Source: Catonia carolina (lineage: Eukaryota > Arthropoda > Insecta > Hemiptera > Achilidae). Taken from it: a stretch of 64,000 nt of DNA. Under the pieces are notes generated by a model, which saw only the letters and a program-made list of their open reading frames with translations, had not been told where the DNA came from and did no database searches. The stretch's first letter is position 1. Each line of letters opens with the position of its first letter. Location of the stretch: the NCBI GenBank assembly GCA_035578175.1, contig JAQMRL010000001.1, forward strand, positions 378,081,220 to 378,145,219. The letters run 5' to 3'. The translations under genes and the position numbers were made by a program. Shown in pieces: positions 1 to 64,000 of the stretch.

Positions 1-369
1 TTTATCAACATGACAGGTCCTCCGTAAAGCACCCACTTTCCTTGCACCCAGCAAATGACACCTTCACTTCATTCACAACAGAGTTTCCATCTGCATTAAC
101 AGTAATTGCAAAACAGTCGGACGTTTAACCAAAAAATAATAATAATAATAATAATAAAAAACACAGGGTCTGGCTGTATAGTGAAGTTCATTACTCTTAG
201 AGGAGACAACCCTGCATAGTGTCTTTTACACCTCTACCTCTTCTGTTCTAAAATAGTTCAGTCACATAATTGGCTGACTATGTGATAAGAAACATAACTT
301 TTTTTTGTAGCCCTGGAACCAACAGATCGAGTGCAATTAATTTAACACTCCACTTGCCTGTTATGGGCA
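1..369 (-). repeat. Family B retroposon, window-edge copy
   Basis: Minus-strand copy of the roughly 390 bp family B, running off the window start so its 3' (AAC)n end is not seen. The 5' end, read on the minus strand, begins GCCCATAACAGGC-like at about 369. It shares the blocks seen in the other copies, such as GGGTCTGGCTGTA and GTGTCTTTTACACC. It is interrupted at 77-161 by a SINE tail. Confidence 0.85.
77..161 (+). repeat. 5'-truncated SINE tail with (AAT)n
   Basis: An insert of about 85 bp breaks family B between CATTCAC and CACAGGG. Its GCATTAACAGTAATT...CAGTCGGACGT text matches the 3' part of the tRNA-headed SINE at 52130-52275, and it ends in an (AAT)n tract at about 136-157. A short flanking CAC may be the target duplication. 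Seen directly: the insertion relative to other B copies. Inferred: SINE identity. Confidence 0.6.
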
Positions 370-1497
370 ATGTATATAATATTTAGGAATAATTTTAAAT
401 TATAAATTGAAGGAAATGCACGATTGGTCAAATAAAATATTAAGTTTAGAAACCATAAATTAGCTATTATTAAAAAAAATTTGTTTATAAAACGACGAGG
501 TCATGTTGTGATCAATTACAACAATATGCAAATTAGGCCAACGAACGAATGACCCAACTCAAACCAATTAGTCTCTGAGTTGCGCACACCGGCTGTCTGA
601 GAATGAGCTATTTAGAAAGATATGTAAATAGCATTACGCGCTCGGTACAATCTGCTTGAAAATGTAAACTAAGTTTCGGAAAATATATTTTATTCGCGGC
701 ATTAACAACTAAACTACTTGGAAAATAAATACTATTAATATTTACTATAAATCAACATAACATTTAAGATGATATCGAACTAGAACTTATGACACTAAAA
801 GTTAACTTCTTACGCTGAAGGAATATACTAAATAACATTGTTGCTGCTGAGAAATTCGGCTTGTAGTTGGAGTGCGGACTGTACCGGATGGCTCCACGGT
901 CATTCAAGGTCAGACTTGACTACTGCGCATCCACCATTGAGAGGCGTTACACCATTGGCTTGACCATTGGCTTGAGTTGGGTTACAGACCAAATCGTACG
1001 GTAGAGTGGACGCCAAATAGCTTGCCGGTTTTTTGAAATGCGCAGAAGTTATATTTTGGTAATGATGTGTTTTGGTAATGACGTGGTCTCAACAAGTGGT
1101 GGGGGTCAGTTCTGTACTAGCTGTGATCAGAGTTACGTCGTTCTCGCAACGTTATATCAGCTAGCCTGAAAACATTAGTCTGTAATACGTTGTATGTGGT
1201 AGGCGAAAATGTTTGTATACAATGTTACAATTTAAGGTTTTTTTACTTCACTAATAGAAGATAATTTACGTCGTTTAGAACATGTGATTTAATAAACAAT
1301 TCTGTACAAAGACACGAAATCTACCGACTGAATCCGAACTGTTCGCGCAGCTACACCGGCAAGCTTCTTTGGCGTCCGCTCTAGCGAGGAAGTATCGCTT
1401 ACGGTACAAACAAGAAGTGGACTGTACAGCTGCACTTATATCCTCATTATCAGCGCTCAATTTATCGTGCCAGTATTCTACTTGCATAATTATCTAC
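370..1497. other. No gene recognised
   Basis: AT-rich sequence with a more GC-balanced patch at about 840-1180 containing a 13 bp tandem duplication (CCATTGGCTTGA twice, about 951-976). A 70-codon minus-strand ORF at 1275-1487 has no recognisable motif. Confidence 0.5.
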
Positions 1498-1560
1498 TAC
1501 AGTATTAGTTCGCCAATCCAAACTTCTTTAATCCAAACCCTTCAGTAATCCGAACTATCA
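1498..1560 (+). repeat. Possible pogo/Tigger-type transposon end
   Basis: TA followed by CAGTATTAGTTCG and then three close copies of AATCCRAAC. Repeated AATCCGAAC-like words next to a TA-flanked CAGT terminus resemble pogo/Tigger termini as I remember them. The partner TIR was not found. Confidence 0.3.
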
Positions 1561-1656
1561 AAAAAAGTTTGTTTTTATGTAGTGATGTTTTGATGATGGT
1601 ATGATTTTTGAATGTCTTAATACGGTAATCAGACACCAAAATCGTAAACACGACGC

Positions 1657-1778
1657 AGAATGGTGGTGATGACGATGACGAAAACCTACCGGAAAATAAA
1701 ATAAACTATGATCTGGTAATCGCAAGTTTTAATAAGTGTATAGAGTGGGCTAAGGAAACCGATAAGCCGTTTCATTAA
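1657..1778 (+). pseudogene. Possible pogo/Tigger transposase C-terminal remnant
   Basis: An open stretch of about 39 codons on the plus strand ends at a TAA near 1778. It contains an acidic GGDDDDEN run followed by a Y-x-L-V-I-x-x-F-x-K-C-I-E-W pattern. pogo/Tigger and jerky-like transposases typically end with an acidic stretch followed by a short helix ending in W. It lies just inside the pogo-like end at 1498-1560, as expected for an internally deleted copy. There is no catalytic domain here. The call rests on a short motif and position and could be coincidence. Confidence 0.28.
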
Positions 1779-1782
1779 ATAT

Positions 1783-1860
1783 TATTGCTATTAACAAAAT
1801 TGGAACCGAGACCTCAGCGTTGTAAACTAATGCACTACCACTATGCTACAGAAGCGCTTA
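1783..1860 (-). repeat. tRNA-like SINE head
   Basis: Read on the minus strand, TAGCATAGTGGTAGTGC resembles a pol III A box and GGTCTCGGTTCCAAT resembles a B box about 30 bp downstream. The acceptor arms do not pair, so it is a tRNA-derived fragment rather than a functional tRNA. Confidence 0.45.
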
Positions 1861-4800
1861 CATGATGTAACATTTTTTGTTTTTGTTTGATAAGATGATT
1901 CCAAAAATCTCTGAATGGATGTTCATGAGTAACCTTTTTATTTATTAATACATATTAAACCAAATCAGAAAAAAATATTAAATTCTGAATAATGCGCTAG
2001 CGCAAGCATACACAGATAGAGACTCTCATACACACACGCCATTCGAAAAATGTAATATTTTCATGGTATTGGTAACTAAACTGAAAAAAGAATCGATGAA
2101 ATTAGGGTATCGAGTATTTTGTTCACGATTCCAGTTCTCTCTCACTTTTAGAGCTGAAAAAAGTGGAAGAAAATAAGGGTACTTAGAACAATAATTCAAT
2201 TTTATTCCCTACCGCTATTTTTCGTCCGTTAAGTAAGTAGATTCTTCTTTTTAACTCTATCTCGTTACAGAAGGGTAGGAATTTCTTCTACTTACTCTAC
2301 TGCAGCCATAACACTGACTTTCTTTTAAACTTGTTACATCACTCTGATTAAAGCTTACATTGTTTTAGATATAAAAAAGCAGTTTTAATTAATTCAGTGT
2401 TTTCCAGCGCAACCTTCCACAATATGATGATTAAACTAAAGATAAAACTTAAATGAAAATTAACAGACAATAATTTCATTATAATATTATAAAGAATTAA
2501 CTCACAGTTTAAGAAACCGAAAATTATTACATTTTAAATATGCCTATGTTTATCATTAATTTTGCGTAAAAATTATATAAATTATCAATAAATAGGTTGG
2601 GTTTAGAATTCAAACCGGAATACCCCGAAGCTGACATTTTAACTGATAAAATACACGTTTTGGAAATTTAGATGACACCATAGAGGATTGCGCAACGAAA
2701 ACGTAATTAGATTAGTTTCATTTCATGTTCTCGAACAGGAGTTCAATATTTTATTCACATGTATTACATAAAATTTCAAAATTATATTAAAACTGATTGG
2801 TATAAATTTATTTTTGCCGTAAAAAAAGTTGTGCTTCAAGGTACTTGTTCTTTTATTTTTATTTTTTTATTTATTGGGCTGTACTAGGTGGTCGACGTGA
2901 AACATACTCATCAGCTACTATTAATAATAAATAATCGCTAAATTAACTACAGAAACAGTCCAATATTCCTATTTTTCAAGAGATCCAAAATATAATTGGG
3001 TTCATGATTTCAAAATTTGAACGTACAATGCATATGTACTTATTACAAATCGGATGTAATCCTATATTAGCCAGATTTATGATGCATCAAAGCCGTTAGT
3101 CTTTTCACGAATTTATCGTTCCCATATTTATTTACTGCTAACAATTACTAATTTCCTAAGTTACATATCCAATAAGGATTGCGTTATTAAATTATATCTT
3201 CATAAATTATATTCTGGGTTCAAATGTCAACTTCAGAATCATCCGTCTCTTAGTATGTACAATTTTTGAAGTTGTTCTGATTTACTAAACATTCATTTAT
3301 CAGAATTTTACCAATTTACTCACAAAGTTAACTAAACTGCCCACGAAATAAGTTCATGAAAAGTTATGATTATGTTAGTAATTAAAAGTTAAATTCAAAA
3401 TTCTTAAATTCAAAATTTTGATTTTCTCTAAGTCCTCCAATGGAGGGTTATTCGCTCATAAAGTGTATAAAAGGAATACCTATCTGTTTATTATTCTATA
3501 AATATGAATAGATTGTAGATATTGCTGTAATAAAAAAGTATCGATATTTATTTGGATTTTATTCATAATAAAGACACATGAATTTTTCCATTTGATATCA
3601 ATATCAAATCCTTTATAAATTTTAAAAAGGATTAAATTATTAAAAAGAAAAAGAAGAAAATTGAAATCACAAAATTCTCTCTAACTTTTTTTTTCTTGAA
3701 AATTGAATTAAATTTCATCATGGGGTAAGCCAACATTACATTTTTAAGATAAGCTCCCTGATGAAATGCCCTTGCACAAAAAGCCGGTAAAATTGATGTT
3801 GATAAAAATTCAACTGTATTTAACAAAATATTACAATCGATATTATTTATATGTTAAATTTATTTAAATGAGACTTCCTATAGATTTTGCTATGGGAATT
3901 ACTTGTATAATCCATCTAAACTTGAATAAAATTTTCTTTATTGACTGCTGAAAAGTTAAAGCGCTCAGTAGCAGAAAACTGAATAACTATGGACTTATAA
4001 ACGACGTTAGAATGGTTTAACGATAATTCAACAAGTCAAGCTGTTAATAGCAGAACTATCCCCATTTAAAACTTCTTACACTATAATAATTTTGAATTTG
4101 GCATATCTTCATCTTATTTCCATTTTTATTTTTCTTTCTAATAGCTCCAATGTCAATAAACAGATAGCTATAAACATATACAAGTTTCTATGAATTTTCT
4201 ACAAACAAGTTAAAAATTTTCTACAGTGGTTTTTACAAAACTTATGGTTCTTAATGATATGCTTTCAATATTTTTATTTGTTTCATTTATTATCTTTTCT
4301 ACTTATTCATAGTATTTATTATTTTATTGAAATTTTTTTTATTAATACTTTAATTTTAATTAAAAATAATGCCGGTGGGGGTACCTTTTAAAAACTTTGA
4401 ATTGGGGTTATCGACAGACGGTCAGCTTTTGTTTGTACTCTTTTCGGTTCTCATTATGTACTTTTATTGTTATTTATTTTTATTTTTATCTTTTTATATT
4501 GTTTCATGTCTTTCATTTAGTCATTTGTCGGCTGGATTTATCTACCATCGTATCTTTTAGAATCTATTTTTCGATCTTCCTAGATTTCTTTTTATGTTAG
4601 GGCTTATATATATATATATATACGGACATCGTGAAAAAAATTAAATAGAGCCTGTTAATTTCAGTAATTTAAGACATCTAAGCAAAATAATATAGGATAC
4701 TTTATATGTGACAATTAATAAGTTTGAGCGAGGATTGAACTACTGCAAGGTTTTTGCTACTTTAATAAAAAGAACTGTTTCACCTTTGCCCCTAGAGGAA

Positions 4801-6016
4801 CCTAGGAAAACCTTGCAAATACATGGTTAAACACTTAAACAATACAATATACGTATTTTATATAGTTGATAAGTTTGTCTCTATGGGGTGAAGTGGAGGA
4901 ATGAATCTTTTCCATGCTGCTATCATAGTACGTTAATTTGTTGTAGGAACCATGATTACTACTGTTCACAGCAAAACATTGTGAACATTATGACATAATA
5001 AAATTATAAAAAACATTTTTTAATCTCCTGCTCTGCCAGTTCATTACCGTGATCTGTTTGACTAGCATTTGTCTTGAAAAGCAATGTTTTTAGGTTTGGG
5101 AGTATAACGGGTATGGTAACCCCTCACCTACCGTTAATACTGTAAACACATTCTTTAAATTCCTTACAGAGAAAAAACAACGAACCGTATACTGTAATTT
5201 AAACGCATATCTTATTTAACATTTAGGCTTACTATAATATATTTCAAAGATGTTAATAATGTATTTTATACTACGTAATACAAAGGTTACCATTATCTAA
5301 AAATTTCACGTCGGCTTCAGTAACTAATCAACAGTTTTTCAGCTTTATAACGTAAAGACCAACTCTTCATTCTGGTACCTACTTTAAAAATTAATTAAAA
5401 AATACAAATGTAGACAACTAATTATTTCATTTGCACGTTAGATCTGAATTAAAAATTTTTACACCAATTTATAAATGCACAATGTTAACTTTCTACCATA
5501 TACTTTTATTATTTACAAAGGGAATTCATAAGGTAACAGGCTTTTCAAAATACTGATACTAGTAAATTTCCAGTTAAATATTTATTTTATGCATAATTTT
5601 GCGTTGCAGTATCACCACTTGAAAAAACAACGCAAAAATAATAACTTGTATTCAAATTCGAGATTAAATTGGCTTTTGGATAAGCACTCAACAAAGATTT
5701 CCTCAGCGCAAAATTAGAAGCAGGAACTGAGTTATCATACATATTTCAACTCCATTTTAAATACAATTTTGGCAAGCGCCTATTCAAAAATGTATAATAA
5801 CTTTAAAATTATTTTCATTTTACGATAATATAGATGTTACTAAACATTTTATTTCTTGTTAAACTGATTAATGATTAACAAAATCCTTTACCTTTCGATT
5901 ATAGTCTTCGTTTTAGTATTTATAATAATCATATTTTAATTTTTAAAAGGATATCTCGTGTAATAATTTTTATGACAATAAAAAATAGCAAGCTTATTTC
6001 TACTGAAAAAGTGACC
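1861..6016. other. Long AT-rich stretch, no gene recognised
   Basis: About 4.1 kb of AT-rich DNA with short ORFs only (up to 67 codons, low complexity, hydrophobic). A (TA)n run is at about 4605-4622. I see no family A or B copy and no LINE remnant here. Confidence 0.5.
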
Positions 6017-6092
6017 ATCGCTGTTACGCAGTGTTTAGCTTGCTATACCAGAAAGCGGAAGGTTCCGGATTTAATTTCCGGTTATGATCCGG
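6017..6092 (+). repeat. tRNA-like SINE head, diverged
   Basis: GTTACGCAGTGTTTAGCTTGC followed by GGTTCCGGATTTAATTTCCGG resembles A- and B-box spacing of a tRNA-derived SINE. Arms do not form a cloverleaf. Confidence 0.4.
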
Positions 6093-8059
6093 AAAAGTAT
6101 TACGTTTTCAAACCCATCACTCTTGAACTCAGAGTAGTGCTAATACTCTAGCTATGGATACGACTTGATATAAACTGAAATAAATTTATATTTACGAAAG
6201 TGGAAGACAATAATACAAAAGTTAGCCTCAAAAGATCTTAGGTAATAAAGAAAGCTTGGGTAAAAAATGAGAAACCACTAAAACATAGTTGTAAAATTGA
6301 AGGATAAGAAGTTATTTGTTTTCGAGTAATCCTAGTGATTGAATTATCGACGGAATTTTTTCCATCAGAACACAGAAAATGTAAGTACTTGTTGAAGAAT
6401 ACTGATGTCGGTAATAGTATAGAAAATGAAGTTTTAGCTAATTTTATAAAGACAAAAACATTAGTATTACTACTACATTTTTTATTAGGGTATGGAATTA
6501 TAGGACAGACGTCACAGATAAGGAACTTGACCGTAAACAACTAATTTAGGCTATAAGTTGGAATATAAAACTGGTAAGAAATTTCAACAGCTGTGAGAAC
6601 GCACTTTAATTTTATGGACTTCAAAGTCTGAGCGCACGGTGTTTAAAATAAATTCAAATTTTATTAGGCGTATTAAATAAACTTCTTTACATGAACATTT
6701 ACAACTTTCTAAATTCTCGGGTTGATATTCCAGCTATCTCAAAAATATTTTTGTGGGTGCTTAGCACGACTTTAAGAAATTTCAGATTGTTTGCTAGTGC
6801 CACAAGAAGTAAAGTAGCTCCAATTAACAGGTAGGTAGCAACAGAAAATGGTATAAACGAAGTGGTAGATTTGTTTCTCAGAGATTACTGAATTAAGGAG
6901 AAATTACAAAATACTGTAGAAGAAGGCTGTGAATATTACATGGTGTTTCTCTTATGTTATGTTTTTATGTTCTTCGTTTTCTGTGTGCTACGTAAGGGGA
7001 TGACTGTTTGTGGTGAAAGAAAAAAGACAATGAAAAGAATATAATGGTGCAGTATATCAAGAGAATATTCCATCCCTGTTCTACTGTACCAACTCGCACC
7101 CTTGAATACAGCCATAGTAGTGGGTGGAGACGGTTGGGCGTAGGGAAGTTTTGAACCAAAGAAATTAAAATAAATAAATAAAATTATATTTTCTTATGAA
7201 GGTGGGTTTGAAGGGCTTCTCTTCATAACACTTGAAACTATATGATGTCAAGATGACCTAACAATTTATATATAAAATATTATTTGCTATCATGAAATTT
7301 AATGCGCTCTAAGATTGTTAAAACGAAGTTGTAAGATTCAAATTAATTGTACTGGAAACTTTGATTGCATCTCCAGGGGCTGTAAGGAATTAGTAAGTGG
7401 ATCTTTAGTAGAGAAGACGTAAAACTTTTGCACAGTGATCAAGAATATTGTTTTCAAACGTTCCGTTCGTTGTTCCACTTCCACACAGATCAACATCATG
7501 ATATTTTAAAGCTGATTTTAGTAAATAAGTAAAAAAAAACATCAGTCTGAACCTATCCTAAAAAAACTTTTTTTTCGTAGAAACACTAATAATACAAACT
7601 TTCATTAAAATATAGTGATATTTATACGGGTTTTGAAACTGTTCTTATAATAATAGCTGTAATATATTGATCTGAAAACAAAGAAAAATTCTAAGCCTGG
7701 CAGTTTACGATAGTTGAACATGATAAAAGACTTTGTTTCTTGAAGTTTCTGTCGTTTATTATTTTTAAGTTAAGATAAATAAAAAAAAAAACCTAAAAAC
7801 ATAAATCAAGTACAGTAGGTTGGTCTTTAGCCTTTTCATTTTAAAAACGTACAACACCATTAATAAAAACTTTATTGGCAAAAAAAATTTGCAAACACGT
7901 ATTTTATCATTTAAACGTGTTGCACAATACAAAAATGTCATATGTTTTGTATGATAACATTCTAGGATAAATTTTATTATAACCATTCTATTTCACTAGT
8001 TCTATTTACTAAATAATGTTTATTCATAAAAGAATAAAATTAAAAAAAGTAATTATGGT
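6093..8059. other. No gene recognised
   Basis: AT-rich. Short ORFs overlap on opposite strands at 6238-6544, and neither shows a recognisable domain. Another at 7765-7986 (minus) is low-complexity. Confidence 0.45.
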
Positions 8060-8235
8060 CACCCAGGCCATCCCCTGACCTCTAAACCAGGTGTCCCGCG
8101 TTTGTTTCCCGGTCGGGTCTGAAATTTGTGTCATTCAATTTCATCTATCACCATTCACCATTTGACAAACAGTCAGGTGAAAAACTGAATGAGAAGACAA
8201 TCCCCACCTCATTTAATACCTAGCCATTAGTAGGG
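8060..8235 (+). repeat. tRNA-headed SINE (family C type)
   Basis: A tRNA-like head with a B-box-like GCGTTTGTTTCCCGGTCGGG is followed by a body with TCATCTATCACCATTCACC. The same head-plus-body arrangement appears at 52130-52275 (TTCGATTCTCGGTCAGG, then CATCATCATTCTTCACC). Sequence similarity is direct; SINE identity is inferred. Confidence 0.55.
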
Positions 8236-8481
8236 TACAATGGTTGTAATACAAGTTACTCATTATGTTTTTTCGAACATTTTTAATATCTTAATACTAT
8301 ATACTTGGATAATTACTAAATTTGGTTGTCAATGGTTCCGAAACGTTATTTACTTGTTGGAGCTTCGACGGTACTAAAATCTAATAATTGGCTCTCCTCA
8401 AGAAGATACCTTCGCTAGAGGCAATTTAAACGGTCCGCTGCGTATCCAGTATCACTGGAGTATTTATAGATCTACATTTAA

Positions 8482-9378
8482 TTTTTACTTTCTCTTACCT
8501 ATATGAATATACAAGAAAGAAAAGTATTGTGTTCATGTCGATTTTCAAATCGAGTTTTCACCGGATCTACACATTTTCAGATCCCTTGAACCCAAAACCT
8601 AGTTTTTTGGGTCTCTCTCTCTCTATCTCTGTGTGTGTGTGTGTGTGTGTATGAACAAAAGATCTCAAGAATAGAACATCGTACGAAAATAAAACTTTAA
8701 AATTAAGTTAAATACTACAAAAGGATCCGACACGAACATTTTCATTAACATCGGTCAACCGAAAGTAGTAGTGTCACTTAAAAAAGTAGTAGGTAGTAGT
8801 GGAAGTACGAGTAGTAGTTTACTAGAAGTAGTAGCAATTTAGTAGTAGATTCGTGTCACTTTTTCGATTTTCTCAAAAACGGCTTACTTTTTTTTAAATC
8901 GCCTCATTTGCTACATTTGTTATACTCTACAAGATAGGTTACGCGCCATGTCTGCTGGAAATCTTGGAGAGGCTGTTCTCTCATAGAAAAATATGTTCTT
9001 TTTATGATTGCAGCCTCCATATGCATTTTAGCCAAAAAAAGTATAAGTAAAAGTTGTAGACAATTTAAAACCCTGCTAACTTTATTTCGAACATTTTTCT
9101 GTATAAAGCTTAGTTTAGCGTTAATTAGTGATTTTATGTTTTTTTCGTGAAAATCTGTGAAACAGATTGATTTTTAAGATTTAATATTTTGTATTAATAG
9201 GCCAAATTGAGATTGGTTTTCATTTTGCATCGTTCACTCATGATTAAAATAAGGTTATGTTTTTGGGGTTAATTTTATTGTTTATTTCTAATGTTTTTTT
9301 ACTTATGTAAGGTTAAACTGGTAATTTTTTGCATTGGCAAGAGAAAGTTGTGATAGTGTTTTCATACCAGATTTTTTA
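8482..9378 (+). repeat. Family A interspersed element, copy 1
   Basis: Starts TTTTTACTTTCTCTTACC and ends GGCAAGAGAAAGT plus a conserved 30 bp tail ending ACCAGATTTTTT. The start and the GGCAAGAGAAAGT block are inverted repeats of one another. It contains a (CT)n(GT)n tract at about 8612-8650 and one of the two internal modules; the second is largely deleted. Confidence 0.8.
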
Positions 9379-10074
9379 CGAGAGAATGAGCATAATTAGA
9401 ATTTGTCATTTATCGACTTTTATAGTTGTTTCGCGATGTCAGTAACATATTATAGTATTCGTCTCTGTGTAGTAATAAGTTAGTAACATAAAAGAACATT
9501 TTATTATAGCCCGTAAAGTCTTGTTATGTATTACATTTATATTCGTTTTTCTGAAGGTTAACAGATCCCTATTTTTATTTTTAACTCCATACATCCAGAT
9601 TCGTCTTATGATTTTCTTGTAAATGGTTAATTAATATGATATATTTTATTTTGAAAGTCTATCCAGTGGGTTTTTCATAAATATATTTTGAGTTTGTGAA
9701 GTCTATTAAATTTTTATTTGCAATTTATTAACGTGAAAAGCCATTAATAAACTAATGTTCAGAAATGTAAAAATTATATTTTACTAAATTATCAACGCTT
9801 TGTAAATAATTATTTGTGTAGCTTTCAAATTCAACAAGTGAAACAAAATATACTTAATAAGGCTACTTGTGAATAATTATTAGATTCGTACCAATAAACA
9901 ATATTCATTTACGTAATTACATTAATATAAACCGATGACATTCATTTTACATCAATTAACAGTTAATTAAATGCAGTTTTACAAAAAATAGAATTATTGA
10001 TGTGAAATTTACCTATGAAATTACTTCAGAGCTGAATATAAGCGACTATAAAGTTTTCTTTAAGTATTGAAGAA
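9379..10074. other. No gene recognised
   Basis: AT-rich spacer between a family A copy and a LINE tail; no coding signal seen. Confidence 0.5.
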
Positions 10075-10468
10075 GTTGTATTTGGTTGTTTCTTCTTCTT
10101 CTTCAGATGCCATCTCCGCTTCGAAGGTTGGCAATCATCAGAGCGATTTTAATCTTTGATGTCACAGCCCTAAACAATTCGTTGTTGCTGCAACCATACC
10201 AATCTCTTAGGTTTTTCAGCCAGGATTTTCGTCTTCTTCCCAAGGATCTCTTTCCTTGGATTTTCCCCTGGACAATCACTTGTAATATTTTATATTTTTC
10301 TCCCCTCATGACATGTCCCATATACAATAATTTTCTTTTCTTCACTGTTAATAGTACTTCTCTTTCTTTATGCATACGTCTCAACACCTCACATTCGTCA
10401 TCTTTTCCACCCATGAAATCCTCAGAATTCGCCGGTACAGCCACATTTCAAATGCATCCAGTCTTACT
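10075..10468 (-). pseudogene. LINE reverse transcriptase C-terminus, frameshifted
   Basis: The minus strand encodes the C-terminal end of a non-LTR retrotransposon polyprotein. It begins with DAFEMWLYRRILRISWVEK, shifts frame once near 10400, then continues as EVLRRMHKEREVL, the YMGHVMRGEKY box, a GKRSLGRRRKSWLKNLRDW box, and MIANLRSGDG at the end. These are standard features of the domain after reverse transcriptase in many insect LINEs. A (GAA)n 3' tail follows at about 10091-10105, typical of RTE/CR1-type elements. The reverse transcriptase catalytic core is missing, so this is a 5'-truncated dead copy. The exact clade is not resolvable from this much sequence. Confidence 0.85.
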
Positions 10469-12984
10469 TTAGACGTCACTAAATAATTTATACGTTGCTT
10501 AAGGAAAGTAGTTTGATTAAGAATATTGTTTTCCAAAACGCACTTTCTATCTGAAAAAGAATTCAGTTATCTTTCCAGAAATATATTGACAATGTAACTG
10601 TTTTTTTTTAAATTTATACTCTGTTTTCACATTTTTTAAATACCATTGAAGTTTTTTTCTGTCTTAGTAGTTAGGTATCGTAAAACAATCTGAACTGCGC
10701 AAATTTCGTATCTGATATAAAATGTTATTTAACGAGCTGTGGGGACGGTTCTTTTCCAAAAAAAGTATGTTACTAAGTACTGGAAATATTCTTTGATAGT
10801 AGTTAGAGATGTTATTCATTATTTTTAGATTAAGAGATTTCAACTGAGTTCCTACTATAGACGTCACATGGTTATAATAGTTTCTTTGAGATAGATTACG
10901 GGTTAGGGTGTAATCTAGTCGAAAGTGAAGTCTACACTTTAAAAAAGTGGTTCTTTTACTGTTAGAATTGAAAAATTGTCTTGGAGTATTATATTGTATA
11001 GATAACAGCGAGCACTCAACAAAATTCTTATTAACTAAAATTATTTATTCGATAAAGTTTTTACTATTTATTTATAAATTGAAATGAAGCAGAATCTGCC
11101 AAACAAATGCAATTGAAGCTTACACTTTTGTCTGTGAAGTTACAACTCACCCAGTTACATTCTCAAGTAATGTTTTGTTAATTTCTTATTTTAGTTAATA
11201 ATACTTATCTACGTAGACTTTGCCATAAATATGTAAGAGGAAAATGCGTGAGTTAGAGTATAGCATTTTGTTATTTACCCAAGAAATAATAAATTGAATT
11301 CTATTTAATTGTTTTTTTTTAATTTTATACCATATTTTCTAAAATTTAATGATTATGATTGTGTAGTGTACCCTTCTTATTTCCCAATACAGAACTAACA
11401 ACTTTTAATTACAAAGAAAAATATAAAAAAATTAAACTATTTTTGAAATAAAATATTTCAATTTTGACATCCTAAACATATTTTTAACATACAAAATTAA
11501 ACTAAATTTTTTTAAAAATTTCTAATATATTAAAAATAAACGGTATAAAAATAATATATATAATTTCAGTTACAAAGGACCTAGGCAATATACACACACA
11601 CATGCCTGACATGTGATCACATCAAGTCTGAGAAATCACACCAATTCTCTACAAGGATTCTAATGTATCCTATAATTGAAATGAATGTAGTGGTAGTTAG
11701 CAGCCAATAGGGAAAAAGGAAGAAGATTCAAAAAGATTTCAAATGTTTTTGCTACTGGGTACGAGTAGAACCTTAGGATGAATGAAGAACACGTTTATGA
11801 TACAAACGAGTGTATTAGGATGTGAGGACGACAATCATAGGAGTCGTTATTAATGATTTAAATGATTGAATGATTTGTGTTGCTAATGATTTGATTGATA
11901 TTGATGATGTTTAACTTTATTTACGGCGTCAGGATTTTTGTAATTGTTACAATCTTTTATAGTAAACTAAAGTATTTTAATTTTTAATAACGAATCAGTA
12001 TTTTTAATTTAAAATTTTAATCAACTGGTATAGTCATTACTTACTACTTCTTATCGATCGGTGAGAAGTGTTACATATTTGAACAAAGTTAGATTGCAGA
12101 AGGGGAATCCCGAATCTTTTGTTGTAAATGTGGTGTACTCTATTATTAAATTCTTCCCAGATGCGATGTAGGAACGCTTCTGTTTTCACTGAAACTAAAA
12201 AAAATCTCTTAAAAAAATAATAAAACTTCGATATTATATTGTGTTTTTTTAATCAATTCACAAATAATTATAAATTTTCAAAGAATTCTATGCAATGAAG
12301 AAAATTTTAGGCTTATGAAAATTTTTAATTAAATTCCTTTATGCGTTCTAACGTGTAGTCTATAACATAACTTACATTTACGTTTGAACGAACTGAAATC
12401 AGTGCACCTATTGAAACATTTTAAAGTTCAAAATAATTGATTTATTCAATCGATTGAAGTGTACACTTACTTTCTGTTCACAACTTATTTCTTTGTACTT
12501 CGTACTTTGTGATTGTTGTAAAACTTCCACAATCTGAGTTTCTATTCACGGTGTCACGAACAGTCTCAATCCAATTATGAAAGGACGTATCGTAACTAAA
12601 TTAAAAGAGCATTACTTCGTAATAATTTTCCAATCCTTTCCTCTTTCGATAACTTTCCTTTTCAAAGAACTTTTTTTTCTAAAAGCTTAACGATTTTGTA
12701 TTATGAACAAAAACTTTCTAATAGTTTTAAAATAATTTTGTAAAACGTTATAAAATTTTGATAACAAAAGTGTTTTCTTACTCATTAGATTTAAGAAGGA
12801 ACTTTTGATTCAAGGAAGAAAATACAGTGGGTATAGAAGAAGGCTTGTAGACATATTTTGCCATTATTAAAATTTCTATTGACTTTTAGTGGCATTTCGT
12901 ATTAAACGATAAGATGGTTTCATACTAAATGAGAATTTACTTCATTCTTAATTGAAAATTAAAGCATTTTTCTAGAATTTTCTT
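10469..12984. other. AT-rich stretch, no gene recognised
   Basis: No recognised repeats or coding signal across 2.5 kb. A patch of AATGATT-like imperfect repeats lies at about 11850-11910. Confidence 0.45.
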
Positions 12985-13660
12985 TTGAGACCGCAGTGGT
13001 TCACTTAAGTCAACTTCTGGGCACTCTCTTCCGGTTCTTTTCTTTGATTTTCCTCCAGTAATCTTCCATTCTGGCAGATCTTCTTAGCCTTTCTTCTTCC
13101 GGAAAGATCACTTTCCAGCTTCCTCTTTCATCAACTTTTCCTTGGAATTTTTATCTTTTTATAGTTTCAGCTGTTCGGTTTTAATTTCTAGATCTTCAAA
13201 GGTGGTGCCTAATTCTTCCATATATTTCTCGATTTCTCTTAACCATATTACTTCTGACGTTTTCTGGTAGAGTTTTATGACTATTTGGTTTGTGATTCTA
13301 TCTTTGGATGTTCTGATTATATGTCCAAAGAAGGATATTCTCTTTATCCTCATCGTTTCTGTTACCGATTCGGTCTCCTGGTAGACCTGTTCAATTGGTA
13401 GTAATCTCCATTCTATTCTCCATCTACTTGGTGCCTCTTTTCTATGCAGGTTCTAAGAATCCTCCTTTCAAGTTTTTGAACTTTATCTATTCTGTTTTCC
13501 TGTTTTAATTTGAATAGAGTTTTGCACCTTTATGTTATCTTTGGTTGTACGATCATTTTGTGGTGTTTTATTTTAGTTTTGATTGATAAGGCATTTTATA
13601 TTATAGGTGTTTTTGGTGATTAGTTGTGATATTTTTTGGTACTTTCCTCCCATGCTTCCT
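12985..13660 (-). pseudogene. LINE polyprotein 3' region, decayed
   Basis: Read on the minus strand, pieces in changing frames spell a LINE C-terminal region: KVQKLERRILRTCI...KRHQVDG, then MRIKRISFFGHIIRTSKDR (the box equivalent to 'FGHVxRM'), ITNQIVIKLYQKT, WLREIEKYMEELGTTFEDL, and a last part ending near PEVDLSEPLRS. Only the SFFGHI-to-EQLKL part (13159-13353) is still an open frame of 64 codons. Several stops and frameshifts separate the rest. The order and spacing match the post-RT domain of RTE-like insect LINEs. It is a different lineage from the 10.1 kb copy, because the text of the boxes differs throughout. Confidence 0.8.
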
Positions 13661-14777
13661 TTTCGTTGTTGTTGTAAGTGATGATTTCTCTCAAGTATTA
13701 AGAGGATTGTACGAGTTCTATATATTGGTCGTTAATTTGGACCTTGTTTATACATAGCACGTCTGTTGCTATTATTTGATTTTTTCAAATGAAATTCTAG
13801 AACTTTATTACATAAATTATTTAGATTATTAACTTGTAAATAAAATTTAGAATCTACATAATACTTGTACGTCTACAATGATACGAAACGTAAAGTAAAT
13901 TTGCGTTTGTACAAACTAGTACATTTTGATTAAATCAGAAATGTATTTCAAAACGTATTCAAGAAGACGTATTCCTAAGGAATTTTTTGGAGAGATGAAA
14001 ATGTATTATATAACATAATTTTTTTTCTTACCTGTAATAAATCAGCTTTAATAAAACTTTTAAAAATGTGTTGTTTAATAAAAAATTTTAATTAATCTTA
14101 TTTTTGCTTAGAACTGTAAGTACGTACATTTTTTAAATCATACGTATAAATGGATCACAATAAATGTGTAATTTTTCCTTATACTAAAATAAAAATGTAT
14201 TACTCAACTACACTTATGAAAACTGATGCTGTTGTTTTTTCTGCACAATATGAATAAACATTGATGCAAAATGAACATCTACATAAAACTAATTGTAAAA
14301 AATACTATATTACATTGTTTAAAACATATTTTATCACCAACAGTGATCAAATAAATCAGCGTTCTACAATGTGAATAACAAAACTTCACACTTTACGGAC
14401 ATTATAACTAATATTCATTTCTAGGTAATTGTAAATTATGAGCCATTATTTAATAAAGAACTTTTAAAATAACAAAAATGTATGCTTCGCTCGTTACGTT
14501 GTTAAAAAATGTAATGTTACGAATGGAATACAGTTTATATGTTGCCATACCGTCTCGTAAACTCATTGATACATTTAGATTATAAATGCATAATAAACAC
14601 TATAATACTCATGTTTCATTTTTCAAAAGTCAAGCCTTTAAAATTACTGTATAATTATTGTGTTATATAAGGAACTTATTAGGACTTCGGTTTATTTGAG
14701 TTTAACCATTTTTTCTACATGCGGAAAAAGCTAAATGTTTTTTATGCAGCTATATGTTTGAAGATTTTACCTAACAT
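13661..14777. other. No gene recognised
   Basis: AT-rich, no repeated family or motif recognised. Confidence 0.5.
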
Positions 14778-14785
14778 AGTTTATA

Positions 14786-15169
14786 ATCTGCCCATAACAG
14801 ACAGGTGAAGTGCCAAATTATTTACACTCAATCTGTTCGTTACAGGGCTACAATAAATAGTTCTGTTTCTTATCACATGGTCACCCAATTAAATGACTGA
14901 ATCATTTAAGAGCAGAAGAGGTAGAGGTTTAAAAGACACTAATCAGATTATCTCCTCTGAAAATGATGAATTTCATTATACAGCCAGACCGTGTAGTAAA
15001 TAAAGTAAAGGTGTCATTTCCAGAGTGAAAAATATGTGCTTTTCAGAGGGTCCGGCGTGCTGATAGGCGTACTTTTCCACTCAGTGAGGAAGGCAGGATA
15101 AACCATCCCACTCCTCGTTTTACTCTACAGTTTCAAACCAGAATTTCGACTGATGACCTAAACAACAAC
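14786..15169 (+). repeat. Family B retroposon, full-length
   Basis: Begins CTGCCCATAACAGACAGG and ends TGATGACCTAAACAACAACA. AGTTTATA flanks both sides (14778-14785 and 15170-15177) as a putative target duplication. Confidence 0.88.
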
Positions 15170-15177
15170 AGTTTATA

Positions 15178-16152
15178 TTATATGTAAATCAAACAGAATT
15201 TAAATTAAGGCATCGCAATCACCAGAGCAAAATATTTACGTTTACTGGTACTTAATAACCAGATTCTGACGTAATCTATAAGATATTGTTATTATACTTA
15301 TTTAGTAAATTGATAGTTTAGAATAGAACTTATTTAATAAAGATACAGATATATGCATAAAATACAAAAAAACTGACCATACAGGAATTTAAAAGTAAAG
15401 AGATGAAACGGTTACTAGTGCTAAAGTTCTTTACGTTTGCTAGAGGCACAAAAGTGAAATATATTCTTATAAAATTAGTTATATGCAGTGTTTTTTAAAC
15501 CTATATTGCAGGTATCGTAAATGATAAAAAATAATCTTATAAAAATATTATATTATTGTGTTATTTAAAAGTGAATTATGGGTGAGTATTTCATGTAGTT
15601 CCATAAACAGTTTGAATACACGATAAGGAATCGGTCAAAGTAAGCGTGATGAATACGGCTGGTTTATCTTAAGTTCAGTTTTACGATAATGGTTTTCGAT
15701 GAGCAATACACACCAAGATATCTGTTAAAGTTAAATTTAGGATTTTCAAAAGCTTTTTTCATGCCTCATTTTCAACGTACTTTACCTTTACTGTTTTTTT
15801 CTTTCGTTCTTCCGTTGGTTTTATTTTTCTCTAAAGCCCTGTAACGTATTAATTTATATTTTTACTTTACTCGATTCAATGCTTTTCTCGTTTTTGATCT
15901 ATTTTTCTGGCCAGTTATATTAGAAATACTTTTTTGTTTTCAAAAGACTTTTAATGAACTCTAAGTACGTAGGTATGTAATGGCGTTTCTTGCCTCTGTG
16001 GTATTGCGTTTGAAAAAAAACACTGGATGAATAAAAATTTATACTGAATTTTAGAACACATTTTTACGACAATAAAAGATTATATATTTCTATAGAACAG
16101 ACGCCCGTTTCTTACCCCTTAAAGGTAAGATTTTGATTTTAAAATAATATTA
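15178..16152. other. No gene recognised
   Basis: AT-rich, no coding or repeat signal recognised. Confidence 0.5.
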
Positions 16153-16440
16153 AACCCACCGGGTTGGTCTAGTAATAAAGTCCTCGCCGCGAGTCAGCTA
16201 CTTAACAGCTGATTTTTGGAGACAAAGGTCCTGGTTTAAATAGTAGTTAAGGTTTGTATGGATTAAAGGTTAAAGGTTTTAAAGGTTTATACGGATTTGA
16301 ATACAAGAAAGTGGTTACCAGTGTACTATGATGGTTGGGGTTAAATTAACCACACATTCTCAGGAATGGTCAGTCTGAGTCTACATAAGACTACAGCTCA
16401 TTCACACGTTATAAATATTCTACCTCATCTCATTGCGTCA
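16153..16440 (+). repeat. tRNA-derived SINE, second type
   Basis: The head CCACCGGGTTGGTCTAGTAA is an A-box-like start and AAAGGTCCTGGTTTAAATAG a B-box-like block. The body contains TACGGATTTGAATACAAG, TTAACCACACATTCTCAGG and GACTACAGCTCATTCAC. I recall very similar SINE sequence in hemipteran genomes (recollection, not checked). The copy is old, with many substitutions and a local TTAAAGGTT duplication. Confidence 0.7.
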
Positions 16441-16637
16441 CGGGGTTCCATATTGTTCTTAAATTAAACAGATTACAAAGTAAGCACTCACTATTAAGGA
16501 TAAAAAACAAACATTTTATTCTAGATACGACGTAGAAAATACGCATGACGATCTTCAAATTTGTCACTCCTCGAGAAATGCCATGTAGCTTATTGAAATA
16601 CTCGTAGTATGTATTTCTAAAATAGGTTTGTCACTCT

Positions 16638-16697
16638 TTTTACTTTCTCTTCCTTCATTCCTATATAATCATATAGGAATGTAGTTTTTAGCGATTG

Positions 16698-16728
<31 letters not shown>

Positions 16729-17518
16729 TTTGAACAGAATATCTCAAGAACGGAACATCGTACGAACTTGAAACTTTAAACTTAAGTTAGATACCACAGA
16801 CGACCCGACACGAACATTTTCATCAAAATCGGTCAACCGGAAGTAGCAGTTTAGTCATGTCATTTTTCACATTTTTGCAATTATTTAAAAAACGGCTGCT
16901 ACGATTTTCTCATCTTCTGATTTACTAAATTTGTTATGCTCTACAAGATACAGTAGATGCCATGACTGCTGAAATTATTAGGGAAGTTGTTTTCTCGTAA
17001 AACAATTGTTTTTTTATCAATTGGTTTTTTTAAGATTGTGACTTTAATACGCATTTTTGGGCTAAAATGTTTTATAATAAAAATTGTAGAGAATTTTAAA
17101 ATCCTAAAACTTTAATTTGAAATATTTTTTGTATGACGTTTAGTTTAGCGTTAATTAGCGATTTTCTGTTTTATTCACGTAAATGTGTAAAAAATCGGTT
17201 TTTAAGATTTCAGCCCTAGTATGCATTTTACGACAAAACTGTATAATGAAATTTATAGAAAATTAAGAGATCTACAACTTTTATTTTGACCATTCTTCTC
17301 TACAGAGCCTAGTTTAGCGTGAAAGAGTTGTTTTCACTTTTTTTACGCCAAACTGAAGTTAATTTTCATTTTGCGTCTTTCACTCCTGATAAAATTAGGT
17401 TATCTTTATTGAGGTTAGTTCGTTTGTTTACTTCTTATGTTTTATAACTAATGTTAGGTTATATTGTTAATAATTTTCGTTGGCAAGAGAAAGTCATGTG
17501 AATGTTTCACACCAGATC
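16638..17518 (+). repeat. Family A interspersed element, copy 2
   Basis: Near full-length. Starts TTTTTACTTTCTCTTCC, has (GT)n at about 16699-16724, then ATCTCAAGAACGGAACATCG. Both internal modules are present (about 17031-17165 and 17205-17345). It ends GGCAAGAGAAAGT...CACACCAGATCT. Confidence 0.85.
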
Positions 17519-18183
17519 TCTTAGACGCAAATAGCTAAAATATAAATGTTTTAGTGTTACTGTTCGATCCACGAAGAATAAATTTTTCAACTATCGGCTC
17601 ACTAGATGATCAGGAGAATAAACAACTTGAGGAGATTGAATGAGTGAGTCAGGAAGCCAGTAAGGGTTTTCGCATTTGAGGTTAGCCATATTGTCGGATT
17701 GAGATTTATGTAAATAATAAACAACTTTTCTTCTTTTATTACAACAAAATCTACAATTTATTTATTTGTGAAACAAAAAGTAGCGAGTTTTCTTTTTTAC
17801 GTGTCATTACCGAAGAAAAATCTTCAATAAAAAAACTGTGTTGGTATTTCTTGTGTTGTTTTGTCACTTTAAAATAAGTAGGCATACGTTGGATGTCTTC
17901 GTTTCAGTGGGCTTGTCGTTTATGAATTGTTTAAAAGTCAGATGGCGACTGTTTTGTATGTAAATCGGCCTTCTGTGGTGTTTTGTACAGAATGTGTTGA
18001 ATTCTCGTTGGATTGTAGGAATGTTGAAAATTCTGTGTAGTATGTTGTTTATTGTGTACCAATGTGATTAACATCACAACAATAAACCGTTTTTATTTAG
18101 TGTTTCCAATTATTTAAAGTTATATACTATGTCTGGGTCATAAGCTGGTACATTTAGTGAGTTAATACTGTTTATATTACATC
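17519..18183. other. No gene recognised
   Basis: Less AT-rich than its surroundings, with no open frame of note. No repeat family recognised. Confidence 0.4.
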
Positions 18184-18210
18184 GGAACTGTTTATATTAT
18201 AAACAGTTCC
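18184..18210. repeat. Perfect palindrome
   Basis: Two 13 bp arms (GGAACTGTTTATA and its reverse complement) separated by one base. A further half-site, ACTGTTTATATTACAT, lies just upstream. Confidence 0.85.
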
Positions 18211-18392
18211 AATGGAGGAGGAGGGTTCTTTACTGATGTCGGATCAAGTGGCTAGGCGGCGGGTTTTTGGTTGGTAGGCGATTCCGGCCTCCTTAGGCTG
18301 GACGAGGCCGCCTTAACTAAGTCCAACACTACTTCCCCCATCATGAGGGAGTGAAAATGAGTTTTCCTCGCCGCCTCGGATAAAAAAAAAGT
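18211..18392 (+). repeat. GC-rich segment ending in poly(A), possible LINE 3' end
   Basis: About 170 bp of markedly GC-rich sequence (GGCGGGTTTTTGG, GACGAGGCCGCC, CCTCGCCGCCTCGG) ends in a run of A at about 18382-18390. The composition break and terminal A run suggest a retroposed 3' end. No coding motif was recognised. Confidence 0.35.
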
Positions 18393-18523
18393 TACTTTTA
18401 AGTCGTTAATGTAGCCTATGCATATTTACACAAGTTACTAAATTAACTTTTGTTAAATGTTTAGACTGACAATCGGATTAACACAGATATTTATAAAAAA
18501 TTTTTATGTTTGTAGAACATTGT

Positions 18524-18910
18524 TCGTAACAGACAAGTGGTGTTAAATTATTTGCACTCAATCTGTTAATTCGAGGGCTGCAAAAGTAGTTCTGTTTCTT
18601 AGCCATGGCAGCCGATTAAACTGACTGAAGTATTTAAGAACAGAAGAGGTAGAGTTGTAAAAGACAGTAGTCACTGTTATCTCCACTGAGATTAAGGAAT
18701 TTCATTATACAGCCAGAGATTGTTGTGAATGAAGTGAAGGTATCGTATGCAGAGTGAAAAGTAAATGGTCTTCAGAGGGCATGCTGTTAACATACTTTCC
18801 CACTCAGTGAGAAAGGCAGTGAGAGAGGTAAACCACCTCACTCCTCGTTTTACTTGGTAAAGCCTCTAGAGGTTCAAACCAGCCTTTTCGGCTGATGGCC
18901 TAAACAATAC
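18524..18910 (+). repeat. Family B retroposon, full-length
   Basis: Starts near CGTAACAGACAAGTGG and ends GATGGCCTAAACAATAC. Flanked by AACATTGT (18516-18523) and AACACTGT (18911-18918), a putative 8 bp target duplication with one mismatch. Confidence 0.85.
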
Positions 18911-18918
18911 AACACTGT

Positions 18919-19442
18919 GTAAGTGGCATTAGAAAATAAGCGGTAGCACCAGTGGGTGACTGCATACTTATATATTGTGGAAGGGAGGGGATAATATTGA
19001 TAAGAAAAACTGTTCGTTAGTTTTACGTAACTAGTTGCTGCAAATCTAAAATAAATTTTAAAAAATCTGGGTTACAAGAGGGAACGGTGGATTTTAATAA
19101 TATGCAGACCCTCACCGTGAATCCAATCGAAGACCTTCCGGTTTGTAGTCTACCACACTGAACAGTAGATCGTAAAGGTACCCTTTAGTATAGAGTGACT
19201 TATCACACAATTTACTTATCTGAAATGAAAGCAACGTAACAAAAAAAAACATCCTAATGCATTAACAATTTCTAGACTAATCATAACTACATAATGTATT
19301 TTGTAACATTTTTGCACACTTTATACCTATTTGCATAACTTACATACATTGTTTTATGATAAGTAAGTTTTCATTGTTATTAACAGTACAGGCCGTTACC
19401 AGGATTCAGCAGTCTTGCAAAATTCTATATTAGTTTTTTTTT
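18919..19442. other. No gene recognised
   Basis: AT-rich spacer between two family B copies in opposite orientation. Confidence 0.5.
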
Positions 19443-19453
19443 ATATTATTGTT

Positions 19454-19849
19454 GTTGTTGTTTAGATCAACAGCCGAAAGGCTGGTTTGAACCTCTAGAG
19501 GTTTTACTAAGTAAATCGAGGAGTGAGGTGGTTCACCATTGCCTTCCTCACTGAGTGGAAAAGTACGCTTATCAACATGCCGGGCCCTCTGAAAAGCACA
19601 TATTTTCCACTCTGTAAATGACACCTTCACTTCATTCACCACAGGGTCTGGCTGTACAATGAAATTCATTACTTTCAGATAAGATAACTCTGATTAGTGT
19701 CTTTTATACCTCTACCTCTTTTGTTCTTAAATGATCCAGTCATTTAATTGACTGACCATGTGATAAGAAACAGAACTATTTATTTTAGCCCTGCAACGAA
19801 CAGATTGAGTGTAAATAATTTAACACTCCACCTGTCTGTTATGGGCAGA
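19454..19849 (-). repeat. Family B retroposon, full-length
   Basis: Minus-strand copy ending in (AAC)n (seen as GTTGTTGTTTAGATC on the plus strand). ATATTATTGTT occurs at 19443-19453 and again at 19850-19860, a perfect 11 bp target duplication. A 79-codon minus-strand ORF inside is shared with other copies and is an incidental frame of the repeat. Confidence 0.92.
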
Positions 19850-19860
19850 ATATTATTGTT

Positions 19861-20723
19861 AAGAGTGAAATAACCAGCAATATGTTTTTCTTTTTTCGTT
19901 CAGAAAATCTATGAACAGTTTTGCTACTAAACACAAAAAACAATTAAAGTCAAATATTAGTCGATAAAACAAAATCCTGTAATACCCTTTCTATATCTGT
20001 AAAAAAATACAAAAATATAACTTTTAGATATATAAAAGTCATTATGTTGTGTTAGTACTGTTCTGTACAGCCTTTTCTAGATACACTCAACCAATAAAAC
20101 AAAACTTGTAATAACTTGAAGTTCAATATGTTTTTCGTAGAAAGAAACTTATAACCAAACCAATATCTTTCAGTATTCTACTTTTATCGTCCATTTAAAA
20201 TGTTACTTTTTGTCGGTTCCCCGGACATATCTGACCAACCAAGCGCAGCAACTGACCACTATAAAATTGACATGAAATATTTTATTTCATCCCAATATTC
20301 AATATAAGTATTTTTCTTTGACAATGTATTTATATACGTTTCGTTAGATTTTTATCAGTTCTGATTTGTATTCGGTTTAGGTGATATAAAAAACTTCTTT
20401 GCAATATTACTTACCCGTATTTAGAATACAAAATTTTTATTATTGAGGATGAAACACTAAAATACTGATTTCTTTCTGGGAAGTCTAGAGTTTTATTTGT
20501 TAATTAAGCTATCTAAATTATTAGAAGTTTAATCTTTAAAAAAGCAATGTAACTGGTCAGCAAGGTAAAGTTCTGAGGGATATTTTACCAATAAAATTTT
20601 CAACAAGGCAAATAAATTATCTACGCTAGATCTAGAGAAAGGATAAAAAAACTTTGAAATGTGATAGGAATGATGAATAAAGAAATAAACAAGTCAGCGT
20701 GAGGTAAAAGTAGGATTTCATTT
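19861..20723. other. No gene recognised
   Basis: AT-rich, nothing recognised. Confidence 0.5.
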
Positions 20724-21338
20724 AGGCCGCTTTCACACCGGTAAAACTCAACCTCGACGCGATTAAAATGACTCGGCCGAAAAACGAGTCGCGTCGTGCA
20801 TGTTCGCACATCGAGGTAACTCAACCTCGACGCCGTTGGTCAACCTTTTCTTCGAATCCATCTGCAGTTTACAAAATGTCAAGTGATGAAGAAGACGTAG
20901 TCGTTGCTTATTACTATTTAAGAAGAAACAGTATCACAGTATATCCAGGAGCTGTTGGATATCACCGTATATAAATAATAATCGTAATAGAGGAGCGTAT
21001 GTGTGTGCTCTATGAAATTTCCTGTGATGAAAACAAATTTAAGTCTTTTTATTGTTTGCCAAAAGAAAGGGAATATTCTGTCAAATTAAAATTGTACAAA
21101 AACGGATATTTTTCAACTTCAAGCACAAAGGCTACGTTGGCTGCTTCGTCTGTTTTGATTATACGCGACCGGTAGAGCAGATGTTGGACAAGTTGAGTCG
21201 CAATCGATCGGTCCGATCGAGGTTGCATCGATCTCATACTGGTGGGAGGGCGATCATATAAATGTAAGGGTAGGACTCGTATCGGATGTCGAATCGAGGT
21301 CGAGTCTCAGTCAAGTTTCACTGGTGAGAGAGCGGCCT
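20724..21338 (+). mobile_element. PIF/Harbinger-like non-autonomous element
   Basis: A 615 bp element bounded by AGGCCGCTTTCACACCGG on the left and, on the opposite strand, AGGCCGCTCTCTCACCAGTG on the right. Flanks are TT...AA, compatible with the TWA target preference of PIF/Harbinger. It is GC-richer than the surroundings and has repeated TCAACCTCGACGC-like subterminal words. It keeps a transposase N-terminus-like ORF but no catalytic domain, so it looks like an internal-deletion derivative. Confidence 0.75.
20876..20974 (+). pseudogene. Truncated Harbinger-type transposase N-terminus
   Basis: A 32-codon frame starts at the ATG after ACAAA and reads MSSDEEDVVVAYYYLRRN before diverging and stopping. 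A Met-Ser-Ser-acidic start followed by an aromatic-rich hydrophobic helix resembles the N-terminus of many PIF/Harbinger transposases as I remember them. The DDE domain is absent. Position about 150 bp inside the left TIR is where the transposase start would be. The identification rests on one short motif plus the TIR context. Confidence 0.5.
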
Positions 21339-21362
21339 AACTTAAACGGTTAACTTAAACAA

Positions 21363-21795
21363 AACGTTTTTTCTATGAGAGAACAGCCTCTCCGACAGTT
21401 TCAGCTGACATGGCGCCTACCGTATCTTGTAGAGCATAAAAAATGCAGTAAATGAGGTGATTTTTTTAAAAATGTAGAAGCCATTTTTGAGGAAATCGCA
21501 GAAAAATGAAAGATGACACGAATAAACTAGTACTACTTTCGGTTGACGGATTTTGATGAAAATGTTCATGTTGGGTTCTCTAGTGGTATCTAGTGGTGTC
21601 AAGTTTCAACTTCGTACGATGTCGTTCTTAATTTTTCTGTTCAAACATAGACCAGTCGCTAAAAACATGTTTTTTGGGTTCAGGGATTTGAAAACGTGTT
21701 TATCCAGTGAAAATTCTATTTTGAAAAAGTGACATGAAAACAATACTTCTTCTTTCCTATATATTCATACAAGCAAGAGAAAGTAATAAGTATGT
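21363..21795 (-). repeat. Family A interspersed element, 3'-truncated copy 3
   Basis: Minus-strand copy containing the start (ACTTTCTCTTGC and the ATATAGGAAAG hairpin arm), the AAACATGTTTTTAGCGA block and the GCGCCATGTC block. It stops before the internal modules. The (GT)n tract is absent. It lies 25 bp from the Harbinger-like element. Confidence 0.8.
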
Positions 21796-24700
21796 AAACA
21801 AATATATTTAAGTTATTTAGTTAAACCTTGTTACCGTGGTATTTTTACCATTATGTCTTATACAGATCTTCTTCTCTTGAATGAGACAATCAGCTGCTCA
21901 ATATTCAGTGACCTACTTATTTTTACTTCTGGGATAATTGGTTTTGGTTTTTTATTTTTTAACAAGCGATGAAATATAAAAACATCTTACAGCTGATTCT
22001 CAGAAAAGAAGGTCACTCCAAAAAGAATAAATCAAAAATAGGTACTTCAACAGGATGAATTTTGGGTGAATGCAGTGTTGTATATGTCCACAACCATATG
22101 GCAATTAATAGTTTCTGGTAGTCTATAAAGTGGGTTATTCATATAAGTTGGTTACAACAGCTACTACAATATTTGTTTTGCGAGCGGTTAAAAGAAATAT
22201 TTAATATAAAACCAAATACCGACTATGGAACTGAATGAACATTTAAATTAAATTTGAAAAATGTAAAACATAAAAAAGCACGCACACAATTTGATTTGTA
22301 CACAACACAAAGTAAATTTGTAATATAAGTATTGTTTACTCTGAAAATATAAATGTATGTCATAAATAACAATCAAAATAACAGTACTAAAATATTCTGA
22401 AACTAACTAGCGCTTACGAATGTACAAGTAATATAATAATAGCAATAGAGTTAATTAATTTTTAAAATTATATTTATATATAATATGTTTTGTAGAGGTT
22501 CATATATTTTTACTTTATCAATTTTTCATTTTATAACAGTGGTTTTCAAGCAGCTACTCATTTTTCATGTTTCCAGAGAATCCTTATAATACAACGGATT
22601 TCCCTCAAGCTTTATCATTTTTTTTACGTCATACCGCACAAAGAGACATTGTTGAAAACAATAGACTGTAGAGTAGGTTGTTTGTCAGGTACCTGAGCCC
22701 TGCTCTATATAGCTGATTTTGTCCTATCTCACGACAAAGCTTTACTGTAATCCCAAACTTTTATAAGAACAAATAACGCAAAATTTCTAGAATTTGTAGG
22801 ATGATATTTTCTAACAACAAGAAAAACAAAGACATTCGGGTAAGTTTTCATGACATGGATAATTCGGTATACAAATATTAATATGTAACTCTATCAAGTA
22901 TGTTTAATTTTTATCTCAAAAACAAATAAAAACAAATTCAAAGACAACATAACAACCCGCTAAAGCCGATGTACTCAAAGTACACAATATACAGTGTTAT
23001 AAAAACTTCTTTAAGTAAAATCTGGTAGTTTACAGATACCGTCAAATCGTATTTTTTACATCAGTTATCTTGAAGTTTTTATTTTCTTTTCTACAGAGTT
23101 GGTTTATATTGATGGGAACATAAAAGTTATGATAGCTTCTTGTCAATCAATGCCATTTTATATCACGTTAAGTAACTTTAAACGTTTCTAAAAACTCTTT
23201 TTCACTCCCTTATTCACAGTTTTCTTTCACTGTACGTTACTTTTCATTTGTCCGTCCATCCAGTGTTATTCTTTTGTTCGTCCTTCATGAAAGAGTAATT
23301 TGTAGTCTCCATTTGGTTCGGCTCATTTTTTTCTCACGGTTTATTATAATTTTTCAAAATTTGTGACGTCTTCAAACCTTTTATCTGACATTAGGTCTGT
23401 TTAATTGCCTATAAATTTATTTTTCAATTGTTTTATTCCTTTTCTATTCAGGTGTTTGTTGAACTTTGGTCTCAATTTTCGGACTTTCTCCGTTATCTAA
23501 CTATTTTTATGTACAATTGCATACTTTCTTGTAACCTGCTATCTTCGAACCCATTAGTTTAGGTAGGTAGTCTTCCTACTTAACATCATTGTAAATTTAT
23601 TATATACTGTAACTTTGACATTTATCTTTAAAAATTACTATGTTAAATGAAAGGTGTGTTACCTTCTCTTATAATTTTTATTCATTTAGAAATTTCTTGA
23701 ATATTTTCTAAAACTACCTACTCCCATTTTTTCCTGTTCAAAATTAAGTAAATTAAAAATTAATAAACTATGAGGTTGAAACCTAAAAAACGTAAGAAAC
23801 ATTTGAAAAACCTTGTTTTGACGAGTAGTTCTGCTTGATGTAAGTAATTTCTATAAATTTAAATGTAGTATAACTTTACTAAATTCTTTCTAATAATTTA
23901 AAAAAATATAAAATAATTAACCAAATTTTGTCATATAGCCTAAGTATTGTTCTAAACAATCTGAGTAAGGAAGGAAAAATAAATAACCGTCCTTTTACAA
24001 GATTTTTCGCAACGCCACCGTCACTAATAGGTAATTTATTGGTAACTTTATAGGACATTTTTTTCCGTATCATTGTATGGTTACTCCGTTTTCCAGCAAT
24101 CAATTTGGGACACCTTATCTGCCTCACCCAGTATATTCATGACATGGCTTAATTCTTATCTAAGGTATTTTAAACAATTTCTATAAAACGTATTAAGTGG
24201 AAATACCTAAAAATTAATAAGAAGTTTTAATTTTAAAAATGTTTATGGAGAATTAGCTTCAAAGAAATGTGAACCTAAATTGCCATTGCAAATTATACGG
24301 CGCAACAGGCCTCTAAAACAAAATTTAAGGAAGATGAAGATAAAGCAAAGCTCCAAAAACCTCTTCTCTAATACCTCTACGGCAAAGTTGGATCACCTAA
24401 TCATTTCAAAAAATATAATATATCCTTTAATAGATATTATCTATCAGCGATGCAAAATTTCACTCTAGTAGGGCTTACGGTTTAACCGTTGTTGCAGATG
24501 CTAACTAATTAATTGCATAAACTGGATTCGATTCAAACTGTAATCTACATTTTCGAAAAGTGTATGGCTTTGATAGAAATGAAGATTAATGTAAAATGAT
24601 GTTAATCACATAACGATATCATAGCAGATTAAATAGTTATAAAATCCACTGAGATTTATCTGTAATACTCATAACTTAGCAAATAATTAGAGTATTTTCC

Positions 24701-25404
24701 TCATGTCGCATTCCAATCCAATTCAATTTAAGTTGTACAAATAAGTTGTATTCAATTTAAGTTGTAAGTTGGGTTTATTACAACTTAAATCAACATTAAA
24801 GATATGCAAACTTTATAGTTAGTTGGTTGTTTTTATTATTAAATAATGTTAGTTTATAAATGTTTAGTTCCGTTCACAAAAAATAACTTCATATTTTAAA
24901 TGTATTTCGTATGTCAAATATTTTAAAAAAATAATAAAAACACTAAATGAATGTTACCGATTTTGGTGTTTCGTTTCCATCATGATACAAAATAATTTAT
25001 AACAAAATACCCTTTTCAAATAAACAGGATACCTGGTTAAGTTTTATCTCACACTATATACATTATATATTATACTACAATAATCAAAATAACACAAACT
25101 ACCTTCAGCAACTTAAGAAGTGGCACAGAACTCCGGAATTAATTACACAGGTCAGTGCTGGTTTCAGGAAAAATAGTCAAAAAATCCATCACATAACATT
25201 TCTTCACAATAATTTAAAAAAAAACAAACTAATTATTAGTTTGTTTTAATGTTGTCAAAATTGATAAAAAATTTTATTTTATTTCTAAATCATTTAATAA
25301 AAAATGAGGCATGAATTAATATTTTTGATATTTTATAGTTAGTTAGTTTATTAGTTTGGTTATAAGGAAAAAGTCTTTACTCTATACTTTTCTGATGACC
25401 ACGC
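21796..25404. other. Long AT-rich stretch, no gene recognised
   Basis: About 3.6 kb. A small segment at about 24000-24140 (minus strand, GGGTGAGGCAGATAAGGTG...) has the look of a transposon end, but no partner was found. ATTCAATTTAAGTTGTA is directly repeated near 24720 and 24753. Confidence 0.45.
25221..25247. repeat. Perfect palindrome
   Basis: Two 13 bp arms (AAAACAAACTAAT and its complement) around a single T. No flanking element was recognised. Confidence 0.8.
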
Positions 25405-26030
25405 AGGTTATTATTAGAACTTGGGACCAAAAATGTAATACGGAAAAATTTAATTGATCCACTGAAAGTACTCTTACCTCCACTTAACATTAAACTCTGA
25501 TTGATGAAACAATTCGTAAAAGCTTTATCAAACGAAGGAGATTGTTAAGTCAAAAAATTCCATAACTGTCAGAAGTCAAAGTGAAAGAAGGCGTTTTCAC
25601 TAGTCCAGGCGTTCGTAAACTTTGAAATATGAAGCCTTTTGACATTAAAATCAAAAAGCATGGAAATCGTTTAAAGAAGTCCTAAAGAAACTTCTTGGGA
25701 CCCAAATTTAAGTACGCAATGGAAAACATGCTAAAGACATTCCAAGAATTGGGTTGTTCAATGAGCTTGAAGGTGCATTTTCTGATTCTCATATTGATTA
25801 CTTCCTTTAAAATTTTGGTAAGTGAGTGAAGAAGGTAAGTGGGTGAAAGATTTCATCAAGATAAAAAGGAAATAGAACGCTGATATCAGGGAAGATGGAA
25901 TGTGAACATGATTGCAGACTACTGTTGGTGCATCCTTAGAGACAAACCGTAAGCTAATTACAACAGAAAATGTGGCCTGAGATGCGTTGAAATGAAAAGA
26001 AAGACAGTACAAATTTTCGTAGGGGTAAGA
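25405..26030 (+). pseudogene. Decayed transposase related to the 30.9 kb ORF
   Basis: Plus-strand fragments in shifting frames line up in order with the C-terminal half of the transposase encoded at 30877-32541. The blocks are PLKVLLPPLNIKL (PKNVLLPPLHIKL in the other), FVKAL, LGCSMSLKVHFLDSHIDYF (MGCNMSLKIHFLDSHLDFF), a broken ERFHQD block, and a tract corresponding to MIADYCW. At least five stops or frameshifts interrupt it. No TIRs were found around it. Divergence between the two copies is large, so this is an older or different subfamily, not a recent duplicate. Seen: collinear motif order. Inferred: shared transposon origin. Confidence 0.8.
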
Positions 26031-26324
26031 AAATATTCCACAATGCTTTCTTTAATCCCGTTAAATATTTAAATAAATACGTTTTATAAATATAAGTTTT
26101 CCATGAGAAATATGAATAGGCCTGTATATATACAACGACAATCTCCATTTTCTTTTTTCAGTGTTGCGAAAAGTCCTTACGTGATGGGAAAAACGGTGAC
26201 CATATAAATGTGTAATCAGCGCACAAAATAACATTAAAATCAGTTATCAGATTACAAACAACTTTAAATTTTCTTAATTTTGCTGACTTGTGTTATTATT
26301 GAAGTGTTCGTTTTACATGAATTT

Positions 26325-27149
26325 TATTTTTACTTTCTCTTGCCTATATGAATAAATAGGAAGGAAAGTATTGTTTTCATAACTTATAGATTTTTTGAAA
26401 TCGAGTTTTCACCGGATCTACATCGTACGAACTTGAAACTTATATTAGATACTACTAGAGGACCCGACACGAACATTTTCATCAAAATTGGTCAACCGGA
26501 AGTAGTAGTTTATTCGTGTAATTTTTCACTTTTTTCAATTTTCTCAAAAACTGGTCCTACGATTTTTTTTTTAAATTGTCTGAATTACTAAATTTTTTAT
26601 GCTCTACAAGATAGGGTAGGCGCCATGTCTGCTGAAATGCTTGGTGAGGCTGTTTTCACGTAAAAAAATTGTTCTTTTAAGATTGCGGCTTTAATATGCA
26701 TTTTAGCGCAAAAATTGATATAATAAAGGTTGTAGAAAATTTAAAATCCTACAATTGTAATTCCAAAAAAATTTTTTATAACGCTTAGTTTAGCGGTAAT
26801 TAGCGATTTTCTGTTTTTTCTCACGAAAACTTGTGAAAAATCGATTTTTTTAAGATTTCACCTTAGTATACAGTTTACAACAAAAAATTATTTAATCAAA
26901 TTTATAGGAAATTAAAAGATCTACAACTTTTATTTATAGCATTTTTCTCTACAGAGCCTAGTTTAGCGTGAAAGAATGATTTTCCGTAGCCAAACTAAGA
27001 TTGATTTTTATTTTGTCTCTTTCACTCATGATTAATATTAGGTTATGTTTATTGAGGTTAGTTTTTTGTTTATTTCTAATGTTAGGTTTATTGTTAGTTA
27101 TTTACATTGGCAAGAGAAAGATGTGTTAGTGTTTCACACTAGATTTTTT
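26325..27149 (+). repeat. Family A interspersed element, copy 4
   Basis: Nearly complete, from TTTTTACTTTCTCTTGCC to CACACTAGATTTTTT. The segment that carries (GT)n in other copies is precisely missing: GGATCTACATCGTACGAAC joins sequences that are about 100 bp apart elsewhere. Both internal modules are present (about 26681-26815 and 26850-26985). Confidence 0.85.
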
Positions 27150-27784
27150 ATTTACGTGCTCCAAGTTTACCGATTTCTTCAAATACAATAGTGTTTAGAG
27201 TTACAGTTTTTAATGTTACGATTTATATGTAGCCCTATAACTTACTTGCACTGTATATATACAACGTTTCTAGGTGAAATCTACAAGTTGAAAATGTTTT
27301 CTTTTTGCAAAAATAAGAGACTCCAATTTATTCAACGAATTTCAGATACCATCACTGGAAAGTTCAGGGGAATGGTTTTCGTATGATTAATCTGCATAAA
27401 ACCTGGTGCTTTGCAAAAAGGCCTCATATATAAATTAAAAAGGGTCTTACAAAAGTGCCATTCATTCAGTAAGTTCTGATCTCAGAATCAGTTCATCTGT
27501 AATACACCGTAATATTACATATGCATTCATAATACTACGTAAAAGCACAAAATCACAAATTCAATTCTCTCTTTATTCGTACGTGTCATTCATCTTTCTC
27601 TTCAACTTAACATGTCATGTTCAACTCCTAAAAGAAAATGTAATTTTTTCATTTAACTCCATTAGGCCTACTTGCATTATTTTTCTAGCAAATCGATAAT
27701 AATTTATAGGTTAAAGATAGGTACATTACATAGGCAAATATGTTTTAATATTCTTTGCTAAGAAATTTTCAAATTGAGATAAGA
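27150..27784. other. No gene recognised
   Basis: AT-rich spacer; nothing recognised. Confidence 0.5.
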
Positions 27785-27807
27785 AATAATAATAATAAAG
27801 CAAATAT

Positions 27808-28151
27808 AAAATACGCAGCATCCCTCGTTGATGGAGGAGAATGGATCTGAAATGTTAAAAAAGACTTGGAAATGGCTAAGATTGTGAAAGAAGACTTGGC
27901 CACAAGAAACAATTTTAGGAGGAAGGTTGAGAAATGGGAAGTTAAACCAGAGACAAAAGCTCCGAGAACTGGAGTAAAATGGAGTGAAGACAGAAAAGCT
28001 AAATTCTCGCAAGGAATGAAAACCTGGTGGGCAAATAAAAAGAACAACAAGAAACCCCAAAACTGAATCATCTTTACTAAGCATCTTCCACTTTGGGAGT
28101 TTTACGACTAATAATAATAATAATAATAATAATAGTAATAATAATAATAAT
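27808..28151 (+). pseudogene. 5'-truncated LINE insertion with target duplication
   Basis: The last 67 codons of a LINE polyprotein are open from about 27866 to 28066: EMAKIVKEDLATRNNFRR, KVEKWEVKPETK, TGVKWSEDRKAKFSQGMK, and TWWANKKNNKKPQN followed by TGA. This basic tail with alternating KW/EW positions is a common C-terminus of insect RTE-like LINEs. A 50 bp 3' UTR and an (AAT)n tail follow (28110-28151). The copy is flanked by AAAGCAAATAT (27797-27807 and 28152-28162), extended by (AAT) units to 23 matching bases. This is the hallmark of target-primed reverse transcription. Two further codon frames upstream are interrupted. It is the least decayed LINE end in the window. Confidence 0.9.
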
Positions 28152-28162
28152 AAAGCAAATAT

Positions 28163-28672
28163 TTTAAAGAGCTAAAACAACAGCTAAGTAACCAACAGCT
28201 TCTCCTATTTTAAACTTCATGTAATATTAGTCCAGGATCATTACAGGTTTATTGAATAAAAATTTTAGCTGATTGTCATTATATTGTTTTCTGTGATATT
28301 TGAAATAGGGTAGTACTGTTAAAAGAAGTTACCAAATCTTTTGAGCCACAATTGAAAATATTTGAGCTATTCTTCATTTTATACGGTTGGTTGAATTTAT
28401 TATTCTTAGTGTTTAGATAAAATATATTAGTAGTAAGCTTAAAATTATGTTCTAATTTCAAAAAAAGTTCATTTGCAGGTCTAATATTGCGTACAGATAG
28501 TCCTACTATTTTGCACATGTGAACAGCATAATGAAAACGATTGGTTATTATGTCCGTACCAATTTTTCAAAAAATTAGTACACTCATCTAAATAAAATAA
28601 TACATTGAAAATATGAACAATAATAATAAATTAAATAGCGACAACTAACTTACCAAACAATATTAAATAAAC
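28163..28672. other. No gene recognised
   Basis: AT-rich sequence between the LINE and the piggyBac complex. Confidence 0.5.
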
Positions 28673-28817
28673 TCTATGACCTATTGGTTAGAGTGTTACG
28701 CTGCAAAAAGGAGGTCCTGAGTTCGATTCCCGGTCAGCGTCTGAAAAACGATTATACGTTCAAACCAACCATTCCTTAACCTTAAGTATTAAGGCTAACC
28801 TTTTAGTATTGGCTAAC
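28673..28817 (+). repeat. 145 bp perfect direct repeat with tRNA-like head, left copy
   Basis: Identical over 145 bp to 33546-33690. The first 70 bp look tRNA-derived: GACCTATTGGTTAGAGTGTT (A-box-like) and GAGTTCGATTCCCGG (B-box-like). The remainder contains three TTAA tetramers. It abuts the left end of the piggyBac element with no gap. Confidence 0.95.
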
Positions 28818-30402
28818 CCTTTAGCCAGTATGCGCATCAAATGATGCGGCCCCTCCAATCTGACATTTTTCAGTACGCGCATCATAAGAGTTTTTGTGCC
28901 ATAATTTATTCCAGTGAACGCATCAAATGATTGTTAGTAGTTTAACTTGTGCTGCTATCTGTCAGTATAATGTGGATTTTTTTTTCGTTTTCAAACTCTC
29001 CCAACAGATGTCATTGCTGTTTGTTTGAATGACATCATATGCTGTGTGTACTTTTTGTTGTTGAAGGTAGTTTTAGGTTATTTTTATAGTTACACCAGAG
29101 CCGCCACCTTGTACTGTGTTGTTTTGTAGTTTATTCAGAATGTCTAAGACATTTTTTTCTGACAGTGAAATATTTGAATATTTTACAAATATTGAAAGTG
29201 AAGATGAAATCGCGAGTGAAAGTGAAACTGAAGAACCAACTAACCATGAGACTATTACTGACGAAGTTTTTGATTTAGTTGAACAGTTAGAACTTGACAA
29301 TGAAAATGTGATTGAACAAGTTACAGAAGCACAACGAAATAGTGAAAAGGGTGCAGGTAATGATTATGATTGGTTTATGTCAAATAATTTCAAACTTTTT
29401 CTCTTCGAATTCAATGATAGTGAATCTGGATTTTGTTCAGATATTGATGTGACTGCAGATTCAAATGAATTAGACTGTTTTGAAATTTTTATTGACAGTG
29501 ATTTAGTGAGTCACATTGCCGAGGAGACTAATAAATATGTTCAGTATTACAAATCATTGACACCCCTGAAACCGAAATCAAAAGTTCACAAATGGAGTGA
29601 CACTAATACCCCAGAAATTTACACATTTTTAGGGGTTACTGTGTTGATGCCTCATGTTAAAAAAAATAACATTTATGATTACTGGAGCACTAATAAACTT
29701 ATTGAGACACCAATATTTAGCAAAATTATGTCCCAAGATACATTTATTTTGTTGCTGAGATTTTTACACTTTGCTGATAATCGATCTCAAACTGCTGGCG
29801 ATAGATTGTACAAAATTCTTGTTATTATCATGACTTTGAAGCAAAAATTTTCTCATACATTTAAACCATTTCAAAATATTTGTATCGACGAGAGTTTAAT
29901 GTTATGGAAAGGGCGATTATCTATTAGACAATTTATACCAAGCAAGCGTCACCGCTTCGGTGTGAAACTATTTATTATGTGCGACTGCCTGACTGGATTT
30001 GTTTTAGATTTTATAATTTATGCAGGTAAACAAACCATGATTGAAAATGAAAATGATTTAGGCTTTTCTGGGTCTGTTGTGTCAACATTCTTAGCACCAC
30101 ATTTGGGCAAAGGCCACAGTGTTTTTATTGATAACTGGTATTCTAGCCCAACATTATTTCAATTTTTGCACAATAATCAAACAGGTGCTTGTGGAACAGT
30201 AAAGGCTAATAGAAAAAATCTACCGTCGTTTCCAACAAAAATGCAGCAGTATGATTATCATGCACAAAACACCCGTGTAATTCTGTGTGAAAAATGGTAT
30301 GATAAGAGGCCTGTTATGATGTTATCAACCATACATAAAAATAAGTTGATAGATTCAGGAAAAATTAACAGAAAAACAAATGAACCAATAATGAAACCAT
30401 TA

Positions 30403-30510
30403 CACTGGTCAACAAAGATTTTGTCCTAGAGACGTTGTTGGGTGATCCTAAAGGCATTTTTCGTGCTGATTCCGAATCTGTGCTTAGATTTTTTCTATCA
30501 CGTCTAGTTT
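30403..30510 (+). repeat. Left TIR of the CACTG element
   Basis: 108 bp matching the inverted right TIR, with longest shared blocks GTTGTTGGGTGATCCTA and GTGCTGATTCCGAATCTGTG. The outer 30 bp differ by a 10 bp A/T-rich indel. Confidence 0.92.
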
Positions 30511-30876
30511 TCGTATGATAGACGAATGTATGTTTTTCCTACAACGAAAGTAGTAATTTAATTTATTGATATGTCTTGATAGCACGAGCAGACGAAAATA
30601 AAACTTTCCTGTCGAAACATGTTGAATCTTGCACCATCTCATGATTACACACATTCTTATCCCTTTGTTTAAAACACTCCTGACTCAGCAGGCACTTCAC
30701 ATCAGTATGTGACTAACTTTCAGCGCGTTAAGACGTTTGTTTTTTCTCGGAAGACAGTTTGTGAATTTTGTTGTGAATTGTAATCATTGTAATCATTGAT
30801 GGGACACATTGTGTAATCATTGTGATCATTGATAGGACCCATTGTGCAATCATTGTGAAGTGGCTTAGCTTTCATC

Positions 30877-32541
30877 ATGCCTAGACAGTGCGTGAACCAC
30901 CCAGATGAATTTTGTTACGTGTGCGGTGAAATTACGTTCAAGGCTCAAAGGCGGAACATTACTCCCTTTTTAAGACAGTGTTATAAACTTTATTTTGACT
31001 GTCCGTTGGGTGACTAGGATAAAGGATGGGCGCCTCATGTGATGTGTAGCACCTGTGTAAGGCTCCTCACCGGTTGGACTGAGGGAAAACGTCATATGAA
31101 ATTTGCCGTCCCCATGATTTGGCGGGAACCTCGGAATCATGTTTCAGACTGTTATTTTTGTTTAAAAAACATTAAAGGTATTACACAGAAGTCAAAACAC
31201 ACAGTAAAATATCCAAACAACCTGGAATCAGCGATACGACCAGTCCCTCACTCCGAAAATTTACCAGTGCCGGAACCACCGAAAAATGTTAATATTAGCG
31301 AAGATTCAGAAAGTAATGAAGAATGTGAGAATGAGGGATTTGAAAACACGAAGGATCCAAATTTCGGACCGAGTACGTCTGATGAACGTCATTTTATAAC
31401 ACAAGAGGATTTAAATGATCTAGTGCGCGACTTAAACTTGTCCAAAAAGCAGAGTCAACTCTTAGGATCACGATTAAAGGGTTGGAAATTGCTGGATCCA
31501 AAAACGAAAATTTGTATGTATCGATCTCGCCATGACGAGTTTAAATTATTTTTTTCTCAAGAAAACAACCTTATTTTTTGCAATGATGTTCTCTCTATTA
31601 TGGATACTCTTAATTTGGAATACAACAGAGATGATGATTGGCGTTTGTTCATTGATTCATCCAAAGTAAGTTTAAAGGCTGTTCTGTTACATAATGGAAA
31701 TAAACTCCCCTCGATACCGTTAGCTCATGGAACTGACATGAAAGAATCTTACGAAAATATGCAGTTGCTTCTCGAAAAAATTCACTACGATAAATATAAG
31801 TGGAAAGTTTGTGGCGACTTAAAAGTCATTGCAATTTTACTAGGCTTACAGCTTGGCTACACGAAATATTGTTGCTTTATCTGCGAGTGGGATAGCAGAG
31901 ACAGAAAAAATCATTACTTGAAAAAAGATTGGCCACAACGTAAAGCACTCGTTCCTGGATCCAAAAATGTTCTTTTTCAGCCTTTGGTCGATCCAAAAAA
32001 TGTTCTTTTGCCACCTCTACATATTAAATTAGGACTTGTTAAAAACTTCGTGAAAGCTATGGACAAAAATGGTGCTGGTTTTACTTATTTGAAACAAAAA
32101 TTCCCTAAAATCAGTGAAGCAAAGATCAAAGAAGGAATTTTTATTGGGCCTCAGATTAGGGAAGTGCTGAAGGATTCGGAATTTCAACTGCAATTGAACT
32201 CATTGGAAAAAAGCGCGTGGAACGCATTCAAAAATGTAGTTGAACATTTTCTAGGAAATGACATGGCTGAAAATTATCGCGATCTGGTGGCTCATCTAAT
32301 TAAATCGTACCACAAAATGGGCTGCAATATGTCTTTAAAGATTCACTTCCTCGACTCACACCTGGACTTTTTTCCGCCAAACCTTGGCGCCGTTAGTGAT
32401 GAGCATGGTGAGCGTTTCCACCAGGATATTTTACACATGGAAAAACGGTACCAAGGAAAGTTCAGCAGCAACATGATAGCAGATTACTGCTGGACACTGA
32501 AAAGGGACTTGCCAGAAGCTAAATATGCGAGAAAATCCTAG
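30877..32541 (+). CDS. Transposase-like protein of the CACTG element, one internal stop
   Basis: A 555-codon frame starts at the ATG giving MPRQCVNHPDEFCYVCGE and is open to 32541 except for one TAG at codon 47 (31015-31017). The residues before the stop continue the family pattern, so I choose this start over 31039. The N-terminus is Cys-rich (CYVCGE, MCSTC, DCYFCLK), suggesting zinc binding. The middle and C-terminus carry candidate DDE residues: D260 in LFIDSSK, D314 in VCGDLKVIAI followed by a CxxC (C333, C336) in CCFICEW, and E512 in EHGERFHQD. A C-terminal MEKRYQGKFSSNMIADYCW block follows. I remember this protein type as a common 'uncharacterized protein' in arthropods and cnidarians. 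The catalytic triad is my proposal, not a proven assignment. A nonsense change aside, it appears intact and recent. Confidence 0.88.
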
Positions 32542-32627
32542 GTGAGTACCCATTTTTTCACATTTTTTATTAACGATTTATTTGCTCTTTCCCCCTTGAA
32601 CCCCCATCTTATCCGGTTGTCCTAAGG

Positions 32628-32745
32628 AAACTAGACATGATAGAAAAAATCTAAGCACAGATTCGGAATCAGCACAAAAAATACCTATAGGATCACCCAA
32701 CAACATGTCTAGGACAGAAAAAAAGGTTTTTTTTGTTGACCAGTG
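32628..32745 (-). repeat. Right TIR of the CACTG element
   Basis: 118 bp inverted match to the left TIR. It ends GTTGACCAGTG immediately before the duplicated TTA. Confidence 0.92.
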
Positions 32746-33545
32746 TTATCAGTCATAGATTATAACAAAAACATGGGACTTGTAGATAAATGTGACATGC
32801 AATTGTCATTTACTGATAGTGCCAGAAAATCTAACAAATGGTATAAGAAACTGTTTTTTCATTTACTAGATATTTGTGTTTTCAATTCACATATTTTATT
32901 CAAATCTAAAACAAAGAAAAATATTCCATTTTACAAATTTAGACTTAATCTTGTTGGACAAATACTTGAAAAGTATTGTGAAGTAAGACCCGCCACATCA
33001 TCAGGAGGGAGACCACTAAAAGATACAACTGCACCACTGCGATTAGTAGCTCGCCATTTTCCAAAACCCATACCTGGCTCATCAAAAAGAATTAAAGGGC
33101 AACGAGGATGCTACGTTTGCAAATGGACTACAATAGGACCACAAACAAGAAAAGTAACATCATATATGTGTGAGGAATGCAACGTTCCACTTTGTGTGCA
33201 TCCATGCTTTCAAAATTACCACATAAAAAAACATTTTTGAGTATGTTATTATTGTTTCATTGTAAGTATTAGTGTGTTTTTATCTGTTTTTAATTTACAC
33301 TGTTATACAGTATTATTTTAGATGTATTTGAACATTTTCACATCATATGATGTGCATACTTTTGTAATGTATTTTTATGGTTTTTTAATTATATGTACGT
33401 ATTATTGCAAAAAAATATATAAAAACATTAATTTCTAATAAAATAATCAAAGAAAAACTCTCATTTGAATTTTTTGAAACATCTAAAAAAACTCACTATC
33501 TGGGGTACGCATATCATGAAATAACTTACTGGCTAAGGTAATAGG

Positions 33546-33690
33546 TCTATGACCTATTGGTTAGAGTGTTACGCTGCAAAAAGGAGGTCCTGAGTTCGAT
33601 TCCCGGTCAGCGTCTGAAAAACGATTATACGTTCAAACCAACCATTCCTTAACCTTAAGTATTAAGGCTAACCTTTTAGTATTGGCTAAC
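33546..33690 (+). repeat. 145 bp perfect direct repeat, right copy
   Basis: Identical to 28673-28817, starting about 5 bp outside the right piggyBac end. Flanking bases differ from the left copy on both sides, so the repeat edges are sharp. Confidence 0.95.
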
Positions 33691-34387
33691 GATCAAAATG
33701 GTTAATCTGACTTTACGTAAACGAACAAAAACAATGCAAATGGCACAACTAAAACGACACTTTCTTGAGTAACGTTTTCGTACGTATACGAGTATTTGTA
33801 TCATTTATAGATTTTCTTGAATGTTTATTAACGTACTTTGATAAAAAGTTCTATGCAAACCTTTTGGTGATTAGGGAATAAAGTATTTGAATATGTTCAC
33901 TAAGAGTAAAGAGATTTGTGGGATTCTCAGACTATCGGATCTCAAATTTTAATGTTGTTATTACTAACGAAGACAAATTTAACTGATTAACTGATATAAT
34001 AAAATGACAAACGTAGTTTGTAAATGAAAAAAAATTATACAAATTACTAAAACCATTTATGAATTTACCCAGCAAAATAGACACTTATTTGGATAAATTC
34101 CCGGTTGGCACGCGGTACACATTTTAATCTTCAAAGCCAGCTTCTCTAAAGGTAATGCGGTAAACTAAGAACAAAACCGCCTTGCATTAATTATGATGGC
34201 ATTAGAGTTTCCACTGTTAGCACAAGTAACACAGCTGTACCTAAAGCAGCAAAATATTATTTATTGAAAATATAAACAAGTATCATTTGATAACTGGTGA
34301 TGATAACAATATGATGGTGTGAAAATTCATTACCATTATTTGCACCAATTTTACAAAAAATATATTTTTCTTACAATCAAGGATTAA
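33691..34387. other. No gene recognised
   Basis: AT-rich, nothing recognised. Confidence 0.5.
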
Positions 34388-34760
34388 GCTCTCGCCTGTT
34401 CCGACTCCAACAGTGACAAAACTTTTAAATTATTGCCATGTCTTGCAACATGGCCTCCCAACATCTATCCTCCCCACGGGTTTGTATTGCAAAACATTGA
34501 ATGGAATCCTTCCCTAAGGCATTCTCTCTACGTGCTCCCTCCATCGATTTCGATATTTTGCAGTCTTCCCATTCAGGTTGTAAACATCCAGTTTTCTCAT
34601 GTGTCCTCATTTTTTAGTTGGTCCCTCCGATTTCAATTCATTGTTCTACGCAGGCATCGCATCTACGTCGCCTGTACGCTACTCTTTTATTATCTGGTAA
34701 GTTACTAATCCACGACTTACTTCCATGGAGCAGGACTGGGGCAGCCATCACCTTGCAAAA
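34388..34760 (-). pseudogene. LINE reverse transcriptase C-terminus, decayed
   Basis: Minus-strand pieces in several frames: VMAAPVLLHGSKSWIS (the family's MAVPVLLYGSESW box), VYNLNGKTAKYRNRWREHVERMP, then VLQYKPVGRIDVGRP. It ends near ATCCTTGA, as does the 55567 copy, so the two belong to the same LINE lineage. Stops and frameshifts are numerous; a 61-codon frame at 34425-34610 is an out-of-frame remnant. The catalytic core is missing. Dead 5'-truncated copy. Confidence 0.82.
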
Positions 34761-37429
34761 TTTTATCTGAGTTTATTTTTCTTACAAAAAAGTCTTTAAA
34801 TGGGAATTGATCACTCGTGTAGTATTTTTTCTTTTAACTTTAATTCTCTACTTGGAACTGTACGAAAAGGTGCACAACGACCAAATTGTTAAACAAATAA
34901 TGGACAAAAATACAATATGAAGTGATTTAGATATATTAAAACTAATTTAACTTTTGTCACAGTTTTAATGTTCACATAAATGAGAAATCTAATAAAATTG
35001 GTAAGGGCGTCGTATGCTTTAAAAAATTGTTTCCTGTTTACTCTCTGTATCTGATACTTTTCATAACAATAAATACTATTATAAATAGAGGATCCCACCC
35101 CTCAGATATGTAAATTTTAGCTTTATCTTTATGTAATATAAAGGGTAGGATAAAAAATTAGTATTAGGGAAAGATGAAATACCTCCGATAATATAAAAGA
35201 TATTAACTTTATCAGATCAAAGGTAAACTTCCACTCTACATGAATTCACAATAATATTGTAAATTTTACGCCACCCTTTTTTAGAATAAAATAATTGAAC
35301 CCCCATCTAAAAGTTATGAAGGGCAGTAACGAATTATGTTTATTGTAATACCAAACAGAATTTAAGTCATGTGGATACGGAATCGTGTAAAACTTAAAAT
35401 TCTGAAAAGCAAAAAAGTTTATGTTCAGGAGAACCTGAGATATGCTAATCCAAAGCTTGGAGAACATAAAAAATAAAAACTTAAATAAATTTAATGTTGA
35501 AAAGCAATGACACTATTTACTCGTTTTTACCTGAATATAAGTAGGCCTACAACTAAAGATAAAACCTTTAATTCACTAAAAAAAGAAAATAAATATAGAT
35601 AAAATTTGTATTTTATACCAATAGGAAGATGAGAAGGGATCTGTAGCGGCAATTTCTAAAATTTATTTGGGATATCGGGATTTTTTAGGCTTGACATATT
35701 TCTTTATTTACTTCACTTTTTTAAATTTTTGAGTATTTATGTTATTTCAAGGATATAGATGTAATGTCGTGTAGAGAAACTTTCAGAGATTTAAAAAATA
35801 AAAAGACTTTTTGGAAAAACAAATTTGCCACTTTTGGAGGTATAGTACGACCTCCTTAAAATTATTTTATGAGAAAATTATAGATAAAACATGCACGATT
35901 GGTAATAAAAGGTAAATACAGCATGAACATTTTAAATTTTTATAAATGACTTTTTTAAATAATAAGGTCATATTAAGAAATCTCTATTTCATCTTCTTGC
36001 ATTCTTCGGTGAACGAATCTTTGTAAATACAGTATTATATATTTTCAACTAACAGACTTTGATTAAGTTATAAATTGTTATTGACGATAGTAAAAAAGTA
36101 TTTAGCAGTATCCACTACAATTGAGATATTTTGATCATTATGTAAGGTTAGGTTTCCTCTATTTACTTATATATTTATTCACAAAACAACATTTTAATAA
36201 TATCTTTAAATAAGCTTAGGCTTGGCTTAAAATAAGCTTATGCTTTCAGAAACGGCTAATATCGCTGGTTCTTGAAAACGCGAGTAAAGACATGAAAATA
36301 TGTGAAAAACAACATTAGGCAAAAAGAGAAACACAAAAAAGTTTTGCTCTCGTTAAAAATTATCTTCAGAAGAGTACAATAAGTCATAACCTGTCGAATT
36401 CATTAAATACTATTATCATCGTTATTATTAGCATTTAAATAATCTACATTCAAAATTATTTTACTTCAAAAACACTAGACAAAACTAATCACAAGTTGTT
36501 CATTAGGTTACCATCTATGAAATGATGAAACAACAAACTTGAAAAGACCGTAAATCACTTATGATTACATAAATCGTTAAACTTTTGAGTTCAAGAATAT
36601 ATCACTTTCGAAAATTACAACAAAAAAAGCAGGTAATTTTAGTGATTATGATTATCAAATTGTACGAAAATTTTGTTATATCTTGTTTTATGAACTCATT
36701 ATTTTTATCTTAGATCCAAAAGATAATCCTAACCTTCAAATAAGTATGAACTTATTTGAAAAAGAAGAGAAATTTATTTAGTTACTTTATTTAAACCTAA
36801 AGGTTTTACTATCATTATTTATAGATTTACACGAGAAAGTTATTACAGTAATAATTATTTTTTGTTGAAAGAAGCCTTTTGAATTTTCAACTTATTAATA
36901 CGTTTTAAAATGTTTTATAAGTATAGAAAAGTTTTTCCTTTGTATGATTAACTGAATGCATTTTCTTCCAACTGATTATAAAGCTAAAAGTCAATATTTC
37001 ATTCACTTCTCTTAAAATTTATAAATAGATTCTTATAATCCTTGTAATCTGATAAGTCATATTATGCGCTACAAGAAATGATTAATTTTTTCAAAACTTT
37101 CTTTAAGGAAAAACAAAAAATTTATAGAACATAAAAGAATTCTTTACTATATGGTGCATGTAAACTTGTTTGGTTCTATTTTATAAACATTTTCTGTAGT
37201 TTTAATACATAAAGTAAAGTTTCCACTGTACACGTTATAAAATACATCTAGGCTACGTATTTTTAAACTATTTTGTACTTTATTCTTCGTTCTTATATAG
37301 TTACAAAATTTTATTAAAGTTTCCAGGGACTATTGACTTCTCTTTTGATTTTTAGGCTTAAATCCCAGCTATCTGAACAATATTATTGTTTATTCCATAT
37401 CAAAAAGTTTTACATAAAATTTAGTCGTT
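34761..37429. other. AT-rich stretch, no gene recognised
   Basis: About 2.7 kb without recognised repeats or coding signal; ORFs up to 73 codons have low-complexity composition. Confidence 0.5.
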
Positions 37430-37438
37430 AACAGCTTT

Positions 37439-37796
37439 ATGCCCACATGTGGAGTATCAAATTATTTACACTGGTTCCACGGCTACTAAAAATAGTTCTG
37501 TCTCTTATCCCAAATGGTCAGCCAATTAAATATACGGCCGAAGCATTCATGAACAGAAAATGTAGAGTTGTAAAAGACACTAGTCAGAGTTATCTTCTAT
37601 GAGAGTAATGAATTTCATTATAAAGGCAAACCCTGTGGTGAATGAAATGAAGGTGTAATTTTCAGAGTGAACAATAGATGCTTTCAGAGGACTGGGCATG
37701 CTGATAAGCATTCTTTTCCACTGAGTGAAGAAGGAATGGCAAACCACCTCACTCTAGAGGTTCAAACCAGCCTTGCAACTAATGACCTAAACAAAC
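37439..37796 (+). repeat. Family B retroposon with internal deletion
   Basis: Starts ATGCCCACATGTGG and ends TGACCTAAACAAAC. It lacks the CTCGTTTTACTTAGTAAAA hairpin present in other copies. Flanked by AACAGCTTT at 37430-37438 and 37797-37805, a perfect 9 bp duplication. Confidence 0.88.
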
Positions 37797-37805
37797 AACA
37801 GCTTT

Positions 37806-38063
37806 GGAAACCTATTAGAACTTAAAACTCTAAAAGAAATAATTTTTTAAGGTTACCTATAACTATAATGAAATGGAATTAAATTGAAAAATGATAAGAT
37901 AAAGGTTCACATAGATGATAATAATGTAAGTTGCAACAAATTCATTATGACATGTTACACCCCATACTCTCTTATCACTTTGACCTGAAAGAAAATTTCG
38001 TGGAAAAAGCCCAGTAATTTTATACTAGAAAAATACCGCACTCCTTACAAGGCGTAGTATAGC
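37806..38063. other. No gene recognised
   Basis: AT-rich spacer. Confidence 0.4.
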
Positions 38064-38483
38064 CTGAGACTGTTTACACACACTGCAGTCATGCCAGGCC
38101 GACTTGCCGGGCCAGTTTGCTGGCTGTAATTGACCGTACTATAGATAGAAAACTATCAAAAGAACGTTTGCGCAAAAGTAACGAACCTTCGCGCTTTGAG
38201 TAGTGCACAACTTGACTAACTATTTTTAACTTATCCCCTCCACTGGCAGGCTGTGAAAGAGAGAAAGAATATGTCGGATTCATCGTTTTTGCTCTCTCTC
38301 TGCGCAATAGAGTTCATTTTTAGGAGGTTTTTTTGTTTGTGCTCGCATTATATTCAAACCGGCGGTCGACAATCGTATAGTCTAGACGACATTCCCGGCA
38401 GCAAACCGGGCCGGCTGCAGTACGTAAAGCAACACTGACGCCAATGGTTGACTACGCCGGCTGTGTGTGTAAGCAGTCTGATT
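38064..38483. mobile_element. GC-rich MITE-like element
   Basis: About 420 bp, GC-rich in an AT-rich setting, bounded by inverted repeats: GAGACTGTTTACACACAC at the left and, read inward, CAGACTGCTTACACACAC at the right. Further inverted blocks follow (GGCCGACTTGCCGGGCC against GCCGGCCCGGTTTGC). Two ORFs of 61 and 72 codons overlap on opposite strands without motifs. Superfamily is not determined. Confidence 0.65.
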
Positions 38484-38489
38484 GGCTTC

Positions 38490-40168
38490 ATCAGGTTACA
38501 AAAATAATCTTGGGAAATACGTAATCAATTTGACACAGTATTTTATTTATAGTGAGAGCATCAAAAGTACACAAAATATTTTTGTATTGTTAACCCCCCC
38601 CCTAAAAAACAGCAGTCACAAGGTCAGAAACGCCTATTTATGTAGATGATATTTCAGAGAGAAATCTACTTATACGTAGAACTAAATAAACCACAATTTT
38701 TTTTCAGAGAACTCCTTAGGAGATGAACATAGACTTGCTTTTGGAATTTTTCTATTTTTATAAATAAACATAAAATTATAAAAACATACTTATAAAATTA
38801 TAATTACGTAAAAAATTAGAAATCCTTACAATTTATGTTTTGCATGATTTAAAGAAAATGTATTTCAATCTCACAAAATCTATTCTTGATTAACCGTGTT
38901 GTACCCTGAATATTTTTTGAAATAAATTACTTATAAAATTGCAAAGTAGAATTTTTCCCTAATGAATCCAATTGAAATTTTTGTTCGTTTTACTTTCAAT
39001 TAACGGTTAAGCGCCATCTCAAACGGTAACTGATTTAGTTAATGAAATTTAAAAATAACATAAGCCAACGTTTTCGTAACAAGATGATTCAATGGAAATT
39101 TCCTGTAGCCTATTTTTCGTTGTCGACAGTAATTTTACGTAAAAGATTTTTTTTTTAAGTAATTGTAATAAAGCTTTTTTATTTTTTATTTTGAATTTTT
39201 AACTGTACTATATAGAACAACCAAACGATGGGAAAACATTGATTTTAAATTACAATTAACAAGAACAGGCATGATATAAAATACAACATTCAGAAATGTT
39301 AAATTTGGAAAAATAATGAAAGTAAAATATACTACAGTATGAAAAGAAAAACAATGAAAAGTTCATATTGCCAAAGAAAAGTTATTACCAATAATAATAA
39401 ATCATATTTGAAACAAAGCACAAAGAAATTTACATGTTATGTTTAATATTTCACATTTTTTTATCTTTTTCGACATAAACATGGAGAAAGAATTAAAGAA
39501 GATCTCTGCTCCATCTTTTTTTTTAATCTTTTAATGAAGCCTGACGGATTTGCCATATCACTGATAAGCGGATTATTATGAATTGGTAGTAGTAATAAAG
39601 TATCATTTTTTTTGTAAATTTAATGGTGGGTTTTGCTATGAGTACAATAACATAGTAATTATATTATTAATAAACGAAATTAATTATTAATATTCCTCAG
39701 TAGATTAGGGCAAAATTGACTTAATTGTAATATTTTACGTCTGTTTTCCAGCGGTTTAGACTTGAATATATAACTGGGGTTGTCTTAATGAACCACTATA
39801 TTTATAAATTCTATATAAAATCTTCATAAATAAATGTAAATTCAGATAAAAAAATTTAATTCACGATCACAGTTTAAAAAAATTCATTCCAATCAATATT
39901 GTTTTTTAATTTTTTTTAGTTTTTATTTGTTATTGGGAACTACATTATTGACAACTATCTAGTTTGATCGCTTCTTAGCTGTATTATTTGACGTGAATAT
40001 GAGTTTAAACAGGGACCCCAGAAGAGTTTGCTCACGGATGGCTGTCAGCTGGTCACCATACAAAGTCGCTTGACCAACCGGCGTTACATAACAAATAATA
40101 GCGACTTACTACCAGCTGACTGACTCGGCTGCCCTGAAGGCAATCAATATATTTAAAAAAAATAAAAA
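38490..40168. other. AT-rich stretch, no gene recognised
   Basis: A run of nine C lies near 38595. No coding motif seen. Confidence 0.5.
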
Positions 40169-40170
40169 TA

Positions 40171-41485
40171 CAGGGTGTTTATAAAAGAACTCCTTGATTT
40201 CAAGTGTTATTTAATAAATAGCTTTAATTAAAAGAAAAACTAACGTGATAATACATTCTGTATGAGAAATTTTTCAAGTATTTTTGTATATTTAATAAAC
40301 TTCACTATGTGCACCATTCGTTACCCTGGATACGTCACTTCTTCCCAGGTACTTTCCAGCATATCGGGTGTTATTGCTGCTACTGCTGTAACAATCCTCT
40401 CCCGTAGGCCTTCAATGTCACGGATATTCTCCGAGTATACAAATTTTTTAACATGCCTCAAGAAAAGAAATCTGGCAGTGTAATTCTGGGCTTCTTGGTG
40501 GCCATGGGATCGGGCCTGTTCTTCCGATCCACGTCCAAGAAAATGAATGTTTAATGCACCACGGACACAATTGTTGTAATGCGGTGGAGTGCGTCTTGCT
40601 GAAAGAAAATTGATCCTTTTTCTTCTTCAATATCGTCAATCTGTGGAAAGGCGTACTGCTTTTACATATCACAGTAATGAGTTCCATTAATTGGTTTTTA
40701 GGCAAATGAGAACGGGCTAGCAACGCGGTCACGCATAAGTTCGTACCAAACATTAAGTTTGGGTGAATCATGCTGATATTCGATAATTTTCCCTCTGATC
40801 CCCAAATCCTTTTAATTTACTTGTCCACTAATACGGCAATTCGCCTCATCTGAAAACATGACATTTTTCAGGAAGTCCTCATTTCCTTAATTTTGTTTAG
40901 CATTAACGTTGCAAATTTGGTTCTTTTAACTTTGTCATTGTGTTTGATTTCGTGTGCAAGCTGTATCTTATAAGCACGTAATCTAAGTCTCTTATGCACC
41001 ACTTTGTGAGCTGTAGATTTAGGCAGTTGTAGCTCTAAACTGCGCCTTGCTAATGACTTCTTTGGCCTTCGTAAACAAGATGCTCGGATCCGTTTCACAT
41101 TCTGTTCAGAAACAGATGGCCTGCTGAAGATGTCCTTTCAAAATGCTGCCTGTTGGCTTAAACTGGTTAAACCACTGCAGAATCGTTTATAAGTAGGCGG
41201 AGTACGGCCGTATTCGCGCCGAAAATTATGCTGAACTGTAATAACTGAACGCGCCTATGTAAACCAAATCACGCACTGTGCTTTCTGCTGCGGTGACGAC
41301 ATACGGTGGCAGACTGACGCCGCGTGGTGGTCCGGCAAGTTACCCAACAGGCGGTTGGTCAACGCAACTAATTGAAACTTTACGACATGCCTGACAGAAC
41401 TATGAAAACAGAATGGTTTTAACTAGTTAGGTTATTTTATTATGATTTATAGAAATCGAGGAGTTCTTTTATAAAATCCCTGTAT
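40171..41485 (-). mobile_element. Full-length decayed Tc1/mariner-type transposon
   Basis: 1315 bp, flanked by TA on both sides (40169-40170 and 41486-41487). The left end is CAGGGTGTTTATAAAAGAAC and the inverted right end CAGGGATTTTATAAAAGAAC. TIR similarity extends over about 30 bp, through CTCCTYGATTTC. The transposase remnant is on the minus strand. Confidence 0.9.
40290..41240 (-). pseudogene. Tc1/mariner-type transposase, frameshifted
   Basis: On the minus strand, in order: a helix-turn-helix part (REYGRTPPT...KRIRASCLRRPKKSLARRS, then LELQLPKSTAHKVVHKRLRLRAYK), NEDFLKNVMFSDEA carrying the first catalytic Asp, SPKLNVWYEL, IFFQQDA carrying the second Asp, and PDPMATKKPRITLPDFFS for the third. 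It ends with a VTNGAHSE box. This order is that of the DDE_3-type transposases widespread in insects (first Asp in FSDEA, second in QQDxA, third in PDFF). Three or more frameshifts and several stops break it, so no frame is longer than 107 codons. All three catalytic Asp remain recognisable. Confidence 0.88.
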
Positions 41486-41487
41486 TA

Positions 41488-42567
41488 TGATTGAGTTGTT
41501 ATTGTGTTTCGGATTAAAAACATGTTAAATTTTGGTATAACAATTTAAGTGAGTCACGAGATGTTGTAGAAATACATCCTACACAAAGACCTCATTTTCG
41601 GTTAGCGAGAAAATTAATGTTTATATTAAAATAGAATATGTTGTATTTATATCAACAGCGTATACAAACAGGATAGAGAAGATAAATTCCAAAATTATAT
41701 TAAAACTGCGTACGTAAAAGCCAAACTATTTCTGCCTTTGCCACGACTTTGTAATTCAATTGAAAGGACTTTAAAGAAACCTATTTAAATTGACAGGATT
41801 TCCTTTCCGACTTTAAATTATACGTTCGTATCGCTGTGTAGTCTACGTACTTTGTTGTACTAAAAGGGTGTAGCACTAAAGTTAACTAACTTTGGTAAAG
41901 TATTAACTGTCAGGTTTATTATATAACGTGTTCTGAACTTTAAGTTTATTATAAATGAAGACAAAGTTATATATAGATACTGTATTACAAACAATCTGGA
42001 TTATCTCTGCGGAATGAATTAGTATTACAATTATGTACCTCAAAATATTTGAAACAGATTTCGGTTAATAAACTTGGTTGATATGATCAACCGGCTATTT
42101 ACCACTTGGCTACAATATTTAAAACCACAAAGATGGTCTTTTGTTCCCTTAGCTATTCACAAAATTTTAATCAGTTCACTTGAAGATTCTTTTGAATACA
42201 TAGCCTATCCTTCTAATCTTCCCTATATTTTGTAGTTGATTTTTTTATTCTTCTATATTTAATGTAGAATTTCGTTTTAACAGGTTGATTCTCAAGGCAA
42301 TATTTGCAATTTTGCTTACAACCCCATGCCTATTTTATGGTTCCTTTGCTATTTTAAATTAATTTTCTTTCAAGTCTAGAGTAATGTAATGCTTAGATTT
42401 TTTGGCGCAGTTTTTTTAGATGAGATACTGATCAGGCACTCAAGAGTAAAAACAATTAAACTTACTGTGAAGACTGATGTGTGTCTCACTGAAATTTTAC
42501 TTGTATTTCTATAAAATATTATATGAATTTTATAAATAATTTACTTTAGGATATTTTTCAAAATTAA
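41488..42567. other. No gene recognised
   Basis: AT-rich, nothing recognised. Confidence 0.5.
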
Positions 42568-42690
42568 CTACATAAATAGGTATCGATGAAGCGTCTCTAT
42601 ATCAAGCAGTTGTTCGGCGAGTGGTAAACTTGAGTACCAGTTTTCTACATAGAGGCACCGACTAGAGTCATCTTTTACAATGCAAAAAAT
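42568..42690 (-). pseudogene. piggyBac transposase fragment
   Basis: A minus-strand frame contains VKDDSSRCLYVENWYSSLPL followed by AEQLLDIETLHRY. This matches the block around the second catalytic Asp of piggyBac transposases (usual form 'vDNwYtSlpLaeeLl'), but with Glu in place of that Asp. It is about 35 residues long; the codons upstream in the same frame are low complexity. No ends or other domains were found. It differs from the piggyBac at 29.1 kb (VFIDNWYSSPTLF), so it is another lineage. Confidence 0.6.
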
Positions 42691-43494
42691 ATTATACATA
42701 ATAAGAAAACCATAAAAAATTAAAAGATAAAATGATTTTTCATTAGTATATAATATTATTAAAAAATGATTAATAATGCAATAATAAACTATAATAATAG
42801 TCAACATTATGTGATATAAGCGTCAAGTTCACCGACTCAATTTCGACTCGATCGGATCAAGTAACTCACGAATCATGACTGGGGAAATGTTTTTTGAACT
42901 CATTTCTAACAGCCAGTATATGATTCAATGCGAAGAGATTCCAATCCGTCTCACGATTCTATTAAAAAAACTATGTCACATCCTTGTGGTTTCATTAAAC
43001 GCTAGATTGTGCACAAATTACCAAGAAAATCATTTTGAACACCATTTCTAAGGTATGGATATTGAAATAAAAGATTCAGCAATTAGGCTAAAAGTTTTGT
43101 GTTTACGAAGAACGTTAATTAAAAAGATATTGCCTTTACAGTCTTAACTTTCGTATGCGTTGATTTAATTAAACATAATTTTTTTAAACTTTGTGTTTGT
43201 TTACAATTGGCTTATTTTATATCATTATCTTCGGAATTAAAATCTCTACAATTTTTGTTAAATAAATTTATACATATTAGCCATTTAACACAGTTATTGT
43301 TCTTCAAACCTAAGAAAACGTATTTTATGCACAGATTTGTCCGTTTTTAATTGGATATTACAGAAACTACTGGAGATTATGGTTTGGAACTTATTTTATT
43401 TTATTTTATTTTTATTTCATTCGGGTTAAAATACATAAGAAACCATCAAATCTACTCAAAAAATTGGGTTCGTAGACCTCTAGGATGACTTTAT
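42691..43494. other. No gene recognised
   Basis: AT-rich, nothing recognised. Confidence 0.45.
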
Positions 43495-43650
43495 TTAGGC
43501 GTATGTTCTGAACCCAGGGCGAAATCTTTCGCTAGCCGTAATTTGCTAACGAAGCGTTTCAGGACCCATGTTTATAATAAACTGTTTTCATTATTTTGAT
43601 GAGAGGATACCACCTTAGAAGTTTGTAGGGGTACTCGTGAGACACCCTGT
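43495..43650 (-). repeat. DNA transposon end fragment
   Basis: On the minus strand the segment begins TACAGGGTGTCTCACGAG and contains CCTGAAACGCTTCGTTAGC. TA plus CAGGGTGTC is a typical Tc1/mariner-like terminus, and I recall similar text as repeats in other insect genomes. It abuts family A copy 5, which lacks its own start. Confidence 0.5.
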
Positions 43651-44541
43651 ATAGGAAGAAAAGTATAGGTTCATGATGATTTTTCGAAATCGAGTTTTCA
43701 CCGGATCTACACGGTTTCAGACCCCCTGAACCCAAAAAACATGTTTTTAGCGATTGGTCTGTGTGTGTGTGTGTGTGTATGTGTGAACAGAATATCTCAA
43801 GAACGGAACATCGTACGAACTTGAAACTTAAGTTAGACTCCACTACCGGACCCGACACGAACATTTTCATCAAAATCGGTCAACCGGAAGTAGTAGTTTA
43901 TTCGTGTCATTTTTCATTTTTTTGCGAATTTCTCAAAAACGGCTCGTACGATTTTTTTAAAAATCGTCTCATTTAGTAAATTTTTTATGTTCTACAAGAT
44001 AAAGTAGCACGATTGCTGAAATTCTTGGTGAGATTGTTTTTTAAGATTGCGACTTAAATATGCAGTTTAGCGCAAAAATGTATATAATAAAAGTTGTAGA
44101 GAATTTAAAATCCTACAACTTTTAGTTTAAACATTTTTTGTATAATGCTTAGCCTACTTTATCGGTAATTAGCAATTTCCTGTTTATTTTTCTGACGAAA
44201 ATGTGTGAAAAATCGATTTTTTAAGATTTCAGCTTTAGTATGCATTTTACAACAAAAATATATATAGTAAAATTTATAGGAAATTAAACGATCTACGACT
44301 TTTATTTAACGCTTTTTTCTCTGTAGAGCCTAGCTTAGCGTGAAAGAGTGAGTTTCCGTATTTTTAAGCCAAACTGAGGTTGATTTTCATTTAGCGTCTT
44401 TTACTCATGATTGAAATAAGGTTGTGTTTATTGAGATTAGTTTTTGTTTGAATCAAATGTTTTATTACTAATGTTAGGCTATATTGTTCATAATTTTCAT
44501 CGGCAAGAGAAAGTTGTGTGAGTGTTTTACACCAGATTTTT
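43651..44541 (+). repeat. Family A interspersed element, copy 5
   Basis: Lacks the first 20-25 bp, starting within the ATAGGAAG hairpin arm. It has (GT)n at about 43760-43784 and both internal modules, and ends GGCAAGAGAAAGTTGTG...CACCAGATTTTT. Confidence 0.85.
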
Positions 44542-45127
44542 AAATATTTTTTCACTCGCTGGTCGTTTAAATTGATTTTACGGTGTTATAAAGTGTGCAG
44601 TTGTTTGTTGGTAGCAATATTGAAAATTGTCATCTAGGTATCATTTTTTGTCCCCTCTGCCCCTCACATCTAGAGCTCAGAAACTACAAGGGATAGCAAC
44701 AAACGGTCTTCAGATTCATAATCTACACTAAAAGGTAGTGAGCCTAAATTGGGTTTGCAGTTCCGGTTTAGATTAAAAGCGGCTCAAAATCCGAAGTCAA
44801 TAAATCAAAATCGAAATTCGGAAACAAAAATAGTGACTTTCAATTGCTCTTAAAGAGTAGATACAGATATCATTAATAGTTTTTGCCGTAAGCTACAGGT
44901 AAGCTTTTGCCGTAAGTCAAAGTCAAAAGTAAGTCTTTTTAACAATTGGCACCAGTCATGAGACGTGTTGGACTTATCTTAAACGTAATGAGACGTGTTG
45001 GACTTAAATTTTGGACTTATCTTAAAGATACAAGTCAAAATCGATCTGATGAACGACAGGTTTTTTCTTAAATTAAACTTATAAACGAAATCTCTATCAA
45101 TTTTTATTTTTAAATGCAGAACAAATT
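44542..45127. other. No gene; short duplications only
   Basis: Contains a 30 bp period duplication at 44958-45005 and a repeated TTTTGCCGTAAG at about 44880-44920. No coding signal. Confidence 0.5.
44958..45005 (+). repeat. 30 bp tandem duplication
   Basis: ATGAGACGTGTTGGACTTA occurs at 44958 and again at 44988; the GGACTTATCTTAAA piece recurs once more just downstream. Confidence 0.85.
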
Positions 45128-45137
45128 ATTTACAATT

Positions 45138-45531
45138 GTTGTTGTTTACGTCATCAGCCGAAAGGCTGTTTTAAACCTGTAGAGGTTTTACTAAGTAAAA
45201 CGAGAAGTGAGGTGGTTTACCATTGCCTTCCTCACTGAGTAGAAAAGTGCGCTTATCAGCATGCCGGGCCCTCTGTAAAGCACATATTTTCCTCTCTGCA
45301 AATGACTCCTTCGCTTCATTCACACAGGGTCTGGCTGTATAATGAAATTCATTACTTTCAGAGGAGATAACTCTGATTAGTGTCTTTATCACCTCTATCT
45401 CTTCCGTTCTAAATGATTCAGTCATTTAATTGGCTGACCATGTGATAAGAAACAGAACTATTTATTTTAGCCCTGCAACGAACAGATTGAATGTAAACAT
45501 TTTGACACTCCACCTGTTTTTTATGGGCGGT
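45138..45531 (-). repeat. Family B retroposon, full-length
   Basis: Minus-strand copy with (AAC)n end at the low coordinate. Flanks ATTTACAATT (45128-45137) and ATTTATAATT (45532-45541) form a 10 bp duplication with one mismatch. The 84-codon minus-strand ORF inside is shared with the copy at 19454 and is incidental. Confidence 0.9.
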
Positions 45532-45541
45532 ATTTATAATT

Positions 45542-46740
45542 ATAAGTTCTATTTACTTAATAGCCTACCAATAAACAATTTAAAAAATTGAGTAAACAAA
45601 CAAAACGGTTTTCATGGCAACCTTAACAACATATTGTCAAATAAGCCTAATCTGTTCTAATATTAAATTTTTTATTTATAAACTAATCATGTAGCCTAAT
45701 ATTATGCTACCAACGCTATCGATAATAAGGAAAATCTATTTTATAGGCTACTATAAAATTCAGTTAAGCTAGTATTAGCTTTTGTAATATTACTACGCTC
45801 GAAGTAGGTTACGAAATGAGTTTCCATGGAAGGCAGGTTAAACAAATGTATTTGGATTATATACAACAAATCAATCACTAAACACACTATAGTAAAAACT
45901 AAATAAAATTGAAAATAATTTTATGTCTTCGGAAAATTAAATATCCTACATATTTTATATTTTTAGATGTATATTTCATTTTATATTATAGTGGAAAAAA
46001 TTGAAGCAATATGTTTCTTTATTCGTCAAAAACCAATTTTTTACTAATTATACTTAATCACTAATTTCATCGCCACCGCTACAAGTTCATTTTCATTGAC
46101 ATTGTTTCAAGTCCATTACGTCACTATTTAAAATAAGTACAAAAAGCTAATTTTATTCAAATTTCTGAAACGCCCTAAGTAGGTAGTATTGTTTTCGTTT
46201 AAACACGTTTAAATTTATACATTCACAATTTCTGCTAAAAATAATAATTAATATTTTTTTCTTTAATGTTTACTTTACAAATGTGATGATTATGATGATT
46301 GTAATTAAATGATATGATAGGCATGAAAAGGGCAGGGCTCCTAGTAGTACCTCCCCAAGAACTTTGACTAAAAAACTTCTGAATAATATTTTTAATAAGG
46401 TTTATTTAGTTAAATTAACAGATCTCTACTCCAGCGTCTTTCGGGATTTCCACATAGATGTAAGTTGGAAAGTGAACGTACACGTTAGTTATAGTATTTT
46501 TGTGACTTGTGAAACCGTTTATATGTGTTGGATGGAGTTTTGGACGAATGATATTTGCGAATCTGTATTTAAATATGTATATAGTAGTAATAATAATATA
46601 AGCAATATTTAATTACAATTTATTCAATGCAATATCTAGCCAAATAAGTTACACTTGAAAGTTAATACCAATCTAGAATCGTAACTTGTTGTTAATACTA
46701 TAGTATTACTGAACGTTGTAATCCTATATTTAACCAACAA
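45542..46740. other. No gene recognised
   Basis: AT-rich; an 82-codon plus-strand ORF at 46364-46612 has no recognisable domain. Confidence 0.45.
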
Positions 46741-46840
46741 TTTTTTTTAACGCTCGTTGAAAGGATACTGAGAGTTTCCACTCCTCAGCACAGCACAGTT
46801 AAGCGCTCTAACTGGGCCATGAAAGCGCCAAGGAAGTAAT
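46741..46840 (-). repeat. tRNA-like SINE head
   Basis: Minus strand: ATGGCCCAGTTAGAGCGCTTA is an excellent A-box match. The B-box position is degraded. Arms do not pair as in a functional tRNA. Confidence 0.45.
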
Positions 46841-47862
46841 AATTTTTCAATTAAATTAACGATATTTGTACGTTTCTGCGGGACAGCGTTTTAAACTAAT
46901 ACAAGGTTACTACGCATGTATGCCGCATGTGCACGCATGCTGGTGTCTGTGTATAAATTGTTTCATTTATCTGTAAGGTCCGTTTCGGGATCTGGGTAAA
47001 TTAAATAATTAACGAGCTATACGTAGTTTAAAATTGAAGTGTTTATTACAACTAAAAATTAAAACAAATTAGGTTTCTAAAATCTACAAGTAAATTACAA
47101 TTTAATTACTTATAATAAAAAACCAACTAATTATAATTAAAACTAATAATCATAAATAAACTTAACCAGTTTACTAAATACTACTTACAAAATGATACTT
47201 AATTAACGTCAAACAATACACTGTAAAACTGACCTACTCCAAACGTTCCCTAATTCTTCTGAAGGGTTCCGAATAAATCTTAACAAACTGCAAACAAATT
47301 ATAATCGAATAAAACCGCTGTCCTGCAGAATCGTACAAAAATGCCATTTTGCTAAATAGGTACTCGACTCTTTCGCAACACCTGTACAACAATAGGCAGA
47401 CTTACCTGTACAATAAAAACCGTTTATATTGTACATTAGATTTCTATTTTTTTCTTGGAAACCCTATTTAATAGGTACTCTTATTATTTACGTTAATATT
47501 TTTAAAATCTCGGTCCTCCTCGGAAATTCTCGAACACACGTTCCTTTTAGATATTGTAACAAAATTTTTAGAGTGCCAGAAGTGTTTAAATATATTCTAA
47601 ATATTCTTTTAACCTTGCAACTAAATATCAAATTTTAAAAATTGGAAAAAAAAACTAATTACCTGATCTTTGAAGCAGTGGTAATGTAACACAATACAGA
47701 GATATAGGTCCTGGGTTAGATTATCGGCTTTGATTTAGAAAATTTAACACGTTATAACCCAATTATATTATTAAATTACCCATTATGGTGCCTAATAACC
47801 GGATTAATGGAGCTTGAAAAAAGAAAACGGTAAACAGCTTAATTTGTCCAACAGAATCTACA
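46841..47862. other. No gene; one weak tRNA-like segment
   Basis: AT-rich. At about 47670-47740, GCAGTGGTAATGTAACAC followed by GGTCCTGGGTTAGATTATCGG is weakly tRNA-like. Otherwise nothing recognised. Confidence 0.4.
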
Positions 47863-48115
47863 CCTTAACAAACTAGAGACTGCAGATGAGAGCGAAACAT
47901 AGTGAACTAGATCACAGCACAAAGCCAATTAATTGACTCGTTAATCGTATCCTGCGTTTTCACGTTGTGGTCTCGCTGTGGATGACAGCCTAACAAAAAG
48001 TTAGCTGGAGTTCGGTGTAACAGAGTGTAACATAGCGAGGGGCAAAGGGGCACCTCACATCCGACCTTGGCTATTATAGGCTAGATCCCATCTGCAGTCT
48101 TTAATTCGTTGGGTT
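47863..48115. mobile_element. MITE, copy 1 of a pair
   Basis: About 250 bp with inverted ends: TTAACAAACTAGAGACTGCA on the left and CCAACGAATTAAAGACTGCA read inward from the right. The two share the core AGACTGCAGATG. The interior (CACGTTGTGGTCTCGCTGTG, CTAACAAAAAGT, CACATCCGACCTTGGCT) is shared with 49723-49980. Confidence 0.85.
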
Positions 48116-48230
48116 CTAGCTAAATTTTATAGTACTATCAATTTAATTTAAACTTTCAAATTTTAATGATTTTAACGATAATTTTTTTGCAGAATAATTG
48201 CTTGCTAGCATATTGACATAAATTTATATT

Positions 48231-48322
48231 GTTGTTTATGTCAACAGCCGAAAGGCTGGTTTGAACCTCTAGAGGTTTTACTAAGTAAAACGAGGAGTGA
48301 GGTGGTTTACAATTGCCTTCCT
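48231..48322 (-). repeat. Family B retroposon, 5'-truncated
   Basis: Only the 3'-terminal 92 bp of family B. CATAAATTTATATT is perfectly duplicated at 48217-48230 and 48323-48336. A truncated 5' end with an intact (AAC)n end and a perfect 14 bp duplication is what target-primed reverse transcription leaves. Confidence 0.92.
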
Positions 48323-48336
48323 CATAAATTTATATT

Positions 48337-49722
48337 AGACTTTATTTAATTTTAAAAAAATAGCTTTTGTCACAATATAATACCTTGAGAATAAAACATA
48401 AAGTTTTAATTACAAAATGTCGTAGAATAAAACAAAGCGAGTGCCTTCAATTCGAGACCAGTCGCTCATATCTAATTACTAGAGATAATTTAATAAACCG
48501 CTGTAATTCATTGAATAACTTAACTTCCTTTAAAAGATTTCTCAGACTTAATGTTTAAAATTTATTTTATTTAGAAGGGAACGTGGTTCTTTGTTACGTC
48601 GTAAATAACAGTCGAGTTACTTTCATAATCCCGTTTTAAACACTGCTCTATATGGCTAATTTTGTGTCTCAAAGTCATAACTAAAGCATAACTTTATAAC
48701 TTTTCCATAGATGCTTATCGAATTAAATTAAGTATAAATCAGTTATTAAATTTGAGTGAAGATACACCAGTGTAGAACAACCTGTTTGGTTAGTTTAGTA
48801 GTACATAGTAACACATTTACACGTACCACACATTTTTCAAATTCTATCTTACACAAATCAACTACGTCTCTGAAAGTTAATTAAAATATGGAATAATAAC
48901 AAAGATATTTAATTTAATAATTAGCAAACGATATCTGTGTTCGTGTTTACTTTAATGACTCATCTACAGAAGTTACATTTCAAGTTTTCTTAATTCAACA
49001 ACTTTTCTTTATTGCGGCGTTTGTTTTACGCGGATTATTTAGAAAGTGGAAAGGAAAAGTTTATCTTAATTAATGGATTTGAGTGTCCTTGTAAGTTGGC
49101 ACGGTAACGAATGTAAAGTGCCTTGAGGCTATACAGAAACAAGTAAAATTGCTTGCGCGTTAACTTTGTTCTTTTCTTAAATATATAAAAGACAAAGCTT
49201 TTATTCCAGGCCACTGATATCATTTTTATTCTGTCCATGTGAAAAATGTACTAATTTTCTTATTTTACTTAACTTACGGCTGCATTACAATCTGTTAATT
49301 TTATTTACAAAAATAAACTATGATGGTAATAAAAATATAAAGTAAATCAAACACCTTTTGATTTCTAAAATAATTACAATAAAAATATAAAAGAATATTC
49401 TATTTAATTTAGGTTAAAGAATCCTCTACAAAGTAAGCACAGATATCAAAAATCTTTTTAATGTTACATTTTCTGCCTCGACTATTTTGTAATAAGTTAC
49501 ATGTAAATTTTATTGTTGGAACTGTTTATTCAAGTGCCAAAAAAAGAAAACAAATAGGCCAACCATATTTTAGGTTAATTGAACAGATCATGGTTACTTT
49601 ATTAACTCTACAAATATAATTGCCTGGTTACCTGATTACATGTAAATTATTCTTAAATTTTTATAAAAGTTCACTTGACACATCACAAAAAACCGATGGG
49701 TGATGGGTAAAATCTGACTATT
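48337..49722. other. No gene recognised
   Basis: AT-rich; short ORFs at 48367-48558 and 49035-49238 without motifs. Confidence 0.5.
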
Positions 49723-49980
49723 CCTTAACAAATTAGAGACTGCAGATAAAGGCGGAGCATAGTGACCTAGATCACAGCACAGAGCCAATTGACTTTCGTT
49801 AATCAAAAAAATATAACGTAAAATGCGTTGTCACGTTGTGGTCTCGCTGTGGATGACAGCCTAACAAAAAGTCAGCTGGAGTTCGGTGGAAGAGAGTGTG
49901 GCATTAATGAAGGGGTAACCTCACATCCGACCTTGGCTGTTATTGGTAACATCTCATCTGGAGTCTTAAGTTCGTTGGGT
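49723..49980. mobile_element. MITE, copy 2 of a pair
   Basis: Same orientation and structure as 47863-48115, with ends TTAACAAATTAGAGACTGCA and, inverted, CCCAACGAACTTAAGACTCC. Divergence and small indels show the pair is not a recent tandem duplication. It carries an extra A-rich block near 49805. Confidence 0.85.
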
Positions 49981-50324
49981 AAAAGAAAATTGAATTCAGT
50001 ATGAAAAATATCATTAGAATCACATAGTATTATGCTCTGTGCCAAAAAATATTTGTGTTTTTCCTCACTATTATAAATTATTATTTAATAGGTAATAATT
50101 TGTAGAAATTATTGTATAACGTTTTTGGGGTACACCTACAATAATTTAGTTTTTGCGTTTCAGTTTATGTAGATCCCATAATTAAAAATGATAATCTGTA
50201 ACAAAATCATATTTCAAATATCTTAACTGTGACGTAACATTGGCCATAGATGACGACTCGGCACAAAGTTGAATAGGTAACAGGCCTTTTGTAGTTCAGT
50301 AAAAGTTCTTTTACAGGAAAATAC

Positions 50325-50725
50325 TACCAAAAATGGAAATTAAATTTTACAATGTGATGGTAGTACCAACTTTAATATATATGAATCCGAATCATGAGTT
50401 CCATCGAAAAGAAAATTATGTAGAACACATGGTTTGAAAATGATGATTTTACGAGAAAGACTGGACCAGGGAAGATGGATTTTTAACGTCGATATTTGAC
50501 AAGAATTAACGATGAAAAGAACGCCATTAAGGACCGAATATGACAATATAAAGCGAAATGGAAATAAAATGTCGGAAGTATGGATTATGATAGACATCCA
50601 ACCGGAACTATGGAACATAAACCAAGAGAAAGCTGATATGTAAGGAGGCTGAGTTAGCATTGAAGTTCCTTAGGACTGAAACAGCCGGTACGCTTAAACT
50701 TTATTAGGAGACGACAACAAGTTCT
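50325..50725 (+). pseudogene. LINE reverse transcriptase C-terminus, strongly decayed
   Basis: Plus-strand fragments: MEIKFYNVMVVPTLIYM corresponds to the LKFYKxMAVPTLLYG box, followed in another frame by MMILRERLDQG...TEYDNIKRNGNKM in the position of the EMKFLRR and EYRxxWxxHVxRM boxes. A degraded tail follows. A 106-codon minus-strand ORF across this interval is a shadow. The match is weak beyond the first box. Old 5'-truncated copy. Confidence 0.6.
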
Positions 50726-51620
50726 TATGAAAATGTCAATAACTGATCAATCAATATTTACTATGTTGAAACAAAAAAAAATCAATTTTTAAAAAGCTTT
50801 TTTAATATATTACAGATTTGTCAATTACTTTATTGGGAAAGCCTTCAAAAGTGTTGGCTATTCTGAATACAAAATGTTAAAGTTCACCAACTGACCAATT
50901 CATTCAATCATTCACTCTGACTTCACAATTATTTGGAGATCTGAAATTTGGCACTCCTATCTTCTTAGGGGTTGAAGAGAAAAAGAAAAGCATTTGCGCT
51001 TAGCAAGAAGGCGTCAAACCTTAATAATGCAATTTACCTTTAAACTATCAAACAGCTCCAATTCTAAAAATCGGTTAACGTATTCTTTACTTGAACCTAA
51101 GAAAATTAAAGCATTCAAATTTTTATCTTAATGGGTAGAAAGAAGGTATCAATAATACACCAGAAAAATTTCTATTTGTTATTATATTTTTACAAATTTT
51201 CACGTGGCACTGTAATTTGTCGAAAACAGAAACCTGAAAGAATATGAAAGCGCCAGAAAATAGCAAACAAATAAAACATGTCTAGCATAGAATTGTATCT
51301 CGGTAAATATTAATTGTTAACCACTAGAAAATAAAAAGGGGTTATGTATCTAGCTAAATCGTAATCGTTACCATTCAAGAGTACCTGTCTATTGTAAATC
51401 TTACACACTTATCTTCGAAAAATTAGCCTAATGTAGCATTAGGTTTATATCTTAGGTAAAATTAATTTCTTAGAAAATCAGAGAAACCATAAGTTTATTG
51501 GTTCGATTAATTGTAATTGTTGCGTAATTTAAGATAGAAAAAATTGTCCGTTAGCTATGACTAATTAAAGTATACATTTCAAAAATATAAAATTATGTAA
51601 ATTACTCCTCTGAGTAAAAA
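50726..51620. other. No gene recognised
   Basis: AT-rich, nothing recognised. Confidence 0.5.
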
Positions 51621-52129
51621 CGTCGTCTGCATCACGAAGTGACGTATCTCAAAAAAATCGAAATTTGAGTTAGGTCACCTATGAATGTGTCTGGGTGTAC
51701 TCTACAATATCACGAACTGACTTATCAATATCTTTATTATTAACAAAGATACGAGCAATAATGTTTCTGTGTAACTCACGAAAAGTGATGAATTGTACAT
51801 CACGTACTGACGTATCTTGAGATACGTCACTTTGTGAAACTTGTATTGTGTCCTCACTCTGTCGTATCTGTAGATTCGTCAGTTTGTGATGCGGTCGCTT
51901 ACCTAATGGAACCGAAACTGTATGTGACGTATTCGAATAAGTACATTATAAAATAAAACTAAATAATACAATTTTTATGTAGGTATCTCCTTGACTGGGT
52001 TAGGCAACAATCGTCAGGATATATATTATGATATCCATATTCCACGCAGAAGTACATTTCTAATTTACTTTTAACTGAATACGCACTTAGTTTACATTTT
52101 TATGGATGGAGCACTGATAAATTACCTTA

Positions 52130-52275
52130 ATCGAATTATACCATTGTACCGGGTCCCATGTTCGATTCTCGGTCAGGTCTGGAATTTTTTTCATCACTCA
52201 TTTTCGTACATCATCATTCTTCACCGCCTGCATTAGCAGAAATTCCAAAATAGTCAGACGTAAATATATGTAGGC
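52130..52275 (+). repeat. tRNA-headed SINE (family C) nested in the TIR element
   Basis: Head ends with B-box-like GTTCGATTCTCGGTCAGG; body CATCATCATTCTTCACCGCC and GCATTAGCAGAAATTCC...AGTCAGACGTAAATA. The same 3' text with an (AAT)n tail occurs at 77-161. Confidence 0.65.
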
Positions 52276-52384
52276 TACCCATGATTACTCGCTTTTTATC
52301 AGTATGTTAGTAGACGTTTGCGGGTGTGTTTTTGGTTTGATAAATCTTAGTTTACTGTCGTAAGGTTATATTGTAACAAAAGAA

Positions 52385-53068
52385 GAGTCGTGGGAAGCGA
52401 TTTGTTTCGATCTGCTTAAACCAATTGAATGAAAAAGAGGTAAAAAATGTGTTTCTCTTTTTTGACGGATGCAGTGACCAAAGTAAAAACTTAATAATAG
52501 CCATCATGCTGTTGTATGTTGTCCCTATTTCGACTAATATGAAAGTATTTCCCTGAGATTTTGTGAGCCTTTCCACGGACAAAATGAGGGTGGTTCATGA
52601 CATAGTAGGTCTACTATAAAGTCTGCTATTGAACGTTCAGGTGATTTATTTGTACCGTCTCAACTTATTCCTATTTTTAAATTAGCTTGTAAAAAAAACA
52701 ACATTCCTTATCAATCCACTACAGTATGAAGATTTTATCGATTTTAAAGAAATTTTTAAGGAATTAAGAGTAGGCCTATTGTTAAACAGAAAAGATTCAA
52801 CAGGCGAGAAAATAAACTGGTTGCGTGTGATGGAAATTCATGTTCCCAAAACCTCGCCAGATACAATTAATTTATTTTAAGAACAGCCACTTTGTGATGA
52901 ATATTGGCATTTTAATATTGGAAAGCTAAAGTCAATAAAGAATATTGAACCCAAAAAATTAAATTTAGTGCCTGCACAAATTACAAACGGTAAGTACAAA
53001 GATTTGTTATCTTTATGTAATGCAGTGCCACTCGTCGCCAAGTTGGAAGAACACAAGAACTTTTAAAG
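52385..53068 (+). pseudogene. Decayed transposase-like ORF of the 51.6 kb element
   Basis: In shifting plus-strand frames: NEKEVKNVFLFFDGCSDQSK, NLIIAIMLLYVV, FCEPFHGQNEGGS then a stop and HSR, SAIERSGDLFVPSQL, KLACKKNNIPYQSTTV, EDFIDFKEIFKELR, INWLRVMEIHVPKTSPDTI and a C-terminal LVPAQITNGKYKDLLSLC. A D-G/S-C-x-x-Q-x-x-N motif followed by 'F-H-x-Q/M' and 'D/S-x-x-H-S-x-I' recalls a family of uncharacterised arthropod and cnidarian proteins that look like transposases. I cannot name it. At least four frame breaks make this copy dead. Lying inside matched TIRs supports a transposase role. Confidence 0.65.
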
Positions 53069-54006
53069 AAATTTACCTCATTCAAATTAGAACAAAGAAT
53101 TTAATGCCTTTTATAAATCTTTAAAACTAATATCATTCAGCTTATAACTATTACGAACGTTTATGCCGACGAAGTTACTTTCGGTTTCCAGGCATTGCCA
53201 ACAAAACATTTTGTTATCGTTTGTAATGGAGTAGGCTTACTAAATAAAATTTTACTTTTTGATTACTAATAATAACGTAATGTATCATTATTTTAAGTTT
53301 CTGTGTTTTTTTTACGTGCGTATTTTGTATATTTTGCTATGTAGTTACTAAACAGCTTTCAGGTAACCCTATAGTGTTACTGTAAGTGTCATTGTCCAGT
53401 AATAAACAATTTTTTTAAATATTTTGCATCAGTTTATGATGTCATTATTTTCCTAAAAAGTAACATTCATCAATGAAATTAGTTAACGCTTAGTAGTTTC
53501 GTAGTATTATTTTAAAGCTATTGGTATGTTTTTTTAGAAAATAGCAACTACAAAAAAAATTTTTTTTGTACTTATTTTGTTATGCATTGTATTAACAAAT
53601 TTTCTTAAATATGTATTTTTTTTGTAATAAATTAGCTAGTTGTCTGTTTTAATATAGAATTTATACTAAAAAGAGTAATCATGTGTTTGTTAGTATTAAT
53701 TTTCTATCAGGATACTTTTATCTATAGAGATACGTCATTTGTTTATATTTCATAATACGTTGCCGTGAATCACGTACTGTCGTAACTCGACAAATTTATA
53801 CATTATTGATAAAAATCAATAACTTACATCAATATCATATAAATAATAAAAAATACAGTCTTTTGTTGATTATTTAAAGCAATAGTTACGGTTTTATTGT
53901 AATTAATTGCTGAGATGTAGAGTGGAGAACTAAACGCAAAACTTTAAACGGCTCTCCTAGAAAAACAAGATTTTTGAGATACGACGGTTTGTGATGCAGC
54001 CGACGA

Positions 54007-54883
54007 AAAATTAGGAAGACTAAAGTATACTGCAAAAGTTTATTATTACTGGCAAAAAAATAACAAATTTTAATGAAATATGATGTAACAATATCAAAAA
54101 CAATAATTTTTTTAGCTATTATTTTACAAATTTACCTTGATATCATATTATACATGTACATGCTGCCCTTATTCTAATCATATTGGTTATTCTTATAATA
54201 TAATATATTTGTGTAAACACCTGTAATGATGGAAATACTAACCATGTTTTCGTTATTATAAAACAACAACAAAGGCAGCCAACCCACAATATTTTATTTT
54301 ACAATACAAAAAGAGTTCGTAAAATAACTTCTATGTTGTTTTTTATGTCACACTGTCTCTAAATAAAAATATAAGAAAGCTAGACTCTTCAATAAACAAT
54401 CCATTTCGTCTTGTATTTACTTTTGTCTTCTCGTACTCACGATCTTTACATTTTTATCTTCAAATATGGAATTTATTTATTTTATTGGAAAGCTGGTTTA
54501 ACTGAAGGTCGATTTTCAGATTTGATTTTACTTTTGAACACTTCCCTTCATGAATATTTCATAAATTGAAATGGATGTAGTTCACGGATTACACAGAATT
54601 CTAAGTACCCTAATACTAATGAATAATATTCTAAAATAAATAAATAATGTCTACAGCCACGACTTAGGTCGGCAGCAATGATGGGTAGTGGTGAAACAAA
54701 ATGGCATTTTAATTGCCTTAATGCTGCACCATTTTTATTTTTATATTTTCCTCACATAAACAGAATTCAGTTGATAAAAACACATAATATTAACAGAAAA
54801 CGAAACGCGTACGTAAAACAGATTACGAGAGAACATAAACATTACAAATAACACTTTCTTCTTTCACAGTATTTTACTTATTT
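54007..54883. other. No gene recognised
   Basis: AT-rich, nothing recognised. Confidence 0.5.
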
Positions 54884-55566
54884 TTACTTTCTCTTGCCTA
54901 TATGAATACATAGGAAGGAAAGTTTGCCCATAATAGTCAGGTGGAGTGTCAAATTATTTTCAATCAATCTGTTCTTTGGAGGGCTAAAATAAATAGTTCT
55001 TTTTCTTATCACATGGACAGCCAATTAAATGACTGAATCATTTAAGAGTAGAAGTAGAGGTGTAAAAGAAGCTAATCAGAGTTATCTCCTCTGATAGTAA
55101 TGAATTTCATTACACAGCCAGACCCGGTGGTGAATGAAGTGAAGGTGTCATTTTCAGGGTGGAAATTGGATGCTTTTCAGAGGGCCTGGCATGTTGATAA
55201 GCATATAATTCCACTTAATGAGAAAAGCAATTTTGTAAACCACCTCATTCCTCGTTTTACTAAGTAAAACCTCTAGAGGTTCAAACCAGCCTATCGGCTG
55301 ATGACCTAAACAACAAACATGAATATATAAGAATGAAAGTACCTATTGTTTTCATGACGATTTTTTGAAATCGAGTTTTCACCGGATATACACATTTTCA
55401 GGACCCCTGAACCCAAAAAAACATGTTTTCAGCTATTGGTCTGTGTGTTTGTGTGTGTGTGCGTGTGTGTGGGTGTGTGAGAGAGTGTGAGATTGTGTGT
55501 GTGCGTGTGTGTGTGCGCGTGTGTGTGTGTGCGTGAACAAAATATCTCAAGAATGAAACATCGTAT
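54884..55566 (+). repeat. Family A copy 6, split by family B and cut by a LINE
   Basis: Family A sequence at 54884-54923 resumes at 55319 after a family B insertion. It passes through a long, impure (GT)n/(GA)n tract at about 55441-55533 and stops at ACATCGTA where LINE sequence begins. Confidence 0.88.
54924..55318 (+). repeat. Family B retroposon inserted in family A
   Basis: Starts TTGCCCATAATAGTCAGG and ends GATGACCTAAACAACAAAC. The 22 bp at 54902-54923 and 55319-55340 match at 19 positions and form the target duplication within family A. Confidence 0.9.
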
Positions 55567-56080
55567 TGTGACATCGGATTTGATCAAGATTTGGATAAAG
55601 AAGAAATTTGGCAAATTCAAAGCAGTTTGCGGAAATACAGTATTAGCAGAACCCTAGGCAGAAAAAACAAGAAAAGGAACTCAAATAAAATTTTACAAGA
55701 TGATCGCTGTCCCAGTCCTACTTTATGGAAGTGAGTCGTGGATCAGTAACAGACCACAAGAGAGTAGAGTACAGTCAGATGAGATGCTATTCCCGCGAAG
55801 AACAAAGGGTTGCCTTCGTAGGGACCAAAATTAAGAAATTCGGACATAAGAACGGAACTGGTTGTTTACAACCTGAATAGGAAGATTGCGGGATATCGAA
55901 ATCTATGAAGGAAACACGTAGAGAGAATGCTTAAGAAAAGGATCCTCCTCTATGTTTTCCAATACAGACTGATTGGAAGTAGAGACGTTGGGAGACCATG
56001 AGAAAGATGGCAATAATTCAATAGTTTGTCGCTGTTGGGAGTTGGAACGGGCGGGACCCCAATCCTTGACAATGAGAAGA
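55567..56080 (+). pseudogene. LINE reverse transcriptase C-terminus, decayed
   Basis: Begins abruptly at CDIGFDQDLDKEE, then SISRTLGRK, the position of MAVPVLLYGSESW (present as a frameshifted stretch around 55712-55740), RRTKGCL, IRNSDIRTELVVYNLNRKIAGY, EHVERMLKKRI, and a terminal QYRLIGSRDVGRP block. It ends near AATCCTTGACAATG with an AGAAGAAGAAC tail. Many stops and frameshifts. The same lineage as the 34.4 kb fragment, and its junction with family A at 55566/55567 is a 5' truncation. Confidence 0.85.
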
Positions 56081-56740
56081 AGAACAACAAATTTATATTG
56101 ACAATGTACTAAATGTATTGATATGAGAAATTATCCAGGCTTAAAAATATAAAAATTTAAAAGATAGTTAGTTGAAAAATCGACGATAAGGAAGAAATTA
56201 CTAGATCAAATTAATTTTTTGTTTTATGAAATATTATGAGTCGTAAATTTTTTACGCGACATCTAGAGGAAGGAAATGTTAAACGAAGTGTTAAGAACTT
56301 AAGAACTATAAACAACTTTGAAGTAAAATAATCAAAAAGTATATATAGTTTTTAATTATTTATTTGTATGACATAAACGTAGATGAAAAAAGTGGTTTGA
56401 TCACTGCATGTTTTACTTTTCGTGCCAAATCACCAAATTATCACCAAATAATTTAATATTTCCCAACGTTGTGCAATGTCTCCAAAAAATATTTTCGTTA
56501 TTTTTGGTGTTTTTTTTTTATTATTCCTTATCAATTTACTACCACATTGGATCACTCTAGTCAACTATTAATTTTGGTTGTTTTGGAGTTTATTTGTCCA
56601 AAAGGCTTTCATCCTATCAAACCTCTATTTCCTTAATTCGTCTAAATCACTCCTTCTCCAGCTGGTCCCTTTTTTATTTTATTATTTTATATTATTGACA
56701 AAATATTTAGCCAAAATATATCAATAAATTTATTTATTTA
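56081..56740. other. No gene recognised
   Basis: AT-rich, nothing recognised. Confidence 0.5.
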
Positions 56741-57400
56741 TCATTATTGTTGCTATTATTATTATTTATTTTTATGCCTACATTGGGGCACTTGAAACAA
56801 TTCACAAAGAACGAAGTCTTCAAAATATTAGCTAGAGTAATTAAATCTCTTCTGTTTCGAAAACTTTTTCATTCTTTCCGAGCTGGCTGTCCTACGTTCG
56901 TCATTTATGGTGTATTGTTGTCGTTCAAATGTTTTTAGTTTAAGTCTCGTGTTTCTGTATCTTAGAATCCTCTTCTTTTCTCTGACTTCTAATTGTTGCA
57001 TTGTTATACCTAAATCTTTCAAATCATTCTAGATCTCTTTGAATCTATTTATTTTTCCTGGTTTTGTTTTTCCATAAGCAGTTGAAAAGTTTTGTAAGCC
57101 TGTTATTTGGAAATCTTGATACATGATCAAAAAATTCAACTCTCCCTTTTTGCATCACATCTAGGTCAGTAATAGTTATTGAATCGCTTTTCCGGTAAAC
57201 CACTTTGTTAGCCAATGATCGCCATCATCTATCTACTTTGTGCTTTTTTTATAATTTGGTTATTTTAATTCTTTTATCCTACTGCCTTTTACAGTTTATC
57301 TAACATCAGTTTTGTGTTCAACTGGAAAAGTTTCACTAGCATAGATTGCTTCTAGTTTAATAACGGAGTGGTGGTGCCTGAATTCATTAGTTATAATTTC
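56741..57400 (-). pseudogene. LINE polyprotein 3' region, decayed
   Basis: Minus strand, in order: MQKGRVEFFDHVSRFPNNRL (the 'FGHVxRMxxxR' box), TKLFNCLWKNKT, a frame break, then an open 64-codon end with MKDLGITMQQLEVREKKRIL, RYRNTRLKLKTFERQQYT, INDERRTASSERMKKF. An (AAT)n/(AAAT)n-like tail is seen at about 56741-56775. The C-terminal basic tail and 'ERMKKF' ending match a common insect LINE type. It is similar in layout to the 13.0 and 27.8 kb copies but clearly different in sequence. Reverse transcriptase core not preserved. Confidence 0.85.
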
Positions 57401-59443
57401 TTTTTATTAGTTATATACAGTACTGTAATAATTTACTGAATTTTAAATTCAATAAAACTCGTTTATATTACCTAACGCAGACATTTTATGATCTGTAATA
57501 AAACGAAACAATTGACAAGTTTTAATATGTATGAGAGAATAATTAAAGTTTTTATTACCTTACATTTACAATATGTTTTTATAGTTTAGAATAATTCATT
57601 CAATCCAATAAAGCTACTTATTCCTTTTGATTTTTGTATTTAACTAAAGCTGGAATGTTTTTACGTTGTTATCTATGTTTTAGAACTTACATACATGTAT
57701 TAGATTATTAAACACCTGGAAAACACAAATAATTGAAACAGTTTTAATAAAAACTTAAAGCTTAATTTTCTACAAAGAAAACTAGTATTAAAATATAACA
57801 AGAGAAACATGTTTTCATATGTGAAATGCAACATTTAAGCTTCATTTAATCCATCTAACTCTCTTTCGTATTTATGTCAACCTTGTTATACTGTAGTCTA
57901 CATAATTTGACTATAATTTTACGCGACACGTTAAATTGCTTGAATATCACATTTCATCATGTCGGTTTACAAAGGAACTACAATACGGTTAACTTCAATC
58001 AGGTAAATTTGTACGTCAGTTCAATCCATTTGAGTAGAACTTTACAAATAGTCAGAAAATATGAAAATATTAATACACAATTAAACACATTTCACTTATA
58101 GTACTGGCTTACACATACTGCTTTAACAAATTAATCATTTTTTTTAATACCTCGTAATTAACTTTTATCTTTAATACTTGTTTTATTGAAATATGGTTCT
58201 GTTAAAAAGTTGTTCTTCTGAATAACAATATAATTTAAATTATTAGAGCATGAAAATAATAACAAATTGGTGTGTACTTCAAACAATATCCCCAATTTAT
58301 AATATTTTTTTCCAATAACAATAACTTAATAAATTATAAACATCAAACACATTTTTTATCAGACATCACAATTTCAAAACATATGAATCAATTTATGTCC
58401 TTGACATCAAACTACCTCTGATGGAAAAAACACCGGTAAGCATACTTTATAAAATTGGATTTGAATATTAATATACATAAAAATAAACAGTCTTGATCAT
58501 CTTAGCCACCCATGAAAAACTTTTTATAAAATTCTTTCCAAAAATTCACAAGATAAATCCACCAAAAATCAGCTACAACACTGTTGAAAATAAACTAGCA
58601 TTCGAAAGAAAATAAAAGATGAAAAGCTATTAAAAATTTAAATCCCATAGGTCGTAAAAAACAATGATTACTGAACGAAAATGTAATACGTATAATAAGT
58701 AAAAAATGTAAAAGTTATAAATTTCTCTTTACGCTCGTTCATTCTTTCCTGTCAACAGTCCACATTTATAGTTCTTTGTTATTATAGAAGCAGTCAAATT
58801 TTCATTTCTCTTCTTTCAAAATAAATAAAAGAAAAATAATTGTTTCCAACAGCTCTTATTTTTTCTTAAGAGTTGTTGCTTATTTTTTAACTTAATATTT
58901 CTCCAATGTGTCTACTGTATTGACAGTAGAGATCTGGTTACAATAAAAAGAAGTGAACTTATATTCTCCTCAACAGGTTTATAAAGCGTGAATACGAAGT
59001 AAATAAAGATCAATAACACTATAAAAAAATTAAATCGTAAGAAAGAAATTTTATGAATTCTCTTTCAGTTCTTAGAGCCAATAATAAACTATTAATAAAT
59101 TTCTTCAAAGAACACCAAGTAAAGAGAGTAATGCACTCAACCGTCTGACAAAATTTTTTGTGATACCACACTTGGGCGTCTTAAACAAACATATTTCTAA
59201 AAATTAACCCATAAATATTTTGACTTCTACAGCCGTGTCTTTCTTCTACTACGGTTAGAAAAGACACAAAAGAATAACAAAAAAGTTGTATTTTTAGATG
59301 CTAAAGGTAATAATATCAATTTTGTTATTGTAAATATATCTTCAACAGTTCTGTTATTAGTTTAAGTAAGTTTTAAAATTTGATTGTTTTTCCAATTTTT
59401 TTCATAAAATAATTCATCATGAATGAGTTAATTTCGTTATTAA
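57401..59443. other. AT-rich stretch, no gene recognised
   Basis: About 2 kb; the 75-codon ORF at 57874-58101 has no motif. Confidence 0.5.
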
Positions 59444-60165
59444 TGAGTTACTTGCCGATGACCTGATGCTACAGGAGAAAGAGGATGATCTGCAGAGAGC
59501 AATCTTCATGTTGAAAGAATTCTGCAAAGAATATAAGTTGACAGTTTCGATAAAGAAGACAAAAATAATGGCATTCAGGAGGAAGGAGCCAGTCAGAAGC
59601 AAAATTGTTGTAGACAATAATATTTTGAAACCGATGTCCAACTTTCAGTTTCTAGGTTGCAACATTACATACCAACAGGATATAGATGCTTGCAATAAGA
59701 TGCACCGATTTCAGCAAATAAGCGGAACTATCCACCGAACCTTAAAAAATAGCACCAGCAAAAACACGAGGTTGAGATTTTCTAAAACAATAGCAATGCC
59801 GACCCTACTCTATGGCAGTGAAACTTGGGTGCTATCGAAGCGACAGGAGAGTAGATTGCAAGCATCTGAAATAAAATTTCTTCGACATACATATAGGTGT
59901 AGTAGAGCAGATCGTTACTGAAATACCGAGATAAGGAAAGAACTCAACATCTTCTCTATAAATGATAAGGTATCTCAGAACTGAATGCAGTGGTTGGAGC
60001 ATGTGAGCAGAATCATGAAATATAGGATAGCTAAGCAAACACTGAGCTATAAACCGGAGGGAAAGAGATAACGAGGTCGCCCGAGAAAAAGATAGGCAGA
60101 TTTTAGAGGTTCGGAACAGGCAGAGAATCTAATTCATGAAAGGCAGAAGAAAAAGAATTATTGAG
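59444..60165 (+). pseudogene. LINE reverse transcriptase C-terminal part
   Basis: The longest LINE remnant here. Upstream of the first ATG the frame carries LLADDLM (59448-59468), the catalytic YADD-type motif with Leu before ADD. An open stretch follows to 59921: EDDLQRAIFMLKEFCKEYKL, KKTKIMAFRRKEPVRSK, NFQFLGCNITY, TRLRFSKTIAMPTLLYGSET, then QASEIKFLRH. After a stop at codon 152 it continues, with three more stops, through IRKELNIFSINDKV, MQWLEHVSRIMKYRIAKQ, YKPEGKR and RGRPRKR to a basic end. These are palm-subdomain and post-RT boxes of an insect LINE. The two catalytic Asp of the ADD motif are intact, but the copy is dead. Confidence 0.9.
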
Positions 60166-60896
60166 TTTTATATTCCTTTTTCGATTAAATAATAATTAAT
60201 AAACCTAGTCAACATTAGAATATTAATTGAGTTGAAGACATTTTTAATTTATTAGTTATATTAAATTTTTAATTTAATTTTATAAGATTTTTTCAAACTA
60301 AGCAAAATGATAAAAAATTTCACAACGATCTTAAATTCAGAGTACACTACACAATACTCAAAACAGTGGTATAACAGCTTAGAAATGGTAATATTTTTTT
60401 AATAAAAAAAGTAGAGACCAGGGAAAGTAATAGTCTAACCGTAACAGATTAAGGATCTAATTATGTATTACCACGGTTTGAAATTCGAAAATAAAATTGG
60501 AAGCGTTGTTGTTTTCCAGTACAATTTGAACATGAATGAGAAAATTGAATTTCTTTCAACACTATTACTTCTCATGGAATTGAACTTGTAATCGAATCAC
60601 TTTAATTTTGTTGATACCAAAACTCTATACGTTTGCAACATGGTGGTATAGACCTGTATGTGTTGAATTTTTAAAAAGTTGGTTGAAGTTTGTTAAGTAA
60701 ACTTCCTTACTGTATACCGTATCTTTAATATTTTAGCTTTACTTAACCTTTACTAACATTTAAAATGTAGTTCTTTTTCACTGGTAAACTTGCAAACCTT
60801 GAATTAAATGAATGAAAAGTTTTTCCTAGTCCTGTAAATAAATTAATAATAGCTACTAATATTAATTTTACATCTTCGAATTGATTGTTCTATAGA
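60166..60896. other. No gene recognised
   Basis: AT-rich, nothing recognised. Confidence 0.5.
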
Positions 60897-61645
60897 AAAA
60901 AATCTGGGGTTAAACACTCACACAAGTCTCTCTTGCCAATGTGAATAATGAACAATATAACCTAATATTAGTAAATAAAACATTAGATGTAAACAAAGAA
61001 ATTAATCTCAAAAAACATAACCTAATTTTAATCATGAGTGAATGGTGCAAAATGAAAATCAACCTCAGTTTGGCCTAATGACACAAAAATTACTCTTTGA
61101 CGCTAAACTAGGCTCTGTATAAAAATTCTTAAAAAAAGTTATATATCTTAATTTCCTATAAATTTTATTACATATACTTTTCTCGTAAAATGCGTACTAA
61201 AGCTGAAATCTTAAAATATCCATTTTTTCAGATTTTCATGAAAAAGAAATCATTAATTATCGCTAAACTAAGCGTTATACAAAGAAATGTTTGAAATAAA
61301 TGTTGTAGATTTTTCAAAATTGTCTACAATCTTTGTTATGTAGGCCTACATCTTTGCCCTAAAATGCATTTTACGGACACAATCTTAAAAAACAATAATT
61401 TTTTTTTCTACAAGAGCTTTTAGTGGTCTCCACGAATTTCTGGAGACATGGCGTCTACCCTATTTGTAGAACAGAAAAAATGTAGTAACTTAGGTAATTT
61501 AAAAAAAATCATAGGAGCCGTTTTTAAAAATTGCAAAAAGTGAAAAATGTCACGAATAAACTACATTGTCCGGTTGACATGAAAATGGACATGAAAACAA
61601 TACTTTCTTTCCTATATATTCATATCGGCAAGGGCAAGTATAAAG
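60897..61645 (-). repeat. Family A interspersed element, copy 7
   Basis: Minus-strand, nearly full span with internal deletions. The end CCAGATTTTT-like text is at 60897, and GCCAAGAGAGA at about 60938 is the inverted-end block. The start ATACTTGCCCTTGCC is at about 61640. The (GT)n segment and adjoining block are deleted, as in copy 4 but with different edges. Confidence 0.82.
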
Positions 61646-62840
61646 AATAGCTTTTAGTTCTTTTAGGTCTGATTTTGGCTATGTAGTTTAATAATTGAAG
61701 TTCTAGGGCATCAAATAAATTACAAAAACATGTTTATGACATTAAAAACTGGAATAGGAACTAGTGGTTTAAAATTAACGAAACAATCATCATCATAAAC
61801 TATACAAATTAGGCTTCCTGGTCTGTTACGGCTCAAAATTTAGTAGCCCGTGATTTCATGAAGAAGTTGGTACCCATCTCTTCCAAGTTCGTCCAATACA
61901 ACGTTCCCCGGTTGGCTTTTAAGTAAATACCTGTTAGAGTGTCCTTTCATCTCACATCCACGATAAATTACTATACAACTCTTGCCTGTATTTTAGAACA
62001 GTTGATATCAATTTGGTAAATTATTTTCTTTATGAAATTGATAGTTTCGATATGATTTTATATATAATAGCTTGTTCGCTAATTACAGCTGTGAACGTTG
62101 GTTCATATTTAGATGAAAATCTCTCAGTTTTAACCTTAGTCTTTTACATGTGTATCAAGTATGTTTAGACCAAGTAAGGTGTCAATGTAAGTGCATTCTT
62201 AAGTAGTTCACGTCTATAAACATCATTATTGTTTGTTTCTCATTATTGTTTATGTTTTCATAATTGTTTGTTTAGTTTATTAGAACTATACAAAATGTAA
62301 TTTCACAATATTCCAGTAATATTCCAATTAAAGCTCAAGAATATGTTTGTTGAACTCAATTCGGAATGTCTAAAGTGGAAGCCTCATAAAATTTAGGATA
62401 TCGTGAAAATTGTAAAACATAATTTTCCGACTTAAGGGGACACGGGAGTCCTATACTTCACCATACGTACTACTTATTGAACATTTTCTCCGCTTGTACT
62501 GCTTAGAACTTTCTGCATTTTTTCTTATAATATTATTATGCTTTTATATACATTTTGAATAAAAGAGTGTTGTAATATTTTGGTTTTTAACAAAGATAAA
62601 AAATTTAATTCGGCTCACCTTTCTGATATATGAAATTTTGAAACATTTATAGCTCTAAAATAATTTAGAAAGCATTTAATGCACATGTTATTTGTAGAAG
62701 CTCTGCATCCTCATGTAGGTTAACTACCCTGTAATTTTAATCAAAATTTTTTGAGTGCTTGCTGAGAAAATGTTCCTTTCGTGCTAAAAAATGAAATTTT
62801 CAGAAGTGACAAAAAACTGAAAATTTAACTTAGGCTACAT
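61646..62840. other. No gene recognised
   Basis: AT-rich, nothing recognised. Confidence 0.5.
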
Positions 62841-62880
62841 CCCAGCTTCCCAGCTTCCCAGCTTCCCAGCTTCCCAGCTT
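62841..62880 (+). repeat. Octamer minisatellite
   Basis: Five exact tandem copies of CCCAGCTT, the first complete unit at 62841. Confidence 0.97.
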
Positions 62881-64000
62881 CAAAGTCACTATGATTGTAT
62901 TAGCAAACTTGCTTCTTACAGTATGAAGCAAGCTGTTGAGGAGGCTCTGCTTGAAAATATATTGATTGTGACAACGGAAATAAAAATTTATCTCCAGGGT
63001 TCAACGAAACCTGGTAAAAAGGGGCTATCAGTCACTAACTTGAATAGTGTCAACCACTAGTACTGAAACAGGCAAGGTATTAGATGTGGTCACACTCACT
63101 GATTTCTGTGATTGTCTTGATAACTACTGAAGCACTATAGAGAAGTTCTAAACAATTCAAAACAAAAATATCACGATAGCTAAGTTCTAACCAATGTTAC
63201 AGCAAACATTCGACTTAATGACATAAATACTGGAGAAAAGTCTATTAGCAGCACAAATTAAAAAAAAATATTAAAAATAGAAAGGTACGTACAACAACAG
63301 TAAATATATAAAATTAATCATAAGATTTTGATATATTATAAAATGTACAAACCAAAACAGACAAAAAAATAAAATTTTCGGACTCCCGCCTCCCCCACAA
63401 CGAAAATTGTAATGCTCAAGCATCCTTGTTAAAGTTAAAAAATATTCTAAAAATTAGTATTCCCAAACTTCAGAATAACCTAGTTAGGAAAAAGGCACAG
63501 AAGGTAGATGGGCAAACGACAATGATGAAATGAGAGACAAAGATAAAATTCAGATAAAGGACTTTATTTAAATGAAGAAAGTCGATGACAATAAAGTTCA
63601 TTAATAAAGTCCCCGCAAGGCATATTGTTAAAAACATTCCACAAGCATTCAATGAACTGTAAAAAGGTATTTAATGAACAATGGATTTTCAGCTTTGATT
63701 GCTAAAACGGAATTCATGTTAATAATTGGTTCCGTTTATCTCTAAAAATAGCTGCTTTAAAAATGTTTTATGGCTGTTTTTCTTAAACTTTAAAAAAATT
63801 GTAATAATTACTTGTATTGTTTAGGGTAAAAGAATTATGATTATTTATTTTGATGAAAAATATCATGAAAATCGATGAAAAAATGTCTTTCGAAATATTC
63901 TTTGATTAACCAGCATTAAAATGACGATTTAAATTTAAAAATAATAAGCGCAGTAAAAGAACGCAATAAAGTAGAGTAATAACTAAACAAAATAAATCTG
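62881..64000. other. No gene recognised
   Basis: AT-rich to the window end; a 60-codon minus-strand ORF at 63470-63652 has no motif. Confidence 0.5.

What the first reader, a model, noticed from the sequence alone, without database searches (positions are those of the whole stretch)
30400..32748. Nested insertion gives exact ends for a transposon carrying a widespread 'uncharacterized' protein
The element interrupts a piggyBac ORF. The host codon TTA is duplicated on both sides, and the host frame resumes exactly (MKPL, then SVIDYNKNMG). That fixes the element at 2343 bp, with ends CACTGGTCAACAAA and TIRs of about 110 bp. From established knowledge, CACTR ends plus a 3 bp duplication mark the CACTA/EnSpm group of CMC transposons. 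I remember this ORF type as abundant but unannotated in arthropod and cnidarian gene sets, so the copy would link that family to a defined transposon. The triad D260/D314/E512 with a CxxC after the second Asp is my proposal.
Basis: partly seen in the sequence, partly recalled or inferred. Interest (0 to 1): 0.85.

Follow-up and report, generated by a model that had tools for sequence, protein, structure and literature searches.

The report
Chapaev3 transposon inside a piggyBac gene
A young, known type of animal jumping gene (Chapaev3) sits inside another jumping gene, and its unannotated protein is predicted to share its cutting core with RAG1, the enzyme that shuffles our antibody genes.

Summary
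A 2343-bp element (30403-32745) with CACTGG...CCAGTG ends interrupts a piggyBac transposase frame, with TTA on both sides. A piggyBac paralogue in the same genome lacks the element and has one TTA. The genome search gave 20 copies; 9 of 14 with intact outer ends carry a perfect 3-bp duplication, 8 of them A[TWA]T.

The classification needs correcting. TWA duplications between A and T, CAC/GTG ends, a transposase of about 556 aa and the motifs C(2)C, LH and H(4)H are published hallmarks of Chapaev3 (PMC4079192). That is inside the CMC assemblage but not CACTA/EnSpm proper. No Repbase sequence could be compared directly.

New member of a known kind. One oddity: four copies sit at T^AAT with no duplication.

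The parts
30403..32745 (+). Chapaev3-type DNA transposon, 2343 bp, young copy with a broken transposase frame
   Evidence: Ends and TSD; 20 family copies; empty paralogue
30400..30402 (.). left target-site duplication TTA (context A[TTA])
32746..32748 (.). right target-site duplication TTA (context [TTA]T)
30403..30527 (.). left terminal inverted repeat (125 bp aligned)
   Evidence: local alignment; also I1 and I11
32611..32745 (.). right terminal inverted repeat (135 bp aligned, one 10-nt gap)
   Evidence: local alignment
30779..30856 (.). 33-bp tandem repeat, 2.4 copies, just upstream of the transposase ATG
   Evidence: D1 and D3
30877..32541 (+). transposase frame (554 codons plus stop) with an in-frame TAG at 31015-31017; open part 31018-32541
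   Evidence: full-length open counterparts in four other copies
31654..31656 (+). codon of D260, first catalytic Asp (predicted), in beta strand 255-261
   Evidence: 231 of 231 homologues; beta1 in model; on HIV-1 integrase 64 by range start if no gap
31816..31818 (+). codon of D314, second catalytic Asp (predicted), right after beta strand 310-313
   Evidence: 230 of 231 homologues
31873..31884 (+). C333-x2-C336, the C(2)C motif
   Evidence: 231 of 231; same spacing from the second Asp as RAG1 D708 to C727 (RAG1 residues from PMC4914335)
32017..32022 (+). L381-H382, the LH motif
   Evidence: 231 of 231
32344..32361 (+). H490-x4-H495, the H(4)H motif
   Evidence: 231 of 231; proposed counterpart of RAG1 H937/H942
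32410..32412 (+). codon of E512, third catalytic residue (predicted)
   Evidence: 231 of 231; falls on RAG1 E962 by aligned range in 14 of 17 mouse-numbered rows
29140..30402 (+). interrupted host gene: piggyBac transposase, 5' part
   Evidence: Pfam DDE_Tnp_1_7 E 1.1e-67
32746..33240 (+). interrupted host gene: piggyBac transposase, 3' part with zinc finger
   Evidence: Pfam zf-Tnp_2 E 4.7e-9 and the end of DDE_Tnp_1_7 E 1.6e-8

Best explanation
This is a recently transposed copy of a Chapaev3 cut-and-paste DNA transposon that landed in a piggyBac transposase gene. An element-encoded transposase of about 554 aa is inferred to bind the long inverted repeats, cut the element out with a RAG1/Transib-like RNase H core (D260, D314, E512; a zinc site of C333, C336, H490 and H495), and join it to a 3-bp staggered cut in ATWAT, which is repaired to a TWA duplication. 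Shown: the ends, the duplication, the empty site, the related copies and the residue conservation. Predicted: the fold and the triad's placement. Inferred: the chemistry, the zinc site and DNA binding. The window copy has a stop in its frame; if it moves, it must use transposase made by other copies. Seven internally deleted copies in two classes with shared junctions suggest that the ends can be mobilised without a full gene.
Against: No Repbase Chapaev3 sequence could be aligned here, so membership rests on published hallmarks, not on direct homology. None of the 38 members scanned shows PF06918 (DUF1280, equated with Chapaev in PMC3985635) at E up to 1; the only Pfam matches are weak (12 families, best E 0.043). 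PMC4411706 does say Chapaev3 is distantly related to other Chapaevs. 5 of 14 clean copies lack a 3-bp duplication. HzTransib rows put E512 on 435 or 431, not on the 436 that a review passage seems to give for it. The last ten residues of the cut model have pLDDT 69. No activity was tested.
Confidence: 0.92

Rival explanations
1. A CACTA/EnSpm element proper.
For: CACTG ends and a 3-bp duplication also fit EnSpm; PMC12730594 calls CAC..GTG plus 3-bp TSDs consistent with EnSpm. The C(2)C and H(3-4)H motifs are shared across the whole clade.
Against: 0 of 38 members scanned show Transposase_21, the CACTA model, at E up to 1 (weak matches may be filtered out). The A[TWA]T target and the ~2.3-kb one-gene layout match Chapaev3 as published.
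Confidence: 0.05
2. A new CMC/Transib-like lineage that only resembles Chapaev3 in its target site and motifs.
For: No significant Pfam match; no direct comparison with Repbase was possible; RAG1/Transib is the closest solved fold found.
Against: The published Chapaev3 hallmarks that could be checked are met, including the neighbouring A and T.
Confidence: 0.03
3. PIF/Harbinger, which also makes TWA duplications.
For: PMC4482050 gives TWA for PIF/Harbinger (passage).
Against: CAC/GTG ends, C(2)C and H(4)H around a large insertion, and a RAG1-like predicted fold; no Harbinger model among the Pfam matches of 38 members.
Confidence: 0.005

Closest known systems
Chapaev3 transposons (Merrow, Garfield, Conan; PMC4079192)
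   Same: CAC/GTG ends, TWA duplication between A and T, ~2.3 kb (Garfield_BM 2289 bp), ~556-aa transposase, C(2)C, LH, H(4)H, DDE, internally deleted derivatives
   Different: Sequence relation not measured. The open copies here read as one frame, as the paper says of most Chapaev3, whereas Merrow and Garfield have two exons. Some copies here lack a duplication.
RAG1 / Transib transposase
   Same: Predicted core fold, D-19-CxxC spacing, H(4)H before the catalytic Glu, E512 on or next to E962
   Different: About 12% identity over the aligned core; 3-bp rather than 5-bp duplication (5 bp for RAG from PMC6941560, passage); no RAG1 or Transib chain among PDB sequence matches up to E 10 (three unrelated chains at E 1.3-2.2; none) and no RAG1 Pfam match among 38 members
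CACTA/EnSpm
   Same: CMC assemblage, CAC ends, 3-bp duplication
   Different: No Transposase_21 match in 38 members; TWA target

Membership tests
Chapaev3 | CAC / GTG termini | tested here: met
   14 of 20 copies have CACTGG intact at both ends; 6 have damaged or missing ends
Chapaev3 | 3-bp TWA duplication inserted between A and T | tested here: met
   8 of 14 exact, 1 more ATA, 5 without a duplication; 11 of 14 in related families
Chapaev3 | paralogous empty site with one copy of the target | tested here: met
   (one site, the window copy)
Chapaev3 | transposase of about 556 aa with C(2)C, LH and H(4)H | tested here: met
   554 codons; motifs in 231 of 231 homologues
Chapaev3 | clusters with Repbase Chapaev3 transposases in a tree | not testable with these tools
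   Repbase not held; Yuan and Wessler 2011 not held
Chapaev3 | N-terminal Chapa zinc-finger domain | tested here: inconclusive
   Conserved C13/C16, C57/C60, H88, C92/C95, but no reference Chapa sequence to compare with
Chapaev (DUF1280, PF06918) | match to PF06918 | tested here: not met
   0 of 38 members at E up to 1 (weak matches may be filtered out); the own-genome search for PF06918 did not complete
CACTA/EnSpm | Transposase_21 (PF02992) domain | tested here: not met
   0 of 38 members at E up to 1 (weak matches may be filtered out)
CACTA/EnSpm | CACT(A/G) ends and 3-bp duplication | tested here: met
   not diagnostic, shared with Chapaev3
DDE/RNase H-like transposase with RAG1-type core | RNase H fold with catalytic triad | tested here: met
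   By prediction only; conservation

The most novel reading that the evidence does not exclude
Chapaev3 transposase may make two kinds of insertion: the known 3-bp TWA duplication, and a duplication-free insertion at the T^AA step of the same NTAAT target. Four copies of this family (L011, L015, L023, L027/28) and one of a sister family (L041) have flanks NT|element|AAT, which join to an undisturbed TAAT; L043 fits this too, but can equally be read as an AAT duplication.
Probability: 0.25. Interest if true: 0.5.

Novelty: new member of a known kind. Interest (0 to 1): 0.36.

Why it matters
It gives exact ends, an empty site, intact relatives and a structural model for a transposase family that databases list as uncharacterized: 2742 and 2003 homologues in two searches (overlap not measured), and 0 of the 240 listed carry a precomputed Pfam domain. 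Naming it Chapaev3 would correct many gene sets. The predicted RAG1/Transib core adds structural support to the published grouping of Chapaev3 with Transib and RAG1 (PMC4411706, passages).

Tried and rejected
CACTA/EnSpm and PIF/Harbinger were considered and set aside (see rivals). E522 and D536 are as invariant as E512 and were considered as the third catalytic residue. The model cut at 520 puts E512, not E522, on RAG1 E962 (14 of 17 mouse-numbered rows; 961 in the other 3), and by the same count back on HIV-1 integrase 152, PFV 221, Hermes 572 and P element 531 (that these are the catalytic Glu is recalled, except RAG1 E962; the count assumes no gap in the last eight residues, whose block has pLDDT 69). 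H510/H515 was considered as the H(4)H motif; H510 varies (Q in 105 of 118 of the second set), so H490/H495 is the better reading.

Sequence search of the PDB gave three unrelated chance matches at E 1.3-2.2 and none. No relatives were confirmed in viral contigs or genome contigs. The RAG1 Pfam model in the host genome gave one sub-threshold hit (E 0.23). A text search for a transposase motif in papers found none. Rfam and tRNA scans of the window were empty. In one search the seven deleted copies misaligned (about 5-24%), so only the twelve full-length values are used.

Full report
What is there. Between 30403 and 32745 of the window lies a 2343-bp element with ends CACTGGTCAACAAA and long inverted repeats (125 and 135 bp aligned, one 10-nt gap). 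It interrupts a piggyBac transposase gene (Pfam DDE_Tnp_1_7 E 1.1e-67 before it, zf-Tnp_2 E 4.7e-9 after it). TTA stands on both sides, and the piggyBac frame joined across it is open. The joined flank finds a second piggyBac copy in the same genome without the element: 300 of 300 bases align with 5 differences, no gap, one TTA. This fixes the ends and the duplication.

Other copies. The window lies in a 1.47-Gb genome (unnamed). A search with the left inverted repeat gave 39 matches, which resolve into 20 copies: the window and 19 others fetched in 20 loci (L027 and L028 are one copy with a large later insert). The tool calls such counts lower bounds. Fourteen have the outermost six bases intact at both ends. 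Of these 14, 9 have a perfect 3-bp duplication and 8 of the 9 read A[TWA]|element|[TWA]T; the ninth is ATA. Five have none. Chance is 0.036 per copy (tail 1.7e-10), and sham offsets of 1-5 bases give 0 of 14 each. The six copies left out have damaged or missing ends (L009, L018, L019, L024, L025, L026). Twelve full-length copies differ from their majority by 0.2-1.2%, so the family is young. Four copies (L017, L018, L021, L024) keep an open 560-codon frame, 554 codons from the ATG; the window copy has a TAG at 31015.

Non-autonomous copies. Three copies of about 1.72 kb (L010, L014, L015) and four of about 0.62 kb (L012, L020, L022, L026) share the same first deletion junction, and the 0.62-kb ones a second (a few single-base differences nearby). 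L010, L012, L014 and L022 have their own A[TWA]T duplications; L015 and L020 have none and L026 has lost its left end. I infer that the deleted forms were moved by transposase made elsewhere.

Sister families. A protein search of the genome scored 86 of 1703 first-look candidates and listed 88 matches. In related families (51-62% identical to the query, over nearly all of it, except L057, 61%, and L066/L073, 53%, over part of it) both ends could be read in 14 loci; 11 of 14 have A[TWA]T (L042, L045, L046, L047, L048, L049, L051, L052, L053, L057, L066/L073), L043 has AAT/AAT, L054 TTT/TTT, and L041 none. L050 (damaged left end, no duplication seen), L058 (ends not found) and L077 (one end only) were dropped.

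The protein. Two searches found 2742 and 2003 homologues at E up to 1e-3 (120 listed each); 0 of the 240 listed have a precomputed Pfam domain. Seven of the 240 name an organism: Cordylochernes (3), Pyrocoelia, Araneus and two Ranitomeya, all 'hypothetical' or 'uncharacterized'. A Pfam scan of 38 members found nothing for the window protein and only weak matches in others: 12 families, best E 0.043, zf-AD in 3 members and RT_RNaseH in 2. In an alignment of 231 of the 240 (nine shorter than 500 aa dropped) D260, C333, C336, L381, H382, H490, H495 and E512 are in 231 of 231 and D314 in 230 of 231; E522, D536 and H515 are also invariant, while H510 varies.

Filing. PMC4079192 (passages and section 14) describes Chapaev elements by CAC/GTG ends and 3-4-bp duplications, and Chapaev3 by TWA duplications between A and T; Garfield_BM is 2289 bp with a 556-aa transposase and the motifs C(2)C, LH and H(4)H. 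The features that could be checked are met here. [quoted passage not shown] ends alone therefore do not separate the two. PMC4411706 (passages) groups Chapaev3 with Transib and RAG1 and cites the 2008 Repbase report on Chapaev3. The kind is known; this looks like a new family of it, though I could not check Repbase for this very family. DUF1280 (PF06918, equated with Chapaev in PMC3985635, passages) does not match the 38 members.

Unexplained. Four of the five clean copies without a duplication (L011, L015, L023, L027/28) read NT|element|AAT, and so does L041 of a sister family; joined, each gives NTAAT, the normal target with the element between T and AA and nothing gained or lost. The fifth, L020, does not fit. 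L043 fits but can also be an AAT duplication. Loss of bases after a normal insertion would have to remove the same three bases every time. Spy transposons of another superfamily insert without duplication (PMC4482050, passages). I could not look for the empty sites, because the searches did not complete.

Verdict. Observation confirmed; interpretation right on mechanism and residues as far as prediction goes, and probably wrong on the branch (Chapaev3, not CACTA/EnSpm). Interest is moderate.

Noticed in passing
L011, L015, L023, L027/L028 (element ends), L041:820-3217: Copies without a target duplication share flanks NT|element|AAT, as if inserted at T^AA of the same target with nothing duplicated.
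   Followed up: partly
L024 and L025 (flanks of the element): The right flank repeats a stretch of the left flank exactly: 129 bp in L024 and 35 bp in L025, with a changed first base of the element; may be aberrant repair at the insertion.
   Followed up: no
L016:1218-7329 and L027/L028: Two family copies have themselves been split by large later inserts of about 6 kb and about 14.5 kb.
   Followed up: no
window:30779-30856: 33-bp tandem repeat just upstream of the transposase start; blastn alignments suggest copy number differs between family members.
   Followed up: no
window:59427-59918: Reverse transcriptase fragment (RVT_1 E 4.8e-6, 26.9 bits, just below the curated cut-off of 29.6).
   Followed up: no
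L059 (G000:C1:320120218-320120517): Second piggyBac copy, about 96% identical to the window's over about 2.2 kb, without the insertion.
   Followed up: yes
window:62840-62881: Perfect 8-bp tandem repeat TCCCAGCT, 5.2 copies.
   Followed up: no
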